64,000 nt of DNA. It comes from Scenedesmus sp. ARA3 (taxonomy: Eukaryota > Chlorophyta > Chlorophyceae > Sphaeropleales > Scenedesmaceae). The position numbers were made by a program, and so were the translations under genes. Where the stretch lies: positions 186,001-250,000 of the forward strand of contig RWJK01001707.1 of the NCBI GenBank assembly GCA_004335835.1, read 5' to 3'. Each line of letters opens with the position of its first letter. Positions within the stretch are counted from its first letter, which is position 1. Shown piece after piece: positions 1 through 64,000 of the stretch. Below the pieces are notes generated by a model. The model saw nothing but the letters and a program-made list of their open reading frames with translations. It was not told the origin of the DNA and searched no databases.

Positions 1-328
1 TGATGGTTTCATGCCAAGCAGTAATGCAAGTGCGAAGGCCACAGGCGGGCAGTTCAAAACTGCCACCTGACTCACTACCTCCACACCGTTTGGACCGGAC
101 CGGATCCAGCTATACCACATAATAGAACATGGAAAACAAATAAAACGTTGAATCGACAATGGCCTTTCGTGAAGCTGCTATGTGGACACAAGGTGCAGGT
201 GCTAAACACCCAGAAGGTGCACCGCGGCCTGTCAGTCCTGTGGCTACATGGGGTGATCGTGACCCGCATCCGCCCCACTCTCCGCCAACGTTCACTGTTA
301 CTCGAAGACTCAACCTCACACAGCAACC
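1..328. other. Upstream region of the cyclophilin gene
   Basis: No gene is supported here. The stretch precedes the cyclophilin start at 329 and probably holds its promoter and 5' UTR. Open frames on both strands lack splice-site support and family resemblance. Confidence 0.5.
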
Positions 329-2494
329 ATGGCCAACCCAAAGGTGCGTCTGCCGCACACCGACAGCTCCAACTACTGCTGTCGCACACCTGGCTCAGTT
401 GTTCACCACTTGCTTCAAAGCTTTACTAAGCCTGTTTTCAACGGATGCAGGTGTTCTTCGACGTGACCGCTGACGCTGCCCCTCTGGGCAGGATCGTCAT
501 GGAGCTGCGCGCAGACGTGGTGCCCAAGACCGCGGAGAACTTCCGTTGTCTGTGCACAGGTAATGGGTTTGATCGGCAGCCGCTGCGCGCTTGTGCGCCT
601 TGCCCGAGAGCAGCTCTTGCATAGATCAAGGCTTGCCATTCTGTTGCTTGGCAGGAAACAGAGCGACGTGTCTGTGACTCAATGGTTGATGTGCATTCGT
701 GTCAATCTTTTTATCTGGTATTAATGGCAGCAGCGGTAAGGCCGCTGGGAGGTACATTCATGTTCCCGCCTTGGTGCTGCTCTGCTGCCCTTGGTATCTT
801 CCCGTCCTGCAGGCGAGAAGGGAGTGGGCAAGTCTGGCAAGCCCCTGCACTTCAAGGGCTCATCCTTCCACCGTGTGATCACCGACGTGGGTGTCTTAGG
901 AGCACCGCTATGTGGCAGTGAGGCAGCAGCAGCAGCGTGGGGCGATTCTATGGTTCGCACAGCACACAGCAGGCTGAGCAGCAGCAGCAGCGACGCCATC
1001 TGGCCTGCAATTGCTGCACCATCAGCTGCGATGCTGTTTAGTCAGCACAGCAGTGCAGTTCATGTGCTACTGCATATTCATGCAGGACTTGATGCCTGGT
1101 AGCAACAACACACAGGAGTGCCTTTGCCAATGCCATTAGGACTGTCTCCGGTTGGTGCTGCCTCTCACTACATGTTCATGCTTCTTTGTGCACACTGCAG
1201 TTCATGTGCCAGGGCGGTGACTTCACAGCTGGCAACGGCACTGGTGGCGAGAGCATCTACGGCGCAAAGGTAAGCATGACTGGTCAACAGCTAGCCCACT
1301 GCCGACATGCCAGTTCAACAATGACAGGCACAAAGCCGATGTGCCGTGTCCATAGCAGTGATGTCAAGCAAGGAACAGGGGTCCATGCAACGTCATTCGT
1401 TGCTTGCACCTTACCGTTGTGCATGTCTGCATCAGCAACCGGGCACGCCTGCAGTTGATGACCTGTGGTGTTTCGTGCGCCCTGCTCAGTTGTGGTGTGC
1501 TGTTTGCCCTGCAGTTCGCTGATGAGAACTTCCAGCTGAAGCACACTGGCCCTGGTGAGAGGCTGCTAGCTGCTGTTTTGGCTGAGCAACCCGCGCAATA
1601 CTCGATGGAATGCCATTAAGATCTCAACCCATGCAACCTCACCCCTGTGACAGTGGTGCAGCTTCATCAATGCCAGCTTGCAGCAGTTGCCATGAATCAA
1701 TGTGCCAGCGTTCAGGCATGCGGGCGTGTGTGTAAGACTAGACAGCATACGTGTTTCTCGTGTCCTCAAAACTTGGCTGATGGTCTGGCCTGTTTGTATT
1801 TTGCAGGCATCCTGTCCATGGCCAACGCTGGCGCCAACACCAACGGCTCACAGGTGAGAATGCTGCTTGCTCACTGTTGCACTTTGGAAGTTGGCTGGTG
1901 CACTGCTGCTTGAACGTCACATGAATGCCTGCTTATGAAGTAGATCAGCGCTGAGCAGCTGTCCATTTTCAGCTCGTGTGCTCACATGCGCTAGGACACC
2001 CTTGTGAAGCTGCCGGCCATGCATTGACGAGTCCTCTGCTGCTGCTCCTGCTGCTGCTGCCTTGCTGTAGTTCTTCCTGTGCACCGTGCCCACCTCATGG
2101 CTGGACGGCAAGCACGTTGTGTTCGGCCAGGTGGTTGAGGGCATGGACGTGGTGAGCTGCTGCTGCCGCTGCTCTGCATCACCAGTTCTACAGCAACGCA
2201 CTGCAGGCACCAGGCTACGGCATGCCGTGTGCATGGTGGTCTCTGTATGCATGCACTTTGTGTGAAATTGAGCACTTGCTGCATGTGCCTCGTGCCTGCT
2301 GCATGGGCTACAACTGCTTGGTTGCTACGGCTGGTGCTTGTTTCCACACAAAGCAATTGCTCAAAGTCAATCGTATGGTGTTGCTGCGGCTGGTGCTTTT
2401 CCGCCTGCAGGTGAAGAAGGTGGAGAGCTACGGCAGCGGCAGCGGCCGAACCTCCAAGAAGATTGTCATCGCTGACTGCGGCCAGCTGTCATAA
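329..2494 (+). CDS. CYP: Cyclophilin-type peptidyl-prolyl cis-trans isomerase, cytosolic
   Basis: Catalyses proline cis-trans isomerisation during protein folding. Eight exons: 329-343, 451-559, 813-886, 1201-1269, 1515-1554, 1807-1853, 2071-2151, 2411-2494, giving 172 aa, the usual single-domain length. All introns are GT-AG. Visible family motifs are MANPKVFFDVT at the N-terminus, FHRVI with the catalytic Arg, [31 protein letters not shown] and [12 protein letters not shown], which contains the cyclosporin-contacting Trp. The loop [13 protein letters not shown] before FHRVI is the divergent-loop insertion typical of plant and algal cytosolic cyclophilins. There is no targeting peptide, so it is probably cytosolic. 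The first exon encodes only five residues; the start was chosen because it gives the conserved MANP beginning. VITD replaces the more usual VIPN after FHR. No other gene overlaps it. Confidence 0.95.
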
Positions 2495-3537
2495 GCGCAG
2501 CACCGCCTCCAGCTGCTGTCGCAAGGCATGCAGCTGTGACGAGCACAAGCTGGCAAGACAACTGCATGCTCCTGCTTGAGTTGAGGTGCCAAGGCCTGCG
2601 CAGGATGTGCATGTGTTCCAGCTGGCTGTCTTGGGAGGCTCTCGGACTGGGCAGCTGCTGAGACGCAGTGCAGCAGCAGAGCAACGTGCTGCAGAATGTT
2701 GGAACGGCAGGTTTTGTTGCACTGCCTGTACTCGGGGTTTGTTGGGGTGCGTTGCATGTGTGAGCGCTGTTGCTGCTGCGGCTGGCGCGCTGCTACCGTT
2801 GCGCGTTGGCCGCAGCTAATGCTGCCGCCGCCTGCTTGCACATGCCTCTGCTGCACAAGCAAGTGGCTCAAATGAACTGATTGTGGCTTGCCTCGTTGAT
2901 GTTGATGGTTGCTTGTGCATGTACATATGCCAGATTGACTGTCCACCATTGGGTAAGCTTTGCTTGAACAGGTAACAGTGCACAGATTGGCTGCTTGACC
3001 TTGTGGTCAGGAAACGACCATCACGTGACGACCATATGCACTCCCATAGAACGCCGAGCGCCATGCTGGCTGATTGTGGTAATCACCTTCCGCCCTGCCA
3101 AACAGTTTGAGGACATTTTGGCAAGCTGCAGCGCGGAGCAGAACGCAGACACTGATGCCGAATCTGCACTGTTCGGTTGACTTTGACCCAGCTGTTACAT
3201 GGCTGTGCCCTAACCCGCTGCAGCCAACCGACAAACCTACCTGGAGCTGTGTCATGCGCAGGTTGTCCCAACCTACGCGTGACGGTGTGAAAGTCGGAGC
3301 TGATGCCCTGGATCGTAGGCATTTCACAAGCAACCTTCGCTCCACGGAGCAGCAGCATGACCATTTAGCACATTGCTCAAAAACTGCATTGAAACAGTAT
3401 TAAAGGTCATGAGTTATGAACTGCTGCGAACGCGTCGAGGCTGTGCGGAACGAAGTTAGCTCGAGAGCTGGTCAGCAGGGTTAGCAGGGCTGTACAGCAA
3501 AAGCTGGACTGGCCAGCCAGCAAGGGCTCTTTGCACT
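2495..3537. other. Intergenic region, cyclophilin to DEP/DUF1769 gene
   Basis: Contains the cyclophilin 3' UTR and the upstream region of the next gene. I see no coding exon, RNA gene or repeat. No TGTAA signal was found close behind the stop. Confidence 0.5.
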
Positions 3538-6500
3538 ATGGAGGACCCTACCAGCCAGGATTTGCATCAGCTAGCGCTGCGCATGCGCCGCGACATGCCC
3601 TGCAAAGAAAGGTAGCCTGCCAGATGCACCCAGCTGCTGCTGCTCCTGCAAACCCTGATTCCCCAAGGTGCCAACCTGCATGTAGCCAGCACCAGATGCA
3701 TTGAATCAAACCAACCATGCTGCCTGCAGGATAATTCATCTTCAGACTTTTAAGTGGACCTTCAACGGGCAGCAAGCAGTGTCATACTTGCTCACGCATG
3801 GCGTGGTGCAAGATGCGCAAGCTGCTGTGGAGCTGTGTCAGCGTATGCTGCAGCAGGGCCTGTTCAAAAGCATTTACCACAAGGAGCTGTTCACTGCTGA
3901 CTCTGAGATCTACAGATTCAGCAGCTCAATGCTAGACAACAAGCATAAGGGCCTTACAGGGTAAGCAGGGCCTCCGCCTGAGCCAGCACACAGGGGGCAT
4001 AGAGCAGAGTCCTGCTGTGCTGCAAGCATTGGTGTCTGCTTGGACATGCAGGCAGGGTTGTGCAACCCATCAGCAGCAGGCATGGGAGCAATATATCGCA
4101 AGCGCTTACTCTGTGTCAGCAGACTGTGCAAGCTGTGCCTCACCAAGCAGTAGTGGCAGCTGTACTAGGGATATTTGCTGTCTAACAATACTTGTCAAGC
4201 CTACCCATATAAGCATGACGAGCCCCAAGCATGCTGTTGTGAAGCGTAACAAGTGAAGCAGCATGCGACCAGCAGCAAGGTCCGCTTGCCTCGTACTTGC
4301 CATTACTACTTGCTGCTTGTGGATGTGCTAACCATGCTGCCATGCTGTGTTCCTGCAGCCTGACCAGCACCGGCCTCTACAAGGAGATCGCAAAGTTTGG
4401 CAAAGCAGCAGCACAGCCCTTCAAGCAGGTGTCCGTGCAGCTGAACGACACCTTTGCAAACCTTGGTAGCCTGTCAGCAGTTGCACCCAAGCTGGGCGTC
4501 ATTGGCAGCAATGGCGCGCATGGCACCCCGGGCAGTGCAGCAGCAGCAAATGGTGCAGCAGGCGGCCAGCTGCGGCAGCACACTCCGCTGAGGCTAGGCA
4601 GGCTACAGTCTGCAGTGCGGCGCTCGCAGACGAGTGGCAAGCATGAAGCAGCAGCAGGCCACCATACAGATGATGAGCCGGAGGGCTTTGCAGAGGTCAT
4701 CACGCAGCTGCAGGCGCTGCAGGGCAGCATAAAGGAGAGCAGCGGCCTGCTGAGGATTGACCTGCAGCAGCATACAGCGCTGCAGGTGCGCGTGCGCTCA
4801 GCGCGTTACGAGGCAGCCAAGCATACATGCTGTGAAGTGAAGAGTTGTGCTCGACAGTAGGGAAGAAGCACAGCAGTTCTGGCTTGTCAGCCAGGAGTTG
4901 CTTGCCTCGAGCGCTTTTGATAAATGAACAGCACAATGGAATGCTGCATGCTTGATTCAGTAGGCATGCTACAGGGTGGCGTGTTGGCTGGCAGCACAGC
5001 ACAGTCGAGATTGTGGTGCAAGCTACACCCGACTGCGTGCTCTCTGCTGCTGCTGCCTCCACTGCAGGAGCACCTGGTTGGGCTGCTGATGGCGCAGCAG
5101 CGACACAACCAAGTCATGCAGGCGCTTGCAGGCGTCATTGCAGCAGCTGCTTCGCTGCTGCTTGCAGCAGCTGGCACAGGGCCACTGTGGCCTGTGCAGC
5201 TAGTGGGCTGGGTGCTGCTGGCTGCAGTGGTGGTGCTGGTGGCACCACGGCTGCTGGAGGCAGTGCCCCGCAGCATAGCAGGCGTCATGCTGGGAAGGGC
5301 AGCGCAACCTGCAGAGGGCTCAGTGGACACTTGCAGGACGCTGATGCCGCAGCAGAGCAACAAGGGCGCACCCAAACTAGACAGGGTAAGGCTGCATTGC
5401 GCTGGACGTGGCTAAGAACTCATCTGTTTGTGCTGCATTGAATGACCATTGCACACACATCAGCAGCACCCCATCGATTGCTCGCACAGCGGCTTCGTCT
5501 ATGGTGGCAAAGTCTGCCTACTGGTGTGCACATGTGTATGTGCAGTGACATGCGTGTGCTTTTCCTGCCTGCCTCTCACATTCTTGCCTGCCTCCTACCA
5601 GTGCTATTACTGCCTGCTCTTACATAGAGTGTGCATGCCTGCGGTGTTGCTGTGTCTGTCTGCTGCAGGTGAGCATGGCGCCGAGCGTGGCTGCAGAGGC
5701 AGGCAGCGGCGCAGGCAGTGCAGCTGATGAGGAGGAGGCAGGCAGTGACAGCGACAGCGGCAGCGGCGCAGAGACAGACTGGGAAGACATGGGTCCCAGC
5801 TTGCAGGACTTTGATGAGTGGCCTGATGCGCCAGTCATGATGTGCCCTGACCCTGCGGATCGGCAGCAGGTGGGTTCATGGACAGCTGCACGGTGTTAGC
5901 AGTGCACTGCGCTGGAGTTGGCTGCGAGCAGCGCACAGCTGTTGCAGATGTGCACGAGCAAGTTTCTTGCAAGCAGTTGCACACGTGGCGCTCTTGCATG
6001 CTACCTTGCAGCAAGCAGTATTGGGCCATGAGGTCAAGGAACTGCGCACCAACCTCAGGCACCGCGCCGCTTCACCTGCTGCTGCTCTCAGCCATCTGCT
6101 AGCACTGTTCAATTGCTGGCACACTGACACGCATGCAAAACCTTTCAACCTGCCCAACGTCTGCCTGCAGTCCTTTGCGTGTGACGCGATGGGCCCGTGC
6201 CAGGCGCTGCCGATCAACAGCGCGCCCATTCCATTTGAGAGCGAGCTGTTCAGGGGTGTGGTGGCGGTGTACGTGCGCCACCTCAGCAGCACGCCGGGCC
6301 ACATGTTCAAGGGCAAGAAGCGGCTCATCTGGATTGCGCTGCAGGTGAGGATGGGGTGGGTTGCGTGCGTGTGTGTGTGTGTGTTATGCATGTGGTGCAT
6401 GCCCCAGGCATCGAATTGGGCTGACGCCCTGGTCAAACATGTTGTTGGGTGGGTGATGTGGGCTGTCTACTCGGTACATATTGCGCTTGGGGGTTGCGGT

Positions 6501-8752
6501 CCTCACGTCATGACGTGTATCTAGTAACGCCTTGCTGAGGTTGCTACGACCTGTCACACCTGCCTGTAACGCGGCTGCTGCCTGTTTGTGCGCGTATTGC
6601 CTACTGCGCGTGGCACCAGGGCACCTTCAAGCGGCCAGTGTCCATGGACAGCTTGGTGTTTGGCCAGGAGTTCAGCCGCAAGCTGTGCAACCTGCCTGCG
6701 CCCTGGTTCATCGACAACATGCTGCTGCCGCTGGCTCGCAAGATCAGCCCTGCGCTGCGCGTGGGCAACTTGGAGCAGCCGTACCTGTACAGCCCACTCA
6801 TCACAGCTAGCCAGGTGAGCACTGCACTTGGTTGCTTTTATCTTCTTGAAGCTGCTATGTTGATTCCAGCACCGATTCTTCGTGAGTCCAGCCTCAGGTA
6901 TTGATGCTGAGGTATCTCACACGCTGTCGAAAGACAACTGACTCATCTGCCTGATCTGACCGCATCTTGCTCTGCTGCTGCTGCTGCTGCTGCTGTTGAT
7001 GCTGCTGCTGCAGATTGTGAACGTGGCTGTGCCTGGCTTTGCGCCGCAGCTGATGGAGGCCAGGGAGGATGTCAGCCTCATCACAGGTGAGGTGCCAAGC
7101 AGCAGGCTGGCTGGCGTGTGGCTGTGCTAGACCGACCATGGCGTGCACATGGGTTGTTCCTTTTGTGACCCTGTTTGTGGGGATCGCATTGCATTGCATT
7201 TGGTTTCCTGCACCTGCCGGCGGTACGTTCTGCGTGATGCAGTAGCCTACTAGTTGTTGATGCAAGCTGCCTAGTAAAACTGTCTCATGTGTGCCTGGTG
7301 TGCAGGTGACCTGCTGAGTGTGGCTGCGCGGCGCAAGCACTTCCAGTCAGCTGCGCATAGGACAGCCACCTCCTTCACCACAGAGCACGTATGGACCTTC
7401 CATCTGTGGCAGGTAGGCAGCTGCAAGTGATGTCACCGCCATACGGACTGCCCGCGCTTTCCTCAAAGTGCATCGCATTCATTAAATGTAGCTGTGCCGG
7501 AGCGCGAAATTGTTTGCAGGCTGTTATCAGGCTTTGTATGTCAGGCATGCGTGTGCAACAGGCTTGCTGCTGGCTGGCATGACACACAAGGCGTCCCAGG
7601 TTTGACAATTTCAGCTGCAAGGAGCACTTGATCAGGACTTAGTCCATGCTCTGCGCAGAGGTAACCATGCGGCCATCACTGGGTGATGTTATAAGGTTGA
7701 CATATGGACTTGTGCTGCTGCTGCTGCTGCCTGTTGTGCCACTTGTGCAGGAGTACCTGGACTATGCCTCGTACCTGCTCAACCTGAGCTACAGCAGCTA
7801 TGACCTCACGCAGCACCTGGATGGGCAGCCGCTGCAGGTGAGTGTGTTAGGGCCTGTTACGTGCGAAATTCGACCCTCACGCCCGATTAATGCCCGTGTG
7901 GCATGATGTTTGACGCATCTGCACCCTAGTTGGCTTGGTGCGCCTTCATGGCTGTTGGCAATGCCAGATCATCTCTGTCTAGCTCAGCAGTCTGCCCCTC
8001 TGCTCCTGGTTGGTCCACTTGCAATGTATCACAGGTGATGGCCAAGGACGTGTCGTGTGGCGCGCACCTGGTCAACCTGCACGTGTGGCACAGCAACCTG
8101 GTGCGCAGCAGCCAGCGCCACCTGCACCGGCCGCCCACACGGTGAGCAGCAGCAGCAGGCGCATCTTCCTTTGTGCTGTCTGATTTGTCGCTAGATGCAT
8201 TCAAGGCTGTGGCAGAAGACCTGCGAGGACATTGTCATTCTGCGTGCTTTCGTCCGTGGCACATCCTGAGCACTTGCGGTGTTTACCGGCACATGTACAT
8301 GGGACATGCATGCACTAGCTTTCCTCAATACTATCCTGCAGGCGTAATGTGCTGTGCTCTTTTGTGGTGTGCTCTGCTTGCAGCATGCGCAGCAGCAGTC
8401 GCATCGGCACAGAGGTGCAGGCGGACAGCCGCAGCACGCGCGTGACTGTGAGTGGCACTGCTGTTGCGCCCACGCCGCCTTCGGAGCCCTTTTCGCCTGT
8501 CAGCATGGCAGCCAGCCACCCGCGCCTCAGCGACGCAGGCACTGCAGTCACTGTTGGCACGCTCGGCACAGATGCCGGCAGCAGGCTAGAGGCAGAGGAA
8601 GCAGAGCAGCTGCTGCTGCAGGCGCAGAGCCCCGTTGCGTCTGCCAGGGGCCATGCAACAGGCACCGAGTCGCCCGGCAGCCTGCACGATGAGCATTGGT
8701 TTGATGCTCGCTACAGCCACTCGCAGCAGGAGTCGCCAGAGCGTGACAGCAG

Positions 8753-8784
<32 letters not shown>

Positions 8785-8963
8785 GGGCAGAGCAGCAGTC
8801 CCAATGGCTGGAGACGCTGACGCAGCAGTCAGGACAGCAGCAGCAGCAGCAGCAGCAGCAAAGGCAGCAGCAGCGGCCATCCTCCTTCAGCAATGCCTAC
8901 CAGTCAGCTGCAGCAGCAGCTGGCGAGGAGCAGCAGCATGCCAAGAGATTCACCGGCGCTCGT

Positions 8964-9005
<42 letters not shown>

Positions 9006-9212
9006 TCGCCGCAGCCTGAGCCGCGCTCCGCTCCAGGCTCTAGCAGGGATGCAGCAGCAGTCTCTGCAGCGCGGCTGCTGGGGCTTCGGGCAAGCCAGCT
9101 TATAGAGGCAGAGCTGGCAGAAGCACCTGCTAGGTCTGGCGGCAGTGCATCGAGTGCATTGTCCAGTGCACAGGATAGCAGCCGGCAGCTGCAGAGCATG
9201 CGCTCGCTGTGA
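3538..9212 (+). CDS. DEP domain / transmembrane hairpin / DUF1769 (Duc1-like) protein with polyQ tail
   Basis: Twelve exons: 3538-3611, 3730-3960, 4359-4785, 5068-5385, 5669-5869, 6171-6344, 6620-6814, 7014-7086, 7306-7412, 7751-7837, 8035-8141, 8384-9212 (940 aa, frame closed throughout). Residues about 15-100 are a DEP domain (FNGQQAVSYLL, LCQRMLQQGLF, IYRF). Residues about 262-307 form two adjacent hydrophobic segments, followed by an acidic Ser-Asp linker. Residues about 418-665 match DUF1769, the family of fission-yeast Duc1, known for binding PI(4,5)P2 at the cell cortex (KGKKRLIWIALQ, TFKRPVSMDSLVFGQEF, PYLYSPLITASQ). The last exon is low complexity with three polyQ runs (8754-8783, 8836-8861, 8966-9003). 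A membrane-anchored lipid-binding adaptor is inference. An in-frame stretch around 6000-6110 could be an extra exon but is not needed. Confidence 0.85.
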
Positions 9213-11489
9213 TCGGGAGGAGTTTCGTCTGGACCGCAGCATGTGCTGGAGCTTGCTGGCCCCAGAGCAGCTGTTTTGTATGGGGTGAGTGGTGTACATA
9301 AGGATTGTTACAGTTGTTTACGCACGTTTAGTCTGAGGCATGCATGCATGACACAGCAGCGCTGTATCTCGGCATTCTGTGGACGTGCTGCAGTGCCTTA
9401 CAAAGCTTAGGTCACATAACTATCTGCATTTTTCGCATGTATGTGCAGTGCCATGGTGCCATGACCTTTCCAAGTAGTAGTGTAGGGGGCGAGCACCATA
9501 GGCCGGCCCTTTACTGCGAAGCACCACCTCAGCCATGGTTGTGCATAAGGGACCAGTGTTGACCCAGCAACAGCACAGACAGTTTTGTACCATTACACTT
9601 GGCACTGCAATGGCTTGCGCCCTGGAAGCATTGAAGCATTTGGAATGTGACAACACTCAGGCCAGCTATGCGGTACTACAGCGCAGACACCCGGGCATTT
9701 GTGATTGGTTGTTTCATTGTCAGTGCCATCGAGGGTGCATCAGCTGCAGCTTGATCAAAATCTGCTTGCACAGCAGCCTCTTGTCAGGCCCGAGCTGTCG
9801 ATAGCAGGCAGGAATCACTGTCGAGCCTAGGCTTTGCTGCTGACTGTTATTGGATCTGCATCACAAGCTTAGTTTGCAGCTCTGTAGCACACATTAAAAG
9901 GAGCAGATGCACTAGCCTCCTGTTGTGCAGCGCACTGCTGCTGCTGTTGTGCATGCCTGCCAGTGCGCACAAAAGGCCATGTGCATAGATGGATACTGGG
10001 CCCTTTGTATGCAAGCTGATGGTCAGGTTGTGGTGCAATGCCACACAAAGTGTTCTGCTACGGCAGGCATGTTGGATTTGGGGTTTTGAGAAGCAAGCTT
10101 GCCATGATGGTGTGGCAGCTGCTAAACTGTCGTGATATCTTGCTAAGTGGAGGCTGGTGCCAGTAGGTGGCGTTGTGCCACGCATACAGCGCTGCCAGCT
10201 ACTGTTGAAGGCGCGCCTTCAACGCCACCACGTGGTAGTGGGAGCACTTGCAGTCAGGGTGTTCAAAGTGTCATCCTTGATAGTTGATGGCATCGTTGGC
10301 CCAACGTGGTACGCGGCCAGCGAGAAGTTGCTTGCTGCTACATGTTGCAGCAGGGCCAGCTGGGAAACACCTGCGCAGAGGGGCAGCACTGCCACTGCAA
10401 CATGGAGCTGGGGCATGTCCCAGCACGCTGGGGTGCCTGCTCTCCTAATGACCAAGTGTCATGTTTGTCACCATGGTGGTGGGTGCTGGTGAGCAGCTTT
10501 CTGGAGTCCAGCGTGTCCTGCATCGATCATTGGATGTGTGGAGAGGGGCAAACCTTGCGTCACACATGTCACCCTGCTGGGTCACGTCGGCAAGGTCTTT
10601 GGCGGCGTGTATGACATCTAGGGCTGTAAGGACCCTGTCGACAAGACTTGTCTGGGCCTGTTTCATGATTATGAACGGGACCATCATTCATGATGAATTG
10701 AACAATGATGGTGGGAACGTTGGATTGGCTGCAGCAGTCTGCTAGCTGTGCAAACTATGTTTACGTACTTCATCGTGGAACTGGCCACCAACCAGCGGAT
10801 AAGTGGTCGTGGCTTCCGTGACTGCGCAGCACCACGTGGTGCACCGTGCACGTGCTGCTGCAGCGTGCCCAAGCCTTCGCCACCTGGCCTCAGGCCCGAT
10901 CAACGGTAGTTCTGTTCAGAATATCCAAGCATATCGTTTTGTTTGGCTGTAAGCGCTGCAGGAATGACCCACAATCCGCTGTTCCATGGGATGGTCAACA
11001 ACGGTCTCACGGCGGATTCTCATTTCAAGACACCGCAAAGGCTGTAGTGGTATGGCACATAACTCAAGAAGATAGGGTTGAATCAGACTGCATTGATCAC
11101 CTGCATAGCACCTCGATGACGGGGCATCCTTGTGCTCAGGCACACACTGCGCAGGAGCCTGGCAACGGTATTGCGCCTGGTGTTCTCAGGTGATTTGATC
11201 AGGCGTTTAACAGCAAGTAGTTGAAGTTGTTTCTTGTTTCTCTGCCTTATGAAAAGAGGTGAATGTAACAAATGGTGACGTGCACTTCATTCGAGTTGCC
11301 TTGCAACTGTGCAGCCGGATCTTCTAAGCTGCGTCTAATTTTCGTGCCGTGTTTGCTTTAAGCTTGTTTAAAGGCTTAGTCGAGACATTAGGCACCCTTC
11401 ACGTCGCTCCGGTCGTCTCTCTGCTTTGCTGCTTGCTTACCGAAGCGCTTTCAAAGTGGAGTCATCGCTAATAATGGAGTAGTGGCTCC
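9213..11489. other. Intergenic region, 2.3 kb
   Basis: Lies between the DUF1769 gene and the cysteine-oxidase gene. Minus-strand open stretches at about 10219-10872 line up one after another but show no motif I recognise. They may be a decayed mobile-element gene or chance. No RNA gene or repeat was recognised. Confidence 0.4.
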
Positions 11490-13097
11490 ATGCGTGCTTC
11501 TGCGCTACGAGTAGGGGCACAGCTCTCGGCCAGCACCAGTGCCACCGGCAAATCCATTTGGATGTCTAGCGGCCCGGGCAAAGTAGCAGCTCACAAGAAC
11601 ATAGATGTAGTGGCTAATGACGCAGCCAGCCTGGGCAAACTGTATGAGGTGGTGAAGAAGGCTCAGCACCAGTCACAAGGCAGCCTCTCCGCGCAGCAAG
11701 TGCAGGAGATATGCGGCGTTATAGGTGGGCAGATGCGTCTGATTCGGTGGTCCTGCGGTAAATCAGTGACACTGTGCATGCTGCAGCAGTGGCAGCAAGC
11801 GCTAGGCTGGGCCAGCATCAGAAGTTGCTGTGCTGTTGCATGTTGCTATTGCTGTTGCTGCTGCTGCTGCGCCCACTCTGTTGGCTCTTTGTTTCATGTT
11901 TGTTAGGGATTGACCGTGCTGAAGCTGTGTTGACTGTCCTGACTTTGCTGCAGAAAACATTCCGCTGGAGGAGTTGGGCCTCGATGCAGCTTTTGGACAG
12001 GTCAGCTGCGCAACACATGCAGTGGCACGCATGACATCATGCTGCAGCTGTTTTCAATAGAAACCAGCAAGCAGCATCAAATGACGGTATTTCAACGCAC
12101 TGCAGTGGCAGCACAGCAATGTAGTGTGCTACAGAAACATCAGCAGCCAGCGGGCTTTGCATGAAGGATGCAGGCAGAGCAACTGTGTTGCATCAACGGA
12201 CTAACATGGTGCCACAGCTCACAGCCGGGAGCGGCAACAGATCAGTGACAGTTCTTGCAACAGTACTCAGCTTGGCTGTTGTCACGGGCGTCAAGCTCAG
12301 CATGCAGCTGAAGCTTCCATCGCGCTGCGTTGCTGTGTGCTCTGCAGGCTATGGCGTATGGCACAGCAGGAGCTGCCAGGGAGTTGCGGTTCAGGATGCG
12401 GCGGAGAGGCAGCAGGTGGGCAGCATGCAGTCAGATGCGCAAGCGCTTGTCAAGCATTAACGTGGCTGCAGCTGCTGCTGGTATGTGGTGGTGCAGCGGG
12501 CTGAAACGGCAGCTGCCCGCCAGGCAGTGTGCAGCACTATACAGCTGGATGTGAGCAGTGTGTCATGCGGCTGTGCTGTTGCAGTTCAGCTGGCAGCAGC
12601 AATATACACCGCAGCAACAAGCAGCGGAGGCCGGCGCAGGCGAGCAGCTAGGGTTATACCAACCACCAAGGTGTTTTGCAGCCAGCATAGCGACAGCAGT
12701 GTATGGCTCTACAGTCCACACCAAGTCTGACGCTGCATGCAGCAGCAAGCGGCTACTCTCAAGCTGGCCCCTACCTTGTGATCACAGTGTTTGCGTTGAT
12801 GTGCTGCTGATGTGTGTATTGGCGGTGGTGCTGCTGCAGGGGCACCGTCACGTACCTAGACATACATGACGACCCCACCATGACCATCGGCATCTTCCAG
12901 CTGCCGCCGGGCTCCCGCATGCCGCTGCATGACCACCCGGGCATGACCGTGTTCAGCAGGTGCGGCTGTGGCGTTGCAGCTGAGCAGTGACAATGTCGAT
13001 GTTTGTGCTGCATGGCCATCCGAGTACATGCTGCTGCATGACATGCATGCTGCTGCCTGACCACCCGGGCATGACTGTGTTCAGCAGTGTAATCACA

Positions 13098-13136
<39 letters not shown>

Positions 13137-13257
13137 TGTGTCAAGATCCTTGTGGTGCCTTGTACCTGTTGCTCAACCTGCCCAGCACACGGTATGCAGA
13201 TGCACAGTTTAGTAAGTGAGTGTTGCGGCAAGGGTGACAATGATGGCTGACGCATGG

Positions 13258-13290
<33 letters not shown>

Positions 13291-14205
13291 ACTGCTGTTG
13301 TTCTGTTACTTTCACCTCACACACAGGCTGCTGTACGGCACGCTCCACGTGCGCGCGTACGACTGGGTGAACCCTCCGCCGGAGTGCGGAGGCGCAGCAA
13401 GCAGCCCAGCCAACAGCGACACCAGCAGCAACAGCAGCACCTGCACCAGCGAGCCTGGCCTAGGCGGCATCGGCGGCAACATCCAGCCGGCACGGCTGGT
13501 GACAGACCGCGTGCTGACTGCGCCGGCAGATACTATGGTGCTGTTCCCGCAGTCAGGTGTGTTTGTGTGTTGCTTGCTTGCTTGGTAATAGCTGCTGCTG
13601 CTGGCGCATGTGAGTAAGCTGCAGGTCAGTGCTGCAAGCAACACGCGACCTTTGGCACACTCTCATGCTGCTGCAGCTTTGCATGCTTGATGAATCTTTT
13701 AATGCTGCGCTTGCGTTCTGTTTCGTTGATTCCGTCTGCAGGCGGCAACATCCACGCCTTCACAGCTGTCAGCCCCTGCGCCATCTTGGACGTGCTAACG
13801 CCGCCCTACGGCAACCGCAACTGCACCTATTACCGGGAGGTGTTCCCCCCGCAGTGGATGGATGAGTCGGGCCAGCCAGCTCTCGTGCCATCTGAGGATG
13901 TGGCCAGCTGGGTAGCATGGCAGCAAGCCAGCCGCCAGCAGCAGCAGCAGCAGCAGGACTGCAGCGCCGCAGCAGCGCCCGGCCTGGACCCCCAGCAGCA
14001 GCAGCAGCAGCAGCTGATGCAGCAGCAGGCTGCGGCTGCGGCAGCGGCGCGCGGTTTTGCGCAGCAGCAGTACCCTTCGGCGGCCGGAGGGTTTGGGGTT
14101 GAGGGGCGGGACGACATCATTGTAGGGCTGGAGGTTTGGCAGGAGCCTTCGGACTTTCATGTGGCTCGGGGGCTGTACACAGGCCAGCGAGTGCGCTGCA
14201 GCTGA
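11490..14205 (+). CDS. PCO: Plant cysteine oxidase / 2-aminoethanethiol dioxygenase (PCO_ADO family)
   Basis: Non-haem iron thiol dioxygenase. Family members oxidise N-terminal Cys (PCO, oxygen sensing through the Cys/Arg N-degron route) or cysteamine (ADO). Seven exons: 11490-11724, 11954-12000, about 12380-12415, 12585-12670, 12840-12959, 13327-13556, 13742-14205; 405 aa. Iron ligands are visible as His165 and His167 in PLHDHPGMTVF and His256 in GGNIHAF; CAILDVLTPPYG and CTYYREVF are also family signatures. The third exon is least certain: its acceptor was chosen to keep phase. Compared with plant PCOs of about 240 aa, this one has an extended N-terminus and a polyQ/polyA insert (about 13935-14080) between the cupin core and the last strand. 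Intron 5 holds a decayed copy of the end of exon 5. Confidence 0.9.
13044..13090 (+). repeat. Exon echo: decayed copy of the 3' end of PCO exon 5
   Basis: This intron-5 segment repeats the end of exon 5 (12915-12959), reading LLPDHPGMTVFSS in place of PLHDHPGMTVFS, and ends in AGT-GTAA, a possible donor. The first iron-ligand His is lost. A (CTG)n run follows at 13101-13133. Confidence 0.75.
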
Positions 14206-14572
14206 GGCGACTGCTGTTTGTTGCAAGCCTTGCTGGGTGTCGTTGTGGCGTTGTGATGGGCGCACTGTGTTGGCATGCAGTCAGGGGGCATTTGGCGAGG
14301 CAGGGCGTACATTTTTGCAAGGGCGTGGCGTGGTACGTGCCGCAGGCGCTTTGGGGTAACCGTTGCATGGATGCGTGCGTGCTCTGAAAGCGTGTGGAGC
14401 TTGCAGAAGAACAATCGTGCTGTGAGGTTGGAATGGGTCATGCTGTGTGTGGTGCTTAGGCTGCTCATCAGGCTGCACATTTTGGTACTGGGGTGTGGCG
14501 TGTGGGCAGCGTGCGCTGCGCACTGCGATGTAGGTGACACTGCCGCGGCTGGTTAGTGGCCCAAAGCAAACG

Positions 14573-14577
14573 TGTAA
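14573..14577 (+). terminator. Putative TGTAA polyadenylation signal of PCO
   Basis: TGTAA, the usual green-algal polyadenylation signal, about 370 nt after the PCO stop codon. Confidence 0.5.
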
Positions 14578-15804
14578 GGCATTGGGGTTGGTGCAACTGG
14601 CATCTCAGCTCCTCTCAGTGAGCTGCCAACAATAGCTGCGCTGCGCGGTGATCAGCTCGCTAGCTCATGCAGCTATGCTGACGTATCTCTGCTGCGGTGT
14701 GGAATACAGCGCGGCTGGCAGCGTCTATCCCGCAAAGGGTTGTTGCTGCTGGCAGCTTGCAAGTCACGTTACGCAGCTGTTTCAAGGACTCGCAGGGCTG
14801 ATTTTGCTGCATCTCTTGCAGTGCCCGGCACTCTCTTGGTGTTATACCTGCGCAGTGCTCTTGTTACTGCTAGAGTACTGCTAGAGCTGTTGAGCTCCGG
14901 GAGAGGGGTTATTTACGGCAGCTGCTGCCCCGGCTGTGTATCCATTTTGATTTTGCCGGCAGCAGCAAATGCCAGTGGCTCACGCAACACATGCGTGCGG
15001 GCGGCACACACTGCAGGCCTCCTGCATGCGTGCATGCCTGCTTGAGCCGCTTTCTTGCAGCGAAGAGACAACTGGCAAGGTGTTTGTTGGGGGTGTTAGG
15101 GCAGTGCGCTTATCATTTTCCGCAGCAGCTGCAGCAGTTGTGCAAGGGCGGGCAGCGCCACTTTGTGGCAGCAGCAGCCGCGGCAGCCGCAGCAGCAGGT
15201 TTTGTGGCAGCTGCCTGTACATGCTCAGTGACCACTGTCCAGAGCTGCCTGTTGGTTTCCTTCTGCACATGTGTGGCGTATTAGCCCGCACATGTGAGGA
15301 ATCTGTCGCTGCTTTGGGGCATAGGAGTAGTCTTGCCTAATTTGGGTTTAGCTCATGCTTTACATTGACCCGGCTCGTGTTTTTTCAACGCGAGACTGGG
15401 TGACGGCAGGTCTGGAAGCATAGGGCGCGCAAGGGGCTTTTGGTGTTAGCTGCATGCTTGCCTATGTGGCGGCAGCGGGCGGTTGCACACCGCACATCTG
15501 TCACTAGTAGGAGCACACGTGTACAGGGGGGCTGTACAGGGCACGTGCGCCTCTGCAAGACTCGCGAGAGAGTGATTTGGCGCCAGGGAATGCCTGGTTG
15601 CACCACGCTGCAGCATCTAACAAGGCCATGGCTTGGCTCTTGCTTTTGCTGTGGAAGCTCACTCCGTCCCTTTTGTGTGTGTACAGGCTGACATGTGCGT
15701 GTCTTATGCCACACTTTGCGTCACACTCTAGTTTTAAACGAATAGTCTATTGGCTGAATCTGCTCAATCGGGTGTAGCCGTTGCATCAAGGTATGGCCAG
15801 CCAA

Positions 15805-15854
15805 CATGCGGCTGCCGTGCGCTTGCTAGCATGCGGCTGCCGTGCGCTTGCTAG
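15805..15854. repeat. 25-bp perfect tandem duplication
   Basis: Two adjacent identical 25-bp units, 15805-15829 and 15830-15854, each starting CATGCGGCTGCC. Only two copies, no spacer, not a CRISPR. Confidence 0.9.
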
Positions 15855-17048
15855 CATGGCAGTGCTTTGTGCGCTGCTTGCCCAAGCATGCTTGGCTGCT
15901 GTTTGATGCCGCAAGTGTTGTGGTACCCTGCACAACCGCAAAGGTGGTTTGCTAGAGCTAGCTCAGGCGCAGGGCGCTTACGCATAGCTCTGGCATTCAG
16001 GCATGCATGCTTTGCGCAACACACAGTCACAGCACCCTGCTCTGTAGATCTGCATTGGCTGCAGTGTGGAAGGTCTGGGTGCAATGTTTCCTGTCACTGT
16101 TGTGGCAGTTGGTCATGTGGCGGCCCTCATGGAGGTGCAGGCGTGGAACCGTCTGCTTGGCTGCCCGGCACACTTGCTGCAATTAGCGCAGCATGCAGCA
16201 GTGCAGACACACATACAGCATTCGGGTAGCCATGCATGTGGGTGTTATCAATAGGTTGGCTGGCGTCTCTCAACTGCGTTGGTTTTCGGCCTGGATTTTC
16301 ACAGCTCACTTTGCTCCATGTTCTGTTGTACTGTCCCCACACAACACGGAATGTGTGCTGTGCTGTTTGAGGCTGCTGTGGCTCGTGGTTTTCTGGTGTT
16401 GTTGTCGTGCCTTAACAGGATTCAGATGCTCCGGGTGTTGACGCCTGTGGCTGCCAGTGACCAGTGCGGGCGGTGCTTTTAACGTCAGCGAGAGACGCCC
16501 AGCACATACATTCTCAGCTGTCAACCACGATGCATTGCTGCCTATCGCACCCCAGTTGCGTCATGCTACGGCGTTGCTGATGGCCTTGGCAGTTCCACCT
16601 CGCCTCCTTACCTGTGGCATGCCGCCACACACAGAGCATTCTGAGAGAGAGGGCCTCTGCCAACAGCCAGCTGCGCTGTTGACCCGTGTTTGCTGCATGG
16701 TGCTGTTCCGCTCTCGGCATGGTGTGTGGCGGGTGGCGCCTGGAACGCGCAGGGCCCGAAAGGTGTTGGAGCGACAGCAACGGCAGCTGCTTGCAGCAGC
16801 GCAGTTTGCTGTGTTGCCGTCTATGGGGTGGCGCAGCGAGTAGCATGGCAGAACGTGCTGCCCCTTCGCCTAGGTGTGTTGGATGTGGTGTGACATGTGC
16901 TGGCATGCGTGGAGTGTTGTTCTGCATTGCGCAGCCAATGTGTGTTGTTCAGCACAGCAGGTTTCAGAGGTTGCACAGTTCTTGAACCAACACCACAGCA
17001 ACCCTGCTGCCTGTGCGTCAGAGTTGCCACAGCACGGGCAGTTTGCAC

Positions 17049-17697
17049 CAGGGTTGCTCAATACGCCCTTTCAGGCAGCGTATCACGTATTTGAAACGTA
17101 TAATACGTCGTACGAGGCAAAATACGCCAGAAATACGCCGTTTTCAGTGGGAGGTTGACGTATTGGTCAAAGCCTCCCCGTACCGAAGTAACAACTGACG
17201 GCTCACAGCATCGCGCACACCACGTATTAGCAACCAAGTATGATTCAGAACACATATTTAAAGCTTCGACCTAGCTCGGCAGCGATGTTGTGGCTTCCAA
17301 GCGCCCCTCGGCTGATCAGCAGCAGCTGCCCAAAGTCGTACAGCAGTGTGCTCGATCACGTCAACATATCATCGTTCAGCACAGCAATGACAACAATCAA
17401 GCCAAAACGTTTCGTTCAAGCTTTCAACGGGGCACGTGCTGCTACGTGCACCTGCTGCAGGGGATGTTCATTTGTCAGTCACCAGCAGCGCCGCCGACGG
17501 TCACCAGCAGGGCCGTCACGTGGTTGTGTGCGCGCGTGCGCCAAGTTGTAGCTGTATCATTGTGACAGGCTGCCTCAACCAAGTGCAAGAGGTGGCTGTT
17601 ATTGAGTTGTGCAACATCATGTGAGTCACGAGCATCCTAGGACATGCAGGCTGACGGCGGCGCTGCCGCAATGGCTGCAATACTGCAATGCAGTGTC
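17049..17697 (+). mobile_element. hAT-type MITE, left part, cut by an assembly gap
   Basis: Starts with terminal repeat CAGGGTTGCTCAATACGC and is closely similar to the complete element at 25841-26601. The 8 bp before it, GTTTGCAC (17041-17048), are the candidate target-site duplication. The sequence stops at the gap where the complete copy continues. It has no coding capacity. Its right end is at 36207-36352, with the same flanking octamer. Confidence 0.9.
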
Positions 17698-17747
17698 NNN
17701 NNNNNNNNNNNNNNNNNNNNNNNNNNNNNNNNNNNNNNNNNNNNNNN
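17698..17747. other. 50-N assembly gap
   Basis: Exactly 50 N, a placeholder size. It separates the left MITE part from the start of an 18.4-kb contig. Confidence 1.
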
Positions 17748-18396
17748 ACCAGGGCAGCTCCCCGTTAGGCCCCAGCTCAGCAGGGTGAATGCCCAGGCGT
17801 GCAACAGGGTTAGTGTCGCTGTCGCTGTCGCTGCCACTGGGGGAGCCGCCAGCGCTGCGGCTGCTGCTGCTGCCGCTGCTGCTGCTGATGCTGAAGGTGC
17901 GCGTGCCAGTGAGCTTTGCGACAGCGACCAGGCGCCACGGATGTGGATGCAAGCTGCTGCCTAGGGGCAGCGCTGGGCACGCTGTGATCTGGACACGGCA
18001 TAGCCTCCTGGAGCTGCTGCTGCTTTCGCAGCAAAGTGCGCTGCCGCTGCTGCTGGACGGGTACCTCAGGAGCGCTGCAGGAGCCACAGCACGTGGCTGC
18101 GCGATCCTAGCGCTACACCATGCTGGTCTCAGCAGTGTCAGGTTGTTACCATGCCCCAAATGCAGCCGGTGCGTGGCGCATCGACGTTGATCCAGGCGGT
18201 TGCTTCTGCTGCTGCTGGGACTCCTGATGTTGTGAATGCTGTGAACGCGCACTGCCACGGCAGGAATGGCGCTTGCGGTGCGGCAGGCGTCCAACCCCCG
18301 GCCTGCGATAGTCGATAAGAATGAGCGTGGCTGTAACGCGAACAAGGCTGCACAGTATTCGTCTCGAGCACCGCACTTACCTGACGAAACCAGCAT
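17748..18396 (-). CDS. Partial gene truncated by gap, possible organelle-targeted protein
   Basis: On the minus strand a frame stays open from about 18432 to the gap. It ends in a Ser-rich segment (RTFSISSSSGSSSSRS), an acidic SDSDSD patch and NPVARLGIHPAELGPNGELPW at the gap edge. A candidate start at 18396 is followed after 16 nt by a strong donor (CAG-GTAAGT, 18381/18380), so the N-terminus may be split. The basic, Ser-rich beginning resembles a mitochondrial or plastid presequence. I do not recognise the family. The rest of the gene lies beyond the gap, and probably beyond the true end of this contig. Confidence 0.35.
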
Positions 18397-19130
18397 GGCA
18401 CCGCCTGATCGGCGCAACAGACAACAAAACATTCATACCATAATCAGTTGAACACGATTTCAGCGTGACATGATGACCAAGGGCAGTATCGGGCCGGCAG
18501 CATGTTGTCCAGAGCACACCCCTGCGTCAAGACGTATGCTGCCAGCAGCATGCCACGTTCTCGCCAGTTCAAGCAAGAAGTGTAGCAAGATGTCTGTAGT
18601 GTGCATTTTCATATGTCTGTGTGATGTTCCAGCCCGTCAAATCAGTTCAGTGTTTCGAATTGTCAAATCTGAAGATTTGGCCGAACCCCAAAACACCACA
18701 CCAACCTTCCGGCTCCCTGTTTGGTGTCTGCCTTGAACGTCCTCGTGCTCTCAGGCCCGGAGTGACTTCAGAATTGATGTCAGTCAATGAGGCCACTGCA
18801 ACACCAGCTGCGCAATGCAACCCAGATGCAGTGGAGCAGTGTCAGCAGCGTGGGAACAGCAACACATGACAAATAGGCCTAGTTGGGGGCATCCAAGCTC
18901 ATTTGGCATTCAAGTCTGCTCTTCTTGATCACTGTTCAACACACACAGCCTTGCATTGCACAGCAAAGAAGGAAAACACATCTTTACATGCTAAGAACTC
19001 TGCAAACTTTGTGTTAACTTCATCAATACTAATAGCACTTGTGTTCCACGCATCCTTTGGCGGGGGTCTTCTGGATCAGCATTGCTTGAAGGTTTGCAAG
19101 TACAACTAGTTCTGGATCAGCATTCTAGAA

Positions 19131-19300
19131 AAAGCCAGGATCCCGAAGGACGCTGGTCATGCACAGCTGCGCACCATGGCGTTGATGCTATGGCTTGATG
19201 AGTAACATGATGATGATGCACAGCTGCGCACCTTGCTGCAAGACAAAGCCAGGATCCCAAAGGACGCTGGTCATGCACAGCTGTGCACCTTGCTGCAAGT
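19131..19300. repeat. Imperfect direct repeat, about 110-bp period
   Basis: Two copies of a block of about 50 bp (about 19133-19180 and 19244-19290) with few differences. A third partial occurrence of CACAGCTGCGCACCTTGCTG lies between them near 19217-19236. Confidence 0.7.
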
Positions 19301-20855
19301 ACTTGTCTACAATTCGTCATTTGCTGTGTGTTTTCAGTTCCGCAACGATCGTTGTCTCGCGAAACTGCTGCAACTTTGTATCACACCACAGCTTGCCCTG
19401 GTGCGTCAAAGCTTTGACGCCTTTCCAGGAGTGCACATCAGAGCACGAACTGGATAGCATCGACATGAAAATACCAACAATTACACACGGGTACCCTCGC
19501 CCGTTTGGGGAGCCAATGACAGGCTCATTGGGCAGAGACCAAGTAGTCACAGCGCAAGACAAACCACCCCAGCAAGCAATACACACTGCTTGCTCTCCTG
19601 CAGTTGCACGTTGGCATCTGAAGAACCACCTGAAACCTTGAATCAACATATCAACTCCGTAAGACGTCACAAATGTGAGTGACCTTTGGGCCTATATGCA
19701 GGCTACCAGTGAGAGGTCCTAAATCCCAGCAAGCAGATGCACGGGCATTTCACAGCCCTTTTTAGCAACATCACACTCTTGTGATCAACGTTCAGCTGCT
19801 GCCTCCATCCCCGAAGCACAAATCGCCTTGCTGCGTTCAAGCAAGGCTAAACCGCCAGCTAGCGACATGCAACAGGCAATGTTATATAGAGGGCACGTGT
19901 TGCAAGTCGGCAAGACGCCGCATTGTCACACTGACTTGCTGCAGCAGCCCGATGCGGATGCATCACTGCATCACTACTTGAGCCAGCCTGAAACAGATGG
20001 CGTTGCACGTGTGTCCACGTGCAACTTCTGACACCAGGTCATGATGCAGTACCTGCAATCACCTCTATTCCCAACCCGCCCAGGCCACTGCAGGTACCAT
20101 GGCTGATGTAAAAATGACCAAGGGCAACCGCCACCAAACAAGCCGTTGCACAATCAGTGCATGCTACTGCTGCTCGTTGCTCCGGCCGTCTGTGCACATC
20201 GCATGACTTTACACATCGCCAAACCCTTGCAGCCGTGCAACAGCCATGTCCCTCTGCAGCACCAGCCCTCACATACAACTCCCAGGCTGACTACTGCTAG
20301 ACGCACCAACACGTTGCATGCCTCACACCACGGCACCACTCCTGCATGCTAGGCTTTGCGGCTTGCCCCTCTCTCTGCAAGCAGTACAGCCGCCGCTGCG
20401 CTTGCACCCACCGCACACTCGCGACCCACCATGGCAACGGCATGAAACCGCATTACGCACACACGCACACACAATAATCTGCACAGCCATGCATCTGGTG
20501 CAGCATACGCGTGCCGCAATCGACAGCACACGTAGCAGCTGCCAAACACAAGCTGATCTTGCCAGCGCTGGTGCTGATGCAGCCGCTGATGCCGCAACGA
20601 TGCCAACACCCCAGTACCGCAGCCAGCAATCCTTTGCCATTAAGGTCGCAGGCACATCACTGGAAGCTGACAAGCACTTCACTGTTGAAGAGTGACAAGC
20701 ATTTCATGATAAGGTAGTCAAAAAGTTTATTCATCCGCTTCTCACCCAACAGCAAGCCGTGCAAAGCCGCCTCTGAATAGCTGCTTGGCAAACCCCACGG
20801 AAAGGCAAAGCCACTTCACCACGAAGCGCCTACTGCTCTGCACAGCAACTGTCAC

Positions 20856-20860
20856 TTACA
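20856..20860 (-). terminator. Putative TGTAA polyadenylation signal of CPR
   Basis: TTACA on the plus strand reads TGTAA on the minus strand, about 37 nt beyond the CPR stop codon. Confidence 0.5.
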
Positions 20861-20896
20861 CAGCTGATAACATGTCACAACAACAGAATAACAGCA

Positions 20897-22345
20897 TCAC
20901 CACACGTCCTTGTGGTACCTGCCGCTGTCACCTAGCCGCTTCACCCAGGCCTCCGCCTGGCTGCTGCTCATGCTCCCCTGGCTCGCCGCAACGCTAATCA
21001 GCGCCCGGTGCACGTCCTTCGCCATGTTCTTCGCATCGCCGCACACATACACGCACGCGCCGGGCTGCTGGAGCAGCTCCCAAACTGCTGCCCCATTGCT
21101 CTCCATGTGGTGCTGCACGTAGTCTTTGACCGGCCCCGCGCGGCTGAAGGCCACATGCAGCTGACTCAGCGCGCCAGACTCCACCGCCGCATCCAGCTCC
21201 GCCTCGTAGATGTAGTCATGCACCCTGTTGCGGCACCCGAAGAACAGTACAGCAGGGCCCACCTCTGCCATGTCCTCAATCAGCGCCTGGCGCTCCTGGA
21301 TGAAACCACGGAAGGGCGCGAGCCCAGTGCCCGGCCCGATCATGATCACAGGCGTGTGCGTGTCGTCAGGAAGCTTGAACGTGCTGCGGCGGATGAACAC
21401 GGGGATGCAGTCCCCAGGCTTGCAGCGCTGCAGGTGGCTGCTGGCCACGCCGTCATGGATGCGGCCGGTCGGCATCACGTCGCGCACCACGGCGCAGGTC
21501 ACGTGCACGCTGCGGGGGTGCTTGGCGGCGCCGGACGAAATGGAGTAGTAGCGGGGGGCCAGGCGCGGCGCGATGCTGCCGAAAAAGAGGCCCAGGCTGG
21601 GCTTGGCGCTGGGGAAGCCCTCCATGACCTGCGCGGCGGCAGCAGCAGCAGCAGCAAACAAGGTTGAGAGCAAAAGAGAAAAATGCGCAGGGAGGCTTGG
21701 CACGCTGGGGACGCCATCCATTTCCCACTCCGCCGCAGGAATTAATATCAGGGCAAACACATGAGGGGCAGGTGGGCGTGCACAGCCAGCAACCGCATGC
21801 GCAAGGCTCAGTGTCAACAAAACACCCCCTGCGTTACATGCTACTTGGTGTGTTCGCAAAATGCAACGCCCAGGAGCAACATCCCACACGCACCCCATCC
21901 GCCTGTCAAGCAGCGGGCAGGACATACTGCCATTCACGTCTCAAGCCCTTGGCCCCCTCAACCAAACCCCATGCACACCATGTAGGCACATCAGCGCGCA
22001 CGCACCTCCATCAAGCTGCGGTGCTGCTTCGCGATATAGTCGGTGTACTGCGCCTTGCCCGCCGCACTCGCCAGCAGCCGCAGCTGCTCAGCCTCCTTGC
22101 TGTCTGTCGCACAGCTGGCCAGCGCCAGCAGCGCGTCCTTGTGCGGGCTGGACAACACGTCAGCAAAGTAAGCCAGCGCAGTGGAGAGCTGGATCGGCCC
22201 GGGGAAGGGTGCGTCCAGGTCGCCGCTGCGCGGCAAGAGTGCGCAGCAGGAGCAGGACCGGCAGCAGCAGCTGGTCGTGGTGAGGCAACTGCTGCCGACG
22301 ACAAAGCAAGAGCTACAAACACGGGCTACTCACATCTCTGAGCCC

Positions 22346-22388
<43 letters not shown>

Positions 22389-24944
22389 CACATCCTACGC
22401 CCCTCCCGCCTGCAGGTGCAAGCTACGGTTGCTGCCTGCTGTGCGTGCCATGCTTTATCTTGGCCAGTCCATCAGCCCGCGCCCTCGCCCTCTGCCTGCA
22501 GCTTGAACCTGGTGCTGCTGCTGTTGCTGCTGCTGCTGCAACTCAAACCCCTTGCTTGTGCTCACCTGGCGCCCTCGCCCTCTGCGTGCAGCCTGAAGCT
22601 CGTCTCCAGCGGCAGGCCCAGCAGGCACGCCATGCGCGCCACCACCTGCTCGCTGTTGCGCGCGTACATGCCCACGTGGTCGCCAGTCTCGTACTTGAGC
22701 TGGCTGCGATGGTGAGTGACAGATTGTATAGCAGCAAGCAGCAGGAGCAGCAGCAGCAGCAGTGCATGTGTCAGAACATCTGTTGGCAAGGCAGCTGAGC
22801 ATGCACGCGTGCAGGCGCGGTTTGTGCAGCAGTGACTGCCAGACCCAACAAGCAAGTAGTGGTGTAACAAAAACTCTGATTGTTTATTGTGCTGCCGTGT
22901 AGGGCCAGCATTTGCTGCTGCGGATATCAACTAGGTAGCGCTACTACAGCTGATGCTCACTGCTGTCAACGTCATGCTGCCATAGCCACAACATGTCCCG
23001 CAAAGGGCTGCTGCCGCCACCAGAAGAACTAGAACCGAAATGGGCACCACGCACTGCCGGCCGCACCTCTTGCCGCTGATGTCAATCTCTACGTGCACGC
23101 AGCTGCGATCGCTGGCTGCAGTGTGCAGCTCCCGCACTTCGCTGATCACCGCCCAGTAGGGGTCGTGTGCGCTGCTGCCGCTGCCGTCTGGGAAAGGAGA
23201 TGCAGCCTTGGAGCCTGCGCACCAGCGACAGCAGCAGACCGACCGACCGACCGACAGACAGCGCGCATGCAGGCGCTGGCATAGTGAAAAGGTGCACTGT
23301 GCAACAACTCATTTTCAGCTGCAGTTGAGCTGCACGTGCATAAGTAACTGCTGCGAGTGCCGCAAGCTCGCATTGCACACGCTTTGCTTGGTGTAATGCT
23401 GACACAAAGCTGCCACAGCAAGTCACACACGTGATGCAGCCCAGCCAATGCACATCGCTTCACGCACATCCCTGCAGGCTCTGTCCATAAGCGTTTAATG
23501 CTGCTTCACGTGTGCTCCACACAGCAGTTGCCGCCTGCCTGCTCTTTGTCGCAAGCCAACCAAACCCAAGCCAAATCAGCCGGCTTCCTGTCGAACTGCT
23601 GCTGCATCAAAACCAAACACCAGCGCACCTGCAGGCAGCAGCTCCACGCGGTACGCCGCCAGCGTGTCGCTGCCTGTGCCCTCCGCGGCAGCCGCGCCCA
23701 GCAGCGCAGGCTGCGCGTCCAGCGCGGCAAACAGGTCGGTGCACCACTTCTCAAAGTCGTCATCAATGCTGTCATCGTCGTCGCCGTCGCCGCGCCTGCA
23801 AATTGGCGTGGCGCCCAGCGCCTCCATGCTGGTCTGCATGCGCTTGCCGACTGCGTTGAAGTGCTCGTACTGCTTGTTGCCCAGGCCGAACACGCCGTAG
23901 TGCACGCCCTTCAAGCGGCAGCAGAACAGTTTGGGACCCAAATTGCAGGGCACTTGGTCAAATTGCAGGACAGACTGGAAAGTATGTTGCCTCTGCTCTG
24001 TTGAAAGCAGAATTAATAACGCCACTGCAACAACTGCTGCTAGTGTGGATTGGTGCTCAGTGTGTGTCGCGAGCATCAACGGAGGCGCGAGGAAATGAGC
24101 CAATGGGAGAGGCGGGTGCACACTGCACTGCAATAGCCGAGAACGACAGCCAGGTGTCGCAGGCAACAGATCTACTATAGACGCGGCATGCTGCTGCTGT
24201 TGTGCAATAACAGGGCTGTGCCCGTGCACGTCATGGTCTCCTATCAGCGTCCTGCTTGTCTGTCTCACAGCGCAACCGCCACAACCGACTGATGCATGGT
24301 GCGTGCTGCTGGTGCACGAGCCCTTCCGCAGCCGACCAACAGTACTGCTGCGCCACAGAATGAAGAGCTGGTGAGCACACACTGTAACCCTGCCGCTAGT
24401 GGGTAGCTAGGGCCCCTGCTGCCATGAGTGTGCCTGCCACACATGCTGGCATGCCATGCCTGAGGCATCAGTGCTTGCCCACCTCCAGGTAGCGGTCCTT
24501 GACGCCATTCTCGACGTCTTCTACTTCGTTGCAGATCCAGCTGTAGAAGTCAGCGGCGTTGTCGGTGGGCTCACCATCGCCATAGGTGGCCATCAAAAAC
24601 AGCACCAGCCTCTCCTTGGGCAGCCGACGCTCTGCTTTGTAGTTCTCGATGTCGACGACCTCAACCAAAGTTCCATCACCGTATTTCCTGCGCAACTCGT
24701 TACCCAGCTGCTTGGAGAAGCGCTCGGCCGTGCCAGTCTGCGTCCCATACAGGATGCGAACGCTGGGCTTGCTCAGGTCCTCCTCGGCTGCTGTGGAGGC
24801 ACGTCTAATCGGTTCTACTTTAGGTGACTTGATGCTGCTCTTGGGCTTCAGGTAAAGCAGCAGGATGGTGAACACCAGGAGCACCAGCGAAGCCACAGCA
24901 ATGCCAGGGGAAAACGGCCCAGGGGCCACTGTAGCAGGCTCCAT
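20897..24944 (-). CDS. CPR: NADPH-cytochrome P450 reductase
   Basis: Diflavin reductase that passes electrons from NADPH through FAD and FMN to microsomal P450s. Six exons on the minus strand: 24944-24483, 23908-23629, 23187-23067, 22703-22566, 22225-22006, 21628-20897; 650 aa, close to the family norm. Residues about 14-32 are an N-terminal membrane anchor, with no organelle presequence, so ER location is expected. FMN domain: YGTQTGTAE (66-74), ATYGDGEPTDNA, VFGLGNKQYEHF. FAD domain: YETGDHVGMYARN and PRYYSISS (432-439). NADPH domain: IGPGTGLAPFRGF (504-516), FFGCRN, CGDAKNMAKDV. The chain ends in Trp650, the FAD-stacking aromatic residue. The exon 2 acceptor (TTGAAG) is weak but gives the conserved GVHYGVFGLG join. 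It is divergent from the hexose transporter, with a MITE in the shared upstream region. Confidence 0.96.
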
Positions 24945-25840
24945 GCCTGCTTAACGTGTAATACTTCAGCGCTGAGTGTGTCTATGCAGCACCACAGCAA
25001 GAAAGCAAGGGGCTGACGAGCGGCAGAGAGTCACACTAGCCGGAACTGCAGCGTGCAGGCTACACGGAGTGAAACAATATAGCATCCATTACGTCGAGAC
25101 CATGTGCCATGCAGCCGGTGACAACAGGCCCATATGAACTGTGCACGCTTATGACAGCTTCAGTTGGCCGGTCACTGCCAGGTTTTGGGCCAGTTCTTCG
25201 CCGTCCATGATGCAGAAAGACGGCGTATGTGCGCAAAAAAACCCTACGTTCAACAGCTGTCTGCCGCCTGTGATGGGACCCAGGTACCTGCCGTAAGCAA
25301 GGGCAAGAAGCGCACTGGGCTGACGTAATCTTTGCAAGGGGGCCACGCTGCCACGTTCAAAACATGACCAAGACTGTTTTTTCTCATGTAAACTATGGGG
25401 GCTAAGGGACAGCACCCAGTGTACTGAGCCCACCATGACCATCGCTGACAGGCCCTTCAAGGGCTGGCGGCCAGCCCGGCAGGCTGGAGCAGTGCCAGCA
25501 ACAGCATGCAGTCCTGAGATGTTGCTCACTTGACACGCCTGTTTTGGTAAACCATACTGGTAGGAATTTCCAACGACACACGTTATGTATGGCCCAAGAT
25601 GCCTGCCAAAGGGATACATACTATGCCGCATAGTATCGGATAGCACTCAGTGACTGGGTGACCCAGACTCTCAGATCTGAGAGAGGTTGCCACTGGCCCT
25701 GAGGACCAATCAAAGCGTCCATAGTATGTATCCGTTTGTGAACCGATACCGGCATGCCGCTGCGCAGCGCAGGCCTGATCCTGGCACAGCTGGGCTTGTG
25801 AGCTGTGGTGGCCACCATGGCATATGCCATGTGTTGTCTG
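24945..25840. other. Upstream region of CPR, with palindrome cluster
   Basis: First part of the intergenic space between divergent CPR and the hexose transporter. No gene seen; open frames here have no recognisable motif. It contains nested inverted repeats at 25612-25733 just before the MITE. Confidence 0.45.
25612..25733. repeat. Nested inverted repeats
   Basis: GGATACATACTATG at 25612-25625 is matched perfectly by its reverse complement at 25720-25733. Inside the loop lie the perfect 16-bp palindrome CTCTCAGATCTGAGAG (25668-25683) and a near-palindrome CTGGGTGACCCAG. Confidence 0.8.
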
Positions 25841-26601
25841 CAGGGTTGCTCAATACGCCCTTTCAGGCAGCGTATCACGTATTTGAAACGTATGATACGT
25901 TGTACGAGGCAGAATACGCCAAAAATACGCCGTTTACAGTTGGAGGTTGACGTATTGGTCAAAGCCCCGTACCCAAGTGACAACTGACGGCTCACAGCAT
26001 AGCGCACACCACGTATTAGCAACCAAGTATGATTTCATACACATAATTACTACTTAAACCTAGCTCGGAAGCGATGTTGTGGCTTCCAAGCGCCCCTCGG
26101 CTGATCAGCAGCAGCTGCCCAAAGTCGTACAGCAGTGTGATCGATTACGTCAACATATCATCGTTCAGCACAGCAATGACAACAACAAAGCCAGCTTGTT
26201 TAAGCTTTCAACAGGGCACATGCTGCTACGTGCACTTGCTGCAGGGGATGTTCATCTGTCAGTCACCAGCAGCCCCGTCACCAGCAGTCCCATCACGTGG
26301 TTGTGTGCGCGCGTGAGCCAAGTTGTAGCTGTATCATTGTGACAGGCTGCCTCAACCAAGTGCAAGAGGTGGTTCTTTTTGAGTTGTGTAACATCATGAA
26401 CGTCCTAGGACATGCAGGCTGACGGCGGCGCTGCCGCAATGGCTGCAATACTGCAATGCAGTGTCAACCGTGTCATGGGCTAACCACAGCACACCATGTA
26501 CTGGCGCGTATTTGGGCACGTATCAACACTCTCCGGGCAGCGTATTGCGTATCGCGTACTGCGTATCCAATACCATACGTATTGCGTATTGAGCAACCCT
26601 G
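25841..26601 (+). mobile_element. Complete non-autonomous hAT-type MITE, 761 bp
   Basis: Perfect 18-bp terminal inverted repeats CAGGGTTGCTCAATACGC (25841-25858 and 26584-26601) are flanked by an 8-bp target-site duplication GTTGTCTG (25833-25840 and 26602-26609). A CAGGG terminus with an 8-bp duplication is the hAT superfamily pattern. The subterminal regions are dense in CGTATT/AATACG motifs in both orientations, possible transposase-binding sites. There is no transposase frame. A second insertion of the same family is split between 17049-17697 and 36207-36352. It lies between divergent CPR and the hexose transporter, ending 483 bp before the transporter start. Confidence 0.93.
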
Positions 26602-27084
26602 GTTGTCTGTTGTAGTTACAGCGCTTGAGGGCCTTAAAGGAAGCAGTTGCTGCGACACAAACGCCGTAAAAGATGGTGGAATTTGCCTGGAATTCTACTA
26701 TCGCAGAGGTATGCAAATTGCCATCAGCTCAGCAGGCCGTACAGGCAACATCATGATCACCGGCCCAGATGTACATGTCTTTGCCGATCACCGTCCAAAG
26801 AATAGCCCCATGCCACTGCGATCAGCAGAAAAGCTAAAAATGTTTGTGAACTTGTGTACACGCGGTTTATCGATGATCGCATCACTAGCCTGTTCCCGCT
26901 TCTGCCAACTCAGCAGCTCACTCTAACGGTGTCATTCCTTGTGCCAACAGAGGCTCCGCTCTGAGACTATTTACAACGCCAGTACCAAACATATTCAACT
27001 TGTAAGCAATCTCTACTGATGAGAAACACGCGAGACTTGAGTAGCAGCACAAACTTGGCGTTGTGTCACAGACAGCTCTCGGTA
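26602..27084. other. Upstream region of the hexose transporter
   Basis: Between the MITE and the transporter start. Likely promoter and 5' UTR; no gene seen. Confidence 0.5.
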
Positions 27085-30010
27085 ATGGCTGGTGGTGCGA
27101 TATTATCTGGACCTGGTGGCAGGTCATCACAATATAACAGGGGCAGGATCACATTCTCCGTCCTGCTCGCATGTTTCGTGGGTGCCTGTACTGGACTGGT
27201 GTTTGGGTGAGCTGCGATCCGAGCAGCATGAACCGCAAACAGCAAGAAATATCTAAGAAGGCGTGCCAAGAGAATATCACGGTCTAAGCAGGCATAGCCG
27301 GGACTCAAAGCCGGTCAAACATGCACGGATGCAACTTTGCACTCACCCAATCGCTGCTGCTCGCAGTTACGATATTGGTATCGCTGGAGGGGTGATTTCG
27401 TGAGTGTATTATGGCAATCAGTGATGACTCAAATGCATTTGTCCCGCTGTCATGTGGGAGCAACAGCAGTCAGGCGGCCTGTGGTGTCTGCATGCAGTAG
27501 GTGGAATTAATGCAGGCAGGGATGCTCACAGCCTGCACAGCAAGCAATAGCTGATGAACGTGTTCTGTTGCTTATGTATGTACTGTTCTGCACCAGGTAC
27601 CCTGATTTCCAGCGGCGCTTTTTCCCCCAAGTAGGTGCACGGCCCTTTTCAGGTGCCAGATTGGCGGCGTGCGTGTTTATGCCTATCGCCCGGCGCATGC
27701 ACAGCTGCATAGCTGATCATCCACACAGGCGGCTAAAGCGGATCTAGGCTGATAGATTTGAGCAGAGTGCTTGGCCTGTAAAAAACAATCACCCTTACCT
27801 GCTGGCAGCCATGGCACCTTGTCAGGCTACTCAAACGGGCGCGAAGGAGCCTGCAGCTCGAACTTCTCCCTGCCAGTCATGCCTGCTGGATGCTTTTCAG
27901 CACATCAGCACTTGATGTCAGCCTTGGCACCTGCCAGCCCACTTGGTTGATGCTGTTGCTCTCCCGTGCAGGTGCCCCAGCACCATGCTGAAAAGCACCC
28001 CGTTTGCCAGTCTGTGCCCGTCCTACACCCTATTGACAACCTTTCTATACCTACATGTGGTTTAGTGTCTCATGCAGGTGCTGGAACACCACGCTGACAA
28101 GCACGCCTTCTGAATGTACAACGACCCGCTGCTGCATCTGCTGCCAAGACATGCGAAAACCTCCTATCAAATAACCACAAGCACTTACAGCCTGACCACC
28201 CCCCCCCCTCCCCGCCTTCTCTGCAGGTGCTGGAGGTCGCTGACGAGGACGCCTTCTGCAAGGCTGCAGCTTTTGGAAAAGCTGTTTGTTGGACCCCCCC
28301 CCCTCCCTCCCGCTGACTGCATGTTTGTACTGCCTTTGCCTCCACACAGGTGCTGGAGGCCCATGCCGACAAGGACGCCTTCTGCAAGTACAACGACCCG
28401 CTGCTGCAGCTCTTTGTCAGCGTGCTGTTCCTGGCGGGCATTGTGGGCGCATTCCTGGGCTCCTTCACCGCCAAGCAGTGGGGCAGGCGGCCCACCATGA
28501 TGCTGGGCGGGCTGTGCTTCCTGATCGGGGCCGTGCTGATGGCGCCGGCGGTGCACGTGGCCATGCTTATCATCGGGCGCGTCGTCATGGGGCTAGGTGA
28601 GCTGCACGAGGACTGGGCAGAGGCTGTTGCTGCTGCTGTGGGTAGCTGTTAATTGATATGTGTCCATGGTCATCTCTTAAGCAGTTTCTATTGGTAGAGA
28701 GGAGGTAGAAAGCTGTGCTGGCAGCTGCACGTATCAAATCACACCCTGACGTATGGACAGGTATTGCAATCGAGCTAAGCGTTTGGAGGGTTAACATTCT
28801 GCACCGCACTGTCCTGCTCTGCACTGCATGTCTTAATTCATAAGAGCCTTACCCAAAGCCAGCAGCTGCTATAGCTGATACACAGGGCGCTGACCTACAA
28901 CCTGCTCTGCTGCTGTGTGCTGTCTGTTGTGTACTTTGATGCGTAGGCATGGGCATCCGCGTAATGTGTGCTAGGCAAGCAGCTTTGTGAGATGACAGAA
29001 TGTGCTGCTGTGCTTTTTGTGGTGCTGCTGGTTGCTGTCACTCGCAGGCGTGGGCATCTGCGTGATGTGTGGGCCGCTGTTCCTGTCGGAGCTGGCGCCC
29101 TACCACCTCAGGGGTGCTTTCAACACACAGTTCCAGGTACGCTGCACGTGACGGCACACCAAGAGCTCACACCAGAGAACGCCGGCTCCACTGGGTGTGG
29201 TAGCAGCATGTCGTTCTTAGCCCTTCCTCGCTTGTGGTGTGACGCAACTCAGAACGCCACACATCTGGAGGTAACAAGGCTGATCCACTAACAGCCAAAA
29301 GGACAATTACTTGTGTTCAGCAACCACTAAGCACTGCTCCCAGTAACTGCTGCCCCTTTCCAAGATTCATCAACAGCTGTTCATCACCATAGGCATCTTG
29401 GTGCCACTTGCTGCTGACACCCATATTACAACACTGCCCCTGTTGCTGCTGCTCTCTCTGACCGCCCCGCCCGCAGCTGTTCATCACCATCGGCATCCTC
29501 GTCGCGCAGTGCATCAACTACAGCAACCAGAACTACGAGTGGGGCTGGCGGCTCAACCTGGGGCTGGCCGGGCTGCCCGCGGCGCTGCTGATGGTGGGCG
29601 CGGCGCTGGTGCCAGAGACGCCCGCCCACCTGGTGGAGGTGGGGCGCGAGGAGCAGGGGCGGCAGGTGCTGCGCAGGATCCGCGGGGCGGAAGGTATGAA
29701 GATACCGTCAGAGTTCAATCATTACATGGCTTCAGGTGGAGCCGAGTACATGCAGAGCAGCAGGGATTGCAGCTACAGCAGCAGCGGCAGCAGCCGCAGC
29801 AGCCGCAGATTGAAAGGAGTAGGCAGTCAGCCACTGCTGCTCCGCTTGCTGCACTTCTACAGTAGAGGGTGTGTGCTGCCCCTTAACATCAGTGAAAGTT
29901 GTGTACGCAATTGTCTGTGTGCCTAATGCTGCTGTTGCCCTCTGCAGACATGAAGGCGGGACATCAGCAATGTTGCTGTGTGCTGCAGAGTCTGTGTACT
30001 CGTGTCTCCC

Positions 30011-30043
<33 letters not shown>

Positions 30044-33000
30044 CACTGCTGCTGCTCAATCAGTGCTCGCTGCTGTGCAGACGTGGAGGTGGAGCTGCAG
30101 GACACTAAGGACGCTGCCGCCTGCTGCTGTTTTAGCGCTGCGCCTTTCTGCCGTTGCCTGTTCGCCATTTCCACGATGCTGTATGCAGATGATATGGTGC
30201 TCATGGGTTGCTGTACACTGCTGTCAGGAAGAGCTTGAATGCATGCTCAAGATTGTGGATGACATTTGCAACCAAATGGGTATGTGTAATAATGAGAGAG
30301 GATAGTTACATGTGGGTCCTGGCACCATCTTGGATGGTATGAGCCACAACAGGTTGAACACACAGGTCTGAGACCAGAAAAGGAGAGTGAGCACCGTAAA
30401 ACACACTGCACACCCTTGAGCACCAAACCTTTAATGCCAGCAAGACAGAGTTGTTGGCTCTGGCACCATCATGTGATGGCTCGCTGCCGCAAGGCGTGCA
30501 GCTGTCTGGGGGTGTCGCAAGCCATGTGCCTAGCTTCAAGTGTCTGGGTGGCATTGTGGATACAACCACACTTGTGAGCAGAAGTATGTGCCTGCATAGG
30601 TAAGGGCAAATGCAGGTTTGCGCAGATGCAAAGACTCTGGGGAATAAAGAACATGTCTGTGAGTGTGAAGATGCGCTGCTGCAATGCTCATGTGTTGCCA
30701 ATCTCATGTTTGCCATTGAGACATGGGCTTTGACTAGACAGCAGACGGAGAGCCTTGGGTGTGTACTTTCTAGCTGCTTGCGGCAGCTGTTATGTGTGTG
30801 GCTCTCCGATAGACAGTCTGGTGGATATCAAGAAGCAGTGCCGCACAGTCAGCCTGGCACATCACCTTTCAGCGGCTCGCCTGAGGTGGCTAGGTCATGT
30901 TGTGCGCATGGATGAGGGCAGGATGCCCCATGTTGCTTTGTTTCTGCAATGCATGGAGCGGCTAAGCGGCCTAGGGGCAAGCCCCCAGTTAGGTGGCAGG
31001 ATTGTGCACAAGCAATCTGCAGCAGCTAGGATTCCCTCATCAAATGGATGGCCTGCGGTGTTACTGTCACATGAGGGGTGCATGGCGGTCTATGGTCTAA
31101 CGGGGTTTCACACCCTGATGCTGTGGGGGCTCCTGTGCAGGCCCCGTGCTCCAACTCCCCCTCTACGCAGCAGCAGCAGCAGCCACTCTTAAGACAGCAG
31201 GGCCTGCAGCAAATGTACCCGGCTTGTAACGAGCCGTCTATGATTGTTGGTGTGGGTTGGCAGTGCCCCTGTGGAAGGATTCATCCAACGCGGGAATGCA
31301 CTGACGCGGTGGTCCAGATCAGGCTATCAGTGACTGAGGTTTATGTCGGACCACAGATTGAGAGCCCTACCAAGCAAGTGCTTGTGTGTTCAAGGTTTTG
31401 GCCGTATCTGGCCCTGACTGGTGGGTCTGCACTCACTGGTCAGGAATCACCATAGGTGATTTGGGAGTGGCTCCCTTTCTGGGTTCACCCTTTGCTAGAC
31501 AAACGTGTACTTTGTTGTATTGTCGTTGTTGCCATTCTGGCTGACAATTCTTATTGGTGTTGTTAGTTTGGGTTTTTGTCCAGATATGGAGGTGGAGCTG
31601 CGAGATAGTACGATTGCTGAGCAGCTCCTCAGCAGCAAAGACGGTGCATTTCAAACAGTATGTACACCCAGGCCGCCCTGCTGCCTTTCATTGGCTTGCA
31701 GACGTGGAGGTGGAGCTGCAGGACATCAAGGACGCTGCCGTTGCTGCTCGCAGCACGAAGGTCAACCCCTGGCGCGCCATCTTCAGCCGCAAGTTCACGC
31801 CGCAGCTGGTCACCATCGTGGCGCTGCAGGTCTTCAACCAGCTGGACGGCATCAACAGCATCATGTTCTACGCGCCACAGGTGGGCGGAGATCATGGTCG
31901 TAGGTACACTGCAAATTTGCAGCAATTACTTTGTCCTGTTTGCAAGTGATTCAAGGCCAGCTGGGGGGGAACAACATCATCATGTTCACATGCCGCAGGC
32001 GAGCGCATAATGATGGCATGAGTGTCACACAGTTTTGTATGCATCTTCTGTTCTGTCTGCACGTAGTTAGTGCCTTTACTTGCCTGCACGGTAGTTGCAT
32101 CGCATCACGGCGCTCACCTGTGTGAACATTCTGCACGCCTTGCCCTGCAGCGCGCCGCTGATTCTTGGCTGCGCCAAAACCAAACAGCTCTTTGGCACAA
32201 TTGGCTCCGGCCGCCGCAAAGCCGTCAATACGCATGTCATCATGCGTGTATGCATACTCTTGCATCAGCATTGTAAAACTTCTTGCACGCCCTGCCCTGC
32301 CTGCTGCTGCTGCATACCTGTGCGACATCTATTACACAAACCACAAACAGCTGTTTGACGCGATGGGCTTTGGCCGTCGCAAGGCCCTCGTGTTGCACGC
32401 CATCATGTGCTGCTGCACAGTCAGGCTGCTCAAGGTGCCCCACCGTATGAATCATGCTGCCTCATGTCCTGCCGTGCTGCCTGCTGCTGCGTGCGCAGCT
32501 GTTTGACGCGATGGGCTCCGGCCGCCGTGAGGCCCTCATGACGCACGTCATCATCGGCGCAGTCAACGTGGCCACCACCTTTGTGGCTGTCTTCACCGTC
32601 GACTCGCTGGGCCGCACCTTCTGGATGGTTGAGGCCTCTGCACACATGATGGCCTGCGAGGTCATCATGGGTGTGCTGATTGCGCTCAAGATGGACCCGG
32701 TCACGGGCGCCATTCCGAAGGACATCACAGTTGGGCTGATCGTGGTGGTGTGCGTGTTCATCGCTGGCCACGCCTGGGGATGGTGAGCGCAGCAAGCGCA
32801 CACAGCGCCACATGCCTGTTAGGTGCAGCGACGGGGTGTGCCTGCCAGGCACGCTAGATGTCAAATGGCAGTTGGCTGACAGAACAGAGAGTCATGCAGA
32901 CAGTTGGCTACACATGTTACCGTGACTCAACACGTTGCGACAATGCAGCACCATGCGCAGCACTTTCTTTCATTGCCCTGCCCGCCGCTCTTCCTGTGTT

Positions 33001-34056
33001 GGCCGATTCTGTGCCCGTTTCTTCCACAGGGGCCCGATGCCATGGCTGGTGTGCTCAGAGGTGCAGCCGATGCACACGCGCGCGGCAGGCACTGCGCTGG
33101 CCACCATCGTGAACTTCATCCTCACCTTCATCATCGGGCAGTGCTTCCTGAGCATGCTGTGCTCCATGCGCTACGGCGTGTTCTTCTTCTTCGCGGGTGA
33201 GTGCTGCAGGAGGCTGCCTGCTGCGTCGTAGCATCAGCTGCCTGTAGCAGCTGGTTGCTTCTGGAAGTTTGCTGCCGCGGTGCTAGGCGGTGAGGCTTAC
33301 TGGGGTTTGGCTCGAATCCATTGTAACACATCAGGCTGATGTCATCAACCCTGTCACTTTGTGGCTTTGTGCCCAGCACCAGCTGCGTTCCTGGTGGTTG
33401 CCACACCTGCTGCTGGCATGTCAACAATACACCTGTTTGGTCCGGTCGCTGAAGTCCTGCCGTCCCGCTCTTATGCTGCAGGCTGGCTGGCATTCATGGG
33501 TGTTTACACATACTTCCTGGTGCCAGAGACAAAGGTGAACCAGCGCTGTGCAGACACGTTGATAGCAGGGTTGTCACATGAGTCAGCAACGCAGCTGAGG
33601 GCAGCCCCACATCATGCCCGATGTGTAGTGAATGTTGCAGCTTGCAGCACAGCTGTGTTTCTGCTGCGGGCAGGAAGTTTGCCTTCCTGTGCTGGGTCAA
33701 GGTGGTACCAGGTGCACATGCAGCTGCATGCTTCTCAGGTGTCACCTGTCACAAAATCCCTGCTTGCATGGCACACCAGCACTTTGATGTTTCATCACAG
33801 CCAACATCTGCCTCCGCCAAGTCACACGCCATCTTGTGCTGCTATTACCTCAAAACTACTCAAATAACAGGGAGTGCCAATCGAGGAGATCGAGTACAAG
33901 TTCCGCAACCACTGGGCCTGGGGCAAGCTCATGGCCAAGCACGACGCGGCCCAGGAGGCCAAGGTCGTGGACGACATCGCCGACGACCTCGCCGCCGCGC
34001 GCGGCACGTCGTCCTGCAAGGTGGACGTCGCAAAGAAGGGCAAGCCCGAGATGTAA
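27085..34056 (+). CDS. HUP/STP-type H+/hexose symporter (major facilitator superfamily)
   Basis: Twelve-helix sugar-proton symporter of the plasma membrane. Eleven exons: 27085-27206, 27367-27399, 27597-27630, 28350-28596, 29048-29136, 29477-29693, 31702-31880, 32499-32782, 33030-33196, 33482-33534, 33871-34056; 536 aa, the size of Chlorella HUP proteins. Motifs: first helix ending VFGYDIGIAGGVIS, KQWGRRPTMMLGG after helix 2, VPETPAHLVEVGREEQGRQVLRRIRG at the end of helix 6, QVFNQLDGINSIMFYAPQ in helix 7, VDSLGRTF, and VPETKGVPIEEIEYKFRNHWAW at the C-terminus. The substrate is inferred from the family. Introns 3 to 7 contain decayed copies of neighbouring exon ends, and intron 6 contains a LINE relic. 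It lies in the 18.4-kb contig whose placement is doubtful. Confidence 0.94.
27972..28010 (+). repeat. Exon echo: oldest copy of transporter exon 4 start
   Basis: After GTGCAG the segment reads VPQHHAEKHPVCQ against exon 4 VLEAHADKDAFCK. The most diverged of three intron-3 copies. Confidence 0.55.
28078..28143 (+). repeat. Exon echo: copy of transporter exon 4 start with stop
   Basis: Follows an intact ATGCAG acceptor. Reads VLEHHADKHAF, an in-frame TGA, then MYNDPLLHLL, against VLEAHADKDAFCKYNDPLLQLF in the true exon at 28350. The match covers about 66 nt. Confidence 0.85.
28227..28263 (+). repeat. Exon echo: second copy of transporter exon 4 start
   Basis: Follows a C-rich tract and CTGCAG. 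Reads VLEVADEDAFCK and then diverges. A matching C-run precedes the true exon (28293-28302), so the duplicated unit included intron sequence upstream of the acceptor. Confidence 0.85.
28947..28970 (+). repeat. Exon echo: copy of transporter exon 5 start
   Basis: After GCGTAG, 24 nt match the first 24 nt of exon 5 (29048) with three mismatches. Confidence 0.8.
29377..29403 (+). repeat. Exon echo: copy of transporter exon 6 start
   Basis: After CAACAG, 27 nt match the first 27 nt of exon 6 with four mismatches. The copy lies exactly 100 bp upstream of the true exon start. Confidence 0.85.
30081..30119 (+). repeat. Exon echo: near-identical copy of transporter exon 7 start
   Basis: Follows TGTGCAG. 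39 nt match the first 39 nt of exon 7 (31702) with two mismatches, then diverge. The LINE relic begins just after it, so this copy could also be a long target-site duplication. Confidence 0.85.
30150..31010 (+). mobile_element. Decayed non-LTR retrotransposon (LINE) reverse-transcriptase relic
   Basis: Frame-shifted pieces in order on the plus strand: the RT active-site motif MLYADDMVLMG (YADD at 30182-30193); the thumb-like FNASKTELLALAP and FKCLGGIVD (about 30429-30560); FAIETWALTRQQ (about 30711-30750); and RLRWLGHVVRMDEGRMPHVALF (about 30877-30945), the conserved C-terminal stretch of LINE reverse transcriptases. Endonuclease and 5' parts are missing and several frameshifts are present, so it is dead. 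It sits in intron 6 of the hexose transporter, in sense orientation. A Cys/His piece CPCGRIHPTREC near 31265-31300 may be part of it. Confidence 0.85.
31584..31619 (+). repeat. Exon echo: older copy of transporter exon 7 start
   Basis: After GTCCAG the segment starts ATATGGAGGTGGAGCTGC, against ACGTGGAGGTGGAGCTGC in exon 7, then decays. It lies 118 bp upstream of the true exon. Confidence 0.7.
31950..32000 (+). repeat. Exon echo: copy of the 3' end of transporter exon 7
   Basis: In intron 7, a segment with CAGCTGGGG, AACATCATCATGTTC and GCCGCAGGCG resembles the end of exon 7 (GINSIMFYAPQ) and its donor region. Confidence 0.6.
32188..32250 (+). repeat. Exon echo: first copy of transporter exon 8 start
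   Basis: After AAACAG, reads LFGTIGSGRRKAVNTHVIMRVC against LFDAMGSGRREALMTHVIIGAV in exon 8. The frame stays open. Confidence 0.85.
32351..32422 (+). repeat. Exon echo: second copy of transporter exon 8 start
   Basis: After AAACAG, the first 19 nt are identical to exon 8 and 10 of the first 57 differ. Reads LFDAMGFGRRKALVLHAIM in open frame. With the first copy and the true exon at 32499 it makes a three-member series. Confidence 0.88.
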
Positions 34057-35434
34057 CTTCGCGGTTCTTTCGAATGGGATATTTAAGTGAAGCTTGCAGC
34101 CTGCCGGGACCAAAGGGGTGCCTTGATTGAGTAGGAGGGGTGACAGCTGGCAGGCGCATTGCTGGAATCTGGGCAGTGCCAGCAGCTGCTGTGATGTTAC
34201 TAACTGAAAGCAGAGGGTCTCAGCATACGGCAAGGCCAGAAAGCTGCTGGTGTAGCAGAAGGGTTGTGTTTTGGGAAGTTCCTAGCTGGCAGGTGCTGGC
34301 ATCATCTGCTCTGGTTGCTGGCAGCCGCCATCAACTGCTGTGAAGCTCAATGCCACACCTTGGCGCCATGCAAGGACACACCATTAGTGCAAGAGGAGCG
34401 TAACCAGAATGGACAGCCATAGGTCTAGCTTGGTGGGGATCTTTGTGGCTGACATAGCTCCCACCAGGGAAGGCTGCTGTCGATTAGGGGTGACTGCATG
34501 ATGTCAAGAAGGTGAATAGCATATGCACATAGCAGCAGTCGCCCGCGTGCTAGGCATGCTACGGGGCGCGCAATGCAAGTTTTGACTTCTGCAAAGGCGA
34601 CTGTCTCAGCTGCTGGCACAAGGTGCTGCCGCAGAGGTTGTGTTCAAGTAGACACATGTCTATGCGGTTTACTGAATGTAGAGTGTGTGAGCACAATGCT
34701 GTGATGCACCTGCGCTTGTGCAACGTTTGCAGCGAGACATGCATGTGGCTGTACAGGCTTTTATGCCAATGCATTATCTAAAAGGTACGACACAGCTGTC
34801 CTTTACAACAGGCCCGTTGGCATGACAACATGCATGTGCTGCTGTGCTAGCCAGCTGGGCTGTCTGCTCAGCATTGCATGCAACAAGTTACATGCCGTCT
34901 TCTTAGTTAGCATGGTCCTTTCACCCTGCATGAGCATCCTATGGCTTTTGCTTGAGGCGCCCACTCCTTGTCACATGGCATATGTATAGTACGATTTTCA
35001 GCGTAGCTTACAACACCTAGTAGCCTGGACCATCCTCCTCCTCCCCTGCATGTAAGCTTGGTGTCATGCCACTGTACAGCTGTGTGGCTTGCATGCATTG
35101 TGCATCCTGCACTTGTGATTCACATCTGTACACAGACAGCCTGCTTTGTCAGGTGGTGTGACAAGTTACAATTTCTACAGCATCGCGGGCTTCTTCTGGC
35201 GCGCGTATGTAAAGAAAGAGGGTTATTGAGCCGAGACTCACGTCACTGTAACGTCGTGACAAACCCCCTACCATGAGTGCATTCGTGGCACGATGTCTGG
35301 GCAAACAACTGACACGGCCCAGGAGCCGTGCCGTCACATGCCACTTGTGCACCTGTAACACCTTGTTGATGGGTTGATGTTGATGGGTAACATGATGATG
35401 ACCTCATCATCATGCTATGGCTTAAATGGTAACC

Positions 35435-35482
<48 letters not shown>

Positions 35483-36156
35483 CCTGTAACACCTTGTGGG
35501 TGTCTACCTTCGTTCATCATGAACCACAGGTTTACACCCAACACCACATTGTGCAGCAGTGACAGGCTGCTGGACAGCAGCTGATGCGGCCCACGCAATG
35601 GACATACCTGTAGATGCAGAAAAGTGTGCAGGGCAGCGGGGTTGTTGGCTAGCCCTGGATGGGAAGCTGCGATCCCTGCGCATAGTCGTTACGTAGCTGA
35701 ACCGCCATGTAGAGCCCATGTGACCCCACGCAGCGCTCGCAAAGACATCACGATGTATAAAGACTTACAGATGTCTGGCATCTGCATCTCTCAGTAGTCT
35801 TGCACGTGCAACAGTAGTCTTGCTCGTGCACGAGTTTCTTGCCTGGCAGAGACAGTGCTGGTGCATGCACAGAGCGCTCTGCGCAGAGCATGCTAGCGTG
35901 AGCCGCCCCTTGCAGGTGGGCTGCTTTCTGCTCGTTGCTCGTTTGCTGCAGCAGCTGCTGCAGGCTCGAAGCCCTCAGGTTTTACTCCTGGCCGTACCAT
36001 TTATAAGGTATAAAGAGTTAGGGGGCGGTTTACTTGAGACTAAGACACTGAGTTAATATGAAGGGGGGTAAAGCGACAAGCAAGCTCGAATTGCATGTGC
36101 TCCAGGGGGGGTAAGCGGGAAGCAAAGTGGTCACTGCCAGTCAGCACACTGAACAG
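34057..36156. other. Region between hexose transporter and second gap
   Basis: Transporter 3' UTR and 2 kb with no recognisable gene. The only distinct structure is the ATG-rich microsatellite at 35435-35481. The sequence ends at the right edge of the doubtful contig. Confidence 0.45.
35435..35481. repeat. (TGA)n trinucleotide microsatellite
   Basis: About 16 uninterrupted TGA units. The flank shares GCTATGGCTT and a GTAAC(A/C)TGATGATG stretch with 19184-19220. Confidence 0.9.
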
Positions 36157-36206
36157 NNNNNNNNNNNNNNNNNNNNNNNNNNNNNNNNNNNNNNNNNNNN
36201 NNNNNN
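36157..36206. other. 50-N assembly gap
   Basis: Exactly 50 N. It separates the end of the 18.4-kb contig from the right part of a MITE. Confidence 1.
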
Positions 36207-36352
36207 ATGCAGTGTCAACCGTGTCATGGGCTAACCACAGCACACCACGTACTGGCGCGTATTTGGGCACGTATCAATACTCTCCAGGCAGCGTATTGCG
36301 TATCGCGTACCGCGTATCCAATACCATACGTATTGCGTATAGAGCAACCCTG
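36207..36352 (+). mobile_element. hAT-type MITE, right part, cut by an assembly gap
   Basis: Matches the last part of the complete element (26456-26601) and ends in the terminal repeat with one change (GCGTATAGAGCAACCCTG). It is followed by GTTTGCAC (36353-36360), the same octamer that precedes the left part at 17049. Its first 10 bases, ATGCAGTGTC, repeat the last 10 of the left part. The two parts are therefore one insertion. Confidence 0.92.
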
Positions 36353-36360
36353 GTTTGCAC

Positions 36361-37501
36361 AGCCAGCAGCAGCACATATGTGTGTGCACAGATGCGCTTG
36401 CATGTGCTGTCTGTAAGGCTGCAATGGGGCACCTAACACAGTGCAGGCAGAACAATGCACGGCTTAGTTCACACTGCATGATCAGCATTGTTGGCTTTCA
36501 GACGGCAACACCCGTTCCTCAGCTTGTGCTGTGAAAGTGCATGGCGCATTGCTTGCTTGCTGCAGCAGATCAAGTTCGCAGGGCGGCAGTTGGCTGCGTG
36601 CGGTGGGGCGTCTGTGTGCTTACTTGCGGCTGTGCACGGCTTGCGAATCTTCTTTGTCCTTCGCCTATGTTAGCAGCACTGTTGTACAAAATGCTATCTA
36701 CCTCTGACACCCGGCAGTGGCTGCTTTGCTGGTATCTGCCAGCTGTGGCAACACTATACTGCTGATTGCACTGTTTGGCGCCACATGCGTGCTTTTTTCA
36801 TGCTTGCCAGCGGCATGGAGACTTGTCGGAGAATTCAACCTTGTTCCCTGTGCAAGCAGCGGCTAGCTTGCCACATGTACTCTTTTGGTAGCCTATGGAT
36901 TAGGCTGCTGTTTTGCTGACAGCTTTTCAATGTAAGGGCAATGGCAAGTCCCCAGGTGGGTCGAGCAGCGGTTATGAGTTTAGCCCAGGCTTATTTTGTA
37001 ACCCCTTTCCTCTCACCCAAGAGTGCCGTGCAGGAACCTGCAAGCTGTGCTTTGCAGCTAAGGCGGCGCAGTAAGGAGTGATGGAAATCATGGAATGACA
37101 GCTGTCAGCGTGGACTGGCCTCTTTTCAATGGAGTTGCTCGTGCCTGGAGACTCCTGCAAGACTCCTGCCAGGGTTCTACACCCCAGCGCTGTAGCTGAC
37201 TCACCATGTCACTCACCCCACCGTGCCAAGGCCCTGCTTTGTGCTTATCAGTTGACAGCGATGTAGCTATGATAGAAACATCGCCCAACGCACCTGAACT
37301 CATGCGAGTGCCCGCTCAAGCCCTGCCAACTCAGCATTAAAAAGCAGCCGGTGCTGCAAGCAGCAGCTAGCGGTGTTTCTCCTGAGCCCGTGTGCATTGA
37401 TGTTTTGGTGCACTGAAATCATCACTGCTTGACCGTGGTGGGCATCGCCGAGATGGGGTTATGAGTTTCTCACCGCCCTGGTCTAGCAGCATTTCGGCAA
37501 C
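36361..37501. other. Intergenic region upstream of the carrier gene
   Basis: No coding exon or repeat recognised. Presumably it includes the promoter of the gene starting at 37502. Confidence 0.45.
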
Positions 37502-38393
37502 ATGGCACACGCGAATGATGCCCTAATCGAAGGTGTAGCAGGTGCTATAGGCGCTGTGATAGCTCTCACCTCTACCTACCCTTTGCTGACGGTGAGTCAG
37601 GCACCTGCAGCACCAGCACTGCTTAACAGCAGCAGCAGCGGGGCACAGCAGTGCATGCTGCAGCCGTGTGCTGTCTGCTGCAGACAGCACACGTCCAACT
37701 GCAACCACCGTCCCTTGCTGCCACCAATCGTTTCCTCCACAGGTTTCTACCCTGCGAGCGCTTGAGCATAAGGATGACGGCAGTGGGGAGAAGCAGTTGC
37801 AGGGCCGCCTGCGCCTGCTGCCAGGCCCCATACAGGATGTGATTGAGTTCACGCGCCAGCACTCCTGGAGGGCGCTGTTTGCAGGACTGCGGCCCGCAGT
37901 GGTGGCCACTGCCACCTCTCAGGGCGTGTACCATACTGTGTACTCTATGCTGCGGCAGATGGCAGTGGTGGGTAACAACAGCTGCCCGCCTGGCGCAAGC
38001 GCCTCAGATGCACAGTAACAACCATAGCAGCACGGCAGACTTGTTGTCCTTTGGCCATTTCTAGGTGGTAACGCAGCTGGTGCTGATCATTGGCAGCTAG
38101 CTGCGCTAGCTGTGCACTGATACACTGCTACCCATGCAAGCACGCGTAACACCCCGCGCATACGCATGCGTCCTTTCGTGCTGCTGCCACATGCAGGCTC
38201 ATCAGATGGCAGCCTTGCGGCAGCAAGCGCACGCGAAGCAGCAGCAGTACAGCCCGTCTGATGGCGGCAAGTCTGTGGGCATCAGCGTGGGTGCCTCCAT
38301 GCTGGTGGCGTCAGTGGCTGGCATGGTCAACGTGATGCTGACCAACCCCATCTGGTGAGGCGCAGCAGCAGCAGCAGCAGCAGCAGCGTTTTT

Positions 38394-38424
<31 letters not shown>

Positions 38425-40134
38425 TGCGGATGGCGGCAACGGTGCTACAAACAGCACCTGAAGTGGCTGCCGGCACAGCAGGGACAAACACCTGTTAGCT
38501 GGTCTCTGTCTGCAAGGCCTCCAGCGGTGTCCGGGGACAGCCAGTCGACCAGGGTGCTACAGCTGCAACACATGCCAGCCTGTGCACGTCGTGTGCTGTC
38601 AGACCTCCTTTGCTGTGCACTACTCTTGCCGTGCACCTCCTGCCGCAACTTGCAAAGAGCACAAACCATACCGCATGCTGCTGCACCACGCTGCACACTG
38701 GCTGGCATGCTGCCCTGCACATTCCATGTTTTTTTGTGCCTGCCGCTCTGCAGGGTGATAATCACGCAGATGCGTGTTCTGGCTTGCTGCCCTGCAAACA
38801 CCGCATGTGCTGTGCCTGCCGTGCTGCACCACACTGCAGGGTGGTCATCACGCAGATGCAGGCGCTGTCGCGGCAGCGCCCCGGCATGTCCACCCTATCC
38901 GTGGTGCGCCAGATGTACGCAGACCAAGGCCTGGGAGGCTTCTTCAAAGGCCTAGCTCCCTCCATGATTATGGTCATTAACCCCACCATACAGTACATTC
39001 TGTATGAGTCGCTTGTTGCTCGGGCGCTGGAGTGGCAGCGCAGCAGGAGGGCAGCACATGCAGCGCCGCGGCATGCCGCGGGACCTGCTGCCGCAGCAAC
39101 AGCAGCAGCAGCAGCGGTGCAGAGGCATGCCGGGGGTGCCGCTGCTGGAGGGAAGGCTGGCGGCATGGCGCTGGGTGCGCTGGATATCTTTGTGCTGAGT
39201 GCGCTTGCGAAGATCGGCGCGACGCTGGTGACGTATCCGCTGCTGGTGGTGAAGAACCGGCTGCAGGTAGGTGGATTGGCTGCGCTGTATTCTTGTGCAT
39301 GTGTTGATGACACGTGCTGCATCAGCAGGAGTAGCAGCAGCCATGCAACAGCTGCCAAACCGATGGGCTGGGGTAGGGCTGAGATGGCTGCAGAGGAGAG
39401 ACGCTCTGCTTGACATGGCTTGTGGAGGGTGCAAGCAGCTTCTTGCAGGGAGTTGTCTTGCAGTATTTGCAGAGCCTGCTTGTTGCATCAACCGACCCCA
39501 GCATCTACACGCAATGCTGCACTTGCTGCTCAGTGTGCGTTGTGTTTTTGTCATGTCTTTGTTTGCTTGTGTGTGCTGCTGCAGTCCATCAACCGCCACA
39601 CGCGCGAAGACATGAAGTACACCGGCGTGCTGGATGCAGTCAAGCGCATGCTGGCAGACGAGGTGAGTCAGCAGCAGCAGCTGGTGCAGCCATGCGATGT
39701 TAAGAGCTAGTCAACGAATATTATAACAGACACGTCTGTCAACAGCGTGGTTGCATTCGCCCAGCAGGCAAATGTCGCATGGCAAAATGTGCCATATCAC
39801 AATGGACGCCCGTGCGTGCGCAAGCTTTGGGGGTTGTGTCTGTGGGCCTGCCTGCAGGGCCTTGGCGGCTACTGTGCATGCGTGGCGTAGCATGTGGTGC
39901 ATGTTACAGTCGCTGGCACGCCCTCAATCGTGCACCTTCTCAAGATCCGGTTGGTGTGTTGTTGTCCTGCAGGGCCTGGGCGGCTTCTACAAGGGCATGC
40001 GCGTGAAGCTGCTGCAGACGGTGCTGGCTGCCGCGCTGCTGATGATGCTCAAGGAGGAGCTCTTCACAGCCACGCGGCAGCTGCTGAACATGACAGCCCC
40101 TGCAGGCAGCCGCAGGCGCATACAGCGGCGGTGA
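37502..40134 (+). CDS. Mitochondrial-carrier-family protein, peroxisomal NAD/adenine-nucleotide type
   Basis: SLC25-type carrier of three repeats of two helices. Six exons: 37502-37591, 37743-37967, 38197-38354, 38840-39266, 39585-39662, 39973-40134; 379 aa. Repeat 1 begins ALIEGVAGAIGAVIALTSTYPLLT, with YPLLT in place of the canonical Px[DE]xx[KR]. Repeat 2 has VNVMLTNPIWVVITQMQ and repeat 3 has ALAKIGATLVTYPLLVVKNRLQ. NPIWVV and YPLL variants are typical of the peroxisomal PMP34/PNC/PXN branch, which moves ATP, NAD or CoA, rather than inner mitochondrial membrane carriers. GLGGFFKGLAP and GLGGFYKGMRVKLLQ are the usual matrix-loop sequences. An Ala/His-rich insert (about 39050-39150) lengthens the loop before repeat 3. 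Substrate and organelle are inference. Confidence 0.88.
38754..38783 (+). repeat. Exon echo: copy of carrier exon 4 start within an 86-bp tandem duplication
   Basis: After CTCTGCAG the segment reads GGTGATAATCACGCAGATGC against GGTGGTCATCACGCAGATGC in exon 4. Upstream intron sequence is duplicated too: GCATGCTGCCCTGCA near 38706 and GCTTGCTGCCCTGCA near 38782. A unit of about 86 bp spanning intron tail and exon start was therefore copied in tandem. Confidence 0.88.
39858..39892 (+). repeat. Exon echo: copy of carrier exon 6 start
   Basis: After CCTGCAG, GGCCTTGGCGGCTACT and GCATGCGTG match exon 6 GGCCTGGGCGGCTTCT and GCATGCGCGTG, with a short deletion between. It lies 115 bp upstream of the true exon. 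Confidence 0.78.
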
Positions 40135-41352
40135 CTGCAGCGGTAGCTGGCCGTGGATGCTGCTGGCCGCTGGCGGATAGTGCGCTGCCAGACGCCATGT
40201 TTTATACATGTGTGCTACACAGAGGGTGCTGCTGGTAGAAGGTGGCAAGATTTTCAGCAGCAACAGAGCACCAAGCGTTGGTCTGCTTGGCACAGGCGAA
40301 GCGTTTTGAGTTTCGTTACATATGTCCAACTCCTCTGAACGATGCTGTAATGGGACTTGTGCCTGCTATGCACCTGGCACAGCATGGCATGTTTGTTTTG
40401 TTGGATTGAAGGTCATACCATGTTAACCTTGTTGCGTGTCTCATATCACGGGCAGCTGTTGTGGATGGCGACAGCGAGTGCTGAGGGGTGGGACCATATG
40501 TTAATGTTGTGAGGTGGCTGGTGCCTGCTGGGCAGCTGGACAGGCTCCAACAGCTTGGCACAGGCTGTGCAGCAACATGCTGATCACAACAGCTGTCCGT
40601 GCGACCTGGAGCCAATTGCAAGGACCTCAGGCTCAGCCCCAGGCTGGCATGGCGTGGGCTGTGATGTGCACCGTGTGTAAATTTACGATCAAAGGGTGTG
40701 ATATATGATGTCACTTATCGTGTTGTCTGCTGTTCGTGTACTTGTTGGGTAACTCACAGCCGTGGATGCTGCTGGTGCTCCGCCTTTCAGTGACTGGGCC
40801 AGATCACACTGCCACTGAGCGGCTCAGCCTTGATTGGAGTAGCATGTGGGGCTGGCCAGACTAGTCAGCTGTGGCGCAGGCTGGTCAACTGGAAAGATAC
40901 ATTTTATAGGTGATACCTAGCTTGGTCTGCGAGCGCAGTTGTGCAGGTGCCAGTCCGCGCACAAGTGGCAGCCTGTACTCTTTTTGTAACCGTGAGCCAA
41001 AGGAGAGTTGTGCAGCGATCGGGACTGGTACTAGCAAGTCCCATGCAACTATCAAGCGATTGAAACATTAGAATCGCCTCGACACGGCAGCTTTGCTGAA
41101 GAAGAAGGGGGGGCATGACATGTCACTTTTTGAATGCAAAAATGTGGAACTTGCTACCCCCGCTGAAGATTTGGCTGTGACTCAGGCGTTGCAGCTTTAA
41201 GTTCTTGTTATTGCTCATATTGATCGATCCGAAAGTCATGGAGTGGAGCACAAAATGTTGAGGCACGGCAGAACGTTCGCCTACAAAGCTTTGCCCGCCT
41301 GCTATTACTAAAATCAAAACAGATATGAGAAAGTATTTGTAGCTGGACTGTC
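40135..41352. other. Intergenic region, carrier to ASPM
   Basis: Carrier 3' UTR and ASPM upstream region; no gene or repeat recognised. Confidence 0.45.
40676..40680 (+). terminator. Putative TGTAA polyadenylation signal of the carrier gene
   Basis: TGTAA about 540 nt after the carrier stop; rather distant, so tentative. Confidence 0.35.
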
Positions 41353-43691
41353 ATGTCTCTGGATGCTGACAGCGGGAGCCAGTGGCAGCAAGCCAAGGCT
41401 GGCGAGCCCATAAGCGATGTGACGCAGGATGAGACCATCGTAAATGCAGTGTTACAGCTACAGTTGTTTTGTCAGGTACATGCAGCAGAGGCACGACGCT
41501 GCAGGGATCATGGACACTTGTAAGCAGCAAACAGGTGCTTACAAAAAGCTGTTTGCTTCATCTGCAGCACCCCACACTTGATTTTGGCACAGTCGCCGTG
41601 GGATCTCGCAAGACATTGTACTTGAAGGCCGTGAACAGCACGCTGCTCAACCAGGTGGGTTACATGCAACACAGCGTGACAAGACACAGTACTGTGATAC
41701 GACAAAGCCGCCTGGCTGGTCTACAGCTGCATATGCAGCTACGCCGCTACCTGAGCTCACTGTTGCAACGCTTGCTGGTGAAGGACTGGGCATGCTGCGG
41801 CGACACATGTACATCAAGCGCATAGCAGTGCCATGACAGCAGTGTTTGCAGGCATGTCGCACACCAATATTAGACAATCATCAGGCAACTTACTGGCCAC
41901 ACTGCTGCTGTTGTGCATGGCTCCATGTGTGGCTCGCTACAGCACCTGGCTGCTGAGAAAGTACCAGTGCAAGATGGTTTCACGCTGTCAGAAGACCCCG
42001 CACTGCCAGGCGCTGCCAGCCTCAACTGGAGCTCATCAGTCATACCCCACAGCAGCGTGGTGCTGCCAGTCAGCTGGCAGCCAAGCGCAGCAGGCGCAGT
42101 GTCAAAGCTGCTCATCTTCAAGCTGGATGGCAAGCACCGCCTGCAGGTCAAGGTGCTGGGCAAAGCCACTGTGCAGTACAACCAGCCCAAGCGCAGCGCT
42201 GCTGACCAGCACATGCGCAGCTCAACACGCATGCCAGCCAGCAGCAGCGAGGCTCCTGCAGGAATGGGTCCACCCCGCAAAGCCGCTGCCAGTGCAGCTG
42301 CTGCGAGGCCAGCAGTAGGCACAGCAGGCAGCGGCCGGCTGCAGCTGAGCAGCAGCAGCAGGCCTCCTTCGGCAACTGCTGCTGGCACTGCAGCTCGGCC
42401 TCCTGCAAGCAGCAGCAGCGCAGCAGGCGCTGCAGCAGGTGACCAGGGCAAGTTCAAAGTGCCCCCTAAGCGCACAAGCTTAGCAGCATCCTCGCAGCTG
42501 CGGCTCAAGGCGCCAGGCGCTGCTGCAGCAGCAGGTGCAGCAGCAGCAGCAGCAGGGACCAGGCCCTCTGCAGCAGGCAAGCTGGGTGGCCCTGCACCAC
42601 TCACAGCAGCAGCACGGCAAGAGGCCCGCAGGATGGCTAGCAGCAGCACAGGTGCAGCAGCCGGCGGCATGTTCTCTCCCGCATCTCCTGCAGGCGGCAG
42701 CAGGCTTATTGCGGCAGATGTGGGCAGCCCTGCAGACGACACACGGTCTGTGGGGCGTGGGGGTGCTGCTGGTAGGCAGTCTCTGGCAAAGGGACCTATC
42801 AACAGGTAAGTTATGAGGGCAGCCAGGCAGAGACGGAATGCTTTGGTTTGGACGCGTTGTTGGGAATCGATGTCACCTGCGCACTGGCAATGAGCAGCAG
42901 CTTATGCTGCATGCTGAGGTGGGCCGCCACAGGTGCTTGTCATTGTGCTTACCGTGTCGGTTTAAGCTGAAGCCTTTGTGGCATGGGTACAAAGCCTGAC
43001 GTGCATGCGGTGTTGCCCCTGCAGGAGTGGCAGGCCAGCAAGCGCTAGTGCAGCATCAGTGGCCAAGGTGCCCAGCACTGCCAGGAAGACGTTCAAGTTC
43101 TATCATACAGAGTAAGTCTGCTGTACCCTGCAACCCTGCGATAGTTTTCATGTAGTAGCAGCAGAGCCCCATGGCAGCGGGCCATCTGCTGGCTAACCCC
43201 GTGTTTGCATTGTGAGCATGCACCAATGTGTGACAGCAGCAGCATGTGGCTCTCAATCTTTTGTCAGTCCGGATTAGTGATTGCTAAGCTGCATGTCATA
43301 TGGCTCTCAGCACACCCGCAATTGTGAATGCTGCTAACTACCCTGTCTGTGTTGCTGCATAACTGTGCAGGCTGTGGATGAACAAGCAGGACCGGGCCTT
43401 CACAGGCTGGCTCAACCACCTGCTGCTGCCCTTCACGCCAGAGTACCTGAGGGCAGCCTCTGAGGGTGACACGTCAGCAGCGCTGTCAGACCTGCGCCTG
43501 GCAGCACGCGTCAAGGGGGCAATGCTGGCATGCTACAGGTGTGGCTGCTGGCTGGGCCATGGCTGCCTGCTGGCTTGCTTGCAAATAAGCATACAGGCAT
43601 GCCCACATGCATGCCCACTTGCGCGCAGTGGGTCAGTGCATGCATAGCCTGCCGTGAGGAGTCACGTCAGCCAAGTGCGCGGTGCCAGATG

Positions 43692-43727
<36 letters not shown>

Positions 43728-46700
43728 AGGAACGACCAGGAAGTGCACGACACCATGGTCAAGGTGGAGAACTGCATCGATGCGGGCAAGCTGCGCATGA
43801 AGCCAGAGGTGAGATTCCCTTTGCCAATGGGTCCTCTGGCAGCAGCAGCAGCAGCAGGTGTGTGTCACATGCAGCCGTACCATAGATGCGTCAGGTTGAC
43901 ACAGCAGGTTGCCGTGTGTGGCGCCTGTCGCACATGAAAATTTTGACCCAGCAGTTCTTTGGGCCGTGAAGCATGCCCAGCTGCTCGGCTGCCACTCAAC
44001 ACATGTTGGCTGCGGCGCTCCAATGTACTGTTCTATCCTGCAGGTGGTCATGTTTGAGGACCTGGTGCAGCGGCGCCAGGCGCTGGACGTGCTCATGAGC
44101 TACAACCCCTTCTGGCTGCACATCGCGGTGGAGGTGGTGGCGCAGAAGGCGTTCAAGCCCGAGGGTGAGCCGCAGCGGCCTGCAGCAGCAGCAGTAGCAG
44201 GGGGTGTTGGTGAAAGGCTGTCTGGCCACCTTCGCTGTTGCGGTTTGCTTGCTTTGCCTGCCGATGGCCGCAGCAGCAGCCTCACCCACAGCTGATGCGC
44301 CCCAAATAAATAAACTCGCGCCTTTCGCACTGCTGCACTGTGCTCTGCAGTGGCCCCGGCCGCGCCAGCCACACCCGGCACGCCAGCAGCCGCAGGCATG
44401 CGCAGGCAGCCCGGCTTCAACGAGGCCATGCGTGCCTTCCTGCTGCGTGACGTGCTGAGTGACCCTGAGCTGGCTGCTGAGATGGATGCAGGCAAGGGCG
44501 CTGCACACTTCAACATGCAGCAGTACCAGGTGAGGCTGTGGGTTTGCATCAATCGAGCCCTGATGGTGGCAGGCGAACCACTACGATAAGGCAGACAAGC
44601 AGCAGGAGTGCTTCGCGTGGGGTGTGCTTACGTCATCGCCTGCAATGTCTGACAACAGCAGCATCAATTGCAAATGATGAACTCGTCAGGGAGAGCTTGT
44701 CACCTCTGCTGGGCATTTCATCTTTGCTGCTGTCGTTGCTGGCGCTGACCACTGCTGCTGCTGCCCCCCGCAGGCTGAGCTGGGCTCGCTGATGCTGAAG
44801 CGCTTCCTGCTGCTGGTGCTGCTGCTGGACCGCGCAGCCACGGTGCTGTCGGGCCCGCTGCGCACGCCGCTGCTGTTCCGGCTCAACTGCAGCATCAAGA
44901 GCTCCAAGGAGGTGCGGCAAACTCAGCAGTGGTGTGTGGCTTTTGCATAAGCAGTGCACAGCCGCGGAGTTTCCGTGCAACTGTGCTTTTCAGTGAAGGG
45001 GCATTTGCGCTTGCACACTGCAGCTGCTAGCTGCCGGTGCACATAACGTTGCTGGATTCTTCTGAAGTGAATAATGATCTCATGTTTGCTCTGCTTGTGG
45101 CTCACCGTGTGTGCTGCTTGCATATGTCTTTTTGCCTTGTCGTGCCTGCAGGTGGTCATGCAGTTCCTGCATGGAAGGCTGGTCGGTGAGGGCAACGTCG
45201 GCCGCCACTTGGAGCTGCTGGGATACAAGCTGTCCCACAGCCAGAGCCCACTCATGGAGTTCCCCTTTGCCATCAGCAACCTGGCGGTGGACTTGCGGGA
45301 TGGCCTGCGGCTGATCAAGGTGGCAGAGGTGCTTACAGGTGCGTGCTGCAAGTGTTATGGTACCAGCCTCACCTGGAAAACAAAAGCCCTGTTATTTTCT
45401 TGCTTGTGGCAGCTTTGACTGCAAGCACTTGCGATGCGCATCCTTGCGCTTGTGGCAACTGCATTCACTTGGTTATTGCTGGTCACGTAGCAGCCCCCTC
45501 ATGCGTCACAGCAGCAAGTGCCTGATTCTCTGCCTGTGCTGCTGTGCTGCAACGTACATGTCATGCACCTGGTTCAGGTGCCGATGACCTGCTGGCCCAG
45601 TCGCGCTTCCCCTCGGAGCGCCGGCCCATGCAGCTGCACAACACCAGCGTCGCGCTGGCAGCGCTGGCAGCAGCAGGCGTGCCGCTGCATGCGCTGCCCA
45701 CCAGCAGCGGCCTAGTCAACCTGAAGCCAGAAGACATCGTGGATGGTGACAGGGAGCGCACACTGGCGTTGCTCTGGGCCGCATCACGCACACTACAGCT
45801 CGGCTCGCTGCTGCGGGTTACTACACTGCGAGCAGAAGTGCAGCGGGTGCTGGCGCACGTGCGGCAGAGCGGCACGCGACCGCTGGTGCCTGCTGCTGCA
45901 GCAGGCGGCAGGCGCAGCGGCGGGCGTGGCGGCGGGCTGCTGCAGGCGCCGCTTGGGGTGTACATGAATGATGAGCTGCTGGCGACGCTGATGGACTGGG
46001 TGCAGGCCGTGTGCAGGGCGTATGACGTCAGTGTGGCAAACTTCACTAACTGCTTCGGAGACGGCGTGGTGCTGTGCCTGCTGGTGAGTGCTGCTCCTGT
46101 ATTCATAGCTTAAGGTTCGTGCATTGCTCTGCTTGCGTGGCAGGCGTTGTGCATACATATCGAAACTGTTTTGCGTGCGTTGAAACCCAGCAGCCAGCAG
46201 TACACCAGGCCGTGTTACCAGTGGCGATGTACTCCTCGCAACAGATGCGCATCACGCGCTGGTGTTGTTCTCTGGCCTTCTGCAGGTGCACTACTACCTG
46301 CCCAATGCCATTGATATCGGCCAGATCTATGTCACCAAGCAGTGCAAGGAGGCAGCAGCTGGGCCCAGCCACAGGTGACGATGGCGCTGACAAGTGACAC
46401 TGTTTGCCCTTTTTGCTGTGCATGGGTAACATCAGGTTGCATCAGTGCGGCACGTAACCAGCAACAGCGCTGCAGGCGGCACGGATGGTGTGAGTTTTGA
46501 ACCTGCTTGCTTGCAAACCATGCCCTTGTTTGCAATGCTCACCATCTGACCTGTTGCTGTCTGCAGGCTTACCAACGACCTCGGGCCTGACTCAGACGAC
46601 CAGTCGCTGCTGGATGGCGCTGCATCCATCGCCACTGCCAGCCAGCAGGGCTGTGGGCAGCAGCAGCAGCAGTTTGGGGCGGCGTCGGGGCCGCCCCCGT

Positions 46701-49700
46701 CAGTGGCAAACAGTGTGGCGCTGCCCAATGGCAGGGACGCCTGGAACAGCAGGGGCGGCGGTGCCAGCTGGTATGCTGAGTTTGATGCGTCCAGCTTTGC
46801 TGCTGCAGAGGACCCTGCGGCTGAGGACAACAGGGGGATTGCGGGTGAGGCAGGGCTTGCTGCTGATGGCTGTAGCTGTTTGTTGCCAGATGCATGCTAC
46901 TGAATGCGTGTATTTTCCACTAACAGTGTCTGCTCCGCAGCCGTGGCTTCCATTCGCAGCCCATGCACGAAGCACAAGCTGGACCGCACTCAGACGTGCA
47001 GTGCTACCTCCAGTTATTACCCCAACCTCACCTTTGCTGCCGCTGCTTGGCTGCTGCTGCTGCTGTGCTGCAGGCAACCTCCGGGTGGTGCACCGCGCAG
47101 CCAAGGCGCTTGGTGGCGTGCCTGAGATGCTGTCATCAAGGGACTTTGCAGAGCATGGCCCTGATGAGCGAGCAGTGATCCTGTATGTGGCCTTCCTGTG
47201 CGGCCGGCTGCTGGAATGCAGCAAGGACGACAGGGCAGCACACATCATCCAGCGCGCGTGGCGGCAGTCGCGCGCCAACACAGCAGGTGCGCGGGGTTGC
47301 TGAGACTTCCAGGCAATCCTAGGATGGCTGATGTTCGGGTGTAATTATGCACTTGATGATGTTCCAGTGTGCACTGGAAGCTGCTTGCAGGGACATGCTG
47401 CCATGTCGCCTGCCGCTCTCAATGCCTCTGGGAAATACACCAGCACTTGCAGGGGGCTCCTGCGGTGCTAATGCGTGTGTACACCTCCCATCTTGGCCTG
47501 TTGCTTGCAGGCATGGGGCGCGCCAACCTCGCCAAATGGGTGGCAGCTGCGTCAGTCATCCAGCGCTGTGTGCGCGGCTGGCTGTTCAGGCGGCGCATGC
47601 GCCAGTGGCTGGCTGGCCGCGTGGAGGCAGCTGTGGTGCTGCAAGCCTGCTGGCGCGGCAGGCAGGCGCGTGCGCAGCTGGAGCAGCTGGCAGGCAGCTG
47701 CATCACCATCCAGGTGAGCCTTGTGTCCGTTTCAAACACCTGGTAATAGCCATGAGCTGGCAGTGATGCTGCCGCCTGTCGCGCAGCAGTAGTGTGTCTT
47801 GAGCTGCAAGTCCGTGGTCACGGCACAGGGAGCGCCTTGCTGACGGTATGCGCACCGTGCTGCTGCGTCTGTCCCGTGCAGCGCGCCTGGAGGGCTGTGC
47901 TGGTGCAGCGTGAGGCGAGGCGGCAGGCGGCTGCAGCGCTGATCCAGCGCTGCTGGCGGGCCCACCGCGTGGCGCAGGCAGACGAGTGGATGCGGCAGTT
48001 CCTGGCGAACTGCCTAGGGGCGTGCCGCGCACTGAAGCAGGCCAGGTGTGTGGCACGCGGCAGCTGTTGCTGTGCCTGGCGGGCTATGAGCTGCCTCTTT
48101 CAAGGCAGCCATGCTTTTGACAGGTTCCGCTGTGCAGAGACCGCTGACTTGCCAAGCTGCAACATACTGACTCGTAAGCTGTCGAGCCTAGTGCGGATGA
48201 CCTGCACAGCACGCTGCACTACAGCTGTGCAGCTACAGATACGCGATGAACATGATGTGGTGTGACTGCTGGTCCTGCAGGCAGCAGAAGCAGCTGGCCG
48301 CTCTCAAGCTTCAGGCCACCTGGCGCATGGTGCAGGCCAGGAGGCAGCTGGCAGCAGCAAGGGCTGCTGCTGTCACTCTGCAGGCTGCCTGGAGGGGCCG
48401 CCAGCAGCGGCTCAGGTGAGACCTACGAGCTGCTTACAAGCAGCTTGATGTGTATGACGCATTGGATCGTGACAGATGGGTTGCATAGCCATCCTTGTGA
48501 TCGCTAAGCTATGTACTGACTGCAGTTGAGATGTCATGGTTTCAAAAGACATACCGAATGCAAACAATGGGAATGTGTTTGCTGCTGCTCCTCTCGTGCA
48601 CAGGTACAAGCAGCAGCGCAGCGCAGCCGTTGTCCTGCAAGCAGCGTGGAGGGCTCGGCAGCCACGCCAGCAGTACAACCGCCTGCGTGAAGCAGCACTG
48701 GCAGTACAGGCAGCGTACAAGGGCTACCGTGTGCGGCAGTTCATCAAGGAGAGTCACGCGTTTGCGGTGTTCCTGCAGTCATGCTGCCGCTGCAGGCGGC
48801 AGCGCGCGGCCTTCCTGGCTCAGAAGCGAGCAGCCGTCACGCTGCAGGCTGCTGTGCGGACGTGGCAGCAGCGCAACAGGTGAGCCAGAGGTATCGTGAT
48901 TTGGTCTTACTGCTGTTGCACCATGCAAAGCGCAGGAGTTGGCCTGCCATGCTGGCTGGTATGCGCAGCTGTGCCCAGCCACCATGTACACGTGTTGGGT
49001 GACTCAAATGTTATGATGTCGTTTCAAATTTGCTTGCAAATGCAGGATGCAGCAGCTTCGCGAGGCTGCTCTGGTGCTGCAGTCTGCTTGGCGGGGGCAG
49101 CTTGTGCGCAGCAGCATTGCGCAGCAGCACCAGGCAGCACTCACCATCCAGTCCTGCTGGCGCGGAAGCAGGGCAAGGGCAGCATACCAGCAGCAGCGAG
49201 GAGCAGCCATTGGCGTGCAGGCTGCTTGGCGCTGCTATGCTGCGCGGGCTGCATTCCTGCAGCAGCGGAGTGCTGCAGTTGTGCTGCAGAGCAGCTGGCG
49301 TGGCGCGCAGGTTAGGGCAATGGTCAGGCAGCAGGCAGCAGCAGCTACTGTCATCGCAGCGGCATGGCGGCGGCACGTCGCAGCGCGCAAGTATGCGCAG
49401 CAGCTGCAGGCTGTGGTGCTGCTGCAGACAGCTGTCAGGCGGCACCAGGCACAGCAGGCGTACAAACAAATGCGCGCAGCTGCTGTGGTGCTGCAGAGCC
49501 GCTGGCGTGGCAGGGCGGTGCGGCAGCAAGTGCAGCAGTGGCAGCAGGCAGCCCTGCTGATCCAGAGCTGCTGGCGCTCTCATGTGCAGCAAGAGGCACG
49601 CGCAGACGCTGTGGCTGCAGCTGTGACACTGCAGGCAGCGGTGCGCGGCCTGCAGGCTCGCAGCAGCTACCAGCAGCAGCAGGCAGCAGCTGTCCTGCTG

Positions 49701-52700
49701 CAGAGCAGCTGGCGTGCAGTGCAGGCACGCAAGCAGCTGCAGCAGCACAAGGCTGCAGCAGTCATCCAGGCCCACTGGCGCCGGCACCAAGCCCAGTGCA
49801 TGCTGCAGCAGGCAGTGCAGGCAGCAGTGGCCATCCAGAGCTGCTGGCGCATGCATGTGCAGCAGCAGGCACGCATCCGGACTATTGCTGCGGCAGTGCA
49901 GATCCAGGCAGCTGTGCGCATGCACCAGGCATGCAGCCAGTGCAAGCAGCAGCAGGCAGCAGCTGTCCTGCTGCAGAGCAGCTGGCGTGCAGTGCAGGCG
50001 CGGCAGCTGCTGCAGCAGCATAGAGCAGCAGCTGTCATTCAGTCGCACTGGCGGCGCTGCCAGGCGGAGCGTGTGCTGCGGCAGGCAGTGCGTGCTGCTG
50101 TCAGCATTCAGAGCTGCTGGCGCATGCATGTGCAGCAGCAGGCACGCTTGCGGGCGATTGCTGCTGCGGTGCGCATCCAAGCAGCAGTGCGCAGGCACCA
50201 GGCATGCAGCCAGTACCAGCAGCAGCAGGCTGCTGCGGTGCTGCTGCAATGCAGCTGGCGTAGCCGCCAGGAGAGGCTGGCGCTGCAGCAGCAGCGCAGC
50301 GCTGCCACCTGCATCCAGTCAGCGTGGCGGCAGTACCGCGCTGTGTGCAAGTACCAGCAGGCGGTGCACGCAGTAGTAACGATCCAAACACAGTTCAGGC
50401 GCTACGCTGCAGTGAAGCGGTACCAGCAGCAGCGGGCAGCAGCGATTGTCCTGCAAGCAGCAGAAAGGGGCAGGGCAGCGCGGCTGGCACTGCGGCAGCA
50501 GCAGCAGGCAGCCCTCAGCCTGCAGTGCGGCTGGAGGGCGCGCGCTGCTCGTGCGCTGCTGCAGCAGCACAGGGCTGCTGCTGTCATCCAGGCGCGTGTC
50601 AGAGGCTGGCTGGTGCGGTCAGAGCTTGCCAGGCAGGCAGCCGCAGCTACAGCAATCAGGGCAGCATGGCTTGGCTACAGGCAGGCTCAGCAGTATCAGT
50701 CGCAGCGTGCAGCAGCAATCACCATCCAGGCGTATGTGCGCGGGTGGCGTGCGCGGCAGCAGCAGGCAAAGCTGCAGGCAGCAGCAACAGTGCTGCAGGC
50801 CAGCTGGCGAGGGTACTGCTGCAGGCAGCAGTATGCTCAGCAGCAGGCGGCGGCTGTGGCAATACAGGCCGCCTTCAGGCGCCATGTGCAGCGGCAGCAG
50901 TACCTGCGCATGCGTGCTGCAGCTACTGCCATCCAGGCAGCAGTGCGGATGCACCAGGCCCAGCAGCAGTTGCGCCAGGCGCAGGCAGCTGCAACGCAGC
51001 TGCAGGCGGCCTGGAGGGGTTACGCTGTCCGCAAGGCGCTTGCGCAGCAGGCGGCTGCTGCCACAGCAATCCAGGCCAGCTGGCGGTGGTACACACAGCG
51101 CCAGCGCTTCCTGGCAGTTGTGCGGCATGCCACAGTGCTGCAGGCCAGCTGGCGCGGCCGCCAGGCTGCTGTGCAGTACCAGCAGCTGCGCAGCGCAGCT
51201 GTGGTGCTGCAGGCGGCTGCCCGGGGGCGCCAGGCGCGTGCCGCACTGCAGCTGAAGCTGGGGACTGCAGCAGCTGTGACGCTGCAGAGTGCGTGGCGTG
51301 GCAGGGCTGTGCGGCTGGAGTGCCAGCGGCGCGCTGCTGCTGCGCTGGTGATTCAGCGCTATGCAAGGGGCATGAAGGCGAGGAAGCAGGCTACCGTGAG
51401 TGGGCAGGGCAGATGGTCAATCATAGGGGCTCATTAGAGAGGCATGCAAGCTCTGCCTGGCCTGCACATGTCAGGCAGGATCAGCTCAGGATGCATACTT
51501 TTGCCAGCATTACTAACCGGCACAGGTGCCGTCCTCTGTTGGTCAAACCCCTCGCTGCATGCATCGGCTGCCACTGACCCAGCTGCTGCCTGCGCCTGTA
51601 CTGCTGCAATTGCCTGCAACACTGCATGCCTGCACTGCTGTATCCGCCTACAGATGCGCCGGGAGTACCTGCGCACAGCCAACGAGCTGCAGCGCATGCT
51701 GCTCATGCTGCACACGCGCTCTCGCGCCGCCACCAGCATCCAGTCTGCGTGGCGCGGCTGGAGGCAGCGGCAGCTGTTCCTGCCTGTCTGGCGGCAGTAC
51801 CAGGAGCAGAAGGCAGCACTGGTACTGCAGCGGGTGAGTGGAGCTGGGTGATGCGACCGTGCATCTGTTGCAATATGCCAGCAGCAGCGCAGCAGTATAA
51901 GCCATGTAATGCCAAAATCTGCTGTGCTGCCTTTGATTGGCAGTGTTGCTTGCCCCTGTCACGGTTGCAGCTTGCAGCCATCGAACGCACTCACACTCAC
52001 GCTGTGCTCCTGCTGCCCCTGCAGGCCTGGAGGTGTGCGCAGGCGCGCGCACTGCTGCCCAAGCTGCGGGCAGAGCTGCCACGGCTGCGCGCGCAGCGTG
52101 CGTGGCAAAAGGCTGTAGGGCTGGTGCAGGCTGCGCAGCGGCGGCAGCGGCTGGAGGCAGCACGGCGTGAGGTGGCGGTGCTGGCGCTGCAGAGCGCCGT
52201 GCGGGGGTGGCTGGTGCGGCGGGAGGTGTCCAAGCAGCTGGCAGGCATCCGGCGCTTCCAGGTGGGTGCAGCAGGGACTGCAGAAGTGTTTTGCTGGAGG
52301 TGCCAGCAAGGTCTGCTTGCCTAGGCCACATCTGCTGGACGCTGCGCCATGCTTCTTTGTTTTGTGAGCTTCCCTTGGCTGCCACACTCATTAAGCTGCC
52401 CGAATCCGCGCAATGACGTGCTAATGGCAATGCCTGCAGGCGCTGTGGCGCGGCTACAAGGTGCGCAAGACCTGCGGCAGGGCCAGCAGGGACGCGCGGC
52501 GCCGCATCGCTGCCGCTGCTGCTGCCGTGCAGCCGCAGCGCCGCATCGGCGTGCGCACGCGCGAGGCGCTCAACGTGCTGCTGGCCAGCAAGCAGTGCTC
52601 GCAGGTGAGGCAGCACAGCACATAATGCCATCACGCACGCACAGGAGTGTCCATGCGCCAAATGCTACGAGGCAAGGACCTGCTTGTGTGATGTGAAACA

Positions 52701-54659
52701 GAAGACGCCAGCTCGTGCCAGCACTGCTGGCTTGCTGGTGAACTTATTTGCATGCCCACTCAGCCCCTGATCACAAGTGCCGCACCCCCGCAACCCCGCA
52801 GGTCATCACCGCGGTGGCTGCCATCGAGTTCAGCACGCGCTACAGCAAGGCCTGCTGCGTGCTCATGGTGGACAACGGCGGCGTGGCGGCGCTGCTGGAG
52901 TTCATGCGCAGCTGCAACCGCAGCAAGCCACACATGGAGATGCTGGGCCACGCGCTGGCCTGCCTCGCCAACATCTGCAGGTGCAGTGTAACAGCTCGAC
53001 TGCTGACATAGGAGGTTCTGGCTGCGAGATTGTACATATGATGCTTTAGGGCATTGTCAGCAGCTCAGGTGCTGCTGCAGGTGCTCGGGGTATCGATCGC
53101 ATGTTGTGTAGCATGTCACATGCAGCTTCTGCACCACTGGGCATAGGCATGTAGTGATACCAGACCACCAAATCTCCCCTCTTCAAAACATATCCAGGCT
53201 TCTGCTCAGTAGGGTTTTGCTGCTGCTGCTGCTGCTGCTGCTGCTTGCATGGCTGCAGATGGCCAGACCTGCTGCCTGGCGTGCTGCACGCCCCGGACTG
53301 CATCATCGTGCTGAGCGAGCGCCTGCAGATGTTCAGGGACACGGAGGTGCGCGCTGCCTGGCGCTGGCTTGCCCTGGACCGCACTTGCACGTGCAGCTGA
53401 CTTGCTACGCAAGAATACTCAAGACAGCTGCGTGCGTTCCATGCTGTCAATGACCTGCCTTCTGCGCGTGTGTCAAGGTCACATAACACAGGCAGTAGGT
53501 GTGCGCGCAAGCACCCTGCTATGGCCTTGTCACCGCCTCGCATGCTGCTGACAGTATCCCTTGCATCCTGTTCTTTGCTGGGTTGCTCGTCATGTATGCT
53601 GTCTGTGGACTGCACTGCCTTATAATTTGCCTCCGTGTTGTGCTTTGCAGGACATCTTCATGGCCACTGTGGGCATCCTGTCCGCGCTGGTGCGCAGCGA
53701 CGCGGGCGCGCTGCAGGTGGCGGTGAGCGCGCCCAGCGCCATCAAGCTGTGGGAGGGCATCTGCCAGCTGCTCAACCGCAAGATGGACATGGAGCGCCGC
53801 TACATCGAGCGACTGGAAGGTGAGCGCATCTGCGTGTCTTGTCTTTGTTTGCATGCCGGGTTGGTACTGCTGCTACTGCAGTTACAGCAGTTGCCTGAAT
53901 TGTGATGGAGGCTTGGCGGTCGCAGCAGCTCGTGTGTGTCACAGTCCACTCGCAGGTGGATGGCATGAGGATGCTGCTGCTCCTGCTGCACTCCTGAGCT
54001 ACTGTACCCCTGCTTGCCTCGCTCCATCTGCAGGCCAAAAGGGCAGCGACGTCACAGCGCGCGAGGCCACGCGCAAGATGGTCTCCGCAGCAACGCAGCT
54101 GGATGCGTTGGAAAAAGTTGCAGCGCGTGTGGACGGCATTGCAGCAGCACATGGCGTGGAGGTGCAGCACATGCAGCGCCCGCACCAGCTGCCAGCTGGT
54201 GGCGCAGCAGCAGGCAAGGCGGGAGCGGCAGACGCAGCAGAGCACCAGGAGCAAGAAGGGCTGGTGCCCCGCTCTGCATCTGCTGTAGTACAGCCGAACC
54301 TGTGGCAGCCAAAGAACACAATTGTGCGCGGTGCATTCAAGGAGAGCGTGGCAACGCGCACTGGCATGTTAGCAGCAGTAGCAGCAGGCGTGCCAGTGGG
54401 GCAGTCTGCGGCTGGCGGCGGTGCTGCTGCAGGAGGGCTTGGAGCGGGTGTGAATGTGGGTGGTGCTTCAGCTGCTGGGATGATGACCAAGGGTGATATG
54501 TTTGCAGCTGCTGGTGCTGGTGGTGATGCTGCTTCACGGCGGCTGGTGGGGCCAGATGTGCTGCTGGCGGCTATGCAGCAGCAGCAGCAGATGCTGACGC
54601 AGTCCGCGGATCAGGAGTGCCGCATTGACCAGTCGCACAAGCAGCACAGGGGCAGGTGA
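41353..54659 (+). CDS. ASPM: ASPM/Asp-like spindle protein (ASH, CH, about 50 IQ motifs, ARM-like C-terminus)
   Basis: Spindle-pole/microtubule minus-end protein; its IQ motifs bind calmodulin-type light chains. 26 exons: 41353-41475, 41568-41654, 41943-42805, 43025-43111, 43371-43538, 43730-43808, 44044-44164, 44351-44529, 44774-44911, 45152-45338, 45578-46083, 46286-46374, 46567-46844, 47074-47286, 47511-47713, 47882-48045, 48281-48415, 48604-48879, 49046-51395, 51654-51833, 52025-52261, 52440-52604, 52802-52980, 53259-53346, 53651-53819, 54034-54659; 2,629 aa, frame closed. N-terminal ASH domain (PTLDFGTVAVGSRKTLYLKAVNST). SYNPFWLHIAVE and LVLLLDRA precede a CH domain (GRHLELLGYKLSHSQ, NLAVDLRDGLRL). 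A second CH region has LGGVPEMLSSRDF and VAFLCGRLLE. IQ motifs run from about residue 1025 to 2240. The C-terminal helical-repeat part (SKQCSQVITAVAAIEFSTRYS, SCNRSKPHMEMLGHAL) matches animal ASPM. The last exon is Ala/Gly-rich. Confidence 0.95.
49545..50366 (+). repeat. Three-copy 273-bp higher-order repeat within ASPM IQ array
   Basis: Units start at 49545, 49818 and 50091. Each encodes 91-92 aa with four IQ motifs (IQSCWR, LQAAVR or IQAAVR, LLQSSWR or LLQCSWR, IQxxWR). Units 1 and 2 are exactly 91 codons; unit 3 is diverged in its last part. Confidence 0.9.
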
Positions 54660-54951
54660 TGACTACGTTGCTGACGACGGTACTGCTGCTGTTGACCGTA
54701 CAGAGAGCAGCAACGTGATCACACAAACCGGATGTTGCATCGTGATCCTTGACCAGCTGTCCACGTTTCATTTGTAGAGGTTTTATCTGAGTGTTTGAAA
54801 TATACCCTTGTGGGCTGTGTCTTGGGTGAGTGCACTTACATGCAGTCAACATGGTGCACAGCAGCCGCCCATCTGCACCAGTGGGGCTCCGGGCCGGTGG
54901 CTATGGCTTGTGAAGTGACAGTCTGTTTATGACAGACTGCATACGCACCGG

Positions 54952-54956
54952 TGTAA
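54952..54956 (+). terminator. Putative TGTAA polyadenylation signal of ASPM
   Basis: TGTAA about 290 nt after the ASPM stop, just behind a short hairpin. Confidence 0.45.
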
Positions 54957-56211
54957 CTTTGCCACAGTGGAAGCGCTTTGAACAAGTTGCTTGGGAGTAG
55001 TGTTACACTCTAGGCAGGTGACACCTCGCATGCACGCCGCTGTTGCCACCCATGGCTGCGCCCATAAGAAGCTTGTACCGCTACTTGGGTCACGGCAGCA
55101 TCGAGCTGCTGCAATGCTGCAGCAGCAGACAGATATGTACACAGCGGCAGCCCAAGGTGCCCATAACATGTCACAAACGTGCAGCAACTTACTACACTGG
55201 CGTAGCAAGATTGAGCATCAAGTGCAATCTAAGCCACAAAGGAACATGCTTAGCACACGCACACGCCATTAAACGCCCAGCCTGCAAGCATAGCATACTA
55301 TGTCGTGTGCAACACAACACAGCAATTGCTTGCAAGCAGCTGTTACTGCTGCAGCGCGCGGTTGTGTGTCGTCCTTTGCATTCTGCACTGCTGGTACTGC
55401 ACACCTCATGTGCAGCACTGCAACACTTCACGGTATGTAGCGTTGCCATGGAAGGTCCCTGCTACCAGCTGGGCCAAAAGCAGTTGCCAGCAGGGCCAAA
55501 AGCAGGACCTGCCTGCAAAGATTCTGGAATGCACACGGATTACAGAATGCCAGGCCAGAAGCAAATCTAGGGCCACAAGCAGTTGCTAGTATGCGAACTG
55601 CTTGCAGAGAATACAGAATCCTCTTGGAACAAACACAGCTCAAGAAACACTTGCATGACCTGTCAATACGTGCCGGCATGCCTGACGGTTTCCAGTACAA
55701 AACAAGCCTAACACACAGTCATTAGCCCTTCAACTTGTCACAATGTGTGTGTGATGTCACAGCAGCTCTCTGAAACATATCGCCACCAACACAGCAGTAC
55801 ATCAGAATGAGCAACAGAGTGCCATCATGGTAAGGCTGTGCCAAGCACGTCACGCAATCACGTCAGGAAAGCAGCTCAGGAAACCCATTTTGACCATTGG
55901 TGCCCTGCTGCTTGGCCACTTCTGCCGAGCATTGTAGCCAATCAAACCCAACAGAGTACACCATGTGCTCAGGTGCCTGGCAGCTCCTTCACTGCACAGC
56001 CTGGCCACGCAGTAACCAACACGCTGCACAGCCAGTTCAAATTTCCAAAAACAGCGCAGCAGTCACACAACCACCAACATACAAAGCACAGCATCCCCAT
56101 TCTGAACTCTGTGTCACCCACAAAATCAACACAGACTAGTGCATTACTAGCAAACCTTTTCAAGCTTGTGTATAAGCTCTACCTGCCATCTGCACCCACT
56201 CAGTGAGGCCC

Positions 56212-56216
56212 TTACA
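56212..56216 (-). terminator. Putative TGTAA polyadenylation signal of the ApaH-like phosphatase
   Basis: TTACA on the plus strand reads TGTAA on the minus strand, about 100 nt beyond the stop codon at 56319. Confidence 0.5.
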
Positions 56217-56318
56217 CTGCAATCACCTAGCTCTCATGTCAGCCCACACACACAGCAAGCCAGCTGGCAATACCCACAATCCCTCTGTTGTACACCTGCA
56301 GCAGTACCAACCCCCACA

Positions 56319-56568
56319 TCACCCTTGGTAGTTTGTGCCTGAAGGCACACACAGCAGGAAGCCCCCCATGTCTCTTAAGCTTGCTGGTGCATTGTGGCTG
56401 CGGGCACGCACAAAGCCAGGCTGCTGCTGCAACTCTTGCAGTGCGGGCAGCACGCAGGCTGTGAGCTGGCCGCCCGCCACGCAGGCTGTGTCCAGCCCTG
56501 TGCAGCACGCGTAGCCCTGCAGGCGACGCTCCGAGTCGTGGCCAAATACCACGTGCTCGGGTCCTGTA

Positions 56569-56625
<57 letters not shown>

Positions 56626-58594
56626 GGCATGGTGGTGTTTGGCAACTGGTGCACTGAGATGCAACACCTGCAGGCACACTGTTGATTGCGTCTGGTGGCT
56701 CTTTTACCACATGTGCCACCATGCTATTGCTGCTTCGCCGCACACATACACGCACATGCCCAGACTGACGCGCTAGATGTGCTGTTCAGAAGCTATCTGT
56801 GCCAGCGCAGTTGCCAGTCACACAGCGCCGAAGCTAGCACATAATGCCAAAGCTAGCAGCATCAACAGCAGCAGCACAAGCTCTAAAGCTGCATGCTGCT
56901 CACCTTGCCAGTACCCAGCCCAGGGTGTGCTGCTCTCTGTAGCCCTCTCCAGTGCGATGAGGCTGCAGCAGCAGCAGCAACAAGCAGAATCAGCAACTAC
57001 CACAGGATACACACACAACGAGCACTGCAGCTGGTATGCTGGCTCAAATGGTGCAGGAACATCTGCACTGCAAGAATCAGCATCAGAGTAACTGCTGATG
57101 CCACCGTGAGGGGCACCAAACAAAGCTGTTGAGCTGTGAGGGGGTCAAAGTAGCAGTGCAAATGCTGGGGGCCCGCTGTGTGATGCTGCGCCTCTCACCT
57201 GCCATCAGGCGCCTGTGCTATGTCCCGCATAGTGGTCAGTGTGGCTAGCTGCTGCTGCTGCAGCGGGGTGCCTGGCAGCACGCCAGCATGCACCACCACC
57301 AGGTTGTACCTGCATCACCGACAGGTGGTTGCAAGAGTTTCAACCACAGACAGGGACATTTATCCACGTATGCGCAATGGGGCATGCAAGGATACTAGGG
57401 GCAGGCGATTACCACACTCTTCACTGCTGCTGCTGCTGCTGCTGCCAGATGTACACAGTGTCCACACCAGAGCACGGCACATAGCAGCCACCAACAGCAT
57501 GCCTGCTGAGTGCTGCAAGGGCCCCGCACTTGCTGTGCAACAAGGCAAGCAACCACACTCACCCCTCAACCCTGATGCTGAACGGCAGCTGGTTCAAGTA
57601 GTCAACATCCTCCGGCTGCAGCTGCCCCACCCAGCGTGCCTTCTTCTTGAGGCTTTCCAGCGGTACGCCAGCCTGCAGCTGATACCATGCTGACAGTGCC
57701 ACGTCATCGTTGTTGCCTCGTACTGCCCACACCTGGCCGCTCTCACTAAGTGCACGCAGCGCTGCAACCACCTGCATGGCGGCGGCAAGCATATGACAGC
57801 ATGTTAGCGGCACATTGAAAGCAGAATCTCACGCGGATGCGCTGCTGCTGCTTTAGTTGTCTCGGCTTTCTGGGTATTCCTTGAATATTGGAATGTCCTG
57901 CAGGTATGTACTGCAGCTGCTGCTGTTGTGCTGGCCTGGGGATCTGCATCAGTGTGCACTGCAGCTCACCTCTTGACTGCGGGGGCCCTTGTTGACCAGG
58001 TCTCCAGTCAGCAGCAGGTTGTCATAACCGTATTTGAAATCCAGAGTGTCCAACAGCTGGAAGAACTCGTTGAGGCAGCCGTGCACATCACCCACAACAA
58101 TGAGCCTGCCTGGCCCCAGCTCTGACTGGCGAATGACCTTGTGGCAGATAGCTGGTAGGGGATTGCCTGCAGAACAAAAGGGCAGCAGTGATAGTTGAGC
58201 AGTGTATGCGCCAAATATTGCGCTGATGCTTGTCCTGAACTTGTATTGAGGGGCTGCTGTGGCCTTGCAAACGAGTTTGCATGCACAGGACAAGCCCCAG
58301 GAATGCTGCTGGCCTGATGTGCAGCAGCGCAGAGTCGAGCTGGGCCACCATATTTCAATTGATTTGCTACTTGAGTGCGTTACACAGAGTTCTACAAGGG
58401 GTTGTTGGCGTTGCAGCTTGTCGAGCGCTGGTTAGAGATGACAGCAGCCAGGGTGCGGTGATGGGCGTACCTTCTGGAGTGCACTCTGCATCCGACCTCA
58501 ACTTCGTGTATGAAAACTCATCAGCGCATAAAAAATCCATTTTGGAAGGTAGGCATGCCCTGAACGGGGCCAGCAAACAGCTCCAGAAGCCCAT
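56319..58594 (-). CDS. ApaH-like calcineurin-type metallophosphatase
   Basis: Six minus-strand exons: 58594-58471, 58166-57970, 57771-57563, 57309-57199, 56962-56904, 56563-56319; 314 aa, frame closed. All PPP-superfamily metal motifs are present: GDVHG (67-71), GDLVNKGP (96-103), GNND (126-129), VHAG (183-186) and FGHD (240-243). GDLVNKGP in place of GDYVDRG places it with ApaH-like (ALPH) enzymes rather than PP1/PP2A Ser/Thr phosphatases. Bacterial ApaH cleaves diadenosine tetraphosphate, and trypanosome ALPH1 removes mRNA caps; the substrate here is unknown. There is no clear signal peptide. A Met at about 58540 is an alternative start. The intron before exon 6 has a long (CTG)n tract in transcript sense. 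It is divergent from the CGL160-like gene and may share its promoter region. Confidence 0.88.
56571..56624 (-). repeat. (CTG)n tract in transcript sense next to a 3' splice site
   Basis: About 18 CAG units on the plus strand, read as CTG in the phosphatase transcript, ending a few bases before the acceptor of its last exon. Confidence 0.92.
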
Positions 58595-59421
58595 GGCAGA
58601 TCAGTAACGCAAGTTTCGTTGAGCAATTAATGCAGCAGCGATACAGGCTCGATCCGCTCTTTTAAGATTAATTAGCACAACTAAAGTTGAGGGAATCACT
58701 GAAATGCCCAGACAGCAAGCGCGCTATTCACAAAGCGACAAAGTGACCGACATCTGTTACGTTGACCGACGACTGCCAGCCAGAGACAGTCTGATCGCAT
58801 TGATTGAGTTTGTCCATACAGAACAGGTTCTAGGAAGTTGAGTTATTAAGTCTGTTGCTTGGCACACCGGAACGGCCGGATAAGCAAGGTTTACCTGCAT
58901 CCAATCTCTGGACCAAGAGTTGTCTCATAGCCGTTTCTACGTGCTGCTGAGCCCTTCAAGAAAAACTTTATTACGTTATATTGACACATGAGTCGTGGCA
59001 GGTGCTCTCGTGCTACTCAAGCCTGATGGACTTGGCCAGCAGCCATAGCTGCTGCACCTGCAGTGCTGTGGTCTCCTATCTCTGCATGTATCACCCACCT
59101 GCGACATGCACCATTCTCTTCTTTCAAAACAATTTGAATATGGGGCCTTTAAGCACCGGGACCAAACCTATCCTCATGGCACCACTGGTGTGACACAAGG
59201 GTGTGAATCTGTCACACAGCAACGCATGTCAGCACACACCCCGACCCACCCGAGTCGGCAGTCTAAGCTTTGCAGCATCACATGCCGGTAGTATTATTCG
59301 TCTGTCTTCAACATCTGGCACCGCGACTCGATCCATAATCTGGTGCTGTGCTCACCAAGCGCTTCTCCGTTTCACGCCGCGCATTGCTGTGCTCGCAACG
59401 TTTTACGTTTATACAATACAT
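58595..59421. other. Shared upstream region of two divergent genes
   Basis: 827 bp between the starts of the ApaH-like phosphatase (minus) and the CGL160-like gene (plus); a candidate bidirectional promoter. No gene or repeat seen. An in-frame upstream Met at 59203 could lengthen the CGL160-like protein. Confidence 0.5.
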
Positions 59422-62201
59422 ATGAGGTTATGTACAAGTCATACCCAAACTGTTCGCTGCCGGCATGGGAATATCGGGGGCAGCAGCAGCAGCAGCTTGC
59501 TGCTGCCAAAGCGCTCGGTCACCCTAGTTGTCCGCGCAGCAAGCGAGCCAACATCCTCTCAGGATGAAGAGGCACAGAAAGAAGCAGCGCAAGCCATGCA
59601 GGACCGGGCCTTCCCCAAGACAGGCCTCTTCTCTATTGCAGACCCTAACGCAGAGGTATGCAGGCATGCTTCAACGACCTGCTGGGCTTGGTAGAGTACT
59701 CTTACACTGCTTGCTGCATGCCGTCATGAACAGCAACACTCAAAGCAACAAAGGCTGTGTACAGCAACGCAACTACTGCTGCCTGCTGCTTGGCATGTTA
59801 TGCTGCAGCTGGCAGATGCACCATGCGCGGCTGCGGGCTCGTTACATGTTTCTCACAGCTTCTCACCACACAAGTACCAAACCATGGCTGGCATGCCCTC
59901 AACGCTCTGTCAAACATGCAAATTGATCAACACCCTTAACTTCTCACGGAACCCAGGTGTACAGCAAGGCGGGCGAGGCCTTTGACCCCCAGAAGAAAGG
60001 AGGCCGCTGGAAGCCCGAGTTCATCTGGAACACCAACTGGCAGGAGCAGCTCAAGCGCCAGGAGGACCTGGAGCGGCAGCAGGCAGAGTACAGGAAGAAG
60101 CAGCGCGCAGGAGGCATTACGGGAGGCACAGGGCCAGGTGTGCAACATGATAGTCTGCGGTGTGGTGTACGACAGCAGGGGACCAGCAGGCAGATGCGCA
60201 GTTATTGCAGTGCGCGGCGGCAGGGGTGCCAGCGTCAAAGGCGTTGCCGTGAGTCTGCTAGCAGCCGGGCAGAAGGAGACAGCCATTTCACTGAAACAAA
60301 AGCAGCAGCAGCATGTGGCAGGCCACCTACATAGGCATTGTACGTGAAGGTGTGCTTGCTGCCAAGCAGCAGCACATGTATGTGCTGTTCTTTCGCGAAT
60401 CGCAGTGCTGGCTGCCCACAAAGTACTTGAGCTTGTCTTGCAACTGCATCATACGTATAACAGCATGCATGCTGCTGAAATTGCCGCTGCAGGCGTGGTG
60501 AGCTTCAGCCGTCTGGGCACACTTGATGACATGAATGTGGACCTTACAGAGCAGCTGCTGAAAGCAAAGCAAAAGCAGCAGCAGCAACAAGCAGCCGCAG
60601 CAGCAGCGGCAGCAGCGGCACCCAGCACTACGAGCAGCAGCAAGCAGCAGCCGGCGAAGCAGCAGCAGCAGCCGAGGCAGCGCAGTGGAGCAGCAGCAGC
60701 ATCGCCGTCGTACCAGTTCAAGGACTTGCCTTCAAAGAATGAAGCTCGCAGGTGTGGCAGTGTGTCTGTGGCTGCGCCGGCATTGTCGCATCTGCTATTT
60801 GTGGTGCTTTGCGTGGTGGCAGCATGCCAGCAGCAGCGGGGTCAGGATGTCTGCACGCATGGGTGCTTTGAGACGCTACTCATTTGGCAAACGAAACCCA
60901 AAAGCCGCTGCATGCCTGTTACATGCTACTCCAGCATGTGGCACCGCACACAAACGCAAGCACACAACGCAAGCACACATTGCCTTCCCCACATCACTGC
61001 ATCTTCACCAATACTGCAGGTTTAAGCGCTCGTCGCGCCTCGCTGCGCCTGGCACCGTCGCCAGCATCAACGCTGTCGGTGCCATGAGCCCCGAAGAAGC
61101 AGCGCAGCGCGCAGCAGTAGCAGCAGCAGAGAAGGCACGCTACGAAAAGCTCAAGGTTGAGTTCCAAGCCTGGTGCATTGGCCTAGGGCTGCTGGGCACA
61201 GTGAGCTGCTACTTCCTGTACACCAGGGACGTGGCAATCAGCTATGCGCTGGGTGCAGTGAGCGGCCTCACCTACCTGCGGCTGCTGAGCAGGACTGTGG
61301 ACTCAGGTGGGGGGCAGTGAGGGACTGTGAGGGGTAGTGAGGGGCAGTGAGGGGCTGTGAGGGGCAGTGAGGGACTGTGTGAGACAGTGAGGGGCTGTGA
61401 GGGACAGTGAGGGACTGTGTGAGACAGTGAGGGACTGTGAGGGACAGTGAGGGACTGTGTGAGACAGTGAGGGACTGTGGGGGACAGTGAGGCTTGCAGG
61501 AAAGCAAAGGGCAGCATGGCGCAGGGGGATGTGGTAACCTTAACTGCAACAGTACAGCAGTTGCATGCGATGCTGCAGTCCGCAGACTTACATGGGAAGC
61601 ATGCAGCCGCTGCAGGTATTGTGTCCTGCGTGGTGTGGCTTACAGCGGCAAAGCATGGCAGCATTGTGCGCCGGGAGTATTTGAGCATGTACCCTGCTGC
61701 GCTGTCCTTGCTGCATGCCGGCAACAAGCACACTGTAAACGCATAGCCCCTCACACTTAGCCAATGAGGCATACCTGCTCAGGCCTGCGTTGACCTCTTG
61801 CTGCAACTGCTGCTCCTCGTTGACTCCTCTGTGCTGCTTGCTGTTTCTTGTTTCCCGCGTTTTTCCTATCCCCTGCAGTCGGCGGAGCTGCTGGCAATGC
61901 AGCAGTGGGCCAGCCGCGGCTGCTGATCCCCGTGGTGCTCGTGCTGCTCTACAACCGCTGGAACCTACTGTACGCTGACGAGTACGGCGTAACCCTGCAG
62001 CTGTATGCGCTGCTGGTAGGGTTCTTCACGTACAAGCTCGCAGTGCTGGGCCGGCAGGGCCTGGAACTTCTGAGTGAACTGAGTGAGCCAGAGAAGCGCG
62101 CGGCTGCCAGTGAAAGTGCAGCAGAGGCTGGCGATGGCCAGGGTGACGACAGCGCGATGTCACTGGACAGGATCTTTATACGGAAAGCTCTGTCTGAGTG
62201 A
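59422..62201 (+). CDS. CGL160: CGL160-like chloroplast ATP synthase assembly protein (AtpI-like C-terminus)
   Basis: In plants CGL160 assists assembly of the CF1CFo ATP synthase in thylakoids and helps form the c-ring. Five exons: 59422-59655, 59957-60137, 60493-60751, 61020-61306, 61879-62201; 427 aa, frame closed. Residues 1 to about 40 are Ser/Arg-rich and poor in acids, like a chloroplast transit peptide. The soluble part has the green-lineage motifs GGRWKPEFIWNTNWQEQL and FSRLGTLDDMNVDLTEQLL, followed by a low-complexity Gln/Ala linker. The C-terminal half (about 270-385) has four hydrophobic segments related to bacterial AtpI (WCIGLGLLGTVSCYFLY, LLIPVVLVLLYNRWN, GVTLQLYALLVGFFTYKLAVL). 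Intron 4 starts with a minisatellite. If it is not removed, the frame ends 14 nt into the intron (DSGGGQ-stop) and the last two membrane segments are lost. Confidence 0.88.
61309..61492 (+). repeat. 10-bp minisatellite of donor-like GTGAG units
   Basis: About 18 units with period 10 (GGG[G/A]C[A/T]GTGA and variants) start right after the 5' splice site of CGL160-like intron 4. A 40-bp higher-order pattern is visible. Nearly every unit contains GTGAG, the core of a 5' splice site. Confidence 0.93.
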
Positions 62202-63153
62202 AGAGATGCAGGCGCAGCGGCACAGCTGGCTTGAGGTTGTGGTCGGGTGTGCGTGTGCGGCTGCAAATGTGGGCTGCAGCCGGACCTGCCTGGTGTATGC
62301 AGGCGTCGGGGAACAACTGGGTGTGTGTTGCCAACATGCAGTCAGTTAATGCGGTGCATGTCGTGGTGGAGTCTGGCCTGCGGGTGATGTGGCCAGCAGG
62401 GCGCCGCGCTGTTGCATGCAAGCGTGTGTCCTTGCGTGACGCGTCCTTCTCAGATGCTATGGCTCTTCCATCGTTGCGCAGCCGCCACTGCCTTGCAGTC
62501 ACTATTGATATTGGATGCGGGGATTGGCTGGCTAGGTGGCTGCCACTCTATGCTATGCTTTCAGGTCATCTGGTTCACACTGCCCAGCTGGCAAGGCCAA
62601 GGCTGGCGAGGCCAAGGCTGCAAGTACATGCTTTGTCTACAATTTGTCAATTTACATGCTGCTTGTCCGCAGTCAGTCTTCAGCATGTGGCATGCTTCAC
62701 CTCAGTGTGGGGGTGCTGGTGCTGGGTATCAATTTTGCTGGAACAAAAGGTCACTGGCAGTGACTCACTGCATCTGGGGGGGCCCTTCTAGATATGTGAG
62801 TAAGCAATATGTTGCAAGCTGTTGCAAAATGTACTGTCATCCATGCAATTCTTTTTACTGCATCGACACGATGACAGCAAGGGCAGCACCGGGTGCTGAG
62901 CACCCCGGAGGGTCACCTGCTGCCTCTGCTGATGAGCAGCTTCGTATCAATTACCATGTTCATTTTTCATGCTTTATGATTCCTCCAATGGACGGCTGCT
63001 GCTTGCCCAGCGGCAAGTGCCACTACACGCAACGCGTCATGCTTTTTACACTGGCTGCCGTGCTTCGTCGCCATAAGCCGTGACGGCCGCATCTGCGCAG
63101 CAAGTAGTATTTTTCCGTGATCAACATCGGTTTGGCCTGTCGGAACAGCGCAT
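62202..63153. other. Intergenic region, CGL160-like to ADC-like gene
   Basis: No gene recognised. A 15-bp unit containing AGGCCAAGGCT is doubled near 62590-62621. Promoter of the next gene presumably at the right. Confidence 0.45.
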
Positions 63154-64000
63154 ATGTCCCGGGTAACCAGATTTTTGCGTCAGGGCGCCCTGTGGCTGAT
63201 CCTTTTGCTGGCTCCATGGGACACGTATGCAGCTGATGTGAATGGAAATAGCACGCTAAACACAGCCCCTCCCCCTTGGAACACGACGTATGCAAGAGTT
63301 TATGTATTCCAGGTAACACCCTCATGCTGCAGACTCACATGCACTGCTAGGCCAGTATGCCGCGAGCTGCGCAGCCAATTGAGTGAGCTCTGCAGCACTT
63401 GCAGCACGCACCAGCCATGCTGGCAAGTGCACTAGCCATGCTGACTTTTCAGCCTCTCATCCTAACTGCAGGTGTCTGCGCTGCCTTCCCCGCCCGCCCC
63501 CAACAAGCTGTACTCTGGGCTGCCAGCCTGGCAGTTCACAAAAGGCCCAGGCTACCTTATGCTGCTCAAGTACAAGAGCTCGCCTGTAGGCCCTTACAAT
63601 GAGCTTGCATACATTCCGGGCAAGTACAAGGCCGGCAAGTGCAGCACCCCTCTGTTCTCAGTGCAGCGCATCTGGGTGGACTCTGAGGCGTCTGTGCAGG
63701 GTGGCCGCAGCAACTGGGGCCTGCCAAAGGTACGTGCAGGATGCTGCACAGCATTGATGTTAGTGGATACCAGCAGGCGGTGCTCATCACCACTTGTGCT
63801 CTAGCATCGTGTTCAGCATGCAGAACGGGTCGAGGCCACAGCAACATTGCCATGGAACCTAATTGGGCTTCTCCCTACTGCTCAACCGTGCCTGCAAAAA
63901 TGCAGCGGTGCCAGGCGACATAACAAGGTCCGTGTTTGTGCTGCGTGCCTGCAGGAGCTAGCAAATTTCAACTGGCGCATGTTTGCCAATGGGACTGAGG
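63154..64000 (+). CDS. Acetoacetate-decarboxylase-like protein with signal peptide (partial, runs off window)
   Basis: Exons 63154-63312, 63472-63729 and 63955-64000, with the last cut by the window end. Residues 1 to about 26 are a classical signal peptide (basic start, then LWLILLLAPWDTYA), followed by a short region with N-glycosylation sequons (NGS, NST, NTT). The next part matches the acetoacetate-decarboxylase-like fold: GPYNELAYIPGKYKAG, then RIWVDSEASVQGGRSNWGLPKELANFNW, the most conserved stretch of that superfamily. The Lys that forms the Schiff base in true decarboxylases lies farther on in this family and cannot be checked here. Many eukaryotic members lack proven decarboxylase activity, so the reaction is not assigned. 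A secreted or endomembrane location is inferred from the signal peptide. Confidence 0.8.

Follow-up and report, generated by a model that had tools for sequence, protein, structure and literature searches.

Several introns in the window, a stretch of 64,000 nt from Scenedesmus sp. ARA3, here identified as Tetradesmus obliquus, contain partial copies of the edges of their neighbouring exons, here called echoes, which raises the question of how they arise and why some still closely resemble the exon. The first-pass annotation named eight introns in three genes (a hexose transporter, a carrier and a PCO gene), and proposed that a recurrent local process centred on splice sites duplicates these regions, leaving one working copy while the others decay and the introns grow.

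The hexose transporter model corresponds to Tetradesmus obliquus protein OEZ86_014328 (given as 100% identical, one Gly/Ser difference being apparent). Each of its 10 introns was aligned locally with the start of the following exon (up to 100 nt), with 200 dinucleotide shuffles as a control. Introns 3 to 7 scored 44, 18, 20, 37 and 38, values reached by none of the 200 shuffles, and the scores of introns 1, 2, 8, 9 and 10 were reached by 55–181 of 200. When the end of the previous exon was used instead, only intron 7 stood out among the 10 (score 22; 0/200 shuffles). Iterative masking resolved nine echoes of next-exon starts in five of the 10 introns (3, 1, 1, 2 and 2 in introns 3–7) and one echo of a previous-exon end, in intron 7. 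The aligned exon stretches are 24–62 nt long and 70–92% identical. Next-exon echoes had been described as still preceded by AG, and eight of the nine begin at exon base 1, immediately 3′ of an AG, while the ninth (31587) begins at base 4. Echo 2 of exon 4 carries a TGA in the frame of the exon, as read from the sequence. Two dispersed repeats lie in intron 6, the longer of which is presumably LINE-like, judging from a YADD-like reading upstream of it.

Table. Positions of genes, exons, echoes and dispersed repeats in the window.
Feature	Position	Strand	Description	Source
Hexose/sugar transporter gene	27085..34056	+	11 exons; Sugar_tr domain	hand-built in-frame model
Transporter exons 1–6	27085-27206, 27367-27399, 27597-27630, 28350-28596, 29048-29136, 29477-29693	+		
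Transporter exons 7–11	31702-31880, 32499-32782, 33030-33196, 33482-33534, 33871-34056	+		
Exon 4 start, echo 1	27972..28011	+	40 nt, 70%, preceded by gcag	transporter alignment
Exon 4 start, echo 2	28078..28139	+	62 nt, 85%, preceded by gcag	transporter alignment
Exon 4 start, echo 3	28227..28262	+	85%, preceded by gcag	transporter alignment
Exon 5 start, echo	28947..28970	+	24 nt, 88%, preceded by gtag	transporter alignment
Exon 6 start, echo	29377..29402	+	26 nt, 88%, preceded by acag	transporter alignment
Exon 7 start, echo	30081..30128	+	92%, preceded by gcag	transporter alignment
Dispersed high-copy repeat	30293..30436	.	about 145 bp, between the echoes of intron 6	repeat search
LINE-like dispersed repeat	30698..31522	.	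transporter intron 6	repeat search
Exon 7 start, older echo	31587..31637	+	exon nt 4-54, 71%	transporter alignment
Exon 7 end, echo	31957..31998	+	within intron 7, 79%	transporter alignment
Exon 8 start, echo 1	32188..32243	+	56 nt, 79%, preceded by acag	transporter alignment
Exon 8 start, echo 2	32351..32406	+	56 nt, 84%, preceded by acag	transporter alignment
Mitochondrial-carrier-family gene	37502..40134	+	six exons; Mito_carr domain	T. obliquus OEZ86_014462, 99%
Carrier exon 2	37743-37967	+		read from sequence
Carrier exon 4 echo	38697..38773	+	intron tail (about 38697-38753) + 20 exon nt (38754-38773)	
Carrier exon 6 start, weak candidate echo	39858..39873	+	preceded by gcag	shuffle test
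PCO/ADO-family gene, predicted exon	12840..12959	+	PCO_ADO domain	gene prediction
PCO exon end, echo	13045..13087	+	43 nt, 93%	shuffle test

The carrier gene is peroxisomal NAD carrier-like by the names of its weaker matches. The exon part of its exon 4 echo scores 16, which 3 of 300 shuffles reached, and the intron tail matches too. The exon 6 candidate begins at exon base 1, and its score of 12 was reached by 27/300 shuffles and is not significant alone. The PCO echo scores 37, against a maximum of 18 among 500 shuffles. Six of the eight introns named are therefore solid, that of carrier exon 4 is fair and that of carrier exon 6 weak; the PCO echo is strong, but its gene lies outside the interval 27972..39892 originally given for the phenomenon.

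The comparison of introns with their own flanking exons, which the first-pass annotation had suggested with shuffled introns as control, was carried out on 292.8 kb from 12 contigs with 409 predicted introns, and gave a clear excess over controls. Six contigs (C459, C273, C968, C198, C106, C1299) were chosen for their sugar-transporter matches. Echoes were found in 51/409 predicted introns, on nine of the 12 contigs, compared to three in the reverse-complement control; gene models other than the transporter and carrier come from a home-made HMM gene finder, which lowers these counts by scoring some echoes as exons (e.g., 28227, 30081, 32351) and may raise them where true exons were missed and appear as high-identity echoes. 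The copies are thus real and more widespread than had been claimed. At scores of at least 16, acceptor-side echoes occur in 28 of 382 adjacent introns (reverse-complement 0, shuffled 0) and donor-side echoes in 36 of 393 (reverse-complement 3, shuffled 2). The extreme cases are an intron of an EF-hand gene with seven acceptor echoes (C1050:17900-18980) and a donor array with six. About 2.2% of predicted exonic nucleotides (2,228/102,701; up to 80 nt scanned per exon end) have a copy of at least 80% identity in the adjacent intron; by a different method, the figures given in PMC9013439 are 0.08% for fly, 0.06% for worm and about 2% for human, with its much longer introns.

Local repeats (score of at least 20) are overwhelmingly direct, with direct to inverted ratios of 155/1 at offsets of 10–250 and 81/0 at 250–500, compared to 7/4 at 4–8 kb. 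Both BLAST and a window-identity scan place the peak of their offsets at 120–135, with a bump at 225–255; since very short periods are under-reported by BLAST, the scarcity of offsets below 75 was rechecked by the scan. The few repeats that lie only in noncoding DNA are of similar size, with offsets of 75–135 in 14 of 27 pairs. They also form a separate group at 15–45 in the window-identity scan, the shuffled control of which is not clean (masked-letter blocks remained unshuffled), giving 10 matches at 105–135 against 14 noncoding-only.

The copied unit can include intron tail as well as exon start, as the first-pass annotation had seen at carrier exon 4. Similarity extends into the flank beyond 95% of the null for 12/20 anchored acceptor echoes and 17/28 anchored donor echoes, array members being counted repeatedly here and in the synonymous-difference and neutral-decay tests. 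The noncoding columns of 13 long local alignments that contain them are 68–94% identical. Intron and exon portions alike match in several of these alignments and at carrier exon 4, but not in most high-identity echoes. In the donor array, units are reshuffled and the intron sequence travels with its unit. Insertion of bare exon pieces at AG sites was set aside, since the tails keep residual homology (12/20 and 17/28) and accompany the unit, as in the donor array and the long alignments.

Such direct repeats, with a preferred spacing, present on both sides of exons, at times in arrays and in units holding intron plus exon, are best explained by local tandem duplication; that this is frequent in the T. 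obliquus nuclear genome, is not directed to splice sites and leaves the echoes behind is the account we consider probable. Short segments, mostly 75–180 bp with a preferred unit of about 125 bp, would often be duplicated in tandem, possibly through repair of nicks or breaks. A unit straddling an acceptor would yield intron tail, exon start, intron tail and exon start, and one straddling a donor the mirrored order. Of the two, the copy adjoining the rest of the exon would stay functional and the other would become an intronic echo, the intron being longer by one unit; selection would retain one working splice site, and unequal exchange may expand the repeats into arrays. Echoes at splice edges may simply be the most visible class, given selection against disrupted exons and the better preservation of exon sequence. 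Recurrent local duplication with one working copy and copies of differing age is the part of the first-pass annotation that this account keeps, and many genes are affected.

Preservation of the copies is less simple. In the best-preserved echoes the exon part is 90–100% identical and the intron part far more diverged. Among the long alignments one, C777 9286, shows the opposite (noncoding columns 89%, exon-containing columns 86%). A neutral-decay test covered those 42 of the 48 anchored echoes that have 30 or more exon nt and lack N, assuming an indel rate of 0.2 per substitution that was judged only by eye against long alignments. For echoes with S ≥0.9, flank extension was 13.4 against 53.6 expected, and 14/16 reject tandem duplication followed by neutral decay; strict neutral sequential duplication is rejected for this class. 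At S 0.8–0.9, 3/15 reject the neutral model (combined p 0.0019), and older echoes (S <0.8) are consistent with it (0/11, p 0.26). Read as simple neutral decay, the proposal that left-over copies decay fits the older echoes and fails for the best-preserved ones. Synonymous to nonsynonymous differences number 40:23 in 26 pairs with S ≥0.9, 24:28 in 12 pairs at 0.85–0.9 and 73:133 in 21 pairs at 0.7–0.85, so that nonsynonymous differences exceed synonymous ones in older echoes (first versus last class, Fisher p 1.3e-4). The exon part of the better-preserved echoes outlasts the intron part copied with it, and tandem duplication alone does not explain this.

It is possible, though we would not expect it, that edge copies are actively kept like exon, forming maintained arrays and not passive fossils, either by exon-directed conversion, perhaps templated by RNA or cDNA, or through use of the echo splice sites. 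For the good preservation of the exon part we favour, with low confidence, gene conversion from the adjoining exon within arrays. Re-copying of the exon part from the working exon (DNA or cDNA) onto old echoes, while their tails diverge, is a tentative reading that agrees with the EF-hand array, where echoes are 0.91–0.96 identical to the real exon part and tails 33–72% (multiple alignment), and with the donor array, where, one old copy apart, S among the copies is 0.92–1.0 regardless of the adjoining intron block. Conversion from RNA or cDNA would stop at the splice site. Tracts of 50 nt are short for gene conversion, however, no direct conversion tract was seen, and a synonymous bias would be expected only if selection acted against conversion in the opposite direction, into the exon. 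Homogenisation up to the splice site, if true, would be direct evidence of exon-limited conversion in a nuclear genome, with a bearing on intron loss and gain.

The synonymous lean of the S ≥0.9 pairs speaks for preservation of the exon parts by function: the echoes would serve as splice sites or as alternative edges of exons (decoys or alternative isoforms), with exon part and splice signal under selection and the remaining tail drifting. Many echo splice sites score like genuine ones and AG is kept in 6/7 EF-hand echoes, but at moderate divergence AG would be retained by chance, too. A second splice site is generally missing from the end of acceptor echoes (no GT immediately follows S in the EF-hand echoes), one of the transporter echoes carries a stop in frame, and echo peptides are absent from the public proteins of the transporter and carrier. 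Function is accordingly an unlikely explanation. The idea of mini-exons, acceptor echoes ending in a donor, was dropped, as GTs were few and without pattern.

If duplication were directed to splice sites, as the first-pass annotation proposed, for example through breakage coupled to transcription or splicing where exons begin or end, then new events should be commoner at splice sites than in intron interiors. Among high-identity local-repeat loci, 30/35 touch an exon, the five noncoding-only ones falling short of the roughly 42% expected were a 120-bp unit placed at random. Loci chosen by intron-derived similarity alone touch an exon in 18/22 cases, against 56% expected at random (p 0.017), but four of the 22 are self-overlapping arrays with invalid intron identity, and without them the count is 14/18 (p 0.09). 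This excess is borderline, exon parts, retaining their similarity, are more readily detected, and noncoding-only repeats share the size range, so centring on splice sites is not supported as stated, and directed duplication seems improbable.

Pieces of a diverged second haplotype or strain, joined beside the real exon edge during assembly, would also give synonymous exon differences and diverged tails, and the assembly has N gaps. The echoes differ in age, one of them contains a stop, and a single intron has seven with different tails. In the assembly neither the EF-hand array nor the region of transporter exon 4 has a second copy, apart from one match of 45 nt (87%) to the latter, and Sphaeropleales cells are called basically haploid in PMC5966456, which also cites diploid characters for Monoraphidium; an artefact is very unlikely. 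Least credible of all are mobile introns (introners) or transposons with long target duplications, which would suit the regular unit size and the transposon-like DNA of transporter intron 6, since searches of the assembly with the exon 4 intron and with the EF-hand array found only self matches and the one 45-nt match, the dispersed family being that of the intron 6 pieces.

Minisatellite arrays have head-to-tail units, copy-number change, unequal exchange and shuffled unit types. The algal echoes are likewise head-to-tail, with copy-number change and shuffled units, but in them each unit spans a splice site and similarity persists only in the exon part. In tandem exon duplication (PMC9013439, PMC12343006), among whose products are degenerate or unannotated exon copies within introns, local duplication likewise leaves a gene's introns with exon-like sequence; echoes differ in that most are truncated edges of exons, each with a single splice site, that they come in series with a preferred unit near 125 bp, and that the exon part outlasts the intron part in the best cases. 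Rather than whole exons duplicated with both splice sites, acceptor echoes are for the most part pieces of the exon's 5′ end that lack a consistent donor. Intron gain at AG/GT proto-splice sites (PMC2891723) similarly involves tandem duplication of splice motifs, but there a new intron arises within an exon, whereas here existing introns grow and none is gained: the window echoes lie within introns, and public models of the transporter and carrier have one exon copy. Small tandem duplications that arise when overhang breaks or nearby nicks are repaired are also short, direct and free of mobile elements; those of PMC8355091 are short insertions (<100 bp) after breaks were induced in cells of mouse and human. 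A description of such echoes was not found in open-licence PMC papers.

Intron lengthening is often attributed to transposons; in this genome introns appear to be extended one unit at a time by small duplications, which leave exon-edge fossils datable without an outgroup. The mean intron of T. obliquus is 462 bp, compared to 230–302 bp for four other green algae in the same table (PMC5966456). In a comparison confounded by detectability, median length is 390 nt for introns with an acceptor echo (n=28) and 214.5 nt for those without (n=354), making the earlier suggestion that introns grow a plausible one.

The hand-built 11-exon model of the hexose transporter gene matches the Tetradesmus obliquus protein OEZ86_014328 end to end, and the mitochondrial-carrier-family gene matches T. 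obliquus OEZ86_014462 at 99%. The contig on which both proteins are recorded spans 5,918,163 bases, against 288,521 for the one carrying the window (C1306:186001-250000, in an assembly of 87.27 Mb and 1,567 contigs), so the proteins derive from another, different assembly. Each exon is used once in the two public models, showing that the partial copies of exon edges (echoes) found in these genes of the window are intronic. The window also contains an assembly gap of 50 N.

The exon-start echoes reported for the transporter by the first-pass annotation were confirmed: introns 3 to 7 each outscore 200/200 dinucleotide shuffles when compared with the start of the next exon, and the remaining five introns do not score above all 200. 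Iterative masking gave nine acceptor-side echoes (copies of the next exon's start) and one donor-side echo (the previous exon's end), and eight of the nine acceptor echoes start at exon base 1 directly after AG. The echo in the PCO/ADO-family gene is strong. Of those proposed for the carrier, the exon 4 echo is short but includes its intron tail, and that of exon 6 is not significant alone. The exon 5 echo of the transporter encodes methionine, as does the T. obliquus protein, at a site occupied by glutamine in 11/11 other proteins of the alignment (which took in 12 of the 120 listed), so this echo most likely arose in the T. obliquus lineage.

Exons and introns in a sample of 292.8 kb from 12 contigs were predicted by a small gene HMM trained on it, and up to 80 nt from each exon end was compared with the adjacent introns (score at least 16). 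Exon starts matched the upstream intron in 28/382 cases (reverse complement 0, shuffled introns 0), and exon ends matched the downstream intron in 36/393 (3 and 2, respectively). The opposite combinations exceed the controls by less, with 17/380 for starts against downstream introns (3 and 1) and 17/385 for ends against upstream introns (2 and 0), counts that include exons shorter than 80 nt, for which the start and end queries are identical. Echoes occur in 51 of 409 predicted introns (3 in the reverse-complement control), or about one in eight, often serially, and are divided roughly equally between acceptor and donor sides. They are present on 9 of the 12 contigs, and on four of the five chosen regardless of gene content.

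Self-comparison gave 155 direct and 1 inverted repeats at offsets of 10–250 bp, down to 7 direct versus 4 inverted at 4–8 kb. Offsets peak at 120–135 bp and show a smaller rise near double this distance, and a window-identity scan without BLAST gave the same pattern for exon-containing repeats, which clearly have a preferred unit. Noncoding-only repeats are fewer, with 14 of 27 pairs at offsets of 75–135; in the window-identity scan they group at 15–45 and 105–135, with a shuffled control that was not clean (masked blocks unshuffled). A preferred unit is likely for these also, on small numbers. Thirteen of 15 long local alignments have noncoding columns, 68–94% identical and mostly, but not always, somewhat less identical than exon-containing columns where both exist. 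The safest reading is that echoes stem from a highly active small tandem-duplication process.

Whether duplication is centred on splice sites, as first proposed, is less clear-cut. The 35 loci at ≥90% identity comprise 22 that include or adjoin an exon edge, 8 confined to exons and 5 that are entirely noncoding. Events chosen by noncoding similarity alone touch exons in 18/22 cases against 56% expected (p = 0.017); the figure becomes 14/18 (p = 0.09) without four self-overlapping arrays. Better preservation of the exon part, together with selection against duplications within exons, could therefore account for much of the centring seen; a true preference for splice sites may also contribute.

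If echoes arose by tandem duplication and then decayed neutrally, an exon part 95% identical should be accompanied by a copied intron tail about 90% identical. Simulations covered 42 of 48 anchored echoes. At exon identities of at least 0.9, tail extension was 13.4 (53.6 expected) and 14/16 echoes reject the neutral model (combined p = 1.4e-14); the departure was milder at 0.8–0.9 (3/15, p = 0.0019), and none was found below 0.8 (0/11, p = 0.26). Synonymous to nonsynonymous differences numbered 24 to 28 in pairs of 0.85–0.9 identity (n = 12), 73 to 133 at 0.7–0.85 (n = 21) and 40 to 23 at ≥0.9 (n = 26), the last two classes differing by Fisher's test (p = 1.3e-4). In both analyses the high-identity set may include unrecognised real exons, and array members are counted several times. 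The pattern is not universal, as the long local alignments described above show. The apparent maintenance of the exon part is the new piece of the phenomenon; exon-focused conversion could account for some of it, as could use of the echo splice sites.

In sampled stretch L009, an echo and its real exon encode identical 33 residues, although the codon for one serine differs between them (AGC against TCT), which suggests long coding constraint on both copies; this echo may be a true alternative exon.

The exon part is also better kept than the tail between echoes, in the EF-hand and donor arrays. In the first, copies of the 54 nt that open the following exon are spaced 115–128 bp apart, in a gene whose searched fragment shows EF-hands in Pfam and which is presumably a calcium-dependent protein kinase. 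Its exon parts are 83–96% identical pairwise and its tails 33–72% in multiple alignment, 2/28 tail pairs exceeding the 99% null in pairwise global alignment; AG is kept in 6/7 echoes. In the donor array, one echo of which is old, blocks of intron sequence reappear in different combinations around a well-conserved 48-nt exon part, the pattern that unequal exchange within this part should produce.

Locations of echo arrays and other features (L, sampled stretches)
Feature	Location	Strand	Description
EF-hand acceptor-echo array	L029:7985-8881	minus	seven echoes of one exon start, single intron
Donor-side array	L017:1390-2358 (on C1306)		six echoes and the presumed real exon end
Echo and real exon	L009:2994-3361		identical 33 residues
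Repeat, ~145 bp	window 30293-30436		transporter intron 6
LINE-like repeat	window 30698-31522		transporter intron 6
Assembly gap	window 36157-36206		50 N

Small tandem duplications would lengthen introns by one unit each, and such growth fits the long introns of T. obliquus (mean 462 bp, versus 230–302 in four other green algae, according to the relevant passage of PMC5966456). Nick or break repair is perhaps their source, by analogy with mammalian cells, for which an excerpt of PMC8355091 describes such a mechanism as demonstrated. Intronic exon copies and tandem duplication of exons are already known (portions of PMC9013439 and PMC12343006); the open-licence literature searched yielded no description of frequent, often serial exon-edge echoes that have a preferred unit and whose exon part outlasts the tail.

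Two repeats lie in transporter intron 6. The ~145-bp element, inserted between echoes, has at least 34 other copies at 92–99% identity among the 40 matches listed, and is possibly a SINE or MITE. The LINE-like repeat is older; among its 40 listed matches are relatives 76–80% identical, on at least five contigs.
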